Positions 1 through 52,217 of a stretch of DNA of 52,217 nucleotides are shown here, one piece after another. The DNA comes from a virus, in the IMG/VR virus record IMGVR_UViG_3300023179_000149, positions 1 to 52,217 of that record. The stretch is one strand, 5' to 3'. The position numbers and the translations under genes are program-made. The notes below the pieces were generated by a model. That model was not told the DNA's origin. It was given only the letters and a program-made list of their open reading frames with translations, and ran no database searches. Numbering within the stretch: position 1 is the first letter of the stretch; each line of letters starts with the position of its first letter.

Positions 1-449
1 CCTTCTGGTAATGCTGCAACATTAGGCATACCTGGTCCAGGTTGCATTCCTTTTACACCTGCAGTAACGGTACCGGCACCCTGTGTTCCAAGTTGTCCGA
101 TTGGGCCGGCAAGCGGGGCAAGCAAACTACCTGCGGCAAGCTGTGTGCCAATATTAGCTGCACCACCTAAAAAGCCTGGTGCCTTTGCTAGTAGCTCAGG
201 AGATACTCCCTTATCAACTAAAGTTTGTCCAATTCCTCCAGGGGCAAGTGGCATTGCTAGCTTCTGTCCCGCAAAACGAGTAACTGCACCACCAGCAAGG
301 CTACCTAAACCGCCCGTAGCACCACCTAGTAGGCCTCCAGTGGCTGCGCTTGTGAGTGTGCGTCCTAAGTCACCACCACTTCTTTGATAACCTTGAATAC
401 CGCCGAGAAGAGCACCGATTCCGGCGCTACCTAGCACTAGTGGCAACAT
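1..449 (-). CDS. Glycine-rich virion-like protein (partial, runs off left edge)
   Basis: The minus-strand frame opens with ATG at 449 and stays open to the window edge, so about 149 N-terminal residues are visible. They are dominated by glycine, alanine and leucine (GALLGG, GGLLGGATGG, GGLGSLAGGA), a glycine-zipper composition that can pack into membranes. It is the most downstream visible gene of the leftward cluster 6179 to 1, whose other members also look like internal virion or ejection proteins. No family is recognised; the structural role is inferred from composition and context only. Confidence 0.6.
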   Translation of the reverse strand, partial: MLPLVLGSAGIGALLGGIQGYQRSGGDLGRTLTSAATGGLLGGATGGLGSLAGGAVTRFAGQKLAMPLAPGGIGQTLVDKGVSPELLAKAPGFLGGAANIGTQLAAGSLLAPLAGPIGQLGTQGAGTVTAGVKGMQPGPGMPNVAALPE

Positions 450-507
450 AATCTAAATCCTTTTGATTACTATTTTAAATTAGGTAATTTCTAAACTATT
501 AAGATTA

Positions 508-1059
508 TTATGCAAATAAGCTGTCTGCAACGTTACCAACTTTTCCGCCAATCTTTTCTCCTAGTACCGCACCACCAGGGCCGCCTAAAACAAAACCAAG
601 TCCCATACCAGCTAAAGAACCAATATTACCACCAACTCCTGGGCTACCTTGTTGTCCGGGTATAACAACAGGGCTGTGTGTTTGTGGGTAAACAACACCG
701 AGGTTGTTTAAGATTTGTCCAGAACCGCCTGTAGAAGGTTGCCCACCATAAACCCCTCTTGGCTCATTTAATTGATTACTGTAACGATTCTTGTTTTGTT
801 CTTTATTTAATAAATCCCATACCTCCCCAGCAAAACGTTTTTTAGGTTCCGCTACTCCAAATTTATTCCAATTTATAGGTTCTTGTTCGTAATCACTTGA
901 ATCATATTTTGGAACAATCCAACTATTCATTACGTCTTGATCTTGCGAACTCATGGAGCCGCCTGAATTTTTATAACTATCATAAAAAAACTTTGTTGGA
1001 TTTAAATTATTTTCAGTGTTAAAACTGCCACTTGTACCTAAATTAAAACCGTAAGCCAT
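508..1059 (-). CDS. Hypothetical protein with glycine-zipper C-terminus
   Basis: 183 residues. The N-terminal two thirds is polar and rich in Asn, Ser and Pro. Residues from about 140 onward form a glycine-zipper-like hydrophobic tail (GLGFVLGGPGGAVLGEK). That tail resembles the composition of the neighbouring gene at 1-449. The ATG lies 3 bases after the stop of the upstream gene at 1063-2187, as expected for one operon. Probably a minor virion or ejection protein by context; no family recognised. Confidence 0.6.
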   Translation of the reverse strand: MAYGFNLGTSGSFNTENNLNPTKFFYDSYKNSGGSMSSQDQDVMNSWIVPKYDSSDYEQEPINWNKFGVAEPKKRFAGEVWDLLNKEQNKNRYSNQLNEPRGVYGGQPSTGGSGQILNNLGVVYPQTHSPVVIPGQQGSPGVGGNIGSLAGMGLGFVLGGPGGAVLGEKIGGKVGNVADSLFA

Positions 1060-1062
1060 GAT

Positions 1063-2187
1063 TTATTTTACGTAGGGAATAAGTTGTTGCCAACTCTGAG
1101 CTTGGGGCAGACCTAAAGCACTGCTTGCTTGTTCGAGAGAGCCGTGCCTTTGCTTTAAATATTCTACAGGATTATCTTTTTTAATTTTATTCTCTGCTGC
1201 TTTTTGAAGTACTTTTTTTGTTGCTGCTCCAACTGCAGCAGCAGTTCCTAAACCAATAGCTGCAATTCCGGCTGTTGTAAGAGAAGATGGCCCATATGTA
1301 CGTGCGGCTCCAGTTTCTACTTCTTTTGTAATTGGATTTGTTGTTGGTCCTGATCTAGATAAATCTATAGCAGAACGTGCATATTTTGTTTGAATTGGTA
1401 ATGCCGAATAAGCTGCAGAGGCGGCTCCAAGTCCAGCTACCGTACCAAGTACACCGCTTAAAGTAACGGGCATTCCTTTAATTCTAATTTCAGGATCATT
1501 CAACCCTTTTGCACTACCGCGGACTAATCCCCCAATAGTAGTAAAAGATTGACCTTCCGGATCAATTCCAATTAACTTACCTGGTTCTGGTTTTGAATGC
1601 TCATATCGACGATATTGAGTATATGTAGAAGGGGCTACATCTGGACGTTCTTTTTTAAATTCTTGATAAGGAAGTATTTGACTTGTTTGCCCTAAGCCAT
1701 ATCGTAAAGCTATTTCTAGTGGTATTGATTGTGGAGTTCTGCCTGTAGGATCTTTTTCTTTTGAGACAGGTGCAACAGCCTTATATCCTTTAGGACGCAT
1801 ACCTTGAGAAAGAGGTCCTGTGCGTCCGCTAAGTCCAAGTAGAACAGCGGGAGTACCTATTGTAAGCACCGCTCCTGTAACAGGGTCCATTCCAGCCGCA
1901 GATGAAATTGCTTTTCCAACTTCACCTGCCATCCTTGGAATATTTGTATATTTCCAAATCTCTTTGCGAGACTGGTCTGTAAGAACGTCACCGACTGCAG
2001 AAGCTACAAAAACTTCTGGTGATGTTCCTAATTTGGATACATTTTTTACTGCAGGACCTGCAGCAGACCCATATCCATATTTACTTTTATAAACAATATG
2101 ACGTAGTTCATCAGCGGCAGATTTTACAAATTGTTGAATATTTGCAAGACTGTTTGTTAAATAATTTTTATTAGGATCAAGATTCAT
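1063..2187 (-). CDS. Hypothetical virion-like protein, 374 aa
   Basis: 374 residues with small-residue, moderately hydrophobic segments (around residues 100-120, 240-265 and 300-325) alternating with polar loops. It is rich in Ala, Gly, Ser and Thr and has a short Lys/Gln-rich C-terminus. The hydrophobic stretches recall internal virion proteins that enter the host envelope, but no catalytic motif or family is recognised. It is separated by 4-5 bases from both neighbours, so translation is probably coupled. Confidence 0.6.
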   Translation of the reverse strand: MNLDPNKNYLTNSLANIQQFVKSAADELRHIVYKSKYGYGSAAGPAVKNVSKLGTSPEVFVASAVGDVLTDQSRKEIWKYTNIPRMAGEVGKAISSAAGMDPVTGAVLTIGTPAVLLGLSGRTGPLSQGMRPKGYKAVAPVSKEKDPTGRTPQSIPLEIALRYGLGQTSQILPYQEFKKERPDVAPSTYTQYRRYEHSKPEPGKLIGIDPEGQSFTTIGGLVRGSAKGLNDPEIRIKGMPVTLSGVLGTVAGLGAASAAYSALPIQTKYARSAIDLSRSGPTTNPITKEVETGAARTYGPSSLTTAGIAAIGLGTAAAVGAATKKVLQKAAENKIKKDNPVEYLKQRHGSLEQASSALGLPQAQSWQQLIPYVK

Positions 2188-2191
2188 TACC

Positions 2192-2725
2192 TTAGTAAGA
2201 AACGTTAGGTGTCAAGATATTGTAAATAGTTTGTAAATCTGCACTTGGATTTCTGTGTACAATTTCAGCAGGCGCACGATAATTTTTAGCTAGTGCTAAA
2301 TTAATTTCATTGTTATATCTTTGTTGTTCTAACTCTGCATGCATTTGCTGCATCTGCATTAATTCGTGTGAATTAATTTGTTCTTGATTGTGTGCTTCAG
2401 GAATAATTGAATTTGTAATTGCGTGCGCTACTGGAGAAGCTACCAGCTGACTACCGGTTTGCGCTGCCCATTCTGGGACGCCGAGTGTCTGCATTCCTCC
2501 AGCTAAAGGAGCTGCTATTGCTGCGTGCACTCCAGTGTTAAGAAGTGATTGCGGAATATTATGTTGTGGACTTTTACCCATTAAACGTGGTACAACTTGT
2601 TGAGAAGCAGTATTAAGGGCGGTTTCAGCAAGGACGCGTTTTCCTATTCCTTTAATAGTATTTGGATCACTAAAAAAATTTTTTAATGCTGTACCAGCTA
2701 AACGTATTGGTTCTGAGTAATTCAT
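2192..2725 (-). CDS. Hypothetical virion-like protein, 177 aa
   Basis: 177 residues. An Ala/Gly-rich, partly hydrophobic centre (about residues 60-110) is followed by a Gln/Glu/Met-rich segment around 120-140 (ELMQMQQMHAELEQQ) that would form a coiled coil. Its ATG overlaps the stop of the upstream gene 2722-3180 by 4 bases (ATGA), a standard coupling arrangement. No family recognised; assigned to the putative virion cluster by position. Confidence 0.6.
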   Translation of the reverse strand: MNYSEPIRLAGTALKNFFSDPNTIKGIGKRVLAETALNTASQQVVPRLMGKSPQHNIPQSLLNTGVHAAIAAPLAGGMQTLGVPEWAAQTGSQLVASPVAHAITNSIIPEAHNQEQINSHELMQMQQMHAELEQQRYNNEINLALAKNYRAPAEIVHRNPSADLQTIYNILTPNVSY

Positions 2726-3180
2726 GAGGTTGCAATTCCTCCTGTACCTGGAAATTTACCTGATACTACATTACTATCCCTCAAGCCTTCCATTGGCTTT
2801 TTAGTTCTAAATTGATCTACAGAAGAGGCGGTTATTGCGCGATCTTCTTCAATTAAACCTCTAGCAATTCCCGTTGAATACTTAGTTATAAAGTCGTTAG
2901 CTAATGTTTGATCATTAAGATTGGCAAAATAAGGAGTACCATCTGCTTCATCATATTTTTGTTGCGATAAATCTGCAGTTGCACCAGAAAAGATTCCTTG
3001 TGAATAAAAAGTTTTGCTATCGGGATTTAATTTATATCTAGAAATAAAATCATTTTTAAATGAATTTGGATCTGATGCAGATTTTGGGTTTGGACCTAAA
3101 ATTCCTACATCAGGAGATTTACCTGCTCGCCTAGCTTGATCTGCAGGGCCAGTGTAATCTTGACTATATGGGGCTTGCAT
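2722..3180 (-). CDS. Hypothetical protein, 152 aa
   Basis: 152 polar residues rich in Asp, Ser, Gln and Pro, with no membrane segment and no recognised motif. It begins with MQAPYSQDY, a type of start seen in small phage virion-associated proteins, though this is weak evidence. It lies 4 bases after the next gene upstream and overlaps the downstream gene by 4 bases. Confidence 0.55.
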   Translation of the reverse strand: MQAPYSQDYTGPADQARRAGKSPDVGILGPNPKSASDPNSFKNDFISRYKLNPDSKTFYSQGIFSGATADLSQQKYDEADGTPYFANLNDQTLANDFITKYSTGIARGLIEEDRAITASSVDQFRTKKPMEGLRDSNVVSGKFPGTGGIATS

Positions 3181-3184
3181 TTTA

Positions 3185-3394
3185 CTATTTATTTTTAGAT
3201 TGTTTATGTTTACGTAATTTACTTAAAGTTTTTGCTAAGTTAGCTTGCTTGACCGTTGTTTTATCATATTCATCTGGATTTGCTGTTACTTTTGCGGCAA
3301 ATTCTTTAACAGACATACCGCGTTCTTCGGCTTTTTTTGTAAAAGCACCTGGATGCTTAATTGCGCCTTGAATCCAATTTTTATCTTTAGTCAT
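3185..3394 (-). CDS. Small conserved phage-type protein (WIQGAIKHPGAF)
   Basis: 69 residues, strongly basic. It opens with a WIQ-x-AI-x-x-PGAF segment that I recall as recurring in small phage proteins of unknown function, and ends in a Lys-rich tail (LSKLRKHKQSKNK). The start codon shares one base with the stop of the membrane protein upstream (TAATG). The function is unknown; a nucleic-acid-associated or virion role would suit the basic charge. Confidence 0.65.
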   Translation of the reverse strand: MTKDKNWIQGAIKHPGAFTKKAEERGMSVKEFAAKVTANPDEYDKTTVKQANLAKTLSKLRKHKQSKNK

Positions 3395-3846
3395 TATTGG
3401 AATGAAAGAAGTTTACGTGCGTAATCAAGTCCGGATGATTTAGAACTTAGTCCATTAACTACTTCAGTAATTTGTTTTGCTGCCAGTACTTGAGGTAATT
3501 CATATAAAGATTTAGAATACTGACGAACTTTGTCAGCGGCTTTCTGTGGTAACCAACGCTCGGCAATGATAATTGAAAGTTTTTTAACTTCTTTATCTGT
3601 TAATTCACCATCAGCAACTGCCTCTATTGCCAGCCCTATTGCTTTGTCAATATCTGATCCATACCACCTAGACAGGTTTTTATCTAGAATCGGATCGATA
3701 ACGTCGTATGCTTTTTTGATTATAGGGCCATACTTAAGAAGATAAGAAACGGTTTTAATTTTATTAAGTTTAGAAACTGCGTATGTAATGCCTGCGCCAA
3801 CTAGGATGAAACACCCTGGGATAAGAATTGGTTCTAGGAAAGTCAT
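3394..3846 (-). CDS. Membrane-anchored protein, holin-like candidate
   Basis: 150 residues with one N-terminal transmembrane segment (about residues 6-24, ILIPGCFILVGAGITYAV) followed by a soluble amphipathic helical region. A single N-terminal membrane helix with a charged helical tail is compatible with single-span phage holins, but also with an ordinary anchored virion protein. No diagnostic motif separates these. The cluster's endolysin is far away at 46.7 kb, which weakens the holin reading. Confidence 0.5.
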   Translation of the reverse strand: MTFLEPILIPGCFILVGAGITYAVSKLNKIKTVSYLLKYGPIIKKAYDVIDPILDKNLSRWYGSDIDKAIGLAIEAVADGELTDKEVKKLSIIIAERWLPQKAADKVRQYSKSLYELPQVLAAKQITEVVNGLSSKSSGLDYARKLLSFQ

Positions 3847-3875
3847 GTTAAGACCCGATTTTTTCTTATTCTAGC

Positions 3876-6179
3876 TTAATATGGGTTTAGTTTAGTACCT
3901 AACCCAAGTCCTTTCATGACTTGAGAAACCGATTCAGCTGGTGGTCCCGGGATTGATACCGGGACTTGACTGGTGTCTGACCTAATAATACCTCTGGAAC
4001 GAGAACGTCCGGCAAGTTTCCCAAAGTTTTCAAGTCCTATTTGAGCTGTAGAGGTGTTCCTTGCAACACCCATCAAAGTATTTAATGCTCCTTGAGACAG
4101 GTATGGGTCACTGGCGGCAGTTAATTTAATACCGGATTGCTGTAAAACATCATTGAATTTTGCGGCCATCATTGGATATGCGGATTCACTTATACCTTTT
4201 GTATTTATAAACTTAGTAGCAGCATCAATAAATGCCGGATTTGTGTTTTCTATAACTTGACCAGAGTTTGTAATAACATCAGGATTGGGTAACTCAATAC
4301 CATGATGTACTGCATGTTGTTGTACAACGTCTGCAAAAACTTTATGTGCTTGTGCGCCAATGCGTTTTTTAAATTCGTTAGTGGTCATTGGTATTATCCC
4401 GTTTTCTGTTTTTAAATGTAATACTTGACTTGAGCTTTGTGGACTAAGTAAAGCATTAAACATTTGCACTTTTTGAGGACTTGTAGCAGATTTATATGTA
4501 GCTGCTGCTATTTCAGGATTTACGTCAGTTGTTTGTCCAGTAAAGCCTGCATACTCAATTCTTCCTTCAGCAAGAGCTTCTTTATCTAATGCGCTTACAT
4601 TACGCATAGTTCTACCACCAGCAGTTGAAATTACTGCATTAGGATCTGTTATTTCTTGGCTTACTCCAGGTACATAATCACCTTTGAGTGTTGCGCGGGA
4701 AGCGCTTTGACGGCCTTGTTTTGTTAAACCGGCTACGTTTTCTTCTGTAAACCGCTCAAGAAAATCTTTTGCAACAGCTCCTTTTATTTCACCTGTTCCT
4801 ACTTGCATAGTGCGTCCGGTTTGAATTTGACCAGGATCAAATGTTTGAGAACCGATTGCAAGATAATCTTTTGGTGTAAAAGCTTTCTGCATTGCAGATG
4901 ATAGCTCACCACCACGAAGAACGGCTTGTGCATTTTCTGGTGTAATACGTTCTCCGGTTTTAGCGTAAACTTCTGCTACAAGGTTTGCAGTTTCTATTTC
5001 TTCAGGAGAAGTTGTACGTACTGGACGTGGGCCACGTGCATACCATGGGTCAGAAACTTTTCCTTTTATTGTTTGCAGGGGAATATTAAAAGATTCTGTA
5101 GATTTACTAGCGGGTGTATATTCTCCGGTCCATGGGTCTGCGCTTTTTGTTAACCCAGATACAAATAGATCTACTTCATTTGTTAAAGATGGATTTAAAG
5201 ATGATGTCTGTTGTGATGTAGTTGCTGGCATTGTTTCCGGTAACTCAACACTTGATAAAGATCTGATTCGTTCTGATAAACTCTGTTGTTCAAGTCCCGG
5301 TAAATTTGGTAATGGAGGATCAGTAGTTTCTACGCCATACTTTATGTCAGAAAATGACATACCTGATTTTAATTTACGTGCAATATTTGCAAGACGTAAT
5401 GCTGCTTCTTTTCTTTGATTTAATGAAACAATGTCTTCTGTTTGACTCGGTGAAAATGTTTGGCTTGATGTAATTACTTCACTCTCTGTAACTGGTTTAA
5501 TATTTAAAAGTTCACGTTCTGTTGAACCAACAGGTGAATTTTTTGCAATTTGTATTTCTTGTGTAGCTACCGGAACATCAGCTTGGTTATAACGTTGTGC
5601 TGTTGTTGGAGGTGTTACATCACCAGAATTACGTATTACATCTGGATAAACGCCACGATCTACCCCTAATCCCCCTAAGAAATTAGAAACACGGTTATTA
5701 ATATTTTGAACGTTTTGTTTAACTGTTGTTGCAGCATTTTGAATTGTTTGCCTACCCTCTGGCGTAGCTGCTAGAGCAACTCCACCTGCAACAAGTCCGG
5801 CGCCAAGGGCTGCACGACCAATATTACGTACTAAATTGTATTGTTTAGATGTATCTTCCATGCGTTCTGCTTCTTGATTGGCAGTATGTTCTCCAGTAAG
5901 TGTTGAATCATAGGTGCCTACGATTTTAGAAACGTTATTATCTGGTGTAACGGGAGAACCAAATACACTATTTGCGTTTAAATATTGAGCAGAAACTGGT
6001 TGATTATATATAGCATTTGATCCAGGTTGTTCTAGAACCCTATTTATCCCTGATTTACCAAAATTACGCACAAAATTATGTACCTGGGGTGCTAAAGCCA
6101 TGCGTTCACTTACTGTTTCAGGGTAATTATTACCTGTAACCGATGCCCATAAGGCAAAATCTTGCGGTGATACGGGCAT
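3876..6179 (-). CDS. Large hypothetical virion protein, 767 aa
   Basis: 767 residues and the first gene of the leftward cluster. An Ala/Gly-rich hydrophobic stretch near residues 120-140 (AALGAGLVAGGVALAAT) is followed by a long, polar, Ser/Thr/Gln/Pro-rich body without enzymatic motifs. Size, position at the head of the cluster and one membrane-compatible segment suggest an internal virion or tail-associated protein; no homologue is recognised. ATG at 6179 is preceded by AT-rich DNA with possible minus-strand -10 boxes but no clear Shine-Dalgarno sequence. Confidence 0.65.
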   Translation of the reverse strand: MPVSPQDFALWASVTGNNYPETVSERMALAPQVHNFVRNFGKSGINRVLEQPGSNAIYNQPVSAQYLNANSVFGSPVTPDNNVSKIVGTYDSTLTGEHTANQEAERMEDTSKQYNLVRNIGRAALGAGLVAGGVALAATPEGRQTIQNAATTVKQNVQNINNRVSNFLGGLGVDRGVYPDVIRNSGDVTPPTTAQRYNQADVPVATQEIQIAKNSPVGSTERELLNIKPVTESEVITSSQTFSPSQTEDIVSLNQRKEAALRLANIARKLKSGMSFSDIKYGVETTDPPLPNLPGLEQQSLSERIRSLSSVELPETMPATTSQQTSSLNPSLTNEVDLFVSGLTKSADPWTGEYTPASKSTESFNIPLQTIKGKVSDPWYARGPRPVRTTSPEEIETANLVAEVYAKTGERITPENAQAVLRGGELSSAMQKAFTPKDYLAIGSQTFDPGQIQTGRTMQVGTGEIKGAVAKDFLERFTEENVAGLTKQGRQSASRATLKGDYVPGVSQEITDPNAVISTAGGRTMRNVSALDKEALAEGRIEYAGFTGQTTDVNPEIAAATYKSATSPQKVQMFNALLSPQSSSQVLHLKTENGIIPMTTNEFKKRIGAQAHKVFADVVQQHAVHHGIELPNPDVITNSGQVIENTNPAFIDAATKFINTKGISESAYPMMAAKFNDVLQQSGIKLTAASDPYLSQGALNTLMGVARNTSTAQIGLENFGKLAGRSRSRGIIRSDTSQVPVSIPGPPAESVSQVMKGLGLGTKLNPY

Positions 6180-6515
6180 TTTATGGAATTCTTCAATATT
6201 ATTTGATTTTAAACGCTATAAATATGCTTATAACCCTATTGGCGCCTAAAAAACGGTTATTTGGGGTAAAAATTTCGGCAGGTATCAAGCAACTACAGCG
6301 AGAGAAAGTGAGCTGAAACAAAAAAAGAAGGTTTAGGTAGGGTAGGTAGTGTGTATTAAATGTTTACTACGTTGTAATAAGTTGTAACTTGCTGCGTTTA
6401 ATGGTTTTATTAGTAAGATGTAGCAAAATCTGTGTTTACTTGCTGCGTTTAAATTATGTTTAACTTTATTACAAATAATATTTGATTGTAACGTACCTTT
6501 TTATTATATATACCA

Positions 6516-6524
6516 TGTTATAAT
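6516..6524 (+). promoter_or_regulatory. Extended -10 promoter candidate
   Basis: TGTTATAAT is a perfect -10 hexamer (6519-6524) with the TGn extension, in the control region upstream of the rightward small genes. No good -35 box is present at 16-18 bases, which is tolerated by extended -10 promoters. A second TATAAT at 6567-6572 lies 43 bases further on and may be an additional start. Confidence 0.45.
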
Positions 6525-6697
6525 GTCGTTTCCTTAACTTATACTCTATATACCCTCATTATCCCTTATAATCCCTTGCGCCGCAGTCGCTCTCACCTAA
6601 CACGCCAGATAAAAAGTGGCGCGTTAAAAAATTTTCGGCAAGAGCTGTGGAATACTTAATTTAGATATTTTGTAAATATTTTGTTTTGTTGTTGATT

Positions 6698-6752
6698 TAT
6701 TGCTGTTCTATTGCTGTTCTATTGCTGTTCTATTGCTGTTCTATTGCTGTTT
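6698..6752. repeat. Five tandem copies of an 11-bp repeat
   Basis: The unit TATTGCTGTTC is repeated at 6698, 6709, 6720, 6731 and 6742; only the last base of the fifth copy differs. The unit is exactly one helical turn, so bound proteins would line up on one face of the DNA. The repeat sits in the main control region, as expected for an iteron-like origin or an operator array, but slipped-strand expansion is an alternative. Confidence 0.85.
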
Positions 6753-6976
6753 TTAAATGCAGTCGTTTGTTGCATAAGACTTGTATTTATTCGGGAATTT
6801 ATTTTTGTATTTAATACTACTTGGTAATAAGTAATTATTTCTAAGGGTATACCTCAAGTACAGCCTTAGAAACAGTTTTCTTAACTGCATCTAATTCTAA
6901 CAAGAATTAATCCTGCTGCGTTTTAATATTTTATTTATTTAGTGAATTAATTTTGTATTTAAGTCTGCTTCGTTTC

Positions 6977-7005
6977 GGCCAACTACAGCCTGGCCTTGGA
7001 TGCTG
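6977..7005 (+). ncRNA. H-type pseudoknot RNA element A, copy 1
   Basis: GGCCA (6977-6981) pairs with TGGCC (6991-6995). The loop ACTACAGCC contains CAGC, which can pair with GCTG at 7002-7005, giving an H-type pseudoknot. Copy 2 at 8015-8043 keeps the loop and the downstream GCTG but has a different, still complementary, stem. It lies 22 bases before the ATG at 7028 and may be a 5'UTR regulator. No named riboswitch class is recognised. Confidence 0.55.
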
Positions 7006-7027
7006 TTTATTCCTTTGCACCACAATT

Positions 7028-7285
7028 ATGTCCACCACTGCTGTATATAACATGCTCCAGGATTTAAGACTCCTGGCACGCAGAGATTCCAGTGAGCGCC
7101 GACCTTTAATTGATCGTGAGCTGGAACAATTTCGACTTGAATTTTTGGATGCTTTTGAAACTTTTCTAGATTTAGGTACAAACAACATGCAACCTTTTAT
7201 TGTAGTTGCTAACAAAATCATCTCTAATAATAAAGAGCTAATTAAATGGCTTAAGCATGAGCTTGAGCTAGAAGCTGATTGGTAA
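7028..7285 (+). CDS. Hypothetical helical protein, 85 aa
   Basis: 85 residues starting at ATG 7028. An upstream TTG at 6953 in the same frame would add 25 residues made of pseudoknot-element sequence and is rejected. The protein is charged and predicted helical (RLLARRDSSERRPLIDRELEQ), with no membrane segment. CCTTTGCAC stands 8 bases before the start, as at several other genes here. Its TAA lies inside the first hairpin loop of RNA element B1. No family recognised. Confidence 0.6.
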   Translation: MSTTAVYNMLQDLRLLARRDSSERRPLIDRELEQFRLEFLDAFETFLDLGTNNMQPFIVVANKIISNNKELIKWLKHELELEADW

Positions 7286-7351
7286 TCAGACCAACTGGGA
7301 GGTTTAAGTCCTCCCTCAGCAATTGCCTCCAGCGGATATGGGCACCGCACT
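7279..7351 (+). ncRNA. Three-hairpin RNA element B, copy 1 (T-loop and possible pseudoknot)
   Basis: Hairpin P1 is TTGG/CCAA, whose loop starts with the TAA stop of the previous gene. P2 is GGGAGG/CCTCCC closed on the 7-base loop TTTAAGT, which fits the T-loop pattern UNNRANN. P3 is GCGG/CCGC with loop ATATGGGCA. TGCC at 7324-7327 can pair with GGCA at 7341-7344. P3 ends 3 bases before the ATG at 7352. Copy 2 at 7643-7717 has the same plan with compensated stems. Confidence 0.6.
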
Positions 7352-7642
7352 ATGGAAAGATTCATGATCAATTTAACTTCTGGTTGGGTACAACACCCAG
7401 GTGTTTCTGGTGGTTGGCATTTGGAATATGTTGATCCAGTTGCTGGATTTGACATCTCCATCGTAACCGGACCGAAAGGTTCTGGATTGATGGGTGTTAT
7501 AGCTCCAGGGCAACCAACGACCTATGAAGCCTGGTTACCAGGATTATCTAATCCTACGGGTTACTTAACCTTGGATGAAATACGTGGCATCATCATGTAT
7601 CTTCGCGAGAAACACCGTGATGACGCCATGTATGCAGACTGA
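7352..7642 (+). CDS. Hypothetical protein, 96 aa
   Basis: 96 residues with a balanced, globular composition; aromatic and glycine-rich N-terminal half (GWVQHPGVSGGWHLEYVD) and a helical C-terminus (LDEIRGIIMYLREKHRDD). No family recognised. ATG 7352 follows RNA element B1 by 3 bases with no room for a separate Shine-Dalgarno sequence, so the element must influence initiation if it folds. Confidence 0.65.
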   Translation: MERFMINLTSGWVQHPGVSGGWHLEYVDPVAGFDISIVTGPKGSGLMGVIAPGQPTTYEAWLPGLSNPTGYLTLDEIRGIIMYLREKHRDDAMYAD

Positions 7643-7717
7643 TCCGTAAAAGCGGGTGACCAGGTGCAAACCCTGGTCCAGTTGTTGCCTAATCCGCAGG
7701 AGATGGGCACCTGCACT
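7643..7717 (+). ncRNA. Three-hairpin RNA element B, copy 2
   Basis: P1 is TCCG/CGGG (one wobble) with loop TAAAAG. P2 is GACCAGG/CCTGGTC closed on TGCAAAC, again UNNRANN. P3 is GCAGG/CCTGC with loop AGATGGGCA. TGCC at 7686-7689 is complementary to GGCA at 7706-7709. The order, loop sequences and linker CAG-N-TTGCCT match copy 1 while all three stems differ and stay paired. That covariation is the main evidence for a real RNA structure. Confidence 0.6.
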
Positions 7718-7795
7718 TCATTTACTCAATGAAAGACTCACTAATTAATCCTGTCCTTGCTATCGAAGATAACCACCGCACAATTTCAAAATAAT

Positions 7796-7993
7796 ATGTT
7801 TTCCTGGTCTCCCGAATGCTTTCCAACTCATCGTGTTACCTGGTATAACAATCAGTCCACACAAGTTCATTTTGAAATCTTTCAAAGAAATGAGTGGCGC
7901 CAGGTGAATGTAATTAATTTAAAAGAGATTCCTACTGGCGTTAAAGAATTACAAACAGTACTTAGTGATTGTTATCAGGATTTTGTCTGCTAA
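7796..7993 (+). CDS. Hypothetical protein, 65 aa
   Basis: 65 residues from ATG 7796, rich in Trp, Phe and Gln, with no recognised motif. TTG at 7757 in the same frame would add 13 residues, and a 21-codon frame from ATG 7731 in another frame overlaps the start. Which start is used is uncertain. It sits between RNA element B2 and RNA element A2. Confidence 0.5.
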   Translation: MFSWSPECFPTHRVTWYNNQSTQVHFEIFQRNEWRQVNVINLKEIPTGVKELQTVLSDCYQDFVC

Positions 7994-8014
7994 CGATTAA
8001 AAGGTATCTGTTTA

Positions 8015-8043
8015 TCCCAACTGCAGCCTGGGACAGGATGCTG
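8015..8043 (+). ncRNA. H-type pseudoknot RNA element A, copy 2
   Basis: TCCCA (8015-8019) pairs with TGGGA (8029-8033) around loop ACTGCAGCC. CAGC in the loop (8024-8027) can pair with GCTG at 8040-8043. Compared with copy 1 at 6977-7005 the stem changes on both sides while loop and GCTG are kept. It is followed by CCTTTGCAC and the ATG of the SSB-like gene at 8067. Confidence 0.55.
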
Positions 8044-8066
8044 CACTATCCCTTTGCACAACAACC

Positions 8067-8477
8067 ATGTCTTCTGCTAACAACGGTAATTTAATCGGTA
8101 CAATCGTATCCGAAATTAACTACCGTCAACCCAATGATCAACTAAACGTAACACAATTCCGTGTTGCACCAGTTGATGCACGTGATGGCGATTCTGCTAT
8201 TCCTCTCACTGCTTACAACGGTGTAGGAAAAAATATCGCCGATAAATACAACCAAGGTGACACAGTTGGTATAACTTACCGACTGCGTTATACAACTTGG
8301 CAAGATAAAGAAGGTAAGTACTTGAGCCGTATGGAAATTGTGGTAACTTCTATTACTACAATCCGTCTTGGTAAAATCAGTACTGCTAAACGAGTTGAAG
8401 AAACAGCTGGTACCAACAAACCAACTGATAATCAACTCAGCCTCCAGGAAGATGATCTCTTGCTGGCTTCTATTTGA
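8067..8477 (+). CDS. Single-stranded DNA-binding-like (OB-fold) protein
   Basis: 136 residues. The pattern NGNLIGTIVSEI, a strand FRVAPVDARDG, then VGITYRLRYTTWQDKEGKYLSRMEIVVTSI is what a single OB fold of the SSB type looks like. The C-terminus is acidic and hydrophobic (QEDDLLLASI), like the protein-interaction tail of bacterial SSB, though not the canonical DDDIPF. It would coat single-stranded DNA during phage replication. A second, larger SSB-like protein is at 24131. Preceded by RNA element A2 and followed by a clear terminator. Confidence 0.6.
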   Translation: MSSANNGNLIGTIVSEINYRQPNDQLNVTQFRVAPVDARDGDSAIPLTAYNGVGKNIADKYNQGDTVGITYRLRYTTWQDKEGKYLSRMEIVVTSITTIRLGKISTAKRVEETAGTNKPTDNQLSLQEDDLLLASI

Positions 8478-8489
8478 TGGTCACACTTA

Positions 8490-8511
8490 GGGGATCTATG
8501 GATCCCTTTTC
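8490..8511 (+). terminator. Rho-independent terminator after SSB-like gene
   Basis: GGGATC (8491-8496) pairs with GATCCC (8501-8506) across the loop TATG, followed directly by TTTT. A second hairpin (GTGGT...ACCAC) follows at 8513-8534. It ends the transcript of the first small-gene group. Confidence 0.75.
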
Positions 8512-8644
8512 TGTGGTCCTCATCTGAGAACCACGTTAACTTTAAATTAATATAGTTAATAAAAATAATTAAATAAATATTAAACGTTCTTAAGGTTTTG
8601 TTTATATTTCCACATAAATAAATTTTCTTCTTTTCACCACGCAA

Positions 8645-8890
8645 ATGCTTCGTTTCTTTTCAACCTCCTTAATTGCCGCTGGATCCGCTTTCCTCATCTG
8701 GTCAAAACTAAACGACGTCCAAAAAGATAACATTAAACAAATCATTAAAACTAATAGACAAAAACTTGCTAACTTAATTTCTCCAGATGTAAATGATGGT
8801 GATTTAACTGACCTAGTAGATCCTTCCGTACTAGAAGAAATTGCTAAATATTGTAATGATAGTCAACCCAATATGGTTGACCCTTCTTAA
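8645..8890 (+). CDS. Small membrane-anchored protein, 81 aa
   Basis: 81 residues with an N-terminal hydrophobic segment (FFSTSLIAAGSAFLIWSKL) then an acidic soluble tail. It looks like a single-pass inner-membrane protein, possibly one that modifies host membranes early in infection; no family recognised. An AT-rich 130-base leader separates it from the terminator at 8490. Confidence 0.55.
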   Translation: MLRFFSTSLIAAGSAFLIWSKLNDVQKDNIKQIIKTNRQKLANLISPDVNDGDLTDLVDPSVLEEIAKYCNDSQPNMVDPS

Positions 8891-8992
8891 TAAATATCAA
8901 ATCAAATAACTTACTTCGTTTAAACATTTTTTATTTTATGAATCAAGTTTGTATTTAAACTTGCTTCGTTCCACTCCTTTGCATCAAAAATC

Positions 8993-9226
8993 ATGCGCCA
9001 AGATTATTCTTTCCTCTATCAAAAGAATGACGACGGTTACTTAATCACCATTCGTGGTGACTTCGCAGAAATGTTAAGAGTAAACGTTCTTGAGAAACGT
9101 TCTCAATACATTAAGTTTGAAGCACCCATCGATGTCATTCGCAAAAGCGTCAACCTTCTCATAGGACAAGGTTATCGCCAAAAGCGGGACCTTGAACTAT
9201 CATGGAGGCCGTTGGCTGCTGACTAA
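8993..9226 (+). CDS. Hypothetical protein, 77 aa
   Basis: 77 residues, mixed charge, likely alpha/beta, no motif recognised. CCTTTGCAT lies about 9 bases before the ATG. The leader also carries two ACTTRCTTCGTT repeat copies (8909 and 8959) and a stretch similar to the leader at 6943-6975, so this gene is probably controlled like the first early gene. Confidence 0.6.
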   Translation: MRQDYSFLYQKNDDGYLITIRGDFAEMLRVNVLEKRSQYIKFEAPIDVIRKSVNLLIGQGYRQKRDLELSWRPLAAD

Positions 9227-9260
9227 AAGTCTGCATAAAGGCATATGACTTAATAAATCT

Positions 9261-9617
9261 ATGCCTTTCCAACCTGTCCCACTGCCACCTACTGCAATGC
9301 AAATCTCTTCTGAACAAATCAACAAAATAGAGTATGTCATTTCTCATTTTAGTTTTGAAAAAATTCACTTAGCCATGATAACTCTTGACTGGGTTTGGGT
9401 TAGTGAGAATGGTGAGTTAAAAGTTCCTTCTGTTGCTGAATTAAAAGCTAAAGCTGCTTATTTATTAATGCAAACATTAAAAAATAATTCAGAAGAACAA
9501 TACACATATTCATCGGGAGGTATTACTGCCAAAAGATTTTTAAAAACTGACGAATCTCCCGAACTTTTTGAGTTGTCATTTGTATTAACAAGTTGTGATT
9601 CAGAATTCTACCAATAA
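9261..9617 (+). CDS. Hypothetical protein, 118 aa
   Basis: 118 residues, globular composition, start ATG 9261. Two helical stretches (around 18-45 and 60-80) and a beta-rich C-terminus ending in FELSFVLTSCDSEFYQ. No membrane segment and no family recognised. Lies 34 bases after the previous stop in the early small-gene series. Confidence 0.6.
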   Translation: MPFQPVPLPPTAMQISSEQINKIEYVISHFSFEKIHLAMITLDWVWVSENGELKVPSVAELKAKAAYLLMQTLKNNSEEQYTYSSGGITAKRFLKTDESPELFELSFVLTSCDSEFYQ

Positions 9618-9637
9618 ATTCACACTACACAATTCAA

Positions 9638-9862
9638 ATGAAATATCAACCTTATTCACAGCTATCTTTAATAGCATCCGGTTTTGCATTAGCTTTTATT
9701 TTATTTAATGGACTTCAATATATAGTAAATCAAAACGTTAGCAAATATTGCAATGTACTCCTTAACAAAATTGTTGTTGTTGAACATATTACTGGCACTT
9801 CTAAATTCTGCGTTTCAAGAAAAGTATTAGAAGGACCTACTAATTTAACCTTACCTCAATAA
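9638..9862 (+). CDS. Small membrane protein, 74 aa
   Basis: 74 residues with one N-terminal transmembrane segment (about residues 8-26, LSLIASGFALAFILFNGLQ) followed by a region with two cysteines that could face the periplasm. Followed by an AT-rich hairpin at 9884-9903 (ATAGAAA/TTTCTAT). Function unknown. Confidence 0.55.
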   Translation: MKYQPYSQLSLIASGFALAFILFNGLQYIVNQNVSKYCNVLLNKIVVVEHITGTSKFCVSRKVLEGPTNLTLPQ

Positions 9863-9953
9863 CAAATAACAATAGATCATTCAATAGAAATTTTTATTTC
9901 TATGGTAATACTGTTGGTTTTTAAAAAATTGTATCCTCTTGACTACAGTACAA

Positions 9954-10130
9954 ATGAACTCACTAAATCAACACTGGACTGCTGACATGCTTGATGCACT
10001 ATCAGACATTGCAGACGAACAAGAGTTAGCAATGCGTGAATCAGAACAAGATGAATGGGATGGTGTAGAGAAATTTCCAATTACCGACATCCCTCCACCA
10101 ACAACTTATGACCAGTCAACAGAATCCTAA
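9954..10130 (+). CDS. Small acidic protein, 58 aa
   Basis: 58 residues from ATG 9954 (a TTG at 9939 would add five). Highly acidic (DEQELAMRESEQDEWDGVE), no hydrophobic core, no family recognised. Very acidic small early phage proteins sometimes mimic DNA, but nothing here proves that. Its end overlaps the ATG of the following frame at 10108. Confidence 0.55.
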   Translation: MNSLNQHWTADMLDALSDIADEQELAMRESEQDEWDGVEKFPITDIPPPTTYDQSTES

Positions 10131-10512
10131 TAATGATGATGATGTAATCACAATCATTATTGCTCTCATCTACTCTCTTTTTACAATCATTTTCCCAATC
10201 CTATGGCACTTCTACCAGCACAACAAATCATCGCTAAAATCCTCAACTACGATCCCGTCTCAGAAGAAGAGGGTCTTACCCAATACCACGTCGAACCAAA
10301 CTGTTCTCTTGAAACCCCAGGTGGAAATAAAGCAGGTGACATCTACAAAACCAAACAAGATGTCCTCCGCTACTACTGGGTTCCAAAAGGAGGCAACCAC
10401 ACCAAAGAGGAGAAAAGAGACCTCGAAGGTTGGTACGACATCCCCAACCTTGAAGACATCGAAGAGTGGGTCTTCGATAGCGTTTGTTTCACTCCAGCAG
10501 ACGATGAAGTAG
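10108..10512 (+). CDS. Possible membrane protein overlapping the next gene
   Basis: 134 codons. Residues 13-34 form a clean transmembrane helix (VITIIIALIYSLFTIIFPIL), but after about residue 35 the frame is Ser/Thr/Lys-rich and overlaps the better-looking gene at 10203-10559 in a different frame. Either the N-terminus is real and the frame has an overlapping partner, or it is a decoy. It would fill the otherwise empty bases 10131-10202. Confidence 0.35.
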   Translation: MTSQQNPNNDDDVITIIIALIYSLFTIIFPILWHFYQHNKSSLKSSTTIPSQKKRVLPNTTSNQTVLLKPQVEIKQVTSTKPNKMSSATTGFQKEATTPKRRKETSKVGTTSPTLKTSKSGSSIAFVSLQQTMK

Positions 10513-10559
10513 AACCAGATCATCCAGATTCTTGGCTTACGTTGTTGGGACTCATATAA
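10203..10559 (+). CDS. Hypothetical acidic protein, 118 aa
   Basis: 118 residues with globular composition, acidic overall, several Trp/Tyr residues (RYYWVPKGGNH, GWYDIPNLEDIEEWVFD). It is more protein-like than the overlapping frame 10108-10512. No family recognised. The next gene starts 32 bases downstream. Confidence 0.6.
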   Translation: MALLPAQQIIAKILNYDPVSEEEGLTQYHVEPNCSLETPGGNKAGDIYKTKQDVLRYYWVPKGGNHTKEEKRDLEGWYDIPNLEDIEEWVFDSVCFTPADDEVEPDHPDSWLTLLGLI

Positions 10560-10591
10560 ACAAAACTTACTCTGAAACTCACTCTGAATCT

Positions 10592-12223
10592 ATGCAGTTC
10601 CAACTCCCATCCAACCTTCAACAACACCTTGCCAAATACGATCCTGAATTAAAGAAGACTATTTCAAACACAACAACTAAAACATCACGCAGCACTCTTG
10701 GCTTACCAGATGATCTAATCCCTGCCCATATCATCAGAAAAGAAGAACAGTTAGAAGCAGTAACTTATATTAATGGTAGACCAATTGAACAAAGATTACA
10801 TATATTTCGAAAGAATTCTGGTGAAATTAATGGTATTATTTACCACTTAGAAAAATTATGGCTAGCTGCTTGGTTACCTAATCCTGGAGAAGATTACGTT
10901 TATGGAATAACGTTTGCATTCAAACCTGGTGAATACGAAAAAATTAAAATTCCTTTTGGTAATACAGAAAAATTATTTAATAAAGATACTGTTATTACCA
11001 AGAAATATGGACGAGTTGATCTATGTTCGTGGACAAAATGCATAACAATAGATGATATTACAACAGGATTTAATACACTATATTGGTCTCATAATGCTAA
11101 TAGTTATAAACAGAAAATAAATGCAGCAATCAAACCCGCAATCAAATTGTTTACTAATCAGATTAAACAAACTATACCTCATTGGAAAGATGATGGTTAT
11201 CACAATATATTCGGACGATTAGATCCAAAAAGAAATAATTATAAATATATATTATCTTTATCTAGTGATTTTCCTTCTGTACCAGGGGTAGAACTATATA
11301 AGATGTATCTAGATGACAACAACAAATATCTATTAGATAAGCCCTGGTTCAAACGTTATATCAATACAGAATCACAAAAGATCATTGATGCCTTTAATCA
11401 TCCAGACACTGAGTCACCTGACGTATTATTAGATATACACAAAGACATAACAAAGATTCTTACATGGATTAATAAAGTACTAAAGATATGGCCTGCTTGC
11501 CCTGTTGATTATTTACAGACAGCTATAAGCAATAACACATTCAAAACACTTACTATGCATAGTTTGTATCACTCACTTTCCTCACCAGACTTAGTGCATA
11601 CCTGGCTTAATACTTATCTACCAGTAGAATCTTTCTTTAAAATTATTACTAAGTACATGGAAGAATGGTTTAGTAAGTTTACAAACTATTCACAAACTAC
11701 CAAATACAGAACTACATTTGATTCATTGCGAGATACAATAACAATGCTTGATCAGATACTTACAGCAGGTGAAACTATTGATCCACCTAAGCGTTGGCGC
11801 ATAGAAGAATTCCATGATCATATCCAGACTAAAGCATGGACAATAAAGAATCCTAATCAAGAATTACCACAAGATCTATTCCCTACACCTATCAAAGTAT
11901 TAGATGAAGAACAGAACTGGACATTCTTCCAGCCTAAAGATACCCACCAGCTATCCCAATGGGGGCAAGCAGTACGTAACTGTGTAGGCACAGCTGAGGG
12001 ATATGCTAATAGTGTTAAATCAAAGAAAGCTTTCATCGTCTTGTGCTTGTACAATAACAAACCTTTATTCACTGTCTTACTTAAAGTATTAAACGGTGTT
12101 ATGCACGTAGACCAGATTGTTAGTCTATCTAATGCCAGGCTCACCGACATTGAAAGAAACCTCTATGAAGATATGTTTAGCAAAGCGTTGCAGTTACGAG
12201 AAGAAGAACTAAAATTAGCATAA
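10592..12223 (+). CDS. PcfJ-like protein
   Basis: 543 residues from ATG 10592; a TTG at 10532 in frame would add 20 residues overlapping the previous gene. The C-terminal part (about residues 440-535) shows the PcfJ-domain pattern: L-x-x-WGQAVRNCVGTAEGYANSV, then FIVLCLYNNKPLFTVLL, then a Q-x-x-x-L-S-N-A-R motif. PcfJ-like proteins occur on plasmids and phages and their activity is not established. The N-terminal 400 residues are not recognised. The gene is visibly more AT-rich than those just upstream. Confidence 0.6.
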   Translation: MQFQLPSNLQQHLAKYDPELKKTISNTTTKTSRSTLGLPDDLIPAHIIRKEEQLEAVTYINGRPIEQRLHIFRKNSGEINGIIYHLEKLWLAAWLPNPGEDYVYGITFAFKPGEYEKIKIPFGNTEKLFNKDTVITKKYGRVDLCSWTKCITIDDITTGFNTLYWSHNANSYKQKINAAIKPAIKLFTNQIKQTIPHWKDDGYHNIFGRLDPKRNNYKYILSLSSDFPSVPGVELYKMYLDDNNKYLLDKPWFKRYINTESQKIIDAFNHPDTESPDVLLDIHKDITKILTWINKVLKIWPACPVDYLQTAISNNTFKTLTMHSLYHSLSSPDLVHTWLNTYLPVESFFKIITKYMEEWFSKFTNYSQTTKYRTTFDSLRDTITMLDQILTAGETIDPPKRWRIEEFHDHIQTKAWTIKNPNQELPQDLFPTPIKVLDEEQNWTFFQPKDTHQLSQWGQAVRNCVGTAEGYANSVKSKKAFIVLCLYNNKPLFTVLLKVLNGVMHVDQIVSLSNARLTDIERNLYEDMFSKALQLREEELKLA

Positions 12224-12333
12224 AACAAGCTAATAGCAATAGTTAAACTAAAAATAAATGACTTCTGTATCTAGAAATAGAAACGGTTGGCATTTTAATT
12301 AATTCTTAAACTCACTAACAAACACAAATTTAC

Positions 12334-12618
12334 ATGGAAATTCAAGAAATTCAAATTCTAAATGATCTCGCAATTATTTATGCTTACATAGATGACATGA
12401 TTCTAGTTCAACACAGTAATGAGATCACTCCAGCTGAATATAAACCAGGTTTATGTACAACTGTTGTAGATATATCAGATATACCGGCATGGTTACCGTT
12501 AAATCAAATGAGTTTAATTGAACAAATTCCAGTTATAGAGAAATATGTAAACTTAGAAAAACTTGAATGGACTCTTGTAGAAGATGAAGTTGATGGAGAT
12601 ATGAATGATATTTACTAA
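12334..12618 (+). CDS. Hypothetical acidic protein, 94 aa
   Basis: 94 residues, acidic, alternating hydrophobic pattern, no recognised motif. Preceded by a 110-base AT-rich gap holding nothing clear. Ends in a DEVDGDMNDIY acidic tail. Confidence 0.55.
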   Translation: MEIQEIQILNDLAIIYAYIDDMILVQHSNEITPAEYKPGLCTTVVDISDIPAWLPLNQMSLIEQIPVIEKYVNLEKLEWTLVEDEVDGDMNDIY

Positions 12619-12762
12619 AATATTCTTACTCTAATCAACTCATTATTTTTTATGTCAACCTCAAAACTTAAAGAACTTTATGTTTAGAAAATTGTAACTG
12701 AAACAAAATTAAATTTCTTGAAAAGTAACCATTAACATGATCAATTCATCCAAGGTGTCACA

Positions 12763-12966
12763 ATGTTAGAAGGAAAACACATTATTGTCCATCTTAAAGA
12801 ATGGAAATCAATCATTAATGCATTAGATATTCTTGAAGTTTTATTAAAAAGTAAACATGAAGACCTTACTTCAAATATAAATAACGATTTACTTGAGTCT
12901 CTTCAAGCACATTTTGATGCAAAAGAAATTTCAAAATTATCAGACAGAATTTCTCAAATCCGTTGA
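12763..12966 (+). CDS. Hypothetical helical protein, 67 aa
   Basis: 67 residues, almost wholly predicted helical (WKSIINALDILEVLLKSK), with an AGAAGG-like ribosome-binding stretch only inside the reading frame. The 144-base gap before it contains an 11-codon frame but no convincing gene. No family recognised. Confidence 0.5.
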   Translation: MLEGKHIIVHLKEWKSIINALDILEVLLKSKHEDLTSNINNDLLESLQAHFDAKEISKLSDRISQIR

Positions 12967-12970
12967 CAGT

Positions 12971-13081
12971 ACTGATTAATCTAATCAGTATAACAACCTT
13001 TAAGTTACTTTAAAATTTGTGAACGTAGTTGTGTTTTGCATGACTACGTTCTAAAATAACGATCCGGTCCTGGATACGACC
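12971..13081 (+). ncRNA. Cluster of three hairpins between early genes
   Basis: Three consecutive hairpins: ACTGATT/AATCAGT (12971-12989), GAACGTAGT/ACTACGTTC with a 13-base loop (13021-13051), and GGTC/GACC (13066-13081). None is followed by a U-run, so they are not ordinary terminators. They precede the operon starting at 13114 and may form a structured leader or a processed small RNA. Confidence 0.4.
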
Positions 13082-13113
13082 TTAAAATTTTCTAGTCCCT
13101 TTCATCCTGCACC

Positions 13114-13308
13114 ATGAATTCAACTGAGGTTTACTCCACAACAGAAGCCATGCTCCGATACGGCGGACGTTTTTTTCAATCACTAGCTACCGCAATACGT
13201 TATGCAGACAGCGAAAACAGAGAACGTATATTTCTTGCCTTTCCTAAAATCCTTTCTGAATATGGTCCACAAAGCAAATTCTACAACCCAATAGAGGAGC
13301 AAAAATGA
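13114..13308 (+). CDS. Hypothetical protein, 64 aa
   Basis: 64 residues, aromatic and charged (MLRYGGRFFQSLATAIRYAD), no recognised family. Its stop overlaps the next start by 4 bases. It leads a coupled chain that runs to 14571. Confidence 0.6.
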   Translation: MNSTEVYSTTEAMLRYGGRFFQSLATAIRYADSENRERIFLAFPKILSEYGPQSKFYNPIEEQK

Positions 13309-13628
13309 GACAAACTGAAATTCACTTTGAAGATACAGAATTTACCTCAATCACTGGAAAAGTTTATACATTCAAAATGAATCCTATGAGAAAACTTGAT
13401 TTAATTATAAAAGCATTGAGAGATATTATTAAAGAAGAAGATAAACTTCACATGATGGATTGCAATTTACCAATCGGTTCAGATGAAAAAATATTAAGTG
13501 CAATTGAAGAACTTGAATACATTACTGAATATGATCCAACAGACGATATGGCTAACAGCGAACCAAATATAACAGCAGATGAAATGCATTCTTCTGCATG
13601 GAAACAACACTTAGCATTTCACTCCTGA
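13305..13628 (+). CDS. Hypothetical acidic protein, 107 aa
   Basis: 107 residues, acidic, N-terminal beta-like stretch then helices. A GAGGAGCAAAA sequence 5-15 bases before the ATG is one of the better Shine-Dalgarno sequences in this region. Coupled by overlap to both neighbours. No family recognised. Confidence 0.6.
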   Translation: MRQTEIHFEDTEFTSITGKVYTFKMNPMRKLDLIIKALRDIIKEEDKLHMMDCNLPIGSDEKILSAIEELEYITEYDPTDDMANSEPNITADEMHSSAWKQHLAFHS

Positions 13629-13861
13629 TGAACAACTACGTCGCCTTAGTATCTGATCAAACATTAAGAATTTCTTGGATTTATTTATCAGCCAATTCTT
13701 GGGATGAAGCCGTAGATCAACTTGAAGAAAACGGATTTGAAGTTGTTACAGATCAAACAGAAAACTTCTCTGATATTGACTTGACTGATGCAAGCGAAAG
13801 ACAAAAATCTAATGTACATACTATTGAAGAAATCTTACCTTATGTAGTGCTGTATTCATGA
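13628..13861 (+). CDS. Hypothetical protein, 77 aa
   Basis: 77 residues starting at ATG 13628, which shares a base with the previous stop (TGATG). A frame start at 13598 would add ten residues and overlap more. The pattern VALVSDQTLRISWIYLSANSWDEAVDQLEENG reads as a small beta-alpha domain. Stop overlaps the next ATG by 4 bases. Confidence 0.6.
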   Translation: MNNYVALVSDQTLRISWIYLSANSWDEAVDQLEENGFEVVTDQTENFSDIDLTDASERQKSNVHTIEEILPYVVLYS

Positions 13862-14571
13862 ACAGTTCATTAACTTGTCCATCTGAAAATTCAAAAACAG
13901 GTGGAATTGCTGTTTCAACTACCTCGAGGGAATCTTGCCCATCTACTTGTAAACTTGCAGGTAAAGAAGGAGGTTGTTATGCAGAGGCAGGTTATTACAC
14001 ACGAATGCACTGGGATGCTGTTACAGCAGGTACACGTGGATCCGAACCCATTGTATTTATTAACGAAGTTAAGAAGTTACCTCGTCTTCAAATATTCAGA
14101 CACAACATTGCTGGTGACTTATGGCATGAACCAAATGCTACAGATATTATTCACCAGGAATACCTTTATAAATTAGCTAAGGCAGCTTCTCACCTATTGG
14201 CTGCTTGGACTTATACTCACCATAATTTAGACGGGATCAATGGTGCAGTTAATAAAAAAATTATTTTTAACTCAATTAAATTAAATTTTGTTGTAAATGT
14301 ATCAACTGAATCATTGGATGTAGCAGCACAACGCTACAAAGAAGGATTACCCACTGTAGTTGTACAACCAAAAGGACTACCAACTGCTTTTTTGCATAAC
14401 AAAGTAAGCTTTGTACAATGTCCTGCAACCTTACCAAAATCTAAAATCACATGCCAAACCTGTGGAGGCAGGTGGAAAAAGCCATTATGCGCCAGAGCAG
14501 ATCGAACTGTTGTGGTAGTATTTCCAGCGCACGGCATACGTGCTAAACAAGCAGTACTACAGTGTTCTTAA
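13858..14571 (+). CDS. Cys-rich conserved phage protein (DUF7227-like)
   Basis: 237 residues. The start NSKTGGIAVSTTSRESCPST-C followed by a GGCYAEAGYYTRMHW segment, then IFRHNIAGDLW and a C-terminal CQTC...C, matches a phage-borne family I recall as DUF7227 (unverified). Cysteines at about 7, 27, 31, 40 and near 190-210 could bind a metal. Function unknown; a radical-SAM or metal-dependent enzyme has been suspected for proteins of this look, but no defining motif is present here. Confidence 0.6.
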   Translation: MNSSLTCPSENSKTGGIAVSTTSRESCPSTCKLAGKEGGCYAEAGYYTRMHWDAVTAGTRGSEPIVFINEVKKLPRLQIFRHNIAGDLWHEPNATDIIHQEYLYKLAKAASHLLAAWTYTHHNLDGINGAVNKKIIFNSIKLNFVVNVSTESLDVAAQRYKEGLPTVVVQPKGLPTAFLHNKVSFVQCPATLPKSKITCQTCGGRWKKPLCARADRTVVVVFPAHGIRAKQAVLQCS

Positions 14572-14575
14572 CCAA

Positions 14576-14731
14576 ATGAAAAGAAACGGCACCAAACGTT
14601 TTGTTACAATTGCTGTCTATCTTGACGGCGAATGGAAAGAACTTTCGTACAATACGCAAAACCCCGCATGGAAAGAAACCGTGCAAATCTTAAGACAAGC
14701 TAAAGATAAATTTAGACTTATTTACAACTGA
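14576..14731 (+). CDS. Small basic protein, 51 aa
   Basis: 51 residues from ATG 14576, 4 bases after the previous stop; a frame start at 14540 would overlap it and is less likely. Compact beta-beta-alpha-like pattern (RFVTIAVYLDGEWKELSYN then a helix). No family recognised. Confidence 0.55.
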   Translation: MKRNGTKRFVTIAVYLDGEWKELSYNTQNPAWKETVQILRQAKDKFRLIYN

Positions 14732-14740
14732 GAAATTTAA

Positions 14741-14965
14741 ATGTTCAAACCAATTCCACCAGTTCCACCAGTTCCATCAATTCCGCCTGTCGGTCCGCCT
14801 AATTCTTTCTCTGTATTAAATGTAAATACACCACTTGGAAACCTAAGTGGGCACATAATGAAAACAGGCATTATTACCTTTATAAAATTAACAAATTCAC
14901 AAGGTAAGAAATTTAATTTAAAATCAATTGATATAGGAATTACAAAACAAATTGATGTTTCCTAA
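14741..14965 (+). CDS. Hypothetical protein with proline-rich N-terminus, 74 aa
   Basis: 74 residues. The first 20 are PIPPVPPVPSIPPVGPP repeats, the rest a short beta-rich segment. Nine bases after the previous gene. Proline repeats could be a spacer or virion-binding tag; the function is unknown. Confidence 0.5.
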   Translation: MFKPIPPVPPVPSIPPVGPPNSFSVLNVNTPLGNLSGHIMKTGIITFIKLTNSQGKKFNLKSIDIGITKQIDVS

Positions 14966-15133
14966 ATGATAAATTTCGTATGCTCTTCTTTAGCGTGTGT
15001 TCAAATGTATTTAGGCGTGGGATACGTAAATCTATCTATAGGTAACACTTTGATTTACACTGCTTATTTTAAAAATAAAACTTATGTTTGCAATGTTGTT
15101 GCAGATAATTATCAATGTGAGTTAAAAAACTGA
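14966..15133 (+). CDS. Short Cys-containing protein, 55 aa
   Basis: A 55-codon frame (ATG 14966, TGA 15131-15133) directly abutting the previous stop (TAAATG). It has a mildly hydrophobic N-terminus and four cysteines (VCSSLACVQ, YVCNVV, YQCELKN), which could mark a secreted or periplasmic protein. It ends 12 bases inside the convergent gene at 15122-15745. Similar in layout to the short Cys-bearing membrane protein at 9638. Confidence 0.45.
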   Translation: MINFVCSSLACVQMYLGVGYVNLSIGNTLIYTAYFKNKTYVCNVVADNYQCELKN

Positions 15134-15745
15134 CCCTAATTTTTTTCCCAAGTAATCAACTAAAAAACTTCTTCCATCTTGATACTTTTCTTCTGTTAAA
15201 TTTACTGTTGGCGCTTTCAACTTTTCTACGTTACTAAATTGGTTTAATTGCTTATCTAACTGCTGTTCAGGGGAGGTGTAGTTAAAAGGTAATTTAGGCG
15301 CACTAAAATTAACATTGGCTTTAATGAACGGATTTACGCCCATTGAGCCCTCTAAATTAAAGGGTCCTACACCTAAAGATGCAGATTTGCTTAATGCATC
15401 AAGGCCAACATTCCAGCCCTCATTACTTCTTACATTGATTCCGCCAGGGGTAAGCTGAACACTTCCAGTGTCGTCATTAACTCCTAAAGAACCTTTTGTT
15501 AAAAGTTCTAAAATGTTTTTAGCTGGTCCAGTTTTTTCAGCCGCATTTTGTTCTGCATTTTTTTTAATATAATTAAGAGGAAATGTATTAGACCATGTGC
15601 TACTTGGGTTAGCAGATGTAGGTTCACCAGAAGCCCCCCAACCACCAACTGGTCTAATAAATTTAGAGGGGGCGTTGTTTTTACCTTGACCTCCTTCACT
15701 GCCCCAAGGTATTGTAAGATCGCTACTGAAATTAAAATTTGGCAC
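15122..15745 (-). CDS. Leftward virion-like protein inside the early region
   Basis: 207 residues, rich in Asn, Gly, Pro and Ser, low in charge, with segments such as LTPGGINVRSNEGWNVGLDA. The composition matches the leftward virion-like genes at 1-6179 and 33724-35221 rather than its early neighbours. It is alone on the minus strand here, overlaps the end of the gene at 14966 by 12 bases, and diverges from 15790. A relocated late gene is the likeliest reading; no family recognised. Confidence 0.6.
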   Translation of the reverse strand: MPNFNFSSDLTIPWGSEGGQGKNNAPSKFIRPVGGWGASGEPTSANPSSTWSNTFPLNYIKKNAEQNAAEKTGPAKNILELLTKGSLGVNDDTGSVQLTPGGINVRSNEGWNVGLDALSKSASLGVGPFNLEGSMGVNPFIKANVNFSAPKLPFNYTSPEQQLDKQLNQFSNVEKLKAPTVNLTEEKYQDGRSFLVDYLGKKLGSVF

Positions 15746-15789
15746 AATGTAAACCTTTTCATTAATTATATAATTGACAACTTAGGCGA

Positions 15790-16113
15790 ATGAAGGACAC
15801 ACCACAGTTCTTTCTGTACCGGAACAATTCCAAAGAATTTATTCAAAACATCATGAACAACATCGAATTCCCTTCCAATAACGACGTCAAGGATCTTAGC
15901 CAGCGGGACAGCTACAGCCTTCAGCAGCTGCAAGCTATGCAAGTAGTATCACGCATGAGAGAAGCTGCAGACAAGGTAGGTGCTGGATTTGTTGGAGGTT
16001 TTGTTACATCAACCGGAGAACGTTTCCTTATGTCTAACATGGATAGCGACAGCAATCAACTCAAAGCAATCAATGCCAAACTAAACGAACTACAGAACAA
16101 GGATTTAACCTGA
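15790..16113 (+). CDS. Hypothetical protein, 107 aa
   Basis: 107 residues with Asn/Gln-rich N-terminal half and a helix-glycine-helix segment (AADKVGAGFVGGFVTSTGERF). No motif recognised. It starts a rightward group after the leftward gene at 15122-15745, and its leader is only 44 bases. Confidence 0.6.
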   Translation: MKDTPQFFLYRNNSKEFIQNIMNNIEFPSNNDVKDLSQRDSYSLQQLQAMQVVSRMREAADKVGAGFVGGFVTSTGERFLMSNMDSDSNQLKAINAKLNELQNKDLT

Positions 16114-16140
16114 TACAATTTTAGTAATTGCTAACGTTCT

Positions 16141-16368
16141 GTGAATTATCTTGATAAGATCGACACGATCATTGGATCAATTGAAGAGCTTATAGAAAAT
16201 CCTGAATTCTTGAGCTTACTCACCAGTGAAGCAGAGATCTCTCTAGATGAAGCTCTAGAACTGTTTTACGTAATAGAACTATTAGCTACTCCAGCAGAAG
16301 AAAAAGTTATAGATGACCCAATCAAGTGGCGTTTTGAACAGGATAAAGAAAACGAAACCGAAGACTAA
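16141..16368 (+). CDS. Small acidic protein, 75 aa
   Basis: 75 residues with a GTG start, strongly acidic and helical (IIGSIEELIENPEFLSLL, EAEISLDEALELFYVIELL). No family recognised. Followed by a terminator-like inverted repeat. Confidence 0.55.
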   Translation: MNYLDKIDTIIGSIEELIENPEFLSLLTSEAEISLDEALELFYVIELLATPAEEKVIDDPIKWRFEQDKENETED

Positions 16369-16370
16369 AC

Positions 16371-16437
16371 TAACCAATTAAGTCAAAAATTAATCAATCA
16401 TATGCCTTTACATGGGTAGTTGGTTGGTTATTTTTTT
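16371..16437 (+). terminator. Terminator-like inverted repeat with long loop
   Basis: TAACCAA at 16371-16377 is complementary to TTGGTTA at 16424-16430, followed by seven T residues. The 46-base loop is longer than usual, so strength is doubtful. Confidence 0.4.
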
Positions 16438-16448
16438 ATTTTATTCTT

Positions 16449-16637
16449 ATGACAACAACACTTTTTATAGCTTCTTTAGCTTTAACTGCTTTATTAATGA
16501 AGGCATATGGAAAAAAAACTTTGCGTCGAATACAAAGAAACACATCTAAATTTTTTCTTTTGGTTGCAAAATTTCTGCAGCCAAGAGAAGACATCAAGCT
16601 ACTTGACTCAAGTAAACTCCAACTTTTTGCTTACTGA
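16449..16637 (+). CDS. Small membrane-anchored basic protein, 62 aa
   Basis: 62 residues: an N-terminal hydrophobic helix (LFIASLALTALLMKAYG) followed by a strongly basic stretch (KKTLRRIQRNTSK), the positive-inside arrangement of a membrane anchor. No family recognised. Its stop TGA shares a base with the next start. Confidence 0.5.
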   Translation: MTTTLFIASLALTALLMKAYGKKTLRRIQRNTSKFFLLVAKFLQPREDIKLLDSSKLQLFAY

Positions 16638-16924
16638 TGTACAGAACCAAAGCCCAGCACTTCTACAAGTCTAAAGACCACGGCCACATACATAGCCAAC
16701 ACGAAGGGGTACGTAAGTTTTGGAAAATATATCGTAAAATCAAAATGATTATTAAAACTTTATATGATATTAGTTCCGTTCTAGTTATTATAATGAGTTT
16801 TGATAAGGTTTATAAGTACAAAAGTTTTAGAGTAATTAAAACTTGGCAAGTAGCACAACTTATTGAAAGGATTCCAAGAATGCTTAATAATTTTAGAAAT
16901 AATTTTATGCCTTCTTTCCATTGA
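16637..16924 (+). CDS. Hypothetical basic protein, 95 aa
   Basis: 95 residues, highly basic, with a central hydrophobic segment (LYDISSVLVIIMSF, about 42-55). His-rich start (HFYKSKDHGHIHSQHEG). It could be a peripheral or single-pass membrane protein. Start shares one base with the upstream stop (TGATG). Confidence 0.5.
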   Translation: MYRTKAQHFYKSKDHGHIHSQHEGVRKFWKIYRKIKMIIKTLYDISSVLVIIMSFDKVYKYKSFRVIKTWQVAQLIERIPRMLNNFRNNFMPSFH

Positions 16925-17100
16925 AAATCTTAATGTAATGTGCAATACAATTTAATTTTCTCTTAACTTATATTCTATTCTTATCTGGTAGGGTGAATTG
17001 CTTGACTATGTAGTGGTACCAATGGCTTTGACTCACGCAATCTCATGCAAAAGCGCAGATTCATGCCTCGCATAATGAGATACCGGAGATCAAATAAGCC

Positions 17101-17298
17101 ATGGACTCGTCAGAAGTCGTTGATTCAGCCTGCCAGATAAGACCTTTCACCTCTCAACTTGTTTGGGCTGTTATGACAAAAACAGCTACAGGTAAAAGTG
17201 AGATCGTGAGAGTAGTCAGCAGTCACGAGGAAGCAGACCTCGCAGTTCAAGACAATCCTTCTATGTTTTACAAATCGGGGCCTGTCCTGTTAGCGTAA
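17101..17298 (+). CDS. Hypothetical protein, 65 aa
   Basis: 65 residues, no recognised motif; SHEEADLAVQDNP suggests a short helix. The 176-base gap before it holds an imperfect inverted repeat (ATCTCAT near 17040 against ATGAGAT near 17080), so it may have a structured leader. GGAGATCAAATAAGCC before the ATG offers a weak ribosome-binding site. Confidence 0.55.
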   Translation: MDSSEVVDSACQIRPFTSQLVWAVMTKTATGKSEIVRVVSSHEEADLAVQDNPSMFYKSGPVLLA

Positions 17299-17319
17299 AG
17301 CAGCATCACAACCACTCCT

Positions 17320-17529
17320 ATGAAGCTACCGGTTCTTGGTTACACTGTATTAATACACCACCAGGGGGTGGGAACTTTTGCGCCCCATTTCCCTTCCATG
17401 GATGAGGCAGAAGAGTTTAGTAACGCATTAAAACTTATTACAGATGGAACCTCAATAAGCGAACCGCTTCCAGTAATTGCAAGTAAAAACTACATCGTTA
17501 ACTTTGATATACAATCAGCAATAACGTAG
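17320..17529 (+). CDS. Hypothetical protein, 69 aa
   Basis: 69 residues with the pattern of a small beta-alpha-beta domain (GYTVLIHHQGVGTF, SMDEAEEFSNALKLI). The PSMDEAEEF motif resembles segments in the previous gene (SSHEEADLA), so the two could be diverged tandem copies, but similarity is weak. No family recognised. Confidence 0.55.
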   Translation: MKLPVLGYTVLIHHQGVGTFAPHFPSMDEAEEFSNALKLITDGTSISEPLPVIASKNYIVNFDIQSAIT

Positions 17530-17592
17530 ACATGCCAACAGTTGCTGTATAGCAGCACCACAAAACCACCTAAGAATACACAGTTACCGAAG

Positions 17593-17624
17593 TTGTGCTA
17601 TCGTTTAGGTAGCACAATTTTTTT
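17593..17624 (+). terminator. Strong intrinsic terminator placed just before a start codon
   Basis: TTGTGCTA (17593-17600) pairs perfectly with TAGCACAA (17610-17617) over a 9-base loop, followed by seven T. It ends 4 bases before the ATG at 17629, leaving no room for a promoter or ribosome-binding site between them, so it may act as an attenuator for the downstream gene. Confidence 0.75.
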
Positions 17625-17628
17625 ATAC

Positions 17629-17880
17629 ATGGCAATAGTAGTCAGCGTCTCCGTTCCAGATGCTCTCCACCAAAGATGGAAAGAATCTAACTTAGACCTA
17701 AGTCCATCATCTTTATTTCAAACCGCGTTAGAAACAGAACTTAATAAAACCAACCAACACCTTGTGTATTGGAGCGGTAGGGCTTTAATCGCAGAAAAAA
17801 AACTTAAAACAATATCAAATTTAATTAATGCTTCAGATAAAGAGGTAAAGAAATTCTTAATATTTGAAGAAGATAAGTAA
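17629..17880 (+). CDS. Ribbon-helix-helix-like DNA-binding protein
   Basis: 83 residues from ATG 17629. The start VVSVSVPDALHQRWKESN followed by SPSSLFQTALETEL is the strand-helix-helix pattern of MetJ/Arc-type transcription regulators. The rest is helical and basic. A longer frame from TTG 17542 would run through the terminator hairpin and is rejected. Likely a small transcription factor of the phage; targets unknown. Its expression must pass the terminator at 17593. Confidence 0.6.
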   Translation: MAIVVSVSVPDALHQRWKESNLDLSPSSLFQTALETELNKTNQHLVYWSGRALIAEKKLKTISNLINASDKEVKKFLIFEEDK

Positions 17881-17981
17881 AATAATACTTCCTTACCTTG
17901 CGTCTGTCGCCAAAGTTACTATATAAGTAACAAATAGTATAGAAATATGTCGATAAATAAAAGAGCCGACCCATTGGACAG

Positions 17982-18080
17982 TTTTTTTTTACGCAAAAAA
18001 AAACCGGCCTCCTGCGTAGAACCGGTTCGTCTATCCTTTGCACACTTGTAATTCTACCTCATTACCTTTATAGTGTGCAA
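17982..18080. promoter_or_regulatory. Low-complexity palindromes and 9-bp inverted repeat
   Basis: The gap 17881-18129 holds a nine-T/nine-A palindrome around ACGC (17982-18003), a CCGG hairpin (AACCGG 18002-18007, CCGGTT 18022-18027), the CCTTTGCAC motif at 18035, and a perfect inverted repeat TTGCACACT (18038-18046) / AGTGTGCAA (18072-18080). On the minus strand the CCGG hairpin is followed by nine T, as in a terminator. The 9-bp repeat could be an operator or a leader hairpin. Confidence 0.5.
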
Positions 18081-18129
18081 GTCCAAGGGGTCACCTAAAT
18101 CCAAACCCCAACTTTGCTACCCACCTGCC

Positions 18130-18576
18130 ATGAACCACTTTGCTTTTCAATCGATCCAGTCTCTACAAATTACAGAAGAAGATAAACCAACCATTGATGT
18201 AACAGATGGACAACTAGTACTAACCGCAACACGCGGAGAAAACAAAATAATGATCACGGCCCCACTCGATAAAATTATTCCACGCCCAATACAAACGACT
18301 GTTAATTCAAATTTTAAAATCGGCAAAGCTTACAAACGTACAAAAGGAAAGATGATGCCTACAACTTGTAAAAATGTAGGAGAAAATAACAGCAATGCAA
18401 AACTTAATGTGGCAAAAGTAAAAGAGATTAAAATGCTTTTATCTGATAGCAGTTTTCTAGATAGCTATCCATCCAAAACAGCCGTCTATAAAGAACTGGG
18501 TAAGTGTTACAAAGTTAATTCAAGTTGTATATATCAAATTGACAATAACTTAACTTGGAAACACGTATCAATATAA
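18130..18576 (+). CDS. Hypothetical protein with C-terminal HTH
   Basis: 148 residues from ATG 18130; an earlier GTG at 18073 lies inside the 9-bp inverted repeat and is not preferred. The C-terminal segment from about residue 90 (LNVAKVKEIKMLLSDS...CYKVNSSCIYQIDNNLTWKHV) reads as the helix-turn-helix that accompanies HNH and intron endonucleases and ends in the typical TWKHV. The N-terminal part is beta-rich and unrecognised. Likely DNA-binding. Confidence 0.55.
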   Translation: MNHFAFQSIQSLQITEEDKPTIDVTDGQLVLTATRGENKIMITAPLDKIIPRPIQTTVNSNFKIGKAYKRTKGKMMPTTCKNVGENNSNAKLNVAKVKEIKMLLSDSSFLDSYPSKTAVYKELGKCYKVNSSCIYQIDNNLTWKHVSI

Positions 18577-18581
18577 AAATC

Positions 18582-18812
18582 ATGCACACACAACAAGACC
18601 GAGAAAAATCAATTCAGGACACACTTGAAATTGTTGTAAATGACAAAGAAGTAATGATAAGTTGGGATGAAAATGTAAATCCTGAATACAACTATTTGAG
18701 TAAACTGAAAAAAGAAGAATTTGAAAAAATTTTTGTAGATTCATTAAAAAACTTTTTAGAGAAATTTACTGATGGAGAAAATGTCTTTACTGCAGAAACA
18801 AAGAAAGAGTAG
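18582..18812 (+). CDS. Small acidic protein, 76 aa
   Basis: 76 residues from ATG 18582, acidic and helical, no motif recognised. Its last 32 bases overlap the start of the following gene in another frame. Confidence 0.5.
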   Translation: MHTQQDREKSIQDTLEIVVNDKEVMISWDENVNPEYNYLSKLKKEEFEKIFVDSLKNFLEKFTDGENVFTAETKKE

Positions 18813-19008
18813 GTTTACAGACTACCTAGTGGCGGATTCTTCCGCCCCCAGTGGTCTGAGATGGATAAAACAAAACGGTCGCATTGCTCCCGGCACTACT
18901 GCCGGGACATTGCACAAAAATAAAAAATATTATGTCATTCAATTCCTCGGTACAAGATATAAATGTACTGATGTGCTCGAACAAATGAATGACATCCAAA
19001 CAAATTAA
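18781..19008 (+). CDS. HNH-endonuclease-like N-terminal domain without nuclease
   Basis: 75 residues. SGLRWIKQNGRIAPGTTAGTL followed by NKKYYVIQFLGTRYKCTDVLEQM matches the beta-hairpin DNA-binding domain found at the N-terminus of many phage HNH endonucleases (W-x-x-NGR...AGT...Y-x-V-x-x-G-x-x-Y), but the HNH nuclease part is absent. It may be a decayed homing endonuclease or a free DNA-binding domain. Start could be 18772 or 18781. Confidence 0.5.
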   Translation: MSLLQKQRKSRFTDYLVADSSAPSGLRWIKQNGRIAPGTTAGTLHKNKKYYVIQFLGTRYKCTDVLEQMNDIQTN

Positions 19009-19040
19009 AAAGTATTTTTAAATTAACCCATTCAAAACAA

Positions 19041-19673
19041 ATGAGCTCAGTAGGACTTGTCTGGATTACTCCAGATGCAGAAAAAATGATTGTGCAAATG
19101 GCTCGCGTCAGTTCGCCAGAAAATGCACCTAATATTGACACGTCAGAACGACTTCTTAAATATTTAATTAGTCATAAACATTGGTCACCATTTGAAATGG
19201 CAAACATGTGTGTAAAAATAAATACTGAACGTGATATTGCTGCGCAAATTATTAGACACAGATCTATATCATTTCAAGAGTATTCGACCAGGTATTCTGA
19301 AGCTCAACAAATTACCTTACCTTCTTTTAGAAGGCAAGATTATAAAAACCGTCAAAACAGTTTTGATGATTTAGACGGTACAGTAGCTGCTAACTTTATG
19401 ACTCGTTCCGGTGAATTGTTTACTAAAACAAGAGAACTTTATGAAGAAATGCTGAACGCAGATATAGCAAAAGAAACTGCACGCAGAATACTACCTTTAT
19501 GTACAAAAACAACTCTTTATGCAAATGCAACTTTACGTTCTTGGATACATTATATCCAGGTTAGAACAGCAGGAGAAACTCAACAAGAACATAGAACTAT
19601 TGCTGACACAATAAAAGTAATTTTTACCGGACAGTTTCCAATAGTTGCCAGTGCTGCATTTAAGAAAAATTAA
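19041..19673 (+). CDS. thyX: Flavin-dependent thymidylate synthase ThyX
   Basis: 210 residues, close to the usual ThyX length. The signature RHRxxSxxExSxRY is complete at residues 72-85 (RHRSISFQEYSTRY), and SHKHWSPFEM at 44-53 occupies the usual N-terminal substrate/FAD region. ThyX uses FAD, NADPH and methylenetetrahydrofolate to methylate dUMP to dTMP. With the dCMP deaminase at 23640 it gives the phage its own dTTP route. thyX is a common cyanophage gene. No Shine-Dalgarno sequence is evident. Confidence 0.93.
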   Translation: MSSVGLVWITPDAEKMIVQMARVSSPENAPNIDTSERLLKYLISHKHWSPFEMANMCVKINTERDIAAQIIRHRSISFQEYSTRYSEAQQITLPSFRRQDYKNRQNSFDDLDGTVAANFMTRSGELFTKTRELYEEMLNADIAKETARRILPLCTKTTLYANATLRSWIHYIQVRTAGETQQEHRTIADTIKVIFTGQFPIVASAAFKKN

Positions 19674-19802
19674 CCTTACAACATAAGGGAGGGGCCGCCC
19701 CATGATCAGTGGCACGGCCCGTCTGTTACCAATCAGGGGAAACCGTAAAAATCCTGATTCCCTTTCTAAACAGGGCTGTCAACGGTTCTTCTTCGCCCCA
19801 AA

Positions 19803-19811
19803 TGCTATAAT
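19803..19811 (+). promoter_or_regulatory. Extended -10 promoter upstream of 19880
   Basis: TGCTATAAT combines a perfect TATAAT with a TGn extension. It lies in the 206-base gap after thyX, which also has GGGCCG/CGGCCC and AATCAGG/CCTGATT hairpins that may end the thyX transcript. A CACTTT/AAAGTG hairpin lies between the promoter and the ATG at 19880. Confidence 0.6.
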
Positions 19812-19879
19812 AAACGTACAACATCCACCCTGGGGCACTTTTTTAAGAAAGTGATCCCTTTTTATTATGCCTAATTATC

Positions 19880-20107
19880 ATGTCCGTTTTATGTCAACCA
19901 CGCAAAATTAATTCTGTAAGCTGTGATTCCGGTAGTATCTGTATTGTTGACCCGTGTTATCTTGAAAACTTTTCAAGTACTGTCGGTCGTTCTTCCATCT
20001 CTTTCGGTGCTCGTTTTAATACCGAAATAGGAGATGGTGAATTCAATATCTATGAACAAAGAGATAAAAAAGGACACTTACGACGTATTGTAATTGAAAT
20101 TGATTGA
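19880..20107 (+). CDS. Small conserved-type protein with DPCYL motif, 75 aa
   Basis: 75 residues. The segment DSGSICIVDPCYL followed by a short loop, GARFNTEIGDGEFNIYEQRDKKGHLRRIVIEI, resembles a small bacterial/phage family built around DxGxxxxxDPCY and a C-terminal beta hairpin. The function of such proteins is unknown to me. It has the best local promoter (19803). Confidence 0.55.
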   Translation: MSVLCQPRKINSVSCDSGSICIVDPCYLENFSSTVGRSSISFGARFNTEIGDGEFNIYEQRDKKGHLRRIVIEID

Positions 20108-20260
20108 ATGACACCTGAATTTACCGGACTAGTTGCATTTATTCTATGGATTTTATGTACCTTTGTTTTTATTTTTAACCCAGTGTTAAGTGGACTTTAT
20201 TTAGCAATAATTAATTTTACTTTTGTATTAGCTGCAATAATGTCAACGCAAAAATCATAA
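20108..20260 (+). CDS. Very small membrane protein, 50 aa
   Basis: A 50-codon frame (ATG 20108, TAA 20258-20260) with two hydrophobic segments (GLVAFILWILCTFVFIF and LYLAIINFTFVLAAIM) making a helical hairpin. The TAATG overlap with the next gene and the 0-base gap after the previous stop support a genuine coupled gene. Holin-like size and topology, but any membrane-modifying role is inference. Confidence 0.5.
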   Translation: MTPEFTGLVAFILWILCTFVFIFNPVLSGLYLAIINFTFVLAAIMSTQKS

Positions 20261-20541
20261 TGGAATACTTAGATCCTAAAAAAGAACCTAACAAATGGTT
20301 GGAAGCTATGCTTATGCGCTTATTAAATAACGTCATAACAAAAAACGATAAGGAATCTTTAGAACTTATTAAATATGCTCATAAACAACTTGCTTTATGG
20401 ATTGAACCAGGGGTTCTGCAGTCTGCTTTTAGTCATTGGGTAGATGAGTATTCCGCTTCAATTCAACAATATCAAAACTCTGAAAGTATGCAAGGTCCGT
20501 TAGGCTGTCTTGTAGAGGATTCCGAACTTCAGCAGAAATAA
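20260..20541 (+). CDS. Hypothetical helical protein, 93 aa
   Basis: 93 residues, helical (KWLEAMLMRLLNNVI, SLELIKYAHKQLALWI), no family recognised. Its 3' 113 bases are antisense to the end of the convergent gene 20429-21025, an unusually long overlap. The start shares one base with the previous stop. Confidence 0.5.
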   Translation: MEYLDPKKEPNKWLEAMLMRLLNNVITKNDKESLELIKYAHKQLALWIEPGVLQSAFSHWVDEYSASIQQYQNSESMQGPLGCLVEDSELQQK

Positions 20542-21025
20542 TTCTTGCATTGTTTTGCTTAACACTTTCCCAAACTAAATCATCTGGATATGGAGGACGA
20601 TACCAAAAGAATTTTTTATTTTCTTCATCTATAACCCAATCAAGATGTTTTCTTTTACCTTCACCCCGAATAAATTTTTTATAAATTCTAAATTGTTTTT
20701 CTGGTTTACCTGAATTGCAACTTACAATTATTAAATCCCCAGGGGGTATACCCCACCGCATATTAAAACAAAGATTTAAACTTTTCAAAAGTAAAGCAGC
20801 ACCTTCTTTTCCAATAAAGTTATTTTTTAATTTATTTGCACTCTTCCTGTTTCGATTAGTGTACCAATCATTTAACTGTCTATTAGATTTACCAACAGCA
20901 AAACCAAAGTTCCATGCCCAATGGCCACGTTTAATGTGTTCATAAGGTTCCATAAAAACTTTACAAATTCCTGACTTGCACTGAAATGTACGGGTGGTAA
21001 TCTGGCGGCAGACACGATAGCTCAT
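20429..21025 (-). CDS. Leftward hypothetical protein, 198 aa
   Basis: 198 residues, basic, Trp- and Tyr-rich, with CKSGICKVFMEPYEHIKRGHW at the N-terminus and IPPGDLIIVSCNSGKPEKQFRIY in the middle. Composition looks like a folded nucleic-acid-binding protein, but no family is recognised. It is a lone minus-strand gene between rightward genes; its ATG is 2 bases from the divergent ATG at 21027, so the two starts must share a very compact promoter area. Confidence 0.6.
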   Translation of the reverse strand: MSYRVCRQITTRTFQCKSGICKVFMEPYEHIKRGHWAWNFGFAVGKSNRQLNDWYTNRNRKSANKLKNNFIGKEGAALLLKSLNLCFNMRWGIPPGDLIIVSCNSGKPEKQFRIYKKFIRGEGKRKHLDWVIDEENKKFFWYRPPYPDDLVWESVKQNNARIISAEVRNPLQDSLTDLAYFQSFDIVELKRNTHLPND

Positions 21026-21026
21026 T

Positions 21027-21311
21027 ATGGAAGAGTTAATTAAAATGATTCAAAACGACCCGCTCTTGTGGGAAGTTGTTGAACAACTGAAACATCAGGA
21101 CGAAGACTTGAGTGACTTCATCCTTAATATAGCTCAGATGCTAAGCGTTGAATTTGAAGAAATGCACCGCACAGACCTCAGTGACAAACTTTCTGCTTTG
21201 TTTGGTGGACTCCCTCCACAAGCATTTAAGATGGCTCCACTATTTCTGCATATCGCCTTAGATCTTTTCTTGATGCGGGCTGTGCCAGATCATGCCAGCA
21301 TTAAGGACTGA
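21027..21311 (+). CDS. Hypothetical acidic helical protein, 94 aa
   Basis: 94 residues, acidic, helical, with a hydrophobic C-terminal half (PLFLHIALDLFLMRAV). No family recognised. Starts divergently from 20429-21025 with no spacer. Confidence 0.55.
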   Translation: MEELIKMIQNDPLLWEVVEQLKHQDEDLSDFILNIAQMLSVEFEEMHRTDLSDKLSALFGGLPPQAFKMAPLFLHIALDLFLMRAVPDHASIKD

Positions 21312-21314
21312 GCC

Positions 21315-21548
21315 ATGCAAAGAGGTTTTGTGCTTTGTAATAAAGAATTTACAAAAATTCTTTGCATTAATAAAAACGGCAATGGATTTACATTGCTAAC
21401 CATAAACGACACACAAGTATTGAACAAAGCAATGTGTTTACCAGATTTAACAGAAGCAAAGAACATTCTTAAACGCCTTCAAGATCGAGAAATAAATGAA
21501 GAGCTTGAAATTACTAACATTTCTGCCCTTTATAAAAATTTTTATTAA
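21315..21548 (+). CDS. Hypothetical protein, 77 aa
   Basis: 77 residues, beta-rich first half and a helical second half (DLTEAKNILKRLQDREINEELE). Its stop shares a base with the start of the DNA polymerase gene (TAATG), so the two are translated together. No family recognised. Confidence 0.6.
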   Translation: MQRGFVLCNKEFTKILCINKNGNGFTLLTINDTQVLNKAMCLPDLTEAKNILKRLQDREINEELEITNISALYKNFY

Positions 21549-23410
21549 TGACAAGATTTATTCTTGACTTAGAGTCCAACGGACTGTTACCGACTTTAAA
21601 CAAAATTCATTGTGTTGTTCTTTATGATTTAGATAATGATAAATTTATTAGCTGTGCTGATCAAGACGGTTATTTACCAATAGCACATGCTTTAGACTGC
21701 ATATCTCAAGCTACATTATTAGTTGGACACAACATAATAAATTTTGACTTACCGGCATTAAAAAAAATCTATCCAAAACTTACATTAAGAATAGATTGTG
21801 ATTATTTTGATACATTGATAACAAGTAGATTGTTTTGGCCAGAGCTAACACCACTGGATCATGCAAAATATAGCCACATAAACCGTAAATACTTTGGTAG
21901 CCACTCACTTGCTGCTTGGGGTGAACGAGTTGGTGTAAATAAGATTGATTTTAAATCTGAATTAAAGCGCAAAGGAGACGAAGATGAGGATAATTCAAAA
22001 AGTGTTTGGGAAATGTGGTCTAAAACAATGCAGTATTACTGTGAAGGCGACGTTAAAGTGTCTCTTGAATTATATAAGTATATGTTGAGCCAGGGGGGAG
22101 ATAAACGCTCATTAGATTTAGAGCACCAATTTGCTTTAATAATGAATAAACAAGAAAGATTTGGTTTCCCTTTTAATGAAAAAGCTGCTTATGCCTTGGT
22201 TAATACTTTAAAAACAAAAAGAAATGAAATTAATGAAAAATTACAAACAGTGTTTCCTCCAGTGGTAAAAGAAAGGTGGTCTACAAAAACAGGAAAACGT
22301 TTAGCTGATAAAACTGAAATATTTAATCCGGGATCAAGAACACAAACTTCAAAAAGACTGCAAGAACTGTATCCAGAAATCACTTTTTGTCTTACAGAAA
22401 AAGGTAATCCTAAAGTAGATGATGACGTTTTAGAAAAATTAGGAACAAAATACCCTGAGGCTAAGATACTAGCTGAATATCAAACGTTAAATAAACGACT
22501 TGGACAAATTGCAGAAGGAAAAGAAGCCTGGCTTAAACATGTTCAAGTCTATAAAGACGGTAGGATTCATGGACAAGTTATTACAAATGCTTGTATCAGC
22601 GGGCGTTGTAGTCATAAACGTCCAAATATGGCCCAAGTACCAAGTGTTGGTCACGCTTATGGGTCTGAATGTCGCGCTCTTTTTTATGCTCCTGATGGGT
22701 GGAAATTAGTCGGCGCCGATGCATCTGGACTCGAATTACGAGCACTTGGAGCCTGGCTTGCATATTTTGATGGAGGAAAATATGCACGCCTTGTTAGCGA
22801 TAGTAGTGTCGATATTCATAGTTATAATGCTCGTATGTTTGGTTTATATAGTGGTGATCGGCCTATAGCCAAAGTAGAAAGAGATTTATCAAAGAAATTA
22901 ATATTTGCTTTAGCTTATGGTGCAGGTGCAAAAAAAGTTGGTAGTATTATTTCGCCACTTGAAGATGAAAATAAACAATATAAACAGGGAAAAAAAACAA
23001 TGGAAACATTTTATGAAAATTTACCTGCTATTAAACAATTAAAAGATTTAATTGAAAAAAGAGTTACAGAAAAAGGTTACCTTGTAGGTGTTGATGGAAG
23101 AAAACTGCAAATACGATCTAAACATTCAGCTTTAAACCAATTGCTCCAATCAACCGGAGCAATAACAGTTAAAAAAGCAACATGTATTTTGTATGAAGAT
23201 TTAACAGCGATTGGATTAAAATTTGGTGAAGATTGGGGATATGTTGCGCATATCCATGATGAATTTCAAACTCTTGTTAGGCCTGAACATGTTGAAATTT
23301 ATATGCAACTGGCTATTGACTCTTTTAGAAAAGCTGGTGAATATTTTAATCTTAAGTGTCCATTAACCGGGGAGGCACGGGTCGGTCAAAATTGGATGGA
23401 AAGCCACTAA
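21548..23410 (+). CDS. polA: Family A DNA polymerase (T7-type) with 3'-5' exonuclease
   Basis: 620 residues, near the size of T7 gp5. Exonuclease motifs: D7-L-E9 (Exo I), LVGHNIINFDLP near 57-68 (Exo II) and YCEGDVKVSLELY near 163-175 (Exo III). Polymerase motifs: A (DASGLELRALG, D391), B (RDLSKKLIFALAYGAG, with Phe453 at the place of E. coli Phe762), and C (HDE, 570-572). This is the replicative polymerase; T7-type enzymes often need a processivity partner, none being recognisable here. It lies upstream of dCMP deaminase and SSB genes. Confidence 0.95.
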   Translation: MTRFILDLESNGLLPTLNKIHCVVLYDLDNDKFISCADQDGYLPIAHALDCISQATLLVGHNIINFDLPALKKIYPKLTLRIDCDYFDTLITSRLFWPELTPLDHAKYSHINRKYFGSHSLAAWGERVGVNKIDFKSELKRKGDEDEDNSKSVWEMWSKTMQYYCEGDVKVSLELYKYMLSQGGDKRSLDLEHQFALIMNKQERFGFPFNEKAAYALVNTLKTKRNEINEKLQTVFPPVVKERWSTKTGKRLADKTEIFNPGSRTQTSKRLQELYPEITFCLTEKGNPKVDDDVLEKLGTKYPEAKILAEYQTLNKRLGQIAEGKEAWLKHVQVYKDGRIHGQVITNACISGRCSHKRPNMAQVPSVGHAYGSECRALFYAPDGWKLVGADASGLELRALGAWLAYFDGGKYARLVSDSSVDIHSYNARMFGLYSGDRPIAKVERDLSKKLIFALAYGAGAKKVGSIISPLEDENKQYKQGKKTMETFYENLPAIKQLKDLIEKRVTEKGYLVGVDGRKLQIRSKHSALNQLLQSTGAITVKKATCILYEDLTAIGLKFGEDWGYVAHIHDEFQTLVRPEHVEIYMQLAIDSFRKAGEYFNLKCPLTGEARVGQNWMESH

Positions 23411-23434
23411 AACTTAACTTATTATCTAGTATAC

Positions 23435-23443
23435 CCTTTGCAA
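23435..23443 (+). promoter_or_regulatory. CCTTTGCA-type start-proximal motif (best example)
   Basis: TAGTAT (23427-23432), resembling a -10 box, is followed at once by CCTTTGCAA, then the ATG at 23457. The same CCTTTGCA word occurs before ATGs at 7028, 8067 and 8993 and in the leader of 18130. It may mark transcription starts of one gene class. Confidence 0.45.
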
Positions 23444-23456
23444 CATAGACACCAAA

Positions 23457-23627
23457 ATGACAAATCCTGCAACCAAAACCACAAAAAAATCTCTTGAGGG
23501 AATGGACCTAAAAGAACTTTTCTTGATGAGTAGAGACATTGAAAATTTAATTTCAGCTTTACTTGAAAGACAGAGATTTATTCAAGAAGTAATTGGACAA
23601 CATTTTGAAGTTGTAAATGATCAATAA
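23457..23627 (+). CDS. Small helical protein, 56 aa
   Basis: A 56-codon frame between polA and the dCMP deaminase gene (ATG 23457, TAA 23625-23627). Residues 17-50 form one long amphipathic helix (LKELFLMSRDIENLISALL). It starts 14 bases after the CCTTTGCA motif, with a -10-like TAGTAT before that. No family recognised. Confidence 0.5.
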   Translation: MTNPATKTTKKSLEGMDLKELFLMSRDIENLISALLERQRFIQEVIGQHFEVVNDQ

Positions 23628-23639
23628 ATATTACAAATT

Positions 23640-24089
23640 ATGAACGCACATGAATATGTATGGCACCAACGTTTTATGCAGTTGGCAGAACTTGTGGCTA
23701 AATGGAGTAAAGATCCATCAACAAAAGTTGGGTGCGTTTTAATAAAAAAACGCCGAATTATTTCAACTGGTTTCAATGGCTTTCCAAAAGGCATAGACGA
23801 TGATATAAATAGATTAATGGACCGTGAAGAAAAATATGAGCTCACGATCCATGCAGAAACAAATGCCATCATTACGGCTGCAATTCACGGTGTTAGTACC
23901 AATGGTTGTAGTGCTTATATCACTATGCATCCATGCAGCCGTTGTGCTGCGGCACTTATCAATGCTGGAATCAAGAATGTTTTTATAAAAAGTTTAGATT
24001 CAGTTCCAAGTAGATGGGTTCAAAATTTTATTTTATCTTCAAAATTATTAAAGGAGGCTGGAGTACCTTTAGTTTCAATCGACCCTTGA
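23640..24089 (+). CDS. dcd: Deoxycytidylate (dCMP) deaminase
   Basis: 149 residues, typical length. Zinc ligands and catalytic Glu are complete: H71-A-E73 and P98-C99-S-R-C102. The N-terminal SKDPSTKVGCVLI and TGFNGFPKGIDD segments are typical of dCMP deaminases. It converts dCMP to dUMP, the substrate of the ThyX at 19041. Symbol is tentative since dcd is also used for dCTP deaminase, which has a different fold; family and reaction are clear. Confidence 0.9.
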   Translation: MNAHEYVWHQRFMQLAELVAKWSKDPSTKVGCVLIKKRRIISTGFNGFPKGIDDDINRLMDREEKYELTIHAETNAIITAAIHGVSTNGCSAYITMHPCSRCAAALINAGIKNVFIKSLDSVPSRWVQNFILSSKLLKEAGVPLVSIDP

Positions 24090-24091
24090 CC

Positions 24092-24100
24092 TGCTACACT
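24092..24100 (+). promoter_or_regulatory. Extended -10 promoter (TGCTACACT)
   Basis: TGCTACACT fits the TGCTANANT pattern seen also at 19803, 37877, 41468, 48600 and, reversed, 43238. It is 31 bases before the ATG of the SSB-like gene at 24131. Confidence 0.45.
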
Positions 24101-24130
24101 AACCTGCACACACAACACCTGTACTAAAAA

Positions 24131-24865
24131 ATGAATTCTTTTATTGGAATTGGAACTTACACAGGAGAAAAGTTCCACGAAAACGGATTGCGTTTTATGA
24201 GCATAAGCCTACCAAAAGTAGGTAAAAGTGGTTCAGACGTACCAATTCTTATGGTACCAAATAAAGCAGCGGGGGAAACTTTTGACGTGTTTCAACCGGG
24301 GGTACGGCTCCTTCTAGGTGGAAGGCTCTACCCAAACCGTCAAGATTACAAAATGTATCTGGTTCCAAACCAGCCATTGCAATTAGTTAATGACAAATCA
24401 TTACAAATAAACCGCGTAAATCTTGCTGGTGGTGTTGGGTTTATACCGGAGCAGAATAAAGAAGATTTATTTACATTTACAACAATGGTATCGGCACCTG
24501 CCCAGATGATACTTAATCACACCTGGGAGGATAGCCTCAGCTTCAGGATGGAGTCATGGGGGGATGATGCAAAACGCCTAACAACACTGCTTCATGTTGG
24601 GCGCCAGTTAAGTGTTGAGGGTGTCTTAAGGTATAACGTTTGGCAGGCGCAAGACGGTAGCCAACGCGGTACATATCAAATAAGAGTACGTGCCGGAATG
24701 TATTCAGTATTTGGTAAAAACAAAAATAAAGAGGAGCAAGCGAAAGTTAAAAATGAATTAAGAGAGGAAAAAATGTATTCACCTACTACCGATTTACAGG
24801 TATCTGAAAAGCCTATTCCTGTAACAATTTCTTGTTCTGTTGACGAAGACGCAGTTCCGTTCTAG
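24131..24865 (+). CDS. SSB-like protein with acidic tip
   Basis: 244 residues, probably two OB folds (first about 3-90, second about 105-205: LFTFTTMVSAP...RMESWGDDAKRLTTLLHVGRQLSVEGVLRYNVW...GTYQIRVRAG). The protein ends CSVDEDAVPF, an acidic-hydrophobic tail ending in Pro-Phe like the SSB C-terminal tip DDDIPF that recruits replication proteins. It is therefore the better candidate for the replicative SSB than the gene at 8067. Own promoter at 24092 and own terminator at 24890. Confidence 0.75.
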   Translation: MNSFIGIGTYTGEKFHENGLRFMSISLPKVGKSGSDVPILMVPNKAAGETFDVFQPGVRLLLGGRLYPNRQDYKMYLVPNQPLQLVNDKSLQINRVNLAGGVGFIPEQNKEDLFTFTTMVSAPAQMILNHTWEDSLSFRMESWGDDAKRLTTLLHVGRQLSVEGVLRYNVWQAQDGSQRGTYQIRVRAGMYSVFGKNKNKEEQAKVKNELREEKMYSPTTDLQVSEKPIPVTISCSVDEDAVPF

Positions 24866-24889
24866 TGTTAGCCCTGTTAGGTGGTTAAT

Positions 24890-24915
24890 GCCTGTTGCGC
24901 GACAGGCTTTCTTCT
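24890..24915 (+). terminator. Intrinsic terminator after SSB-like gene
   Basis: GCCTGT (24890-24895) pairs with ACAGGC (24902-24907) over TGCGCG, followed by TTTCTTCT. The stem is perfect; the U-run is interrupted. Confidence 0.65.
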
Positions 24916-24957
24916 CCAGGCCAGTGCCTAGTGCAGGTGCAACTCCTGCTCTGGAGA
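24913..24957 (+). ncRNA. Possible three-way-junction RNA with T-loop
   Basis: TCTCCAG (24913-24919) is perfectly complementary to CTGGAGA (24951-24957). Enclosed are a small GGC/GCC hairpin (sharing one base with the outer stem) and GCAGG/CCTGC (24933-24937, 24945-24949) closed on TGCAACT, again a UNNRANN T-loop. It lies between a terminator and the next gene's start, the usual place for a leader element. The T-loop hairpin resembles P2 of element B2 (CAGG-TGCAA-CCTG). Confidence 0.5.
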
Positions 24958-24985
24958 CAAGTCCACTAACCATCCTTTGAACGTA

Positions 24986-25915
24986 ATGTCTGTACTCGAC
25001 CGTTACCAAAATACCGCAAGGTATCAAGGTGTCCTCCGGGACTTTTGCAATTGTCAAATCCTTAATGACAAGTCCAAGCCAGGGCTTTTTCTTAAGGATA
25101 CTGTCTTAGCTCGTATCGGCTGGTCCGGTACACCAAGCATGTTTCCAGAAGCTGAAGAATATGAACATACTTATAATAACGGTGATTCAAACAAAGGTGT
25201 ATTTTTTAAAACACCCCGCATGTTAATTTTGCATTGCGGATTTCGTAAAGACGTAACCTTCATTGAGAACTCAGACAAAGGCGGAATTGAGGGCCTGTAT
25301 CCACGTGATTCGTTTTTATATGATGATTGGGAAGAAAAAAACCCAGACAAGCCCAATCCATACAAACGTCGTCGTCTTATATTAACTTTCCTTGTAAATG
25401 AAAAAGGTGGTCCGGTACATAAAAAACCGTTACTACTTTCAATACATGGTGGAGCATCTAATTTATTTACAGATGCTTATGGAACTTTTATTGAGCAACT
25501 TGAATCAGCTTTTGCTGACTATGCTGGCTCCAAAGGAGGTTCTGGCTTTGATCCAAAACAAGCTGCTGCTGCTATTTTTACTCCTACTTTCGGAGCACAG
25601 CAGTATGGTGACAAGCAAAAAAGCTGGATTGCTTATCCTAAATCTTGGGTAGTACCTACTTCTAAGACTATTGAGCAGTTCTTTCCTTCTACTAATGAAG
25701 ACATTGACTTTGTTGAAGAAGTGTGGGAGACCTGTTCACCTGAAGTGTATGCTAAATCTTTTTTCCAGCAATGTGAAAAAGAAATTGGCTTTCATGCAAT
25801 TAAACCTGGGCTTGACTTCACTCTTCCACCAGTCAGTGACTCCGGTAATAAAGGAGGTGTAGAAGCATTATTCGGTACTAGAAACGCTGACACAGGTGAA
25901 ATTGAACTAACTTAA
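24986..25915 (+). CDS. Conserved-looking protein, 309 aa (DUF5895-like?)
   Basis: 309 residues from ATG 24986; the frame opens at TTG 24977 but CCTTTGAAC overlaps there and the ATG is preferred. Sequence is globular and rich in aromatic residues (PSMFPEAEEYEHTYNNGDSNK, KSWIAYPKSWVVPTSKTIEQFFP). I recall a cyanobacterial family of this appearance (DUF5895), unverified. It sits with replication genes and is transcribed after the T-loop element, ending at a strong terminator. Function unknown. Confidence 0.55.
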   Translation: MSVLDRYQNTARYQGVLRDFCNCQILNDKSKPGLFLKDTVLARIGWSGTPSMFPEAEEYEHTYNNGDSNKGVFFKTPRMLILHCGFRKDVTFIENSDKGGIEGLYPRDSFLYDDWEEKNPDKPNPYKRRRLILTFLVNEKGGPVHKKPLLLSIHGGASNLFTDAYGTFIEQLESAFADYAGSKGGSGFDPKQAAAAIFTPTFGAQQYGDKQKSWIAYPKSWVVPTSKTIEQFFPSTNEDIDFVEEVWETCSPEVYAKSFFQQCEKEIGFHAIKPGLDFTLPPVSDSGNKGGVEALFGTRNADTGEIELT

Positions 25916-25932
25916 ATAAACTCCTATAATTA

Positions 25933-26205
25933 TCAGCCGTCCTTAGGGGCGGCTTTTAATTTATCCTCATAAGATCTAGAAATTAATTCAGCTTCAAATT
26001 TAGCTAAGCGTTTGCACAAACCACGAATTAAACTCTGCCTTTGTGTAGCTAATTCAGCAAGTGTAGTTGCAATTTGTTTTAGTTCCTGTTTACTATTAGT
26101 ATTTTCAATTCCTTGTTTTAACTTAGCAACAAAAAATTTATCTTCTACTGTACCTTGAAAGTCTTCGACAGCAAAGGGAGCAGCAGTTAAATCAAATCCT
26201 GACAT
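25933..26205 (-). CDS. Leftward helical protein, 90 aa
   Basis: 90 residues from ATG 26205 (an upstream in-frame ATG at 26223 adds six residues). After a short start (MSGFDLTAAPFAVEDFQG) it is almost entirely helical and coiled-coil-like (LKQIATTLAELATQRQSL). Its last codons lie inside the terminator of the convergent gene 24986-25915. No family recognised. Confidence 0.6.
   Translation of the reverse strand: MSGFDLTAAPFAVEDFQGTVEDKFFVAKLKQGIENTNSKQELKQIATTLAELATQRQSLIRGLCKRLAKFEAELISRSYEDKLKAAPKDG
25935..25962 (+). terminator. Intrinsic terminator
   Basis: AGCCGTCC (25935-25942) pairs with GGGCGGCT (25947-25954) through one wobble over the loop TTAG, followed by TTTTAATTT. It serves the rightward gene ending at 25915 and overlaps the 3' end of the leftward gene. 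Confidence 0.8.
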
Positions 26206-26319
26206 GAATTTGAAGCATATCAATCACTTTATAACAAATTAACAAAATGTCAAGTTGAAACAAAACTTTATTTTTTTTGTTTAATTAAAAACTAAGCTAA
26301 CCTTGTCTCTGCACACCAC

Positions 26320-26463
26320 ATGGCAAATCAAAAAAAAGCCTCCACCGGTAACAGTACAGTTACTGCAACTGCTAAACGTACATCGATTGGTAACGGCTTA
26401 CGCAAACTTGGTTCCTGGACACTAAAGCGTAAAAAACCTAGTCGTGGTCAGGGTAAACGTTAA
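26320..26463 (+). CDS. Very basic small protein, 47 aa
   Basis: A 47-codon frame (ATG 26320, TAA 26461-26463), rich in Lys/Arg/Ser/Thr with no acidic residue, ending KRKKPSRGQGKR. Probably a nucleic-acid-binding protein or a histone-like DNA compactor; it cannot be assigned to a family. It has its own leader beginning after the divergent leftward gene. Confidence 0.55.
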   Translation: MANQKKASTGNSTVTATAKRTSIGNGLRKLGSWTLKRKKPSRGQGKR

Positions 26464-26504
26464 CACAGTACGCTTATCACAATCCTATTAGTAAATCAAC
26501 TAAA

Positions 26505-27374
26505 ATGCTTTTATTAGCAAACCAACTAAATAAGGCCCAGGAATTAATTTATGGTCGAAAAAGGATTATTAATTGCTTGTATGCATTAAATCCAGAAAAA
26601 TTTGGAGGCTTACTAGCAACAGATATTAATTCAATTTCACTTAAAGGCTCTCAGATTATTTGTAATGTAGACGGTACCCTACTTTCATTAGAGCGTCGTC
26701 ATGTACTAAATAATTTTTTAGAGCACAGAACAAGAACACCATCATTCTTTGATTACACTGTATGGAAGAAATACAAATCTAAAGATCCAAACAATGGTAT
26801 TCCTATTGCTGCTCTTGATTACTCTTCTAATCAGGCATATCCTACTATTTCTATTAATATTGGTAGGCCACCGAAAATCTTAACTGATTCAAACGGAGAA
26901 CAAAAAATTTATTTTGTTGAAGTTAAAGATCAAAAATGTAGTTGTCCTTCCTGGACACAATTAAATAATAACAAACAAGAAATAGCAAAAGAAGTGTATC
27001 AAGTCTGTAAGGATGAATACGTACCGATTTGCAAGCATATTAGCTGGAATAATGCAAACTTAAAACTAGAAACTTTACGTTATATGGTTCAAGAACAATC
27101 AAGAAAAAGAGGATACAACTTAAATATGTGTGTATACCATTTTGATTATAAAAGTGGCCGCCTACTTTATCGTGTAACAAATGATGGAATAAAAGATAAA
27201 ATGAATTGGTTACCTAAAAATTCTTGGAAAGAACAGCAAGTTTATACTGCTGACCATAACCCAACTGGCAACTGTTGGAAGGTATTTACAAAAGCTTTAA
27301 CACATGTTCCACCTTATCAGTTGATTAAATACAGTCAATCAGTTGAATACATAATGAATCAAATTAATTCTTAA
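26505..27374 (+). CDS. SWIM-type zinc-finger-like protein, 289 aa
   Basis: 289 residues. CSCPSW around residues 145-150 and ICKHISW around 180-186 form CxCx(n)CxH, the SWIM zinc-binding pattern found in DNA- or protein-binding modules. The N-terminal part and the C-terminal part (WKEQQVYTADHNPTGNCWKVF) are unrecognised. Located in the replication block, so a DNA-interaction role is plausible. No Shine-Dalgarno sequence seen. Confidence 0.55.
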   Translation: MLLLANQLNKAQELIYGRKRIINCLYALNPEKFGGLLATDINSISLKGSQIICNVDGTLLSLERRHVLNNFLEHRTRTPSFFDYTVWKKYKSKDPNNGIPIAALDYSSNQAYPTISINIGRPPKILTDSNGEQKIYFVEVKDQKCSCPSWTQLNNNKQEIAKEVYQVCKDEYVPICKHISWNNANLKLETLRYMVQEQSRKRGYNLNMCVYHFDYKSGRLLYRVTNDGIKDKMNWLPKNSWKEQQVYTADHNPTGNCWKVFTKALTHVPPYQLIKYSQSVEYIMNQINS

Positions 27375-27392
27375 CCACCATTTCTTATTATC

Positions 27393-27992
27393 ATGTCAGA
27401 CAAACAAAGCTATGTTCAACTTTCTGAATCAATTCAACACATTTCATTTTTAAAGGATCTTCCTGACACCAGTGAAGAAGATCGTGAATACCTGCAAAAA
27501 CATATTGAAGATCTTGCGTCTAGACATGAAAATAAATTTGATAACATTATAGGAATAATAAAAAAATGTGATGCTTATATTGAAGCATTAGAAAAAGAGA
27601 TGGAAGAGATAAAGAACAATAGAGATGCGTGGAAACGTAATAAAGAAAATCTTGTTAAAATTATTAAATTTGCTTATCAACAAAACCTTATTAGCAGTAC
27701 ACCAACAGGTGTGAAATACCAAGCTACTATTAAAGCTACAAAACCAAGGTTAATTGATAACTTTGAGTTGTGGTCAGACCAGGAAAAAGTAGAGTATGGA
27801 TTAAGAAAAATAACAACTCTCGTAAGAATGAAAGATGAAACTATTTTAGATGCTAAGCAAGAAGAGTTACCAGATAAGGATAGGGTTAGACAAGGCATAC
27901 TTGCAAACCAAAGTTCAGTGCCAGCAATTGCGCAATTAGTTCCCAGTTACAGCTTGATTTACGAGCGCAGAAAGCGTTTAATCTCTTCATAA
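27393..27992 (+). CDS. Siphovirus Gp157-like coiled-coil protein
   Basis: 199 residues. A central acidic/basic coiled coil (KCDAYIEALEKEMEEIKNNR) is followed by KENLVKIIKFAYQQ and a beta-strand region TGVKYQATIKATKPRL, the layout of Gp157-family proteins. That family is found next to SSB and recombination genes in siphoviruses, and its activity is unknown; original reports link it to phage resistance phenotypes. Neighbours here (SSB, SWIM finger, RecB-like nuclease) fit. Confidence 0.6.
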   Translation: MSDKQSYVQLSESIQHISFLKDLPDTSEEDREYLQKHIEDLASRHENKFDNIIGIIKKCDAYIEALEKEMEEIKNNRDAWKRNKENLVKIIKFAYQQNLISSTPTGVKYQATIKATKPRLIDNFELWSDQEKVEYGLRKITTLVRMKDETILDAKQEELPDKDRVRQGILANQSSVPAIAQLVPSYSLIYERRKRLISS

Positions 27993-28075
27993 CAACATGT
28001 AGAAATAATAAGATCTCTTGTTAAAAAGTAAGGGGTCTTCTATCCTGCCTATGTACCACTTTCTGAACTTTTATT

Positions 28076-28210
28076 ATGGTTGTAACAAGGCCTCAAGAAA
28101 AACAAGCTAAATTTTCCAACCCTAACGGAAATAAAAAATTCTATGATTCAATGAAAAATTTGTTATCAGAAGTCGTGTCTGAGAATTTCCAAGTAAAGGG
28201 AGGTAAATAA
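28076..28210 (+). CDS. Small protein, 44 aa, coupled to AbrB-like gene
   Basis: A 44-codon frame (ATG 28076, TAA 28208-28210). The TAATG overlap with the following start and the shared AAGGGAGGT ribosome-binding sequence near its end support coding. Composition basic, no motif (KKFYDSMKNLLSEVVSENFQ is helical). Confidence 0.5.
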   Translation: MVVTRPQEKQAKFSNPNGNKKFYDSMKNLLSEVVSENFQVKGGK

Positions 28211-28413
28211 TGGACACCCAAAAAAAATATTTAACATGCGATGAAGAAGGTGTTCTGACGTTACCGGACGAACTACTAAGTAAAATGGGATGGGAAGAAG
28301 GAACCTTGTTGGATTTTGCAATACAAAAAAATGGTACTATTATTGTGACAGCAATTGAAGAGGATAATGAAGAAGCTTTATCGGGACAGGTTAAGAAGAA
28401 GATTACTTCTTAA
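28210..28413 (+). CDS. AbrB/MazE-like swapped-hairpin DNA-binding protein
   Basis: 67 residues. LTLPDELLSKMGWEEGTLLDFAIQ followed by GTIIVTAIEE is the classic AbrB/SpoVT/MazE pattern (strand, LPxELLxxxGW-x-x-G, strands). Such proteins are transcription regulators or antitoxins. Strong Shine-Dalgarno sequence GGGAGGT. The following frame (28355) overlaps, so the pair may be a small operon rather than a classical toxin pair; no MazF-like toxin is visible. Confidence 0.7.
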   Translation: MDTQKKYLTCDEEGVLTLPDELLSKMGWEEGTLLDFAIQKNGTIIVTAIEEDNEEALSGQVKKKITS

Positions 28414-28537
28414 TATTATCTCTTTTATTGGGCAAAATAAAACCGATGAATATATATACGGTTATGAACAATGCCTTAAAGACGTAGTTAATTATCTAGA
28501 AGAAACAGAGTTATATATAAATAATTCTGTTGAGTAA
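28355..28537 (+). CDS. Small protein overlapping the AbrB-like gene, 60 aa
   Basis: 60 residues (ATG 28355, alternative ATG 28367). Basic N-terminus (KRIMKKLYRDRLRRRLLL) and acidic C-terminal half (DEYIYGYEQCLKDVVNYLEETEL). The overlap with the AbrB-like gene is 47-59 bases. It could be a toxin-like partner, but no toxin fold is recognised. Confidence 0.45.
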   Translation: MKRIMKKLYRDRLRRRLLLNIISFIGQNKTDEYIYGYEQCLKDVVNYLEETELYINNSVE

Positions 28538-28555
28538 GGTTCACTTATTTAAACC

Positions 28556-28596
28556 ATCCGCCTTCTTCTACCAGAAAGGGGGCGGATTTTTGTTTT
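28556..28596 (+). terminator. Strong intrinsic terminator
   Basis: ATCCGCC (28556-28562) pairs with GGCGGAT (28581-28587), extended by TTCT/AGAA inside, then TTTTTGTTTTT. It closes the transcript of the AbrB-like operon. Confidence 0.85.
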
Positions 28597-28673
28597 TATT
28601 CATTTTTAATCCAGTAAGTGGGTGAAGCTCTGAGTGTATGGAAGTATGCTGATAAAGCAGTCGAAACTCAGTC

Positions 28674-28904
28674 ATGAGAGACGTAAAAAAGTTTAAGTAT
28701 CGCGGCACAGCCTCTGAACTCTTGCCTTCAATTGATTTTGAAGGCTATGAAATTAAATGCTTGAGGCACGGCAGCACTAACCACATTTTGTATTGTTACC
28801 CCAGGTTGGAGGACGGGGAGCCCTGCTGGGGCATGGACCTTGAAACCGCTAAAAAAGGAGTCATTAAAACAAAAAAACAAGCAGCAAAGAATATAGAAAA
28901 TTAG
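28674..28904 (+). CDS. Hypothetical protein, 76 aa
   Basis: 76 residues with a small beta-domain pattern (GTASELLPSIDFEGYEIKCLRHG, YCYPRLEDGEPCWGMDLE) and a Lys-rich end. No family recognised. Its leader has CTGAGT (about 28635-28640) complementary to ACTCAG (about 28667-28672) around an AAGCA/TGCTT-type inner hairpin, so the ATG follows directly after a hairpin. Confidence 0.55.
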   Translation: MRDVKKFKYRGTASELLPSIDFEGYEIKCLRHGSTNHILYCYPRLEDGEPCWGMDLETAKKGVIKTKKQAAKNIEN

Positions 28905-28975
28905 TTATCCCTGTATTTCTTGGGGAATAAACTCCTATAGAATCAAAAAGTAACTTTAATTACGGAATAAACACA

Positions 28976-29239
28976 GTGGCAAGACCGAGTATGAACCATG
29001 AAGCACTCATGGATGATCTGGCTTACCAGATTCATGAGTTCCTATTGGAAGAAGCAACCGAGTATAAAGGCGATCACTTAGTACTTATTCCAGTAACTGC
29101 TATTGTAAAAAAGTTTGAACGTAATCATAGAACAATTGCCAGGCGTTTGTCCGCTTTGAAAGAGCATGGTTTATTGCTACCTATAATTAAGAAGGATTAC
29201 ACTACTCTTTATTACGTTAAAGAGGAAGAAGAAAACTAA
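28976..29239 (+). CDS. Winged-helix DNA-binding protein
   Basis: 87 residues, GTG start. IPVTAIVKKFERNHRTIARRLSALKEHGLLLPI is a helix-turn-helix followed by TTLYYVKEE, the wing; together a small winged-helix domain. Probably a phage transcription regulator acting in the middle region. Its stop overlaps the next ATG by one base. Confidence 0.65.
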   Translation: MARPSMNHEALMDDLAYQIHEFLLEEATEYKGDHLVLIPVTAIVKKFERNHRTIARRLSALKEHGLLLPIIKKDYTTLYYVKEEEEN

Positions 29240-29547
29240 TGATCCAAGAACCAGAACAAAACAAAAACAACTCAGCGGCAGACATAGCTTATCTTCTGGC
29301 TTCGTTTACGGATAACGGTAGGTCGCTGCGTTCATTTATAAATCATCCCCAGGAACTTGCAATCTGTGTTTTGACTGCTGGATTGCTTGCTAACTCAAAG
29401 CTAATGATTAGCCCAGAGGATGCAGTAAAAAGTAGTTTTAATATTTATAGTAAAATTCAAAGTCACGTTGCAAAATATCAAAACATGCAGTTTGCTAATA
29501 ACATTGAAAATTGTTTTGATCGTGCTCCTGAAATTGATGGGGATTAA
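29239..29547 (+). CDS. Hypothetical helical protein, 102 aa
   Basis: 102 residues, helical and soluble (ADIAYLLASFTDNGRS, QELAICVLTAGLLANS). No family recognised. Convergent with speD, separated by no spacer (29547/29548), and coupled to the winged-helix gene upstream. Confidence 0.55.
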   Translation: MIQEPEQNKNNSAADIAYLLASFTDNGRSLRSFINHPQELAICVLTAGLLANSKLMISPEDAVKSSFNIYSKIQSHVAKYQNMQFANNIENCFDRAPEIDGD

Positions 29548-29928
29548 TTAAACATTTATTTGTTTTGTAGCGCGATTAAAAACTTTAATTACGCTCGATT
29601 CTGCTTCAAATTCTTCTTTTAATAAAGTACATGCAGCATCTGGGTCCGTATGTTTGCCGCAAGTAAATACATCAACCGCTACATAACTCAATTCAGGCCA
29701 CGTGTGAAGTGCTATGTGTGACTCAGATAAAAGTGCTAATGCTGTAACACCTTGTGGTTGAAATTTATGCGCAATCAACTGAAGCAAAGTTGCTCCCGAA
29801 CGAATAACAGCTTTTTCAATAGCATTTTTTACAAAAATTTCATCATCTAGATGTATTGGATTGCACCTATATGCATCAAGTATGCAGTGTCGTCCTAAGG
29901 TTTCCAGCTCATACACTTTTTTGCACAC
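29548..29928 (-). CDS. speD: S-adenosylmethionine decarboxylase (SpeD)
   Basis: 126 residues, GTG start at 29928. The motif LSESHIALHTWPELSYVAVD holds the self-cleavage site Glu69-Ser70, where Ser70 becomes the pyruvoyl group, plus H75 and the downstream C of FTCGKH that serve as catalytic residues in the bacterial small-form enzyme. Decarboxylated SAM is the aminopropyl donor for spermidine. speD is a known cyanophage auxiliary gene; polyamines may aid DNA packing or photosystem II. It is leftward amid rightward genes. Confidence 0.9.
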   Translation of the reverse strand: MCKKVYELETLGRHCILDAYRCNPIHLDDEIFVKNAIEKAVIRSGATLLQLIAHKFQPQGVTALALLSESHIALHTWPELSYVAVDVFTCGKHTDPDAACTLLKEEFEAESSVIKVFNRATKQINV

Positions 29929-30007
29929 ACATTTTTAGTTATTCTAAGGTCCGAAATCCTTGTAAAAACAGAAAAATCTGTTACCTTTTGAAGAGGTGGG
30001 AGATTTT

Positions 30008-30931
30008 ATGTATGCAGTTTGTACTGATATTGATGTCCAGGTACTGGAAAGCTTTTGTTTAGAGCGCAAAATTCACCCCGTGTACTCTCGAACTGCGCCA
30101 CATGTGCAGTTCTTGCAGTACCAAAGCGACGGAGACACAAGGTTAACCATTAACGGGAGTCGTCATTACAAGACTCCTTACGGTACTTTACCGTCTGTAA
30201 CTACAATCTTGTCTGCAACAGGGGGTAATAAAGTAGCACTTGAACGGTGGGCGAAAAATAATCCAGGTGGTCGAGAAGCTGCTGCAGCAAGGGGTACAAA
30301 AGTCCATGGACTCATGGAAAATTATTTATTAGGCATTGATAAAAATCCCGTCATTGAAGATGAGGAAATTCAAGCCTTCTGGAACGGCCTTCCCCAAAAA
30401 CTAGACAAGCTTGGTCGAATATTATGGGCAGAAAATCCTGTCGGTGACAACTTTTCTTGGACAATAGGAGGTGACGGTGTTAGCAGAGTCTGGCACCCAG
30501 GAGTACATGAGACAGAAAACTGGGGATGGGCTGGTGCTCCTGATATTGTGGCTGAATACAAAGGAAAAATTGTTTTAGGCGACCTAAAAACATCAAACGG
30601 GCCTTATTACAGTAGGTGGCCGGGGGCGGAAACATTGAAAAGTGAGTATGCCATGCGGCGTTCTGGGTTCATGAAGTACCAAAAATGCATGTTGCAAATG
30701 GGTGCCTATGCAATGGGCCTAGAACACACTATAGGAGTAGTACCTGAGATACTAATGATATTTGTTGCGACCAGAGATCGTACACAGGTTTTTGCCGTGC
30801 AAAGCGGGACAATTGAGAAATATAAATCCAAGTGGCTGGAAACTGTTGCTAAATATTATTCTGAGATTTTGCCGTCTCAAAATGAAATTGATATGGAGGT
30901 CATAGACGGGGACAAGTTGGAAACAAATTAA
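30008..30931 (+). CDS. PD-(D/E)XK exonuclease, Cas4/RecB-like
   Basis: 307 residues from ATG 30008, with AGGTGG 8 bases before (the GTG at 29996 is less likely). LPSVTTILSATGGNK and RGTKVHGLMENYL are the early helices, GWAGAPDIVAEYKGKIVLGDLKTSN carries D and D-x-K, and QMGAYAMGLE supplies the Q-x-x-x-Y helix. Such phage exonucleases act in recombination or replication-coupled DNA processing. Here it directly precedes the primase-helicase. No Fe-S cysteine cluster is evident. Confidence 0.8.
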   Translation: MYAVCTDIDVQVLESFCLERKIHPVYSRTAPHVQFLQYQSDGDTRLTINGSRHYKTPYGTLPSVTTILSATGGNKVALERWAKNNPGGREAAAARGTKVHGLMENYLLGIDKNPVIEDEEIQAFWNGLPQKLDKLGRILWAENPVGDNFSWTIGGDGVSRVWHPGVHETENWGWAGAPDIVAEYKGKIVLGDLKTSNGPYYSRWPGAETLKSEYAMRRSGFMKYQKCMLQMGAYAMGLEHTIGVVPEILMIFVATRDRTQVFAVQSGTIEKYKSKWLETVAKYYSEILPSQNEIDMEVIDGDKLETN

Positions 30932-30990
30932 TGATAGGTTTATGCGCTGTAACTTGAAATTTGTAAGAACTGCACGTAGACTGGGTTGAT

Positions 30991-33582
30991 ATGTCCCTCC
31001 CCTCTATGGATCCCAGGCCACCTAAAAGGGACTTGAATCCTGGAGAAATAAATTTAGAGCTAATTCCTAAGGATTGGGCGCTAACCCCTCTTAACGGTAA
31101 AAGAGCTTACGTAGGTGGATGGACAACCAATCCATACACCCTTAATCAAATCAAAGAAGAATTAGATGCGGGGCGTGCAACAGGGGTAGGTCTGTTAAGC
31201 GGTCAGCACTGTAACGAATACGGTTTGATTTGGGTTGATATTGATGGTGAGGAGGCTATACCAGTTATTGAAGCTTTAGGTGGAGGTCCAATTGACGCTA
31301 TTTTCCCTCCTACTTTAACTATAACCAGTGGGAAGCCTGGTAAGTCCAGAATGTTATTCCGTGTTCCAAGCGGAAAAATAGATCTGCTGCCAGACAAAGC
31401 AACTTTAAAATTAGATAAAGCCCCATGGGAAATCCTCTGGCGCAGCAGGCAAGGTGCATTAATGGGTGCACACCCTGATACAAACGGTTACTGCACAGGT
31501 AAACACGGCGGCTTTGAACACGTCAAAAACCTACCGGAAATGCCAGACTGGTTATATAAAGAAATTAGTAATGCATATCCATCAAGTAAATATAGAAGAA
31601 AAACAGCAGGTCCTGGTTCATTATTGACACAAAATATTACTTTAAGTTATGAAGAAGATAGTCAATATCATTTAGAATCTATTCTTGAAGATGTAATTGA
31701 ATACCTTCAAGCTTTATCTCCAGAAAGAGCAGATTCTTATGAAGAATGGATAGCAGTTGGTATGGCTTTACATCAAATTGATGATACTCTTCTTGATGAC
31801 TGGATTGAATGGTCTAAGCAATCTGAATCTTTTCAAGAAGGTTGTTGTGAAGAAAAATGGGCGTCATTCGAAAGGCTTCCAGGAGGACCAAACCCTGAAG
31901 GCGCCAGGGGTTTAAAAACATTACGAGCAAAAGCAAAAGAAGACGGGTTCATTGATATGCACGGATTTACTGTTCCAAATATTGAGGAAGTTGCTAAAAA
32001 AATTGCCGCAGAACATAATGAAGCATTTGCTGATTACTTAAAAACTAATTGTGATTCAGAATATTTTGAAGATATAGATGAAAATTATATATCTGAAGTA
32101 AATAATTTTTTAAATGCAGCTGGTTCCAAAAATAAAGATAGTAAAAAATCTGCTCGTAACCCGCCTCCATCTGAAATTGCGGATTTTGTTATGCCGCTTT
32201 GCAGGAAGAACGGTTGGCTGTATGATCCAAGGTTCGACGTATTCATGCGCTATGACGAAAAACGTGGGATCTGGTCTCGGCAAGAGTACAGTAAAGACTT
32301 TAAGCACGAAATTCAATTTACACTTTGTAATTTATCGCTCCCTGGTGGTTATAGTAATAACCTTATTAATGATGTTTGCGGACTCCTCGAGGGTCACCTT
32401 GCGCATTCAGACTGGAATGATGATGCGTCTTTACTTGCCTTCCGTAACGGTGTTCTTGAACTCGATTCGGGTAACTTCCTAGAACATAACCGCAGCAACT
32501 ACATTACCTGGGGACTTGATTTTGATTACAACCCCCAAGCCCTACCAGGTCCTATTGTTGATTGGTTATCGCGGACCCAGTATGGCGATAATGACCGCGT
32601 ACAAGTACTTAGAGCCTGGTTAAGAGCGTGTTTAGTTGGGCGCGGTAATGAATTACAACGTTTTCTTGAGGTTATTGGGCCTGGTGGTCGCGGTAAATCT
32701 ACTTACGCCAACTTATGTTGCGCCATGGTTGGTGCTGGTAACTATGCCAGTACGTCATTAAATCAATTAGAGCAAAGTAGATTTGAATTATCTTCTATTA
32801 AAGATAAGCGGTTGACATTAATAAATGACTCGGAACGTTATGGCGGTTCAGCCCAAACATTTAAAGCGTTAACTGGTGGAGATTCTTTACGTTATGAAGA
32901 GAAATTGAAGGCAATTGGCGAACCATTTGTGTACACAGGAATGGTCATGGTTGCAGCTAATGAACCTATTCAAACTACGGATAATACCAGTGGATTGGCA
33001 CGTAGAAGGCTGACAATTGAATTCAACCGTAAACTTTATGATAAAAGTAGTGAAGCTAAAGATATGATTAAGATTAATAAGGGGCGAATTAGCGGTAACT
33101 GGAAAGATTACTTACCAGGGCTTGTTAATTGGGTGCTTGAAATGGATGAAAAATCAATGCGCCGTTACCTTCTTGATACCACCGAAATGGTTCCTGCACT
33201 ACGGCGTGTGCGAAATAACATCCTTCTCAGTAGTAATAATTTAATAGAATGGTTACAATCAGAAGTTGTACTTTCTGCCAATAGTGTTTCTGCTGTAGGT
33301 AAAAAAGTACCAGCAGCTAAAGATAGTAATACCCGTTATTACAATACACATACTCAGCTATATCCTAGTTACTGTGAACACTGTGATTCAACAGGATCTA
33401 AACCTGTAGGTCAAAAAAGATTTGTTAATCTATTGCAGGATTGTTGTAAGAATCAGCTTGGATTAGAAGGTGTGAATGTGTTTAATAAAGCAGGTCGTAC
33501 TTTCTTTAAAGGTATTGCAATTCGTGCTTCTGATCAGGCTTATATAGATCTACCTACTATTCTTCCTGAGGGCAAGGATTAG
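30991..33582 (+). CDS. Primase-polymerase with SF3 (D5-type) helicase
   Basis: 863 residues. N-terminal prim-pol domain: VDIDGEE (D83, D85), then SGKPGKSRMLFRV and WEILWRSRQGALMGAHPDTNG with the conserved His. A PriCT-like helical region lies at about 225-300. D5-N and SF3 helicase follow: Walker A GPGGRGKST (K569), Walker B TLINDSERYGG, and sensor VMVAANEP plus arginine-finger region LARRRLTIEF. It primes and unwinds DNA for the family A polymerase. The last 26 bases are antisense to a small leftward gene. Confidence 0.92.
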   Translation: MSLPSMDPRPPKRDLNPGEINLELIPKDWALTPLNGKRAYVGGWTTNPYTLNQIKEELDAGRATGVGLLSGQHCNEYGLIWVDIDGEEAIPVIEALGGGPIDAIFPPTLTITSGKPGKSRMLFRVPSGKIDLLPDKATLKLDKAPWEILWRSRQGALMGAHPDTNGYCTGKHGGFEHVKNLPEMPDWLYKEISNAYPSSKYRRKTAGPGSLLTQNITLSYEEDSQYHLESILEDVIEYLQALSPERADSYEEWIAVGMALHQIDDTLLDDWIEWSKQSESFQEGCCEEKWASFERLPGGPNPEGARGLKTLRAKAKEDGFIDMHGFTVPNIEEVAKKIAAEHNEAFADYLKTNCDSEYFEDIDENYISEVNNFLNAAGSKNKDSKKSARNPPPSEIADFVMPLCRKNGWLYDPRFDVFMRYDEKRGIWSRQEYSKDFKHEIQFTLCNLSLPGGYSNNLINDVCGLLEGHLAHSDWNDDASLLAFRNGVLELDSGNFLEHNRSNYITWGLDFDYNPQALPGPIVDWLSRTQYGDNDRVQVLRAWLRACLVGRGNELQRFLEVIGPGGRGKSTYANLCCAMVGAGNYASTSLNQLEQSRFELSSIKDKRLTLINDSERYGGSAQTFKALTGGDSLRYEEKLKAIGEPFVYTGMVMVAANEPIQTTDNTSGLARRRLTIEFNRKLYDKSSEAKDMIKINKGRISGNWKDYLPGLVNWVLEMDEKSMRRYLLDTTEMVPALRRVRNNILLSSNNLIEWLQSEVVLSANSVSAVGKKVPAAKDSNTRYYNTHTQLYPSYCEHCDSTGSKPVGQKRFVNLLQDCCKNQLGLEGVNVFNKAGRTFFKGIAIRASDQAYIDLPTILPEGKD

Positions 33583-33727
33583 TAGGTATTTTGTTTTTAG
33601 GCTGAGCCCAGGTTGTGTCGTTCGGTATTACTTCTGTTCCGTATTCCCAATCATCGTAACTGTCTAAATTCCTTAGTATTTTAGCAAGACTTTCAATAAG
33701 TTTGTGCTCATCGGGTGTTAAGTTCAT
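33557..33727 (-). CDS. Small acidic protein, 56 aa, overlapping primase end
   Basis: A 56-codon minus-strand frame with ATG at 33727 overlapping the stop of the upstream gene by 4 bases (ATGA) and TAG at 33557-33559 inside the convergent primase gene. Acidic, with a WEYGTEVIPNDTTWAQP segment. The coupled start is good evidence for translation. No family recognised. Confidence 0.5.
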   Translation of the reverse strand: MNLTPDEHKLIESLAKILRNLDSYDDWEYGTEVIPNDTTWAQPKNKIPTNPCPQEE

Positions 33728-34230
33728 ACTCCCCTCATGTATTGTTTGACAGTTATTGGTCCCAGCCCAAAAGACCTTCGTAGTTCATTTACACGGTTGA
33801 CTTGCGTTTCCACAGGGGCTATAGGGTAATTACCCTTAACTGGTACATCATCAATCGGTATAGGTTTTGGTCCAATTTCAAATGAGTTGGCAATAGGTCC
33901 GCCCTGTTCTTGAGCATACTTATGTTTGAAACTAAATGAAGGAATGTCTGTACCCTCCTGACTGTAATCTTGAACGCCACGGGCATATTGTTGAAGAAAG
34001 CCAAAAGCCTCATTCCCCTCAGTGTTTCCTTCTGCTAAAGGAACATAGGCGCCTTTAGGAAGCATTGGATTTGCTCCTGGTTTCTTATCTGGATTATTAC
34101 GATACCACTCGGCAGGTTTTATGCCATATGTTTTATGCATCCAGTTATATAAATCTTCATTAACCTGTGATTTTTCCTGAGCTAAGTCACCAAAATTAGC
34201 ATACGAAGTAGGGAAATCGTTATCAATCAT
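33724..34230 (-). CDS. Virion-like protein, 168 aa
   Basis: 168 residues rich in Gly, Pro, Asn, Gln and Tyr (NPDKKPGANPMLPKGAYVPLAEGN), low hydrophobicity. Similar in look to the leftward protein at 15122-15745. One-base overlap with the upstream stop and a four-base overlap downstream. Structural role inferred; no family recognised. Confidence 0.6.
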   Translation of the reverse strand: MIDNDFPTSYANFGDLAQEKSQVNEDLYNWMHKTYGIKPAEWYRNNPDKKPGANPMLPKGAYVPLAEGNTEGNEAFGFLQQYARGVQDYSQEGTDIPSFSFKHKYAQEQGGPIANSFEIGPKPIPIDDVPVKGNYPIAPVETQVNRVNELRRSFGLGPITVKQYMRGV

Positions 34231-34466
34231 TATTGCCCCAGGGTATGTAAGAACTGAGTTACGCGGTCCCCTATTGGCATTTGAGAAGAAGCATTCTGGG
34301 GATTAATTTTTTTAGCTGCCTCACGGTTAGCCTCTTGATATTGGTTGCTAACCATCCGACCTTGATTGGACCAGCCACCAGGTAGCATTCCCTGTCGTTG
34401 CACCCCGTCAACAACCCCCATCTGACTATAGTCAAATCCAGATGGGGCGCACTGCTGGTTCATCAT
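34230..34466 (-). CDS. Small Gly/Gln-rich protein, 78 aa
   Basis: 78 residues, Gln/Asn/Gly/Met-rich (SQMGVVDGVQRQGMLPGGW), with a short C-terminal helix (IGDRVTQFLHTLGQ) that resembles the C-terminus of the next upstream protein (NEKVQNFLRMLTEVGQ). The similarity suggests a shared short binding motif. Structural neighbour by context. Confidence 0.55.
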   Translation of the reverse strand: MMNQQCAPSGFDYSQMGVVDGVQRQGMLPGGWSNQGRMVSNQYQEANREAAKKINPQNASSQMPIGDRVTQFLHTLGQ

Positions 34467-35221
34467 TTACCTTGTCCAACCTCTGTCAACATTCTAAGGA
34501 AATTTTGAACTTTTTCATTAGTGCTCTCAGGAGCAATGCCTTCCATTTCTGGTTGCTCTATCTGAACCGGTTGCTGCCCTTCTAGAGGTAAAGTTCCAAT
34601 TACCCCTGTAGATGGCATATCTCCATAATCACGATACCTATTGCTGAAGTAATCTGCTGACTGATCATAACCAGGCTGACCTGATTTTAGCTTGGCTGCA
34701 AGACCTGGATTTGATTGTGCCCATATCTGTAATCCTAATTGTTCCTTAGATGGCCCAGCAACCGTGTTCATGTAACGTGAAAGCTCAGCCCTGTATTGAT
34801 CGCTTTGTGTTGGGTCTGCGGTAACGCCGTCCCGTGTCCCTAGAACAATAGGAACAACGCCTGGCCCTAATCCAGTTCCACCGCCCGTATTGAGGTTTTG
34901 TACTGGCGGTTTAAAGTTACCTTTAAACGCATCAGTAACCATTCTATTAGCAGCTTCGATAGCAGCAATCCTCTTAGCGCCTTCCAGAAGGCTTAGGTTT
35001 GGCTGTTCTTTAACTGATCTAAGTTTGTTAGAAGCATAGTTATACGCTCCAGGTGACATTAAATTTTGACCAGCGTTGATTCCAGTGGTTATGCCAGACG
35101 CCCACGTAGGTAAATTTAACCCTTGCTTTATATCCGGAAATCTACTTGAAAGTGCTGATTTTACAGCCTCCTTTGCTGCATATTTTTGAACGTCTTGTAG
35201 AAACTGACTATTAACCGGCAT
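34463..35221 (-). CDS. Virion-like protein, 252 aa
   Basis: 252 residues from ATG 35221; the frame continues to 35479 but the upstream part overlaps a rightward gene and lacks a good start. Helical N-terminus (FLQDVQKYAAKEAVKSALSS), Gly-rich middle (TGGGTGLGPGVVPIVLGT) and a C-terminal NEKVQNFLRML motif. Leads a leftward group of four coupled genes; probably virion or ejection related; no family recognised. Confidence 0.6.
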   Translation of the reverse strand: MPVNSQFLQDVQKYAAKEAVKSALSSRFPDIKQGLNLPTWASGITTGINAGQNLMSPGAYNYASNKLRSVKEQPNLSLLEGAKRIAAIEAANRMVTDAFKGNFKPPVQNLNTGGGTGLGPGVVPIVLGTRDGVTADPTQSDQYRAELSRYMNTVAGPSKEQLGLQIWAQSNPGLAAKLKSGQPGYDQSADYFSNRYRDYGDMPSTGVIGTLPLEGQQPVQIEQPEMEGIAPESTNEKVQNFLRMLTEVGQGK

Positions 35222-35267
35222 GACTACACTTAGCTTTCTTACAATAATACTATCCAAAAACTTTTGT

Positions 35268-35465
35268 ATGTCAGAAATTCTTGTGAAAAAATACGATACT
35301 GGTGTAAAAATATTTAAAACCAAGGACACAAAAGGTTTTGACATGTACTTAACTTGTAAGCCTAGTGGTGATATTTGCCGTTGTTCCAGTTCTTTGTATA
35401 TTGCAACTACATATGCGGAAAACTTCAACATTATTGAAAGAAAAGAACCATGGCCGGACGCTTGA
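35268..35465 (+). CDS. Small protein with Cys pair, 65 aa
   Basis: 65 residues from ATG 35268. Pattern SEILVKKYDTGVKIFKTKDTKGFDMYLTCKPSGDICRCSSSLYIATTY looks like a compact beta-rich domain with three cysteines. An in-frame ATG at 35220 would overlap the divergent start at 35221. AT-rich DNA between the two divergent starts (about 35222-35260) holds possible -10 boxes. Rather uncertain as a gene. Confidence 0.45.
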   Translation: MSEILVKKYDTGVKIFKTKDTKGFDMYLTCKPSGDICRCSSSLYIATTYAENFNIIERKEPWPDA

Positions 35466-35593
35466 AGTTGGTAGTACAAATGTTCTTAAAATGAGTTGAT
35501 AGGGTTCTAACATTGGGTGACAATCGGCTGCAGTGCAATAGGTTTGGCTGACGAGTTAAGCAATTTGTAATAAAGTGTCGCCGCCCATAACTC

Positions 35594-35681
35594 CTATAGA
35601 GAAAAAAAGAGGTCTTGCCTTGCACACAGCGATAGGGTTGTTATGGTGTCTGTTAGGCAGTAACCCTTTTTTTCTCTATAG
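35594..35681. repeat. Perfect 16-bp inverted repeat, spacer 56 bp
   Basis: CTATAGAGAAAAAAAG (35594-35609) recurs as its exact reverse complement at 35666-35681. Within the spacer AGGGTT (35633-35638) and AACCCT (35662-35667) are complementary, so a long single-stranded DNA or RNA hairpin is possible. Candidate roles: replication origin, packaging or recombination site, bidirectional terminator, or two convergent copies of a promoter-like word. Confidence 0.8.
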
Positions 35682-35726
35682 TAATTAAGAGCGGCATCAG
35701 ATTTTTCGGTTTACATGGGGGCAACC

Positions 35727-35755
35727 TTGACATCCATTGCAGCGCAGGCTATTGT
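35727..35755 (+). promoter_or_regulatory. Sigma70-type promoter
   Basis: TTGACA (35727-35732), 17-base spacer, TATTGT (35750-35755): the best -35/-10 pair in the window. It should direct transcription of the HNH-like gene at 35780, placing the start of RNA only about 18 bases before its TTG codon. Confidence 0.7.
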
Positions 35756-35779
35756 CAAGCAGCGCAAAACCCTATCAAC

Positions 35780-36916
35780 TTGCTTAACGCTAAAAAAACA
35801 GGAAAATTTTTTGCTGAACGGGGTCTGGGAACCGAGGATTTGATTTGGATCCTTAAGTGTTTGAAGTTGTTAGGGGAGAGACTCCCAGACGACTGCTGCT
35901 GGCCCTTGGACAAGATCAACCACGTTTTCTTCCATGGGTTCACGCTTCAGCGAAAGAATCCCTTTGAGGACCGCTCAGCGTTGACTGGGGCCTCTACTGG
36001 TAGGCCGCAATATAGAGGTAGAGATGCACGAGCTTTAATTCTTGCTATTACTGGTAGGTACGGGGAGTCAGGGCAAGTTGTAGTAAGAACTGCCTCCTGT
36101 TCTTCCCCTTACTGTGTTAACCCCAACCATTACTACTGGGGAAGTAAAAGCGATGTTCAATTGGAGCGGCTAAGACGCAACGGAATTTCTTTATCGTGGG
36201 AAACGATTAAAAAGATCAAGACTTTAAGGAATACTGATCCACAGCGGTACACCTATCAAAAACTTTCCGAGGAATTTCATTTGTCTTATAGTGTTATACG
36301 TGGAATTTGTAATAAAAGTATTTACTTTCCGTCTAATCCAGGGGGGCAGAAGCTTGTTATAGTTCCAGAGAAGCTAGGCGTCAGCCCTGAATCTCTTGTA
36401 ATTACAAAAGAGGATGTAATGGACTACTCAAACACTAAATGCATATGGGGACATAAGGGGAAGTTCGGATTAATGGGAGAGTGTTTGACCTGTATGGAAG
36501 AAATAAAAAAGGGGAAATGTGAAATAAATCTTAAATCTTTTGCTTTTGATAAATACTGGACCGTACGTAGTTTTTGGGACAAAGTAGAAATACCAGAGGA
36601 TTTAGACATCAAAAAATGCTGGATTTGGAAGGGCGGTAGGAAACCTAATAATGAAACCGTTGCGTATATGCCTAGCCCTTTTCATTCTGCTAAAGCACAG
36701 ACAGCGCCACGAGTTGCATTCTGGGTCTCAAGAGGTTATACAGGGAAGTATAGAATTATGCATACACAAGATTGTGAATCCGGTTGTTGCAACCCAACCC
36801 ATCTAACAATAAAGGGATTCAAGTTGGGGGACCAACCAGAACAGCTTACTAACTACGACCTTACCTATGGAAACATTTTTGAACAAGTTAGAAAAAGTAA
36901 CGCAGAAGCGCAGTGA
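35780..36916 (+). CDS. HNH-like (His-Me finger) zinc-binding protein, 378 aa
   Basis: 378 residues, TTG start (no ATG/GTG available after the predicted transcription start). Two copies of a zinc-loop motif C-x(2-3)-C-x-N-P-x-H: SSPYCVNPNHYYWGS near 108-122 and ESGCCNPTHLTIKG near 340-355, typical of HNH/His-Me finger nucleases. Between them is an HTH (SWETIKKIKTL...KLSEEFHLSYSVIRGI). A CIWGHKG...CLTC zinc ribbon lies near 223-242. Possibly a homing or regulatory nuclease. Confidence 0.65.
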   Translation: MLNAKKTGKFFAERGLGTEDLIWILKCLKLLGERLPDDCCWPLDKINHVFFHGFTLQRKNPFEDRSALTGASTGRPQYRGRDARALILAITGRYGESGQVVVRTASCSSPYCVNPNHYYWGSKSDVQLERLRRNGISLSWETIKKIKTLRNTDPQRYTYQKLSEEFHLSYSVIRGICNKSIYFPSNPGGQKLVIVPEKLGVSPESLVITKEDVMDYSNTKCIWGHKGKFGLMGECLTCMEEIKKGKCEINLKSFAFDKYWTVRSFWDKVEIPEDLDIKKCWIWKGGRKPNNETVAYMPSPFHSAKAQTAPRVAFWVSRGYTGKYRIMHTQDCESGCCNPTHLTIKGFKLGDQPEQLTNYDLTYGNIFEQVRKSNAEAQ

Positions 36917-37211
36917 AATTTTACTTACCTGCTACCACGAACTAAATCCTACATGGATTGGATTAATAGTTATAGGACCCGATAATTACTGGACAGAACC
37001 CAACGCTAATAAAGATGAGGTAGTGTCTGATTTACGCATATTGGAAAAAAGATTAACTTATGAACTAATAGAAACAAAGGAGATGGAAGGAGTTTACCCT
37101 GAACGCGCTACAATAATAGAAGAAAAATATCAAGCAAGTGGTAGGAACAATAGCCTATACACCGGCTTAAATTTAATCAATGGCACTATACCTGACAGCA
37201 CTTCCGACTAA
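36867..37211 (+). CDS. Hypothetical protein, 114 aa
   Basis: 114 residues, mixed alpha/beta (WIGLIVIGPDNYWTEPN, then helices). It overlaps the previous gene by 50 bases and the next by 32 bases in other frames, so its borders are uncertain. No family recognised. Confidence 0.45.
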   Translation: METFLNKLEKVTQKRSEILLTCYHELNPTWIGLIVIGPDNYWTEPNANKDEVVSDLRILEKRLTYELIETKEMEGVYPERATIIEEKYQASGRNNSLYTGLNLINGTIPDSTSD

Positions 37212-37872
37212 CCTAGGATTTACAAACCTTGGTACAGTTCAGGCTTACCCAACTGGTGGTACGGGGCCAACTGCTTATGGTCCGACAAGTTATTTTGGCA
37301 GTGATCCACTACCACCAAGACCCGGCGATAGTATTAATAACCCAATTAATCTAGGTGATTTAAGTTCATTTAGTTCTATTTCCAAGTCAATAACAATATC
37401 AAATTCTCACGGTGGTTTAACAAGAATTCAAACAACGTTTTATAAAATGCGTTTACTTCAAGCGCGTGCAATACAGTTTTCACAAAACTTCAGTCAAACT
37501 TCTTATGATTCCAAAACAAATAGAAATACAATACTTTCATTTTATGTAATTGAAGACGGCACGCACAGAAGAGAACTACCAATAAACTCTAATGGTTACG
37601 TGTATGATGCGTCCGGCATTCCATACTCTGATTCAGATACCGACATAGTTGAAAACCGGTCGAAAGATTATCCGAACATCATGCTTGCGCCTAGAGATTA
37701 TTTATTTTTAATAACAAACGATATCCGTTACATTGAAACACTTTATTCAATTGAATTAACAACATCTATTAATGATTGGAGGTATTCCAGTGAAACGTCT
37801 GAAAAAGATATTAACTTTGATTTAATAACAGCAGAAGTAGATCTGGAGTTTGACTTTGGAGACGTAACCTAG
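37180..37872 (+). CDS. Beta-rich protein, virion-like, 230 aa
   Basis: 230 residues. Pro/Gly-rich N-terminus (PTGGTGPTAYGPTSYFGSDP), then a beta-strand pattern (SISKSITISNSHGG, LSFYVIEDGTHRRELP, DYLFLITNDIRYIETLYSIEL) and an acidic end. Looks like a structural or host-interaction domain; no family recognised. Rightward, unlike most virion-like genes here. Confidence 0.55.
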   Translation: MALYLTALPTNLGFTNLGTVQAYPTGGTGPTAYGPTSYFGSDPLPPRPGDSINNPINLGDLSSFSSISKSITISNSHGGLTRIQTTFYKMRLLQARAIQFSQNFSQTSYDSKTNRNTILSFYVIEDGTHRRELPINSNGYVYDASGIPYSDSDTDIVENRSKDYPNIMLAPRDYLFLITNDIRYIETLYSIELTTSINDWRYSSETSEKDINFDLITAEVDLEFDFGDVT

Positions 37873-37876
37873 TTTA

Positions 37877-37885
37877 TGCTACAGT
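37877..37885 (+). promoter_or_regulatory. Extended -10 promoter (TGCTACAGT)
   Basis: TGCTACAGT, 24 bases before the ATG of the Phd-like gene at 37909; member of the TGCTANANT set. Confidence 0.4.
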
Positions 37886-37908
37886 ATTAACAACAAACTA
37901 CTTGTACT

Positions 37909-38103
37909 ATGAAAGTTGTCACTGTTGAGCAGTTGCAAGTAAATTTTGATGATATCATGGACGATGTTGTTGTAAATCTAGAACATTATAAAATTACAAC
38001 TGAAACTTCTGCAGTGATGCTTCTGCCAATAGATTCTTACAAAGTACTGCTTGAGTCTTATGATGAGTGGATAGAAACAAAAAACCCATCAATTATTGTT
38101 TAA
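37909..38103 (+). CDS. Phd/YefM-like antitoxin-type protein
   Basis: 64 residues. MKVVTVEQLQVNFDDIMDDV followed by EHYKITTETSAVMLLPIDSYKVLLESYDEW is the Phd/YefM pattern (beta hairpin with L-P-x-x-x-Y-x-x-L-L-E). Such proteins bind DNA and neutralise toxins such as Doc or YoeB. No toxin gene is adjacent: the next gene is the leftward DUF5648 protein. It could be a phage counter to host toxins or simply a repressor. Confidence 0.65.
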   Translation: MKVVTVEQLQVNFDDIMDDVVVNLEHYKITTETSAVMLLPIDSYKVLLESYDEWIETKNPSIIV

Positions 38104-38135
38104 TAATCAACATTTAAACTGTATAGCTCCTTTTA

Positions 38136-39134
38136 TTAAGGTGTTTTAGCTGGGTTTTGAGCTGCTGCTTTAGCGAGTAAATCTGCTCTTGCTTTTTCAA
38201 CGGCAGCAACATCAGCACTTGGAGTAGAAGGTTTTGCCGCAGATGCAGGTGCAGGTGCAGGCGCAGGTGTAGGTGCAGGTGTAGGTGCAGGTGCAGCTTT
38301 TGTTGGAGTAAAGAAAGATCCTTCTCTGTTGTAACCCTTATCTGCTAAGGTTTTAATTTCTTCTGGATCAGAAGTATACATATGTCGACCTAATGTGGGA
38401 TTATAAAAACGTTGTACTTCTTGTGTATCTGCCTGAGCAGTATCATAAACTTTACCTACATCACCTTCATAATTAAACCCCTGAGAAACGGCAGCATCCC
38501 GTTCTTCTTTTGATGTTGTAAATAAATGGTTAGGTCCACCCGGTTTATTACCTGGTCTATACAAGCGATACAAAGTACTTGCACCTGCAGTAGTGTCACT
38601 AGGATCTAATGTCTTAAATACAGTATCACCTTCTTTGTTAAACCCACTTAAAAGTTCTTTACCTGGATCTGAGCTATAAAAATGCTCCTGAGTGCTTGGA
38701 TTATAGTAACGATTAAATTCAAGTAATTTAACACCTGATTGGGTTACCGGTTTAACATCTGTGGGGTTCACTGCATCAAGATAATCTTTTTGTTTCTCGT
38801 CTGCAATTGCCGCTGCAGCTGTAGTTGCGGTTTTGTATAAGAGTTCCTTAGGAATGCCAGTGGTTTCAGCTAAATATTTATCTCCTTTGGGAAGAGAGGA
38901 TAAATAAGTTGCAGCGGCTTGATATTTTGTTTGTTCTTGAGTTTCGCGTAAATTTTTATCTGTTCCTACAGCTGCTTCACGACTTTCTTTGCTAAGTGCC
39001 CCCATATCTTTGAGGCTTTTCAAATATTTCTCACCAACAGCAAACGCTTCTGGCGTTGTAATAGAACGGTACAAGGAAGGCGCTGTAGGCGCAGGCATTA
39101 TTACCGTAGGTGCAGTTGATTTTGAACTTCCCAT
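38136..39134 (-). CDS. DUF5648-repeat protein with Pro-Ala linker
   Basis: 332 residues. Three repeats of the DUF5648 type: FNRYYNPSTQEHFYSSD...GFNKEG, LYRLYRPGNK...NHLFTTS...GFNYEG and VQRFYNPTLGRHMYTSD...GYNREG, between about residues 138 and 280. A linker of APAPTP repeats and a helical C-terminus follow. DUF5648 occurs in secreted bacterial proteins and phage virion proteins, probably as an adhesive or glycan-binding module. A minor tail or decoration protein is likely. Confidence 0.7.
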   Translation of the reverse strand: MGSSKSTAPTVIMPAPTAPSLYRSITTPEAFAVGEKYLKSLKDMGALSKESREAAVGTDKNLRETQEQTKYQAAATYLSSLPKGDKYLAETTGIPKELLYKTATTAAAAIADEKQKDYLDAVNPTDVKPVTQSGVKLLEFNRYYNPSTQEHFYSSDPGKELLSGFNKEGDTVFKTLDPSDTTAGASTLYRLYRPGNKPGGPNHLFTTSKEERDAAVSQGFNYEGDVGKVYDTAQADTQEVQRFYNPTLGRHMYTSDPEEIKTLADKGYNREGSFFTPTKAAPAPTPAPTPAPAPAPASAAKPSTPSADVAAVEKARADLLAKAAAQNPAKTP

Positions 39135-39194
39135 GAGTACCTATTTCTTTACTCGGATCTCTATACTGATATTACTACTAATAAACTGAACCAG

Positions 39195-39539
39195 GTGAGT
39201 GACCCCTATTGCCCCAAAGGACATGAAGACGAGGAGCAAAATCAACTCGGCATAAGTGATGGTCTTTTTCATGAGGAGGAAAACCCTTTACATATGGCCC
39301 AGTTTAACGAACTATTGGCTGGTATGTCCACAAAGGTTATGTATTCATTAATGACTCAGCAAGAGAAACAAGTAGCAAAGGCTTTTTGGGAGGCCTGCAA
39401 TTATGGGGGAAGGCCAAAACCAGGGGATTTAAAAAACATGGAAGACAAAAGAATTTATTACGAATGGGTTCTACGGATTGCTCATTTAAATCAGTGTGAC
39501 AAGTTCTTAAAAAACGTTAAGATACCTATAGAAACGTAA
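39195..39539 (+). CDS. Hypothetical protein, 114 aa
   Basis: 114 residues, GTG start. Acidic N-terminus with CPKGHEDEEQNQ, then helical (MSTKVMYSLMTQQEKQVAKAFWEACNYGGRPKPGDL). Nothing proves a role; a terminase-small-subunit-like HTH was considered but the helices do not form one clearly. Nine bases before the next gene. Confidence 0.55.
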   Translation: MSDPYCPKGHEDEEQNQLGISDGLFHEEENPLHMAQFNELLAGMSTKVMYSLMTQQEKQVAKAFWEACNYGGRPKPGDLKNMEDKRIYYEWVLRIAHLNQCDKFLKNVKIPIET

Positions 39540-39548
39540 TGGAACACC

Positions 39549-40130
39549 GTGTTGACAGATTATTTGATTGAAGAGGGAGAGTTGCCGGCAATATCGCCGG
39601 TAAAAAAAAATTCTATTGATCCTAATAAATACGTAAGCTATAGGTTTAATGGTTTAAACATTTCAGAAGTCACAATTGAAAATAACAGAGAAAAATTAGT
39701 TCCCTCGTTAGCAGACCAAGTTAATATGTTTCTACCACCATCAGGTAGCTTTGAAGATGCAGACCTAAGAAGATATTTAGAACTTGTTTGTAGTTACGAA
39801 ACATCCACAAATGATTTGGTTTTAGGGCTATCACTTGCGGATCAAATAAGAATATGTTTTAGCGATATGGTACCAGCAAAAATATGTGCTAAATTTCCCG
39901 ACATTGATCTTGCAACAAAACGAAGATACAGGTGTGTTGCAGAATATTTAATTCGGCAAGAAGAATTAATTAAAATGAGAGACGAATCTGGCAAATTAAT
40001 TAAAGAAGTAGGTAATCTTGGTAAAATGGTAGTAATTTATAAGCCGCTACCCAAAATAAGAGAAACATTAAAACGCTCAGGACTGTTTGCATTTATAAAA
40101 CAATCTCCAAGGGATGCTGAAACAAAATAA
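39549..40130 (+). CDS. Hypothetical protein, 193 aa
   Basis: 193 residues, GTG start. Polar N-terminus, helical C-terminal half (LATKRRYRCVAEYLIRQEELIKM, GKLIKEVGNLGKMVVIY). No recognised family. In an operon with 39195 by spacing. Confidence 0.55.
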   Translation: MLTDYLIEEGELPAISPVKKNSIDPNKYVSYRFNGLNISEVTIENNREKLVPSLADQVNMFLPPSGSFEDADLRRYLELVCSYETSTNDLVLGLSLADQIRICFSDMVPAKICAKFPDIDLATKRRYRCVAEYLIRQEELIKMRDESGKLIKEVGNLGKMVVIYKPLPKIRETLKRSGLFAFIKQSPRDAETK

Positions 40131-40199
40131 TTTTCTGGTTATCCGACCTGTTTTTTTATTTTTCTTTGTTATTATCGTTATTAACTTGCAACTTTAAAA

Positions 40200-40607
40200 A
40201 TGACTAATTACAGAAAACAAAAACTAGACAAATTAGCAGTCAACATGCCAACCGAAACAGAACGTGTTATGACCAAGCTTGTCATTGAAAGAATTTGCGA
40301 TGACATGTGTGATTTTTATGATCGGTTCTATTATTTTGAAGGTCCCGGAGCTATGGTTTATGTTCCAACAGCCAAAGAAGAAAGAGATACAATGTTTTAC
40401 ATGTCAGTTGCAGCGTTAATTGCCGCCAGAGAAGACTTCCAATCAAAAGACATGGATGGAGTTGCTGAAATAATGCGTAAAGCTATTGTTAAGGCTGAGG
40501 CTCTTGACTTAGAAAAAGAAGCTTTATTTATTATTCAAGATCCACAGCACATGTCATTACTTCATTATAAACGTCAAAAAGGTGTTGCCGATCTTGTTCC
40601 TTCATGA
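40200..40607 (+). CDS. Hypothetical helical protein, 135 aa
   Basis: 135 residues, mainly helical (ETERVMTKLVIERICDDMCD, MFYMSVAALIAAREDFQSKD). No family recognised. Its stop overlaps the next ATG by 4 bases. The preceding gap has a run of T after CCTG but no clear hairpin. Confidence 0.55.
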   Translation: MTNYRKQKLDKLAVNMPTETERVMTKLVIERICDDMCDFYDRFYYFEGPGAMVYVPTAKEERDTMFYMSVAALIAAREDFQSKDMDGVAEIMRKAIVKAEALDLEKEALFIIQDPQHMSLLHYKRQKGVADLVPS

Positions 40608-41224
40608 GTTATTACAAAAACCTACCTCGACATTTATTTCTTACAAGAATTTTACGAATTGAAGAGGACTGGTTAACTCCTGTTGAATATTTACCTTATA
40701 TATACGCTTTACTAGGCGACATTGACTTAGATCCGTGCACAACAGAGCATGCCAATAAAGAATATTTACGTGCAAAAAAAATTTACACATTAAAAGAAGA
40801 TGGTTTAAATACTCATGAGCAATGGCTAGGAAAAACATATTTATTCCCCCCTACATACGGACGTTGCTCTTTTAATAAACAACGCGGTACATGGAGATGG
40901 GGATTGAAGGGAGGCCATACTGGTAAGTCCCCCTCTTCTGTTTGGTTTAAAAGATTAGAAAAAGAATGGAAACTTCGTAATGTTTCAGAAGCTTTATTTT
41001 TTTCTACTAGCCATGAAATATTAAGAAGCTGTCCAGAAATATGGAACTATCCAGTGTGTATACCTAAAGATAGAGCAAGGCTTATACACGGTAAATTCAT
41101 GAAGGTTTTAGGTGCCCCGTTCACATGGGGGTTTTTTGTTTACTTACCTAGTACGGATTTAGGTTTTAATCAAATTGAAAGGTTTCAACAAGTTTTTTCC
41201 AATATAGGTAAAGTCATCTGTTAA
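40604..41224 (+). CDS. Degenerate phage N6-adenine methyltransferase-like protein
   Basis: 206 residues. WLTPVEYLPYIYALLGDIDLDPCTTEHAN, then YTLKEDGLNTHEQWLGKTYLFPPTYG match the phage Dam family (W-x-TP, D-x-DPC, DGL...W-x-G, then the motif usually NPPYG). Here the catalytic N/D-P-P-Y reads F-P-P-T-Y, so the amino-group-binding residue is lost. The C-terminal ALFFSTSHEIL corresponds to the following strand. Probably inactive as a methyltransferase, perhaps kept as a DNA- or SAM-binding protein. Confidence 0.6.
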   Translation: MSYYKNLPRHLFLTRILRIEEDWLTPVEYLPYIYALLGDIDLDPCTTEHANKEYLRAKKIYTLKEDGLNTHEQWLGKTYLFPPTYGRCSFNKQRGTWRWGLKGGHTGKSPSSVWFKRLEKEWKLRNVSEALFFSTSHEILRSCPEIWNYPVCIPKDRARLIHGKFMKVLGAPFTWGFFVYLPSTDLGFNQIERFQQVFSNIGKVIC

Positions 41225-41468
41225 ACAAGCTAGCGCGAAACGCATTTCTAAATCCATAGGTAGCAGCACCTGGCCCAGACATAATAAACCTTCCTTCATC
41301 TTCACGGTCTGAAGCTGCATTTTGTTTGGTTAGCTCTCTTGAATTGTTTATATACCTGGCTAAGAACCTTTTACCAGAAGTATTGTCAGATGCACGTGTA
41401 TTATTAGGACCATCGGTTTCCTTATACCGATTATCAACGTCATAATCCTGGCTTGTTTCCAATTTCAT
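41214..41468 (-). CDS. Small leftward protein, 84 aa
   Basis: 84 residues, polar and Arg/Asn-rich (DNRYKETDGPNNTRASDNTSGKRF). Converges on the methyltransferase-like gene with 11 bases overlap and diverges from 41499. The TGCTAGTAT promoter element overlaps its ATG. Probably virion-associated; no family recognised. Confidence 0.5.
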   Translation of the reverse strand: MKLETSQDYDVDNRYKETDGPNNTRASDNTSGKRFLARYINNSRELTKQNAASDREDEGRFIMSGPGAATYGFRNAFRASLFNR

Positions 41469-41476
41469 GCTAGTAT
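41468..41476 (+). promoter_or_regulatory. Extended -10 promoter (TGCTAGTAT)
   Basis: TGCTAGTAT 22 bases before the GTG of the DUF3310 gene at 41499; member of the TGCTANANT set. Confidence 0.4.
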
Positions 41477-41498
41477 TTGGGCAGATCCGTTTACTGCC

Positions 41499-41897
41499 GT
41501 GATTACTTTTCAGTCTACTCCAAGTGAGGATACCATCTCCTTTGACTCTTCTAGCCCGGGTTTTAATTCTTTTGCTAGTAATTTTGATTGGTATGCAGAT
41601 CAGAATTGGGAAACAGAGGATAAAGACGGTTTTTTTACAAGTAATTTAATTTCCAATAAGTTAAGCGAAGGTGCTGTGGATAACGTTTACGCGCCGGCTC
41701 ATTACACAAAAAATGAAGATATAGAATGTATAGAAGCAATTAAAGCAGCACTTGGAACCGAAAAATTTCGTGGCTACTGTCAAGGCAATGTAATAAAGTA
41801 TGTGTGGCGTGCCGACCACAAAAACAATACTTTAGAAGATTTAAAAAAAAGCAGGTGGTATTTAGATAGACTTATTGCTTCTCATGAAAATAATTAA
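41499..41897 (+). CDS. DUF3310 family protein
   Basis: 132 residues, GTG start. The C-terminal half APAHYTKNEDIECIEAIKAA followed by FRGYCQGNVIKYVWRADHKNNTLEDLKKSRWYLDRLI is the full DUF3310 signature (P-x-HY, E-C-I-E, GN-x-x-KY-x-WR, K-x-x-x-x-x-DL-x-K). These phage proteins are sometimes annotated as nucleotide-kinase-like, without firm evidence. The N-terminal 55 residues are low-complexity and Ser/Asp/Phe-rich. Confidence 0.8.
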   Translation: MITFQSTPSEDTISFDSSSPGFNSFASNFDWYADQNWETEDKDGFFTSNLISNKLSEGAVDNVYAPAHYTKNEDIECIEAIKAALGTEKFRGYCQGNVIKYVWRADHKNNTLEDLKKSRWYLDRLIASHENN

Positions 41898-42640
41898 ATA
41901 GCTTTATTAGAGCCTAGGCAACCCTGTTCCTGGTTCCAGTAACGCCAGAAACGACGCAAAGTTTCTTGGGTAGGATCAAATTCAAGTAATTTGCGCTCTA
42001 AATACTCAACTGCTTTTACCTGATTAGGCGTACCTAAATAACTTTCTCCTATATTTAACAAGCATTGATTAAGTTTACATTTGTGTTCAAAAAATAAGGG
42101 CACTTCTTTATCGGGTGCCATGTACATATTGAGTTCAACGCGGCGACGTTCTTTTAACTTATTATCAACACCAAAATAAATTGAATTTATTAATGGGCTC
42201 CATTCCTTAATAATTAATTTTTTACTAGCATAAGAGTTTATTAATTTAAGTAAATAAGATTCTTTAAATGCGGCTAAGCCTATGCTATGCGCGTAACTTA
42301 ATAGTGCAGCTCTTTTTTTACTGTTTAAACTTACAAACACGTATGCTTGTACTTTTTCAGCAAAAGGTTTGAGATCTTCTACTAATTGATTGTTTATTTC
42401 TTTTGTTGTGGCTTTAGTATGCCAATTAACTGCATGATTTTTAATTTTTACACTGCCATAACCAATTTTATAATGATCAGATCCTTCTTCTTTATAGCAA
42501 CCAAACCGCCCGGAACCCAGATAAATTCTAGGTGTTGTATATAATTGTACTAATTTTATTGCATCTTGATTTAAAAATAAAGGTAAGGTTTCTTTATGGG
42601 ACAACAACGCTGCCGGTATAGGAGACCTCTGAGTATCCAT
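41894..42640 (-). CDS. Lysozyme-like (GH24-related) protein lacking catalytic triad
   Basis: 248 residues. HYKIGYGSVKIKNHAVNW, ATTKEINNQLVEDLKPFAEKVQAYVFV, LNSKKRAALLSYAHSIGLAAF and KESYLLKLIN line up with the GH24 endolysin at 46666 (LTIGYGHT, TITEQQAEQLLQKDL, LNQHQFDALVSFTYNVG, GESTLRKRLN). The Glu-9-Asp-6-Thr triad of that enzyme falls here on Ser43, Glu52 and Lys58. Probably a virion or tail-tip peptidoglycan-binding protein rather than a hydrolase. C-terminal half is unrecognised. Confidence 0.6.
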   Translation of the reverse strand: MDTQRSPIPAALLSHKETLPLFLNQDAIKLVQLYTTPRIYLGSGRFGCYKEEGSDHYKIGYGSVKIKNHAVNWHTKATTKEINNQLVEDLKPFAEKVQAYVFVSLNSKKRAALLSYAHSIGLAAFKESYLLKLINSYASKKLIIKEWSPLINSIYFGVDNKLKERRRVELNMYMAPDKEVPLFFEHKCKLNQCLLNIGESYLGTPNQVKAVEYLERKLLEFDPTQETLRRFWRYWNQEQGCLGSNKAI

Positions 42641-42980
42641 CTAGTTCCAAGAGGACAATGTAATTTTTTGTTGCATCTGTTACGGTAACAGCAACCGCGC
42701 CCTTACTGCGCCCATCTTTTGCTATATTGGCGTAAGTTTTATACCCCGCCGGTGCAGTAGAGCCGTTGTAAACGTCTTCTTGAAAAATCTCCATAGTGTT
42801 GACACCTGAAGAATTGTCTAATTTAACTATTAGACTGCCTGTACTGGCTGGGTTAACACGGAAGCCCCTGATATTTAAACCGGGAGTTGCGGATGCAGAC
42901 GTTGTTCCTTGGTAAGTAACTTCACTTCCCGCGTCAACAGAAAAATTGTCAAGAGTCCCTTTGATTGTTCTGGTAGGCAT
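42594..42980 (-). CDS. Beta-rich structural-like protein, 128 aa
   Basis: 128 residues of beta-strand pattern, Ser/Thr/Gly/Val-rich (LNIRGFRVNPASTGSLIVKL, AVAVTVTDATKNYIVLLELDG). Overlaps the following lysozyme-like gene by 47 bases. Resembles in composition the tandem proteins at 44282 and 44630; probably a virion decoration or fibre-associated protein. Confidence 0.6.
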   Translation of the reverse strand: MPTRTIKGTLDNFSVDAGSEVTYQGTTSASATPGLNIRGFRVNPASTGSLIVKLDNSSGVNTMEIFQEDVYNGSTAPAGYKTYANIAKDGRSKGAVAVTVTDATKNYIVLLELDGYSEVSYTGSVVVP

Positions 42981-42985
42981 GGTAA

Positions 42986-43207
42986 TTACGAGAGTTGGCT
43001 TTTTGTCAGGTAGTTAAACTTAATTTCAGCGTCTATCCCGTGTTCTTTCATGATACCAAAGAACAACTGTTTGTCCATCATTTTTTGATGAAGAATGTCA
43101 ATAAACGCTTCTTCTAGTTCATCTCTATCAAGTTGTTTTAAGCTTAGCGCGGCGGCATGTAGAGCAAACTGTGCGTCCACCGGTAGCTCTAAGGCGTTAG
43201 TGTCCAT
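42986..43207 (-). CDS. nblA: NblA-like phycobilisome degradation adaptor
   Basis: 73 residues, NblA size. LELPVDAQFALHAAALSLKQ followed by LDRDELEEAFIDILHQKMMDKQLFFGIMKEHGID matches the NblA layout: L-S-x-E-Q-Q-F near the N-terminus, a long helix pair, then Q-M-M-x-x-x-x-x-x-x-x-L-L-K at the end. NblA binds phycobiliproteins and brings them to Clp protease, dismantling the light-harvesting antenna; phage copies are known in Ma-LMM01 and in marine cyanophages. It has its own TGCTAAAAT promoter. Similarity is judged by eye. Confidence 0.6.
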   Translation of the reverse strand: MDTNALELPVDAQFALHAAALSLKQLDRDELEEAFIDILHQKMMDKQLFFGIMKEHGIDAEIKFNYLTKSQLS

Positions 43208-43229
43208 CGGCTTTCCAACTTATACTGTT

Positions 43230-43238
43230 ATTTTAGCA
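43230..43238 (-). promoter_or_regulatory. Extended -10 promoter of the nblA-like gene
   Basis: Read on the minus strand, TGCTAAAAT stands 22 bases before the ATG at 43207, fitting the TGCTANANT set. On the plus strand TATACT at 43221-43226 may serve the divergent oxygenase gene. Confidence 0.5.
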
Positions 43239-43391
43239 GTTCTAAGTTGCTTTGTCGCCTACTTTCAGAATAAACCTGAACTTAACCTTGTTAACGCTTT
43301 ATATTTATTGGAGCGCCCCGTGCCCGTATGGCAAACGTGGAATCCATTTTTGCTCCATTGTTTGTTGAGGTATATTGTTCCCAGAGCATAA

Positions 43392-44285
43392 GTGCTTCCA
43401 AAAACCAATCCTGATAAGAGAATAAGTGCAAACACTTGCAAACCTGCTTTTAAACTACTATATTTTAAGCAACCTTACATCCAGGAAACAGTGATTGACG
43501 GCACCATAGCGACTGAGTTTATAAAGGCGGCTGTTGCTGGAGTAAGTAAAACTCAAGCAACTCGCCACTTTAAAGAAAAATATAAATTTACCAATAAAGA
43601 TATTGAGGAGCTTGTAGAATTCTGTTCTTTTAACAAAAAACCAAAACAAATTAACTATGATTTATTTTTTAATCGACCAATAACAAAAACAAAACAAGAT
43701 ATAAAATTTCCTTTTACTCAAATTTTTATACATAAGAATTTTTTATCATCAGAAACATGCGAACAACTGATAAAGATAATTAACGATGAGGCAAGGCCTT
43801 CTACAGTTGCTAATCCACATGACCGAGCTGTAGTATCCGATTATAGAACAAGTAAGACAACTGATTTAAATTATTTTTATTCATCATTCTTAAATCGGTT
43901 GGATTGGAAAATTTGTCAATTTATGGATCTGGATCCATTTATAGGCGAAACAGTGCAAGGACAAAGCTATTTACCCGGTGAGTATTATAAGGAGCATCAT
44001 GATTTCTTTCATCCTAGAACAAAAGAGTTTTCTATATATACAGAATGGATGGGGCAACGCACGTGGACTGTTATGTGCTATTTAAATGATGTAGAGACAG
44101 GAGGAGAAACTTACTTTAAACACTTAAAACTAAAGATTAAACCTGAAAAAGGAACTGCTGTTATCTGGAATAATTTATATAAAAACGGTATGCCTAATTA
44201 CAAGACACTTCATGAAGCATTACCACCAATCAGTAACAATAAATATGTAATTACTAAGTGGTTTAGGTCTTGGCCACTAATTTAG
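43392..44285 (+). CDS. 2-oxoglutarate-Fe(II) oxygenase, prolyl 4-hydroxylase-like
   Basis: 297 residues, GTG start. KEHHDFF gives the Fe ligands H-x-D; GGETYFKHLKLKIKPEKGTAVIWNN is the standard strand pair; LHEALPP supplies the distal His, and KYVITKWFR the Arg/Lys that binds 2-oxoglutarate. The N-terminal 115 residues include ATEFIKAAVAGVSKTQATRHF, an HTH-like stretch. Such oxygenases are frequent in cyanophages and may hydroxylate a virion or host protein; the target is unknown. It is rightward amid leftward genes. Confidence 0.85.
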   Translation: MLPKTNPDKRISANTCKPAFKLLYFKQPYIQETVIDGTIATEFIKAAVAGVSKTQATRHFKEKYKFTNKDIEELVEFCSFNKKPKQINYDLFFNRPITKTKQDIKFPFTQIFIHKNFLSSETCEQLIKIINDEARPSTVANPHDRAVVSDYRTSKTTDLNYFYSSFLNRLDWKICQFMDLDPFIGETVQGQSYLPGEYYKEHHDFFHPRTKEFSIYTEWMGQRTWTVMCYLNDVETGGETYFKHLKLKIKPEKGTAVIWNNLYKNGMPNYKTLHEALPPISNNKYVITKWFRSWPLI

Positions 44286-44626
44286 TTAGCCGCAATATTA
44301 AATTTAATTTTTGCAGAAGTCCCACCTTGTTCATGAAAAAAGTTAGCACGTATTTTTTTTACCGGGAATCCACTAACATTATATGCATAAGTACCGTTTG
44401 CAGTTATTTTTTCAGTACGCATTACACCAAAGTTTATGCCATCCAGACTTCCCTCTAAATTAACATCAACGTGGTTATCTATATTTTCAACTGTAGCAAT
44501 AAGTGTATAGTTACGTGTAGATAAATAATTTACAATATAAACGTCAACAGCATCAGTAGCGCCGAGTGCAGTCAATTCTGGAAAATCAAAAAATACTGTT
44601 TGCTGGTAACCTTCGAAATAACTCAT
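44282..44626 (-). CDS. Beta-sandwich-like structural protein, paralogue 1
   Basis: 114 residues. VDVNLEGSLDGINFGVMRTEKITANGTYAYNVSGFPVKKIRANF parallels residues of the next upstream protein (VVFKIEGSLDGTNYFNLNPS...NGTTFLNYIDMPLKYIRCNL). The two are adjacent, same strand and size, hence a tandem duplication. Probably a head-decoration or fibre protein. Convergent with the oxygenase gene, 4-base overlap. Confidence 0.65.
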   Translation of the reverse strand: MSYFEGYQQTVFFDFPELTALGATDAVDVYIVNYLSTRNYTLIATVENIDNHVDVNLEGSLDGINFGVMRTEKITANGTYAYNVSGFPVKKIRANFFHEQGGTSAKIKFNIAAN

Positions 44627-44629
44627 TAC

Positions 44630-44986
44630 TTATTTAGCGCCAATAACGAAAGAAACAGTTGGTGAACCTGAGGCAAATGAAACTAAATTACAACGAATAT
44701 ACTTTAACGGCATATCAATGTAATTTAAAAAAGTCGTACCGTTACTGGTAATAGTAGTATTACCAGATGGATTTAAATTAAAATAATTTGTCCCATCTAA
44801 ACTGCCCTCTATTTTAAAAACAACATTACCTCCACCAGGTATTGATGCCGTGGTAACTTGTATTAAGAAATTAGTTAAAGATGATATATTTTGTTCTGCA
44901 ACTTGAAACGTTGCCGTTGCACCTGCTGTTGAAAGGGCTTCGGCGTTAAAAAATACGCTATCAATAAAGCTGGGATCAAAGCTCAT
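44630..44986 (-). CDS. Beta-sandwich-like structural protein, paralogue 2
   Basis: 118 residues, same repeat as the downstream gene: EGSLDG-[TI]-N-[YF] followed by NGT and a PLKYIR turn. Ser/Thr/Gly-rich beta pattern, no signal peptide. Three bases separate the two copies. EGSLDG repeats are common in phage and bacterial surface proteins, but I cannot name a family. Confidence 0.65.
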   Translation of the reverse strand: MSFDPSFIDSVFFNAEALSTAGATATFQVAEQNISSLTNFLIQVTTASIPGGGNVVFKIEGSLDGTNYFNLNPSGNTTITSNGTTFLNYIDMPLKYIRCNLVSFASGSPTVSFVIGAK

Positions 44987-44989
44987 GAT

Positions 44990-45460
44990 TTATTTTTTGT
45001 AATCTAAGTTGGATTTTAGCAGCCACTGATTTTTTTTATGCACCCTGGCCCGTTCAACCCCAAGATCTAAGGTTAGCTGATCTCCAATAAGATTTGACTC
45101 AGTAATTAAATTATTGAAATTACAAGCAAGTGTATCGTGATTTGCAGCTATCTGGAGAATAATTTTGTCTTGGTTAAAACAATCTTCAAACGGTAACTCA
45201 GGCATATTTGAATATGTTAAATCCATTACTGTTTTGGGAGTGGCAATGCCTAAAGAACGAATATGTTCAGCAATTGTATCTATGCCTTCCTCCATTTCAC
45301 GATATATTTTTTCTGTCAACAAATGAATTTCATAAAATTTACCCCCCATTAGCCCCCAATGAACAAGCTGGGTTTGGTGGTAAACATTTACAGAATCTCT
45401 TAAGCACTGCACCAGAAGGCAATAGCAAGAAGTTTTTTTATCGGTTAGATCTTTTACCAT
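44990..45460 (-). CDS. dps: Dps-like ferritin (DNA-protecting, iron-storing)
   Basis: 156 residues, usual Dps length. VYHQTQLVHWGLMGGKFYEIHLLTEKIYREMEEGIDTIAEHIRSLG carries all ferroxidase ligands with Dps spacing: H34, H46, D61 and E65 (Listeria Dps H31, H43, D58, E62), then the TPKT turn. Dps makes a 12-subunit shell that binds DNA and oxidises Fe(II). N-terminal CYCLLVQC is unusual. It lies within the structural cluster, so it may be a virion component or an auxiliary stress gene. Confidence 0.8.
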   Translation of the reverse strand: MVKDLTDKKTSCYCLLVQCLRDSVNVYHQTQLVHWGLMGGKFYEIHLLTEKIYREMEEGIDTIAEHIRSLGIATPKTVMDLTYSNMPELPFEDCFNQDKIILQIAANHDTLACNFNNLITESNLIGDQLTLDLGVERARVHKKNQWLLKSNLDYKK

Positions 45461-45465
45461 TTAAA

Positions 45466-45738
45466 TTACCAAAGGTGTGAGCACGCCCAGTATTTGGGCG
45501 TATTTTTATCCATAGGTTTATCACATCCCATTCTAGCCCTGAAATTTTTTCGTCGATCTTTATCTTTATGTTGAGTATAGTCCTCATAGCCCCTTCTTCC
45601 GTAACGAACTATGGCCTCTTTCCCGTCATGACAGGACTTAACAACCCATTTATGGGTATCTCCAGCTGGGGCACGTTGTGGTTTATTACACCTCATGTGC
45701 TCTTTTGATAAACGCTTAGCTTTAGCGTGATCTGCCAT
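45466..45738 (-). CDS. Conserved viral protein, DUF5754-like
   Basis: 90 residues, very basic. HKWVVKSCHDGKEAIVRYGRRGYEDYTQHKD followed by RRKNFRARMGCDKPMDKNTPKYWACSHLW contains the C-x-x-x-x-x-x-x-x-R-x-G, F-R-A-R, KYW-x-C-x-x-W pattern of a family shared by phages and giant viruses (I recall DUF5754). Function unknown. Five bases after the Dps-like gene's upstream neighbour. Confidence 0.7.
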   Translation of the reverse strand: MADHAKAKRLSKEHMRCNKPQRAPAGDTHKWVVKSCHDGKEAIVRYGRRGYEDYTQHKDKDRRKNFRARMGCDKPMDKNTPKYWACSHLW

Positions 45739-45740
45739 AT

Positions 45741-45923
45741 CTAAATTCGACCGGCTAGATTGGTTGCTACATCTTGAGACACGGCACCTTTATCCGCAAT
45801 CTCAAATGGGTCTGGCCTTCTGTAAGAATTTAATTTTTGAACATAGCCAGCAAGGAACTCAGATGGGGCCATTGTTGGTTGTTGTCTATCAAGTTGCAAT
45901 CCATCCAACATATGCATCCTCAC
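45741..45923 (-). CDS. Small hypothetical protein, 60 aa
   Basis: 60 residues, polar, no motif recognised (MAPSEFLAGYVQKLNSYRRPDPFEI). Overlaps the HNH gene upstream by 35 bases and is 2 bases from the next gene. Gene status is supported by packing only. Confidence 0.45.
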   Translation of the reverse strand: MRMHMLDGLQLDRQQPTMAPSEFLAGYVQKLNSYRRPDPFEIADKGAVSQDVATNLAGRI

Positions 45924-46299
45924 AAATATATGGAATAGCCTGATAAGCGGCGGCTAGGTTTAAGGACTTTGGTTTTTGCTCTGTCCATTCTTTAATCTTA
46001 TCAGCCCTTTCTTTAGTGTATTTAGGATTGTCTTCTGTGTACCATAAGTCAAGTTTTTGGGATCCTTTAGAGGAATTGCAAGAACAGCAACAACAAGCAA
46101 GATTATTTCTTGAATTATGACCACCCTTATGTTTTGGAATAATGTGATCGATTGTAGCGGTATTATGACAGAGTTGTTTTTCACAATAAGCACAATTCCA
46201 ATTCCACGCTTCAAAAATACTTTGACGAAATTTTTTTCGAGCAAATTTTGGAGTAAGGACAATTAGTTCAACTAAGAGTTCGTTCTCAGTGTGAAACAC
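45889..46299 (-). CDS. HNH endonuclease
   Basis: 136 residues, GTG start. CAYCEKQL...TIDHIIPKHKGGHNSRNNLACCCCSCNSSKG is a complete HNH motif with the DHI-x-P catalytic His, N of GGHNSRNNL and C-x-x-C pairs binding structural zinc. A short, free-standing HNH nuclease; in phages these act as homing endonucleases or in packaging. A run of four Cys (LACCCCSC) is unusual. Confidence 0.85.
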   Translation of the reverse strand: MFHTENELLVELIVLTPKFARKKFRQSIFEAWNWNCAYCEKQLCHNTATIDHIIPKHKGGHNSRNNLACCCCSCNSSKGSQKLDLWYTEDNPKYTKERADKIKEWTEQKPKSLNLAAAYQAIPYICEDAYVGWIAT

Positions 46300-46395
46300 G
46301 GTGCTCTCATGCTTCTAAATAAAAGATATGGCACATACATCTGTGTACGTACTAACAACAAAATACAAGATTTAATATAGGCTACACCGGTACGG

Positions 46396-46614
46396 CTAAT
46401 CTGGACTCATAACTTGACATGCTTCTATAATTTGTTTATTGGCCTTTTCTTCTAACTGTTGCTTTAAAATATTAAGAACTTCTAAAGCCCCCTGAACCTT
46501 TAAATAGCCTTCTTTACTAGAAATTAAATTGGCCTCTGCTGTTCTAATTTCTGACGTTAAAGATTTTAGTTGCTCTTGTAATCCTTTCTCCAGCTCTAAT
46601 ACGGTTTCAATCAT
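46396..46614 (-). CDS. Coiled-coil protein, 72 aa
   Basis: 72 residues, almost one continuous heptad-like coiled coil (LELEKGLQEQLKSLTSEIRT, LEVLNILKQQLEEKANKQ). Lies directly downstream of the endolysin gene. Could be a virion or lysis-associated protein, but has no membrane anchor. Confidence 0.55.
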   Translation of the reverse strand: MIETVLELEKGLQEQLKSLTSEIRTAEANLISSKEGYLKVQGALEVLNILKQQLEEKANKQIIEACQVMSPD

Positions 46615-46665
46615 TAGATTAAAATAACTTTTTTAATATTAACAGATTTTTATTTAAGTGCGCGG

Positions 46666-47916
46666 TTACCAACCGTTTCCCTTGAAGATCCAACCCCAGC
46701 CATTGGCACAGCCGCCATAAAACAAACGTGGGTTTAGGTTTTTAAAACTATAGTGCTTATTTTTACCTGCGCCGGGGGACTGGTTTTCCCATATGCCATT
46801 AACCAAATCCAAGTCTCCGTAGGGGTCCTGAACCAGCCAGTAGGTATCACTGTAACCAGAGATAGTTATGAAGTGTCCGCCGCCACGTGGGGCGTCTACG
46901 GTGCCATGATGAAGTATGCCCACGGCCACGGGTTTACCTTTATCAATCTGATCTTTAATATCCTGTTCTTCTAGGTTTGTACAAAATTTTGCAAATACAT
47001 TAAGAGCTTCTAACGCTTTATAATGCGCGTCCCTAGTGGTTGTATCACCAAAACGGTCAACAATTTTAAAATAATCTGTATCATCTTTTATTCCTTTTAC
47101 GTTGAGATACTTTAAACACATTGCAATTGAACTTGTTTGACATTGGCGCCAACCCTCAGGTCCGTTATCTTTCTGATCAAAGAAAGGAAAGTTACGTAAA
47201 TAGCGCAAATCTCCGTCTTGTGCATAAGGATATATCTTCGGCGTTAATCCACTCCAATGGTCATCGTAAATCCACCATCTACCCATTTTGTTTCCCATTT
47301 CTAACAGAGTATGTTTATCTTTCTTCTCTAAAATTTTATTACCTGGGTAAGTGCGACCCTGATAAACCTTTGCTTTACTGTCGTTAGGAAGTACGTCGGC
47401 AGGCTTGGGTTCTTTTTTAAACCAAGTCTGCTGAAGAGAAGTAACACTAATCGTTTTTATTTCTTTTTTTTGATTATTAACCATACAAAATAACTTAATT
47501 TCTTCTGTTCGACGCCTTATTAAGCCAGGTATACTCTGACCGTCGCCGCCTTTTGTCCACTTTATTAATTCCTGTGTTGCTACAGTATTGGTATCCTCTC
47601 CGTTATTTAAACGTTTGCGTAAAGTAGATTCACCTAACGCACTGGCGCCGACATTATAAGTAAAACTTACAAGTGCATCAAATTGATGTTGATTTAAATT
47701 TATTAAAATTAATTTATTTACTGCTTGTTCAAAAGTATTTAAATCTTTTTGAAGTAGTTGTTCGGCCTGTTGTTCTGTAATTGTCTGGCCAACATATACA
47801 TCATCTCCGGTATGGCCGTACCCTATGGTTAAAACACCGACTACATCATAATAAGAGGTTAGCCTAAGGCCTTCAAATTCTTTTATTAATTTTAAGCCTT
47901 CTGCAGATGTTTTCAC
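46666..47916 (-). CDS. Bifunctional endolysin: GH24 lysozyme, SH3-like, C39-like peptidase
   Basis: 416 residues, three parts. Residues 1-145 are a GH24 lysozyme with the T4-type triad Glu15, Asp24, Thr30 (FEGLRLTSYYDVVGVLTIGYGHT). Residues about 155-230 form an SH3-like region (TWFKKEPKPADVLPNDSKAKVYQG). Residues 243-400 are a C39-like cysteine peptidase with Gln258-Cys259, His348 (GGGHFITISGY) and Asp364 (VQDPYGD). It would cut glycan strands and peptide bridges at the end of infection. No signal peptide, so a holin is needed. Confidence 0.85.
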   Translation of the reverse strand: MKTSAEGLKLIKEFEGLRLTSYYDVVGVLTIGYGHTGDDVYVGQTITEQQAEQLLQKDLNTFEQAVNKLILINLNQHQFDALVSFTYNVGASALGESTLRKRLNNGEDTNTVATQELIKWTKGGDGQSIPGLIRRRTEEIKLFCMVNNQKKEIKTISVTSLQQTWFKKEPKPADVLPNDSKAKVYQGRTYPGNKILEKKDKHTLLEMGNKMGRWWIYDDHWSGLTPKIYPYAQDGDLRYLRNFPFFDQKDNGPEGWRQCQTSSIAMCLKYLNVKGIKDDTDYFKIVDRFGDTTTRDAHYKALEALNVFAKFCTNLEEQDIKDQIDKGKPVAVGILHHGTVDAPRGGGHFITISGYSDTYWLVQDPYGDLDLVNGIWENQSPGAGKNKHYSFKNLNPRLFYGGCANGWGWIFKGNGW

Positions 47917-47935
47917 GTGACGTTAAGTGTTAATA

Positions 47936-48502
47936 CTAAACTATACCAGAAGTCGTCGTGCTTGAGTTAAACGAAAGATAATCTACACCACCAGAACCAG
48001 TGACGTAATCTGATGTACCAGAAGCAATTACTGAGTCTGACGTAACTAAATTGTTACTAGTGCCTTGTACTGGCCAAGAAGAATACTCTTGCGAAGTGAT
48101 AAAATTAGCCAAATCATCTGTTGTTTTTGTAGCTTTAATTTTTGAAACTTTAAGCCCTGATGCAGTGCGTACGTTTTCCCTCCAGGTTTTAACGGCGGGG
48201 TCCGCCTCTTTTCCATTGTCAACAGAACGGACAATCATCCAATCCGTTGGGCTAAGTAAAGTATTAGCTGTATATCTAGTTTGATCCACCCATTGAATAA
48301 CTAGCTGGTCGTGATCTTTAGGTATTCCTGGAGCCCAATAAAATCTTTGATCATAGTAGGGAGGATCAGGAACCTCAGTAATTCCAATTGCTTTTCGGTC
48401 TTCGGGAGAGGCCAATCGGATCCAGTTTGAAGGGTACTGGGTTCCATCCGGCGTTACAAATGGAGAATCTGGAGATATGGGCTTACCGTTTAAAAGAAAC
48501 AT
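47936..48502 (-). CDS. Tail-fibre-assembly-like phage protein, 188 aa
   Basis: 188 residues. MFLLNGKPISPDSPFVTPDGTQYPSNWIRLASPEDRKAIGI followed by DQRFYWAPGIPKDHD is typical of a cyanophage protein group related to tail-fibre assembly or tail-associated proteins (I recall DUF4376-like neighbours). C-terminus is Ser/Thr-rich. Ends the leftward lysis/structure cluster; function not proven. Confidence 0.6.
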   Translation of the reverse strand: MFLLNGKPISPDSPFVTPDGTQYPSNWIRLASPEDRKAIGITEVPDPPYYDQRFYWAPGIPKDHDQLVIQWVDQTRYTANTLLSPTDWMIVRSVDNGKEADPAVKTWRENVRTASGLKVSKIKATKTTDDLANFITSQEYSSWPVQGTSNNLVTSDSVIASGTSDYVTGSGGVDYLSFNSSTTTSGIV

Positions 48503-48599
48503 TACGCCTCAGGTTTTTTAATTATTGTAAACCTTCTTAGCCCCTGCAGCCGTTAGTACACGTGAATGCAAAAGCCTTGCAGCACATTAACTGATTTTA

Positions 48600-48608
48600 T
48601 GCTAGTCT
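48600..48608 (+). promoter_or_regulatory. Extended -10 promoter (TGCTAGTCT) of integrase
   Basis: TGCTAGTCT, 21 bases before the integrase ATG at 48630; member of the TGCTANANT set, with no -35 at the usual distance. Confidence 0.4.
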
Positions 48609-48629
48609 GGGCCGACAGCGTTCCTACCA

Positions 48630-49481
48630 ATGACAACATTACTTGAAGCCTGGGAGCAATTCAAAGCCGAAAGAGCTATTGCCCTGTGTCCAACCAGCCT
48701 GGTTGCAGACTACAAGCAAGTGGGCAAATGGTTAAATAAATGCCCAATCACAGATTTAAATGAGGGAAGAAAAATATTAACATGGATATTAAGTCAAAAA
48801 CCTGTTAAATCTAGTCGGCGTGTGACAATGTACATAAAATCGTTATATCGTTGGGCATCTAGTGAGGATATAAAATTAATTGATAAAAATCCAATTGTTA
48901 GTTTTAAAATGCCAAAACCACCGCAAGAAGATGTTGATATTATTGTAATTCCACGGCAAGAAACAGAGTTAGTTTTGAAAGCACTTGGATCAAGACAATC
49001 ACGTAACGGAGCCAACTGGGCATTTTATTCTGAGTTTATGTTGCAAACTGCAATGCGCACCGGAGAGGTACGCGCACTTAAATGGGAAGATATAAAAGAA
49101 AATAAAATCCTTGTACATAGCAACTATACTCTTACTCACGGGTACAAGGATTCGACAAAAACAAATAGAAAACGATGGGTTCCTTTGAATAACAGGTGCC
49201 AAGAAATTATGTCTGCTGTATCAAAAACCAATGAATATATTTTCCCCTGGAATAGGTATGCATTTCAAAGTTATTTTTATGATCGAATGAGAGAATTACA
49301 TGAAAGTAAACTTATCCAAAACAGGTATAGGCCATATGACTTACGGCATACTGCAATTAGCCGGTGGATCGAGGCCCAGATTCCAGTAGCTCAAGTTGCA
49401 AACTGGGCAGGTAATAGTTCCGAGGTTATTTGGAAGCATTATGTAAACGTTACTCAGGAATACGAAATGCCGATTTTATAA
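48630..49481 (+). CDS. int: Tyrosine recombinase / integrase
   Basis: 283 residues. N-terminal SAM-like core-binding domain (1-95) and catalytic domain: Arg143 in AMRTGEVRALKWEDI, Lys177 in STKTNRKRWVPL, then YDLRHT with Arg239 (the box II His is Tyr236), the second His position is Asn262 in WAGNSS, and nucleophile Tyr271 in WKHYVN. The Arg-Lys-Arg-Tyr core is intact. It would integrate the phage genome; no att site or repressor is evident nearby. Convergent with the gene at 49489. Confidence 0.9.
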   Translation: MTTLLEAWEQFKAERAIALCPTSLVADYKQVGKWLNKCPITDLNEGRKILTWILSQKPVKSSRRVTMYIKSLYRWASSEDIKLIDKNPIVSFKMPKPPQEDVDIIVIPRQETELVLKALGSRQSRNGANWAFYSEFMLQTAMRTGEVRALKWEDIKENKILVHSNYTLTHGYKDSTKTNRKRWVPLNNRCQEIMSAVSKTNEYIFPWNRYAFQSYFYDRMRELHESKLIQNRYRPYDLRHTAISRWIEAQIPVAQVANWAGNSSEVIWKHYVNVTQEYEMPIL

Positions 49482-49488
49482 AACTACT

Positions 49489-49887
49489 TCATTTAGGATC
49501 AATTTCAGGGCAATCGGGGACCCAAAAACCACACATTCTTATTTCACCACCAAGCAGTGCTTGTGCATTACTTTTGTCTGGAGGCTTTTCGGAGGAAACA
49601 GAAGGACTCAATCTGTTTTTTTTATCTTGTACTAATTCTTCGTACCGTTTAATAGCTTTATCCACGTCACGAGTTACTCTTCTATCTAGAAGAATAGGAT
49701 CATTTATTATAAAATCGTTTAACGGTTTGCTGGGAATGTTCCTTTGAATTTCGTCTGCGGCGTCATAAATTTTGTTTTCAGGTATACCTGTACACTTCGA
49801 TATCAGCGTCACTGTCGTAGTAAATAAAACGCCTATAATTGCATATTTGTAAATATTTTTTGTTTTTTTACCAAAATTAAAGTTCAT
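49489..49887 (-). CDS. Membrane-anchored protein, 132 aa
   Basis: 132 residues with an N-terminal basic stretch and hydrophobic helix (YKYAIIGVLFTTTVTLISKC) ending in a Cys near residue 32. The LISKC context is not a good lipobox because of the Lys. The rest is soluble, with CGFWVPDCPEIDPK at the end. It could be a spanin-like or envelope protein; no family recognised. Confidence 0.55.
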   Translation of the reverse strand: MNFNFGKKTKNIYKYAIIGVLFTTTVTLISKCTGIPENKIYDAADEIQRNIPSKPLNDFIINDPILLDRRVTRDVDKAIKRYEELVQDKKNRLSPSVSSEKPPDKSNAQALLGGEIRMCGFWVPDCPEIDPK

Positions 49888-50030
49888 TAATTAGTTGTCA
49901 GTTAGGGGTTTAAGTCTTAATGGGTTAGGTTACGAACCCGGTAGTTAATAGTTTGGAAGTTATCTAGAAAAATTATGTAAAAATTCTTTAAAAATATGCA
50001 ATACTTGTTATATAAGCTCACTAAATAAAG

Positions 50031-50282
50031 TTAATCAGCCTTACGACTGAGGCTTATTAATGTTGTTAATACTGCCATCATCGATGTTACGGCTCTGCTA
50101 TCACTGTCTGCACAGGTTGGCTGAGCTTCGATAGCTTTACCTTCCGGAGTACCTACATACTTAGCGTACCAAGGCCATGCTGTTGGAAAAACATAAAACC
50201 TACAAGCTCCCCACTGAGCGACAGTAAGCAACATGATTGAAGCTGCTGTCGCAAGTATTGAACGCCAGAGCCAGTTAGGCAT
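50031..50282 (-). CDS. Small two-segment membrane protein
   Basis: 83 residues from ATG 50282 (an in-frame GTG at 50288 adds two). N-terminal transmembrane segment (WRSILATAASIMLLTVAQW) and a C-terminal amphipathic/hydrophobic segment (AVTSMMAVLTTLISL), with two Cys between. A holin-like topology is possible and it stands near the lysis/host-interaction end, but this is inference. Shares its upstream region with the divergent psbA. Confidence 0.55.
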   Translation of the reverse strand: MPNWLWRSILATAASIMLLTVAQWGACRFYVFPTAWPWYAKYVGTPEGKAIEAQPTCADSDSRAVTSMMAVLTTLISLSRKAD

Positions 50283-50357
50283 GATCACGCAAGCAACTGT
50301 TAAATTAATTGTAACAAACGTTTTGTTTTCACCTTAAATAACAGTTTTGGGCTGACC

Positions 50358-50386
50358 TTACAACTTTTGTTTAAACAGGCTATACT
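50358..50386 (+). promoter_or_regulatory. psbA promoter
   Basis: TTACAA (-35, 50358-50363), 17-base spacer, TATACT (-10, 50381-50386), preceded by TTTTGGGCTGACC. It leaves a 5'UTR of about 150 bases before the GTG at 50542. The arrangement is of the host sigma-A type, so psbA can be expressed by host RNA polymerase. Confidence 0.75.
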
Positions 50387-50470
50387 GAGTAAGTCAGGAA
50401 ATGAAGATAAAACTTTACAATTCCTTACACTTCTGAAACCGAGATCACCAGAAGTAAATCATCTCTAATA

Positions 50471-50493
50471 CCCGCATCCGAGGGTGATGTGGG
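50471..50493 (+). ncRNA. Hairpin in psbA 5'UTR (PhotoRC-like candidate)
   Basis: CCCGCATC (50471-50478) pairs with GATGTGGG (50486-50493), eight base pairs with one wobble, over loop CGAGGGT, about 50 bases before the start codon. PhotoRC-I and PhotoRC-II motifs are known structured elements upstream of psbA in marine cyanobacteria and their phages; whether this is one of them cannot be decided by eye. Confidence 0.5.
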
Positions 50494-50541
50494 AATAACA
50501 CCAACCGTTCGTCCCCCGAGCTCATAACTACCCTTTTAAAA

Positions 50542-51621
50542 GTGACCGCTTCAATTGCCTTACAAAAGCAAACAAACCCATGGCAACAATTTTGCCGTTG
50601 GGTAACCTCAACTGAAAATCGGTTGTACGTGGGTTGGTTTGGAGTCCTAATGATTCCAACACTTCTTGCTGCCGCCACCTGCTTTACCATAGCTTTTATT
50701 GGTGCCCCTCCTGTCGATATAGATGGGATTCGTGAGCCTGTATCTGGCTCTTTACTTTATGGAAACAACATTATTTCAGGAGCCGTTGTCCCCTCCTCAA
50801 ATGCAATCGGATTACATTTCTATCCAATTTGGGAAGCTGCTTCCCTTGATGAATGGCTCTACAACGGTGGGCCATTCCAGCTCGTCGTATTCCACTTCCT
50901 CATTGGCATCTTTGCTTACCTGGGACGCGAATGGGAACTTAGCTATCGATTAGGAATGCGCCCCTGGATCTGCATTGCCTACAGCGCCCCTGTGGCTGCT
51001 GCATCTGCAGTGTTCCTTGTGTATCCCTTTGGTCAGGGTTCCTTCTCTGATGCAATGCCCCTGGGTATTTCAGGCACCTTCAACTACATGTTGGTGTTCC
51101 AAGCTGAGCACAACATTCTTATGCACCCCTTCCACATGCTTGGAGTAGTTGGTGTATTCGGTGGATCACTTTTTAGTGCAATGCATGGTTCGCTTGTAAC
51201 GTCTTCATTGGTTCGGGAAACCACAGAAAACGAATCGCACAATTATGGTTACAAGTTTGGCCAAGAAGAAGAGACCTACAACATTGTGGCCGCCCACGGT
51301 TATTTTGGACGCCTTATTTTTCAATATGCATCTTTCAATAACTCACGTTCGCTTCATTTCTTCTTAGCTGCTTGGCCAGTAGTTGGCATTTGGTTCACTG
51401 CTTTAGGTGTCTCTACAATGGCATTTAATCTTAACGGATTTAATTTCAACCAGTCAATTGTTGACAGTCAGAATCGTGTCGTCCAAACCTGGGCAGACAT
51501 TTTGAACCGTGCTGGACTTGGCTTAGAAGTTATGCATGAAAGAAATGCTCACAACTTTCCATTAGATCTTGCTGCTTCTGAGTTAACCTCTGTTGCGCTA
51601 ATTGCACCTTCTATTGGTTAA
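50542..51621 (+). CDS. psbA: Photosystem II D1 protein
   Basis: 359 residues, GTG start; this start makes residue numbers match the standard D1. All functional residues are present: TyrZ Y161, H190, D170, E189, H198, H215, H252, S264, H272, H332, E333, H337, D342, A344. Position 130 is Glu, as in the high-light D1 form. Five transmembrane helices. The gene is visibly less AT-rich than its neighbours, consistent with host origin and high expression. It replaces damaged host D1 during infection. Own promoter and terminator. Confidence 0.98.
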
Positions 51622-51641
51622 TAAATAAATCAACAATTTAC

Positions 51642-51668
51642 AAGACCTTCCTTGGAGGGTCTTTTTTT
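51642..51668 (+). terminator. psbA terminator
   Basis: AAGACCTTCC and GGAGGGTCTT (51642-51651 and 51654-51663, one wobble) form a strong hairpin whose distal arm runs into a run of seven T. It lies 20 bases after the psbA stop codon. Confidence 0.85.
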
Positions 51669-51685
51669 ATTGAAAAAGTTAAAAA

Positions 51686-52120
51686 CTATTGTAATTCTGC
51701 GTGATCGGAGATTGGTCCCCCATAAAGCCACGCATCGCAACTACGTGCACCAGCACACTTAAATTTAAATAATTGACAGTAACCTAAGTTTGCTCTTTCT
51801 TGGACATCCCAAGGATTTGCTATTTCTCTTTCGTTAATACCTTCAATTATGCAATTTAAAATTTTATCGGACTGATCAAAAGCAGCGCAATTACAGCAAC
51901 GAGCTGTTTGGGCGGTTTCAACGTCCGTGTTCCACATATCTGCTTTTTCTTCCCAAAACCCGTGGTCAGGAACCGAAGGGTTCATAGGACCGTACCTAAA
52001 TTTATCTATAGTCCAATTTCTATTTTTTACGTTTTCTTCTACATTTATGGTTGCGCTAGGACAAACGTTACTCACTTGTGAGACACGTTTATTTAAGAAA
52101 ATTTTGGTTTTTTTGTTCAT
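51686..52120 (-). CDS. Cys-cluster protein, conserved phage type, 144 aa
   Basis: 144 residues. ARCCNCAAFD at about 88-97, a Cys at about 106 (ILNCIIEG), and GYCQLFKFKCAGARSCDAW near 126-137 give a C-x2-C...C...C-x7-C-x5-C pattern that could hold zinc or an iron-sulphur cluster. I recall similar Cys-rich proteins in other marine phages, without a function. Convergent with psbA. Confidence 0.6.
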   Translation of the reverse strand: MNKKTKIFLNKRVSQVSNVCPSATINVEENVKNRNWTIDKFRYGPMNPSVPDHGFWEEKADMWNTDVETAQTARCCNCAAFDQSDKILNCIIEGINEREIANPWDVQERANLGYCQLFKFKCAGARSCDAWLYGGPISDHAELQ

Positions 52121-52190
52121 TACTTAATTATAAACAGATAAATCAAAGCAATACAGTTAAAGAGATGCTTAGTTGACCGAACTAGTGGCG

Positions 52191-52217
52191 ATGACTACTC
52201 GTGATCGGGAAGTTGTT
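52191..52217 (+). CDS. Possible start of a rightward gene (partial)
   Basis: ATG at 52191 opens a frame of nine codons (MTTRDREVV) to the window edge; GTG 52185 is an alternative. Only the position, in an otherwise empty 97 bases, supports it. Confidence 0.25.

Follow-up and report, generated by a model that had tools for sequence, protein, structure and literature searches.

The locus and the anatomy of its two elements

The DNA analyzed here is a 52.2-kb IMG/VR virus record, called the window throughout at its full length. Because it contains psbA and a PhotoRC-II leader, the window was assigned to a cyanophage. An ORF at 29548–29928 resembles speD (S-adenosylmethionine decarboxylase), a likeness judged by eye only. 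Two copies of a structured element flank a gene for a 96-aa protein, and the features are as follows, in window coordinates:

7028–7285, + strand: upstream ORF of 85 aa (translation)
7283–7285, + strand: TAA stop of the 85-aa ORF, within P1 of copy 1 (translation)
7274–7348, + strand: copy 1, whole element
7274–7320, + strand: copy 1, tRNA-like domain (sequence, MFE fold, covariance models)
7274–7278 with 7316–7320, + strand: copy 1, acceptor stem, GCTGA/TCAGC
7279–7283 with 7290–7294, + strand: copy 1, D-like arm (P1), TTGGT/ACCAA, loop AATCAG
7297–7302 with 7310–7315, + strand: copy 1, T-arm (P2), GGGAGG/CCTCCC, T-loop TTTAAGT at 7303–7309
7321–7348, + strand: copy 1, linker AAT and pseudoknot (sequence; family covariation)
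7324–7328 with 7340–7344: copy 1, pseudoknot pairing, TGCCT with GGGCA; stem GCGG 7332–7335 / CCGC 7345–7348
7352–7642, + strand: gene for the 96-aa protein, between copies 1 and 2 (homologues keep both copies)
7637–7714, + strand: copy 2, whole element
7637–7683, + strand: copy 2, tRNA-like domain (sequence, MFE fold, covariance models)
7637–7641 with 7679–7683, + strand: copy 2, acceptor stem, GACTG/CAGTT
7642–7646 with 7653–7657, + strand: copy 2, D-like arm, ATCCG/CGGGT, loop TAAAAG
7658–7664 with 7672–7678, + strand: copy 2, T-arm, GACCAGG/CCTGGTC, T-loop TGCAAAC at 7665–7671
7684–7714, + strand: copy 2, linker GT and pseudoknot (sequence; family covariation)
7686–7690 with 7705–7709: copy 2, pseudoknot pairing, TGCCT with GGGCA; stem GCAGG 7696–7700 / CCTGC 7710–7714
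7731–7793, + strand: short ORF after copy 2, about 20 codons, MKDSLINPVLAI...
48630–49481: tyrosine integrase (Pfam PF00589, PHROG integrase)
50415–51621: PhotoRC-II RNA immediately 5′ of the psbA gene

An earlier note on this DNA had described each copy as three hairpins in series. Both copies were found in the sequence where it had placed them, complete with linker, P3 loop and covarying stems. The site of each copy was thus right, but the element begins a few bases earlier than stated, since P1 and P2 are enclosed by an outer stem; they are not independent hairpins but the arms of one closed tRNA-like domain. The third hairpin fared better, since P3 and the linker do form a separate pseudoknot. 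The note also had each copy start at a stop codon; the stops are present, but not at that exact place, the TAA at 7283–7285 falling in P1 of copy 1, and the TGA of the 96-aa gene (7640–7642) in the acceptor strand of copy 2.

The acceptor and T stems together amount to 11 bp in copy 1 and 12 bp in copy 2. With covariance model R1, which was built without the pseudoknot, the copies scored E = 1.2e-12 and 7.8e-15, respectively; with model R2, covering the tRNA-like domain alone, they scored 1.6e-4 and 1.3e-14. The pseudoknot of copy 1 is invisible to nested folding. Since single-sequence folding of the two copies was only modestly better than that of shuffled sequences (z of −1.3 and −2.1), folding energy was not taken as proof of structure.

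The start of the 96-aa gene typical of its family, by the start position rule, is the ATG at 7364; the ATG at 7352 is likewise in frame. PHROG and Pfam searches gave no match for this gene or for the other window genes flanking the copies, the sole exception being an SSB gene at 8067–8477. A related phage has a longer ORF (MNDSLVNPVLAV...), of which the short ORF after copy 2 is apparently a truncated relative.

Other repeats were seen in the window. At 6978–7010 and 8014–8049 lies another repeated leader, which consists of an H-type pseudoknot (stems GGCC..TGGCC with ACAGC/GCTGT, and CCCA..TGGG with TGCAGC/GCTGCA) and, after it, CCTTTGCAC-ACAA and a start codon. It is kept with stem changes at loci L082, L157, L177 and L185, with the same two genes downstream (85-aa ORF and SSB), and an Rfam search gave no credible match to it. 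Similar 44-nt A+T-rich stretches at 6931–6974 and 8927–8970, ending in TTTGTATTTAA..CTTGCTTCGTT, lie ahead of genes and are promoter-like, and 11-bp head-to-tail repeats (TGTTCTATTGC) are present at 6671–6758.

A family of tRNA-like elements with exchangeable 3′ modules

Four homologues of the 96-aa gene were found in IMG/VR, each with elements on both sides. Across these loci the outer stem, the T-arm and the pairing between linker and P3 loop covary; one T-arm reads GGTTCGATTCC, a textbook tRNA T-arm, and the second element of one homologue (L004) has a simple hairpin instead of the pseudoknot. Exact-pattern scans of IMG/VR returned 114 and 60 stretches, in which genuine copies could be recognized by a 6- or 9-nt gap together with the structure, most other gap lengths being chance matches in coding sequence. 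In 24 seed copies, 96.5% of cells were paired, as against 80.0% in shuffles and 35–47% with slid partners, and double-sided changes were seen in 101 cells, as against 30 in shuffles. The second pseudoknot pair varies in this set partly because two patterns were searched.

A covariance-model search, named beforehand in the earlier note as the test that could overturn its proposal, yielded hundreds more copies with compensatory changes. Searching 96 loci with model R1 gave 265 matches at E < 0.01, from which 231 distinct copies were parsed. Rfam searches at the gathering threshold and at looser ones (around the element, to E 5) gave nothing relevant or credible, in agreement with the earlier view that the element belongs to no named class. 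Two exact-pattern scans of prokaryote genomes, covering 84,980 species, gave 0 and 2 matches and no cyanobacterial copy. The two, in a gut Oscillospiraceae and in Hydrogenophaga, had weak R1 scores (E 0.005–0.009) for which the shared core alone accounts, and were read as chance. We found no description of such a family in the literature within reach of our searches. On the strength of sequence comparison we regard the structure and the family as secure: the element belongs to a large RNA family absent from Rfam.

The common layout is an acceptor stem enclosing the D-like arm (P1) and the T-arm (P2), then A-UU, then a 3′ module. When the helix formed by T-stem and acceptor was free to extend to 16 bp, it measured 12 bp in 147 of the 231 copies, 11 bp in 36, 13 bp in 38, 10 bp in 6 and 14–15 bp in 4; pairing is 0.83 at depth 12 but only 0.23 at depth 13. 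The D-like arm breaks into this helix at varying points (5+7, 6+6, 7+5, 8+4), and the sum stays at about 12. In tRNA, the acceptor and T stems have 7 + 5 bp (PMC4919913). The insert between acceptor and T-arm is 8–30 nt long, and the family alignment has no anticodon arm.

The T-loop that had been proposed for P2 is conserved, reading T/A-N-C-R-A in nearly all parsed copies. A58 is present in all of them, as the parser required (it demanded the first, fourth and fifth loop positions), and C56, which was left free, in about 97%. The P1 loop and T-loop covary at the positions expected for the elbow contact 19–56: C56 was found with G in 143 copies and U56 with A in 4, the crossed combinations in 4 and 1 (Fisher p = 1.6e-5, uncorrected for relatedness), and in a separate alignment of 25 tRNA-like domains the pair was G-C in 24. 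T-loop residue 55 tracks the neighboring P1 nucleotide. Some copies have a stemless 8-nt D-loop, ANGGTGNA, together with UUCGA T-loops.

At the 3′ end of the helix, the discriminator-like position 73 is A in 153 of 201 copies. A U follows within 2 nt in 201/201, a near-invariance that is partly circular, the UU and RCC columns having been in the search pattern and seeds; CCA was found in 0/201. In the divergent copies of S-SBP1, Syn5 and P-SSP7 a U is still nearby and its place is not constant. About two thirds of the copies have A-U or G-U as the first helix pair.

The 3′ module is a pseudoknot in 139 of the 231 copies, a simple hairpin in 80 (for example TGCCAC-N6-GTGGCA or GCCACAC-ACTGA-GTGTGGC) and something else in 12; pseudoknot and hairpin replace each other before the same gene family. 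The pseudoknot is of the H type, with TRCCY of the linker pairing with RGGYA of the P3 loop, and carries a conserved GGAGAURGGYACC core. The pairing suggested earlier between linker and P3 loop is borne out by covariation in the family: TGCCC/GGGCA in 41 copies, TACCC/GGGTA in 39, TGCCT/AGGCA in 24, TGCCT/GGGCA in 14, another pair in 1 and mismatches in 3. The TGCCT/AGGCA form turned up though the search pattern did not require AGGCA. We considered whether the pseudoknot is an independent module, but nearly all of the 42 pseudoknots without a parsed tRNA-like domain had one by inspection, having been missed by the parser; a few true examples without it exist (e.g., L079 592, L007 475 and L039 2495). 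The AUG in the P3 loop was rejected as a start codon: only 32 of 67 cases have it in frame, and AGAUAGG variants lack it.

Two further leader structures were observed. A common GGGGGCTGCGCATCC-AACAACGCAGACAC hairpin leader heads arrays in L007 (~473–505), where it joins the pseudoknot directly, and in L003 (~5905–5935), where it joins the tRNA-like domain. In many array copies, a mini-hairpin after the P3 pseudoknot holds the Shine–Dalgarno sequence and the start codon (L035 1075–1153, L021 8629–8708), with a stem that changes in sequence (ACAGGAGNNTCCTGTG, CACGGAG..CCGTG, ATGGAG..CCATG).

Gene borders, arrays and isolate phages

As at the original locus, the element lies before the next gene elsewhere in the family, between consecutive stop and start codons. 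Of 221 copies, 161 have the first base of the preceding ORF's in-frame stop at helix position +2 or +3; where this stop is UAA, the paired strand changes along with it (e.g., AAGTAA...TACTT). Measured from the end of the helix, the next start codon is mostly at +43 to +45 in the pseudoknot form and +34 to +38 in the hairpin form, and many downstream genes have no evident Shine–Dalgarno sequence. Arrays hold up to nine copies in about 2.3 kb, with a median spacing of 246 nt, and most of the genomes searched whole have a single array. The intervening small proteins, with frames fixed by the stop codon of the next element, number 107 and cluster into 29 families, several of which have differing neighbors in different phages.

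Copies are also present in isolate phages. Synechococcus phage S-EIV1 has two, and S-SBP1 has copies before its first genes, gp01, gp02 and gp03, and before the major capsid gene. Six T7-like cyanophages were examined with R2 (S-SBP1, S-CBP42, P-SSP7, Syn5, S-CBP3 and P60), and each gave one copy upstream of its major capsid gene. The matches in S-CBP3, Syn5 and P60 are weak on their own (E 0.006–0.014) but occur at the same location; these pre-capsid copies are more than 100 nt from the start codon. Syn5 has a further copy before gp10, and P-SSP7 has weaker copies near its first genes, two of them directly before annotated start codons. Coliphage T7, used as a negative control, gave no match up to E 10, or up to E 5 with R2.

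In T7-like cyanophages, the stretch that separates the tRNA-like element from the capsid gene also has a recurrent CCGGTACGCCGA-ACC hairpin along with a GACGGTGGGATAGACCAC-like motif (L174 19349–19420, L199 21380–21450, L173 ~3310, L198 20700–20740). The motif is possibly a late promoter.

A putative processing signal and its alternatives

Comparison of the copies establishes a tRNA-length stack, covariation at the elbow, a discriminator followed by U, the lack of CCA and a structured leader near the start codon. Both tRNA maturases measure the distance from elbow to acceptor end; CCA is an antideterminant, and the elbow is clamped (PMC4919913). The contacts are carried by the T-arm and acceptor (PMC7479834), and a U within 2 nt of the discriminator stimulates subtilis RNase Z about 200-fold (PMC10100781). 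Cyanobacteria encode CCA mostly only in initiator tRNA genes (PMC5143459), and their RNase P favors CCA-less substrates (PMC4264200). Because this literature fits its features, the element looks like a host-matched substrate, and its 3′ determinants appear consistent with cleavage by RNase P, RNase Z or both. We consider it an even call that the element is an intercistronic tRNA mimic and an mRNA-processing signal, at which host RNase Z, perhaps together with RNase P, makes the cut. Of the roles offered in the earlier note, a processing signal is thus the favored one.

Host RNase Z would read the elbow and the acceptor end and cut after the discriminator, on the assumption that it acts on a substrate with a long 5′ extension. 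The upstream message would keep its stop codon and gain a tRNA-like 3′ end, and the downstream message would begin with UU and the pseudoknot or hairpin, which may protect it and keep its distance to the start codon constant. RNase P could be a second enzyme, though by cutting at the helix 5′ end it would take the stop codon off the upstream message. It is less likely to act alone, because most elements have that codon within the acceptor strand and because the first pair is, as noted, mostly A-U or G-U. Arrays would turn one long early transcript into single-gene messages. In a broader picture, whose chances we put somewhat short of even, cyanophages use a "tRNA punctuation" in which half-mimics recruit host tRNA maturases to cut polycistronic mRNA, leaving pseudoknot- or hairpin-headed messages, with the same device placed before the capsid gene of T7-like cyanophages.

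Against processing, the tRNA-like shape would be equally suited to binding the ribosome or EF-Tu, and a terminating ribosome would unfold the element, whose acceptor strand overlaps the stop codon. The element might instead bind the ribosome, either to raise initiation on the gene that follows or to link termination at the overlapped stop with reinitiation. Cis-placed tRNAs or the tRNA-like yjdF riboswitch upstream of a Shine–Dalgarno sequence raise translation 2- to 6.3-fold (PMC9142559), and the position exactly between stop and start, at fixed distances from both, and the many downstream genes without an evident Shine–Dalgarno sequence would suit such a role. However, there is no anticodon-like arm, the acceptor would melt under terminating ribosomes, and such a role would leave unexplained the exact 12-bp ruler, the U after the discriminator and the distance of over 100 nt between the capsid-gene copies and the start codon. 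We hold this explanation to be unlikely, though it is the main alternative, with the yjdF riboswitch as its precedent.

A role in mRNA stability without cleavage, in which the tRNA-like fold and the pseudoknot would block exonucleases or trap degradation intermediates at gene borders, seems to us improbable. In its favor, the fold is compact and stable, closes one gene at its 3′ end and stands on the 5′ side of the following one, and has two interchangeable 3′ modules. A plain hairpin would suffice, however, and constraints as detailed as those on the elbow and the 12-bp length point to a reader able to measure tRNA.

Regulation in cis by a ligand or phage protein, with P3 gating the start region of a riboswitch or operator, would agree with the leader position and with the conserved GGAGAURGGYACC core. 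We rate it as quite improbable: the riboswitch also raised in the earlier note is unlikely because many unrelated small genes carry the element and its 3′ module is interchangeable, simple hairpins taking the place of the core before the same gene families, and the P3-loop AUG, for the reasons given above, is no start codon. Least credible of all is a DNA recombination site (attC- or tRNA-att-like) that shuffles small genes as cassettes, the RNA likeness being incidental; tRNA genes are frequent targets of integrases, a tyrosine integrase gene is present in the window and the arrays are made of one-gene units with reordered neighbors, but the constraints are of the RNA type (G-U pairs, D/T-loop tertiary covariation, fixed stop-start orientation) and copies also occupy the fixed pre-capsid position in T7-like phages.

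Known RNAs were compared with the element. A tRNA (RF00005) was ruled out by the lack of an ARAGORN call in the window, of an Rfam tRNA match and of an anticodon arm. The tRNA-like domain of tmRNA shares the acceptor, T-arm and D-loop without an anticodon arm, but its pseudoknot is inside, whereas that of the phage element is 3′ of the acceptor; with no tag ORF (the insert is 8–30 nt), no CCA and no ARAGORN call in the window, tmRNA was excluded. The 3′ tRNA-like structures of plant viruses were set aside, the phage element being internal, repeated, without CCA and in a DNA phage, as was an intrinsic terminator, no U run following the T-arm, P3 or hairpin module in the copies listed. The yjdF riboswitch (RF01764) likewise has a tRNA-like D/T-loop elbow in a 5′ leader and acts on translation (PMC9142559), but the phage element did not match its family model, has no anticodon-like arm and is not tied to one gene family. 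Set against riboswitches in general, which join a conserved ligand core to related downstream genes, the phage element gave a mixed picture: its P3 core is conserved, the genes that follow are unrelated and the module is replaceable.

The closest likeness to a putative processing signal is with t-elements, tRNA-like structures at gene borders known from plant mitochondria, where they define intergenic cleavage sites (PMC8003010), and from the leader of Haloferax 5S rRNA, whose 5′ end is made by tRNase Z at such an element, a working precedent for the proposed cut (PMC4326828). In common with these, the phage element has a tRNA-sized stack of acceptor and T-arm with a T-loop, at same-strand gene borders. 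It differs in occurring in DNA phages, in many copies per genome between small genes, in having the stop codon in its acceptor strand and in being fused to a pseudoknot or hairpin leader, and its cleavage is inferred here from sequence. We class this new RNA family as a candidate member of the tRNA-like processing elements.

The tRNAs of animal mitochondria divide a long transcript into separate messages, and here too tRNA-shaped spacers lie within one transcript, although the phage spacers, without anticodon arm or CCA, are not functional tRNAs. Coliphage T7 divides its early transcript into separate messages with RNase III sites, structured cuts between early genes, and the S-SBP1 elements also precede gp01–gp03; the fold is different, however, the enzyme is presumably different, and T7 itself has no match.

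Hundreds of copies are present in cyanophages of at least two lineages, including the model isolates P-SSP7 and Syn5. Should the element act on the ribosome instead, it would be a bacterial-virus cousin of the known tRNA-like translation elements. If it is cleaved, this would be, to our knowledge, the first known phage-wide use of tRNA mimics as cut sites at gene borders; the expression of dense arrays of tiny genes would then be accounted for, and cyanobacterial genetics would gain ready-made processing tags.

Follow-up and report, generated by a model that had tools for sequence, protein, structure and literature searches.

A gene for a predicted Dps-type mini-ferritin, on the minus strand of a viral contig (44990..45460) and among genes for lysis and virion proteins, raises the question of what a phage might gain by making such a protein at this place in its genome. 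The window (the whole stretch of DNA analyzed, 52,217 nt) is a linear IMG/VR contig carrying psbA (PHROG 182). S-EIV1, an Arctic Synechococcus phage, was the only record with a primase match covering at least 80%; protein identities between it and the window are 42% for DNA polymerase, 36% for primase, 61% for ThyX, 40% for an HNH endonuclease, and 34% for a DUF5754 protein. A lysozyme and several small genes are also common to both, and the lysis blocks are collinear. The S-EIV1 HNH ortholog is found at 69660-70022 and its DUF5754 ortholog at 72729-73034 (E = 8e-16), the latter likewise beside an HNH/virion block. On these comparisons the window phage is assigned to an S-EIV1-like cyanophage lineage, with S-EIV1 as its nearest isolate; its host was presumably a picocyanobacterium.

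Identity and predicted iron site

The open reading frame has an ATG start and encodes 156 aa. It matches the Pfam ferritin profile PF00210 at 31.2 bits, above the cut-off of 24.5 (E = 2.5e-7), and PHROG 3636, “DNA binding protein” (E = 6e-16); its best sequence match in the PDB is the Pseudomonas aeruginosa Dps PA0962 (8ff9, E = 2.8e-15). An AlphaFold2 monomer model built with 26 phage sequences (mean pLDDT 88.8) has the four-helix-bundle fold of a Dps subunit, with long helices at residues 2-36, 40-70, 97-125, and 128-150, and a short one at 78-81. When this model was compared to the PDB with Foldseek, all 50 matches listed were of the Dps/Dpr/NapA type, PA0962 again being the best (TM 0.83); a classic ferritin or bacterioferritin is for this reason not favored.

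In an alignment with PA0962, H34, H46 (+12), D61 (+27), and E65 (+31) fall on H37, H49, D64, and E68. Those are the protein ligands reported for the di-iron site of PA0962, which by the same account uses only these four conserved ligands (PMC10002758). W35, beside the first His, aligns with W38, and D132 and E136 align with D134 and Q138 of the iron pore (pore roles as given in PMC10002758). Translated in all six frames, the window has a single instance of the spacing H-x11-H-x14-D-x3-E; among 200,000 shuffled versions of the Dps protein, 155 have it. At +16, which we take to be the site of a fifth carboxylate (Asp in E. coli-type Dps), the window protein has a Glu aligned with PA0962 E53.

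These features are also those that the family has kept. In an alignment of 54 full-length sequences (out of 56 distinct window-type Dps, the two left out being fragments shorter than 150 aa), the four ligands, W35, and D132 are invariant, and the pore residue E136 is Glu in 52 and Asp in two. The +16 site is more variable (27 Glu, 23 Gly, 2 Gln, 2 Asn), and the 25 members with Gly or Asn may bind iron weakly at the second site. A broader alignment of 28 phage Dps, with those of S-EIV1, S-SRM01, and Gilson among them, has only 11 invariant columns, and these include all four ligands; the chance of such a placement would be 1.4e-5 if columns were random. The window gene has a dN/dS of 0.011 against one relative (L003) and 0.028 against another (L008), at dS of 0.5-0.6, most more-distant pairs being saturated; the family is under strong purifying selection. 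A chance open reading frame is rejected on the profile, the fold, the selection, and the ligand spacing.

The earlier note, made from the sequence alone, had proposed a Dps-like ferritin with all four ferroxidase ligands at Dps spacing. Both points are borne out, and on the defining features checked (family profile, predicted fold, ligands, Trp, and pore residues) the product is classed as a Dps: a new family within a known kind, the phage-encoded Dps. It shares the four ligands, the Trp, and the pore Asp with PA0962 at about 28% identity. Unlike PA0962, it is phage-borne in a presumably late operon, and lacks most of the Tyr network (a radical trap at the dimer interface), with V24, V78, and L81 in place of Y27, Y81, and Y84; its own Y27 aligns with PA0962 Y30, but is variable in the family. 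With a net charge of -4 and a pI of 5.8, the window Dps is acidic, and it has no long basic tail; tail-driven DNA binding is not expected, and DNA binding is probably not needed.

Two other sequence features were noted. A CxC motif (C12, C14; residues 12-14, window 45419-45427, minus strand) is present in 29 of the 54 proteins and lost in the other clade; it is accompanied by an invariant C19. There is also a conserved family-specific stretch, R-x-R-V-H-K-K-N-Q-W (residues 137-146, window 45023-45052, minus strand), more basic than its PA0962 counterpart.

Position among lysis and virion genes

The Dps gene is closely packed with its neighbors on the minus strand, starting 5 bp past a DUF5754 gene (45466..45738, 90 aa; PF19058, E = 3e-11) and ending 3 bp ahead of a gene for a small beta-sandwich protein of 118 aa (44630..44986). 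The latter has a predicted jelly-roll fold (AlphaFold2, pLDDT 87.5), like those of phage cement, tail, and prophage YomS/XepA proteins; its closest structural neighbors (VIA Z) are prophage YomS (10.6), the baseplate of Klebsiella phage KP1 (10.4), XepA (10.4), and a Bordetella phage jellyroll (9.7). These neighbors hint at a virion role without proving it. A paralog of 114 aa, recognized by alignment to it, follows (44282..44626).

Upstream in the operon, and on the same strand, are an HNH endonuclease (45889..46299, 136 aa; PF14279/PF01844), a small conserved protein of 72 aa (46396..46614) found in 49 Dps loci and in all of them on the same strand, an endolysin of 416 aa with phage lysozyme and C39-like peptidase domains (46666..47916; Pfam, and PHROG 7 at E = 3e-61), and a 188-aa protein with a weak tail-fibre-assembly match (47936..48502; PHROG 4912, E = 5e-4). 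Downstream there are genes for a 73-aa protein also seen in relatives (42986..43207), a 128-aa protein kept in both Dps-bearing and Dps-lacking relatives (42594..42980), and a second lysozyme-like protein (41894..42640; PF00959, E = 2e-12), again on the minus strand. A 2OG-Fe(II) oxygenase gene (43392..44285; PF13640, E = 4e-15) lies inside the block on the plus strand. Beyond the lysis block, an integrase-like gene (48630-49481) and psbA (50542-51621) are also on the plus strand, opposite to it. A perfect inverted repeat with 6-bp arms and a 5-base loop is found at 45484-45500, near the end of the DUF5754 gene and just ahead of the Dps start.

In 73 loci with a window-type Dps, the flanking genes of this block are always on the same strand (HNH in 60 of 60, DUF5754 in 62 of 62, lysozyme in 63 of 63). 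Several of these relatives have additional genes, spanning as much as some 5 kb, either immediately downstream of Dps or downstream of the 118-aa gene. This variable cassette, which follows Dps or separates the two beta-sandwich genes (L020, L022, L025, L027, L032, L035, L038, and L039; the window itself has none at 44282-44986), includes genes for collagen-like tail fibres (L022, L039), head decoration (L038), and a glycosyltransferase (L022). In five loci (L020 and L029-L032) the next gene after Dps encodes a large protein (896-978 aa) and starts 65-69 bp on; in L020 and L032, the two tested, it matches PHROG 5838, “virion structural protein,” at E values down to 1e-250.

In the window, the Dps neighbors are lysozymes, the HNH endonuclease, the two small beta proteins, and the weak tail-fibre-assembly match. 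That the gene lies in a phage structural cluster, as had been claimed, is nevertheless right, mostly because the gene after Dps in relatives is often one for a virion structural or fibre protein. A better description of the setting would be a late virion-and-lysis operon with a variable fibre cassette, its probable lateness being judged from gene content.

Distribution and descent

A close-peptide search found window-type Dps in 74 viral contigs; in cellular genomes the same close-peptide patterns picked out 34 stretches, none of which was confirmed. Prevalence was gauged with the neighboring second lysozyme gene, a marker independent of Dps. Among the window's nearest relatives (the best 80 of 294 lysozyme matches) Dps is present in 38 of 40 spanning loci, or 35 of 37 under the slightly different rule for spanning used in a second scan. 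That scan, seeded on a Dps-less locus, gave 54 of 75 spanning loci without Dps (the best 80 of 228 matches). Pooled, the two have Dps in 52 of 107 spanning loci (best 80 of 294 plus best 80 of 228), not an unbiased frequency, given the restriction to the best 80 matches in each and the Dps-less second seed. The first scan had pointed to a universal core gene, which the second rejects: window-type Dps is near-universal in the window's own subclade, and absent from another clade. On a tree of 84 distinct lysozymes from the 107 spanning loci (45 with Dps, 39 without), its presence requires two changes, against a mean of 28 when shuffled; it is therefore passed down along with the phage, and has seldom been gained or lost. 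No ferritin-family gene was found in 11 records (39-87 kb) of Dps-lacking relatives.

Cyanobacterial Dps are of the same broad type and have the same ligands as the window protein, and 111 of 292 cyanobacterial genomes have a match to the A2 profile; pairwise identity, however, is 34% at best. The phylogeny against host Dps that the earlier note had suggested as a check was calculated with the 37 of 52 cyanobacterial ferritin-family loci that have the Dps motif, 15 being left out. In it the phage family forms a single clade (100/100) whose stem is very long and whose link to cyanobacterial Dps is loose; the S-EIV1, S-SRM01, Iacchus, and Gilson proteins fall outside, on very long branches, which make the deep placement of the clade unsure. 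An old acquisition is indicated by these sequence relationships. Recent capture of a host gene is rejected, on the low identity to cyanobacterial Dps, the lack of cellular relatives by close-peptide patterns, and the single clade.

A sister branch of the lineage has a Dps of its own. The S-EIV1 protein (AHV82153.1, “DNA-binding ferritin-like protein,” 184 aa; L078:18622-19173, minus strand) has the same ligands as the window Dps at 20% identity, but unlike it has a proline-rich N-terminal extension and is encoded beside a sulfate adenylyltransferase gene, outside the virion/lysis block. Dps of this type are found in 50 viral contigs (L269-L318). Window-type Dps was found in none of 20 S-EIV1-type records, which may be fragments; the A2 profile matches eight of them weakly (32-35 bits), in every case at the record's own S-EIV1-type gene. 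Each of eight window-type records, which may also be fragments, has one ferritin gene. Two branches of one widespread cyanophage lineage thus carry different Dps at different genome positions, each in tens of contigs, and a third branch carries none. This pattern points to repeated selection for iron or peroxide control in cyanobacterial infection, and provides natural pairs with and without the gene.

Viral Dps as such are already known. They are in print for Lactobacillus phages (PMC6669764); gut “Gratiaviridae” and 36 further phage genomes are also reported to have them (PMC8008677), and a DPS-domain protein, gp67, is described in Kuravirus SU10 (PMC4281155). The Dps of S-SRM01 is matched by 141 of 50,697 phage records, and Dps-bearing phages include Kuravirus and phages of Lactobacillus, Streptomyces, Aeromonas, and Synechococcus. 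Together with the 74 window-type and 50 S-EIV1-type contigs, this does not agree with the earlier suggestion that phage Dps genes are rare. Many of the S-SRM01 matches are named “DNA-binding protein” or “integrase”; the latter name, on Dps-like genes of many E. coli Kuravirus-like records, has the look of an annotation error copied from record to record. Free-standing Dps nearer to cellular ones are found in another 80 viral contigs. In five viral contigs (L459-L463) the Dps is 62% identical to a cyanobacterial Dps, possibly a recent host-derived copy or cellular contamination.

The other phage Dps (those of S-SRM01, SU10 gp67, Lactobacillus phage Iacchus, Streptomyces phage Gilson, and the “Gratiaviridae”) have in common with the window Dps that they are phage-encoded, but where compared are at most 27% identical to it. 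In S-EIV1, Gilson, Iacchus, and SU10 the gene is set among metabolic, tRNA, or DNA-metabolism genes; in S-SRM01 a porin gene is close by and a gene for a chaperone-domain protein lies at a distance of about 1 kb, a setting of no obvious class. The late virion/lysis setting sets the window-type family apart from these. Among openly licensed papers, nothing on this family was found in the literature on phage Dps. What is unusual for a viral Dps is its placement among virion and lysis genes, and its long conservation in one lineage.

Candidate functions

The reading we favor, as a reasonably probable one, is that the window protein is a Dps ferroxidase, made late, whose removal of Fe(II) and peroxide spares phage DNA. 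Twelve subunits would assemble into a hollow shell, with ferroxidase sites where they meet; produced together with virion and lysis proteins, it would oxidize Fe(II), using H2O2 by preference like PA0962, and store the Fe(III). Replicating and newly packaged phage DNA would then suffer less hydroxyl-radical damage while iron and peroxide are being set free by the dying cyanobacterium. PA0962 is reported to use H2O2 to oxidize Fe(II), and a mutant deleted for it to be sensitive to peroxide (PMC10002758). Since the phage Dps has the same ligands, Trp, and pore, it most likely has the same chemistry, and protection from iron-driven radicals is its likeliest function. Arguments against this are the Gly or Asn at +16 in 25 of the 54 proteins, the poor conservation of the PA0962 Tyr radical trap, the failure of psbA carriage to follow that of Dps, and the existence of whole subclades without a detectable ferritin gene (the 11 records of 39-87 kb described above). 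The late-operon position, so different from those of Dps in S-EIV1, Gilson, Iacchus, and SU10, might also signal another role.

The earlier note had placed such protection in a photosynthesizing host, a link that now seems weak. psbA is present in two of eight records with window-type Dps, four of eight lacking it (Fisher p 0.61), and none of six of the S-EIV1 type. A tie between Dps and psbA is thus unsupported, and guarding psbA-driven photosynthesis is therefore an insufficient reason for carrying the gene.

The late-operon setting makes it a directly testable question whether the ferritin cage is a part of the virion. It could be inside or on the particle (in the head interior, as a decoration, or at a fibre base), guarding the packaged genome or carrying iron to the next host; we consider this unlikely, although the most interesting of the alternatives. 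In its favor, the gene has beta-sandwich and virion genes beside it, among them in some relatives the large next gene, with its PHROG 5838 matches. In SU10, gp67 is reported to have been detected by mass spectrometry in concentrated phage (35.8% coverage, 6 peptides), but the sample as described was PEG-concentrated rather than CsCl-purified, and also contained polymerase and other non-virion proteins (PMC4281155). Three BFVD entries with Dps-fold matches (A0A6J7XDU5, A0A6J7WIS1, and A0A6J7WPK9; 333-763 aa) are named “Prohead protease,” and are possible fusions of Dps with a capsid-assembly protease. Such names are in favor of a virion role, but fusion to virion proteins was not found in the viral loci scanned: the Dps reading frames are of 200 aa or less in 80 of 80. 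No packaging signal was recognized in the window Dps, and with its net charge of -4 it would make a poor DNA-packing protein.

A related idea, to which we give somewhat less credence, is that the cage is co-expressed with and docked to the adjacent beta-sandwich or fibre proteins, traveling with the particle as a scavenger of iron and peroxide. The genome would then be shielded while the particle is in sunlit water, or over the first few minutes of an infection.

It is doubtful that the protein serves instead to scavenge iron, buffering it so as to starve host or competitor processes, or supplying iron enzymes such as the neighboring 2OG-Fe(II) oxygenase. Cyanobacterial cells are iron-rich, and the oxygenase gene is two genes away on the other strand. 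However, the same oxygenase is kept in the same place in many Dps-less loci, so that the two are not obligate partners, and a tie between them is unsupported.

Two further roles seem very improbable as alternatives to protective iron oxidation. The protein might cut DNA with divalent cations and help to degrade the host chromosome, as its closest solved relative, PA0962, is reported to cleave DNA in vitro (PMC10002758) and the family has an invariant basic stretch of its own (R137, R139, K142-K143), but identity to PA0962 is only about 28%, and a late position is a poor fit for host-DNA breakdown. Equally far-fetched is a Dps fold kept as a scaffold after losing its iron chemistry: the +16 carboxylate is lost in 27 of the 54 proteins, the PA0962 Tyr network is mostly gone, and the stem branch in the Dps tree is very long, but the four ligands, W35, and the pore residue D132 are invariant in all 54, and PA0962 itself is described as relying on only those four ligands (PMC10002758).
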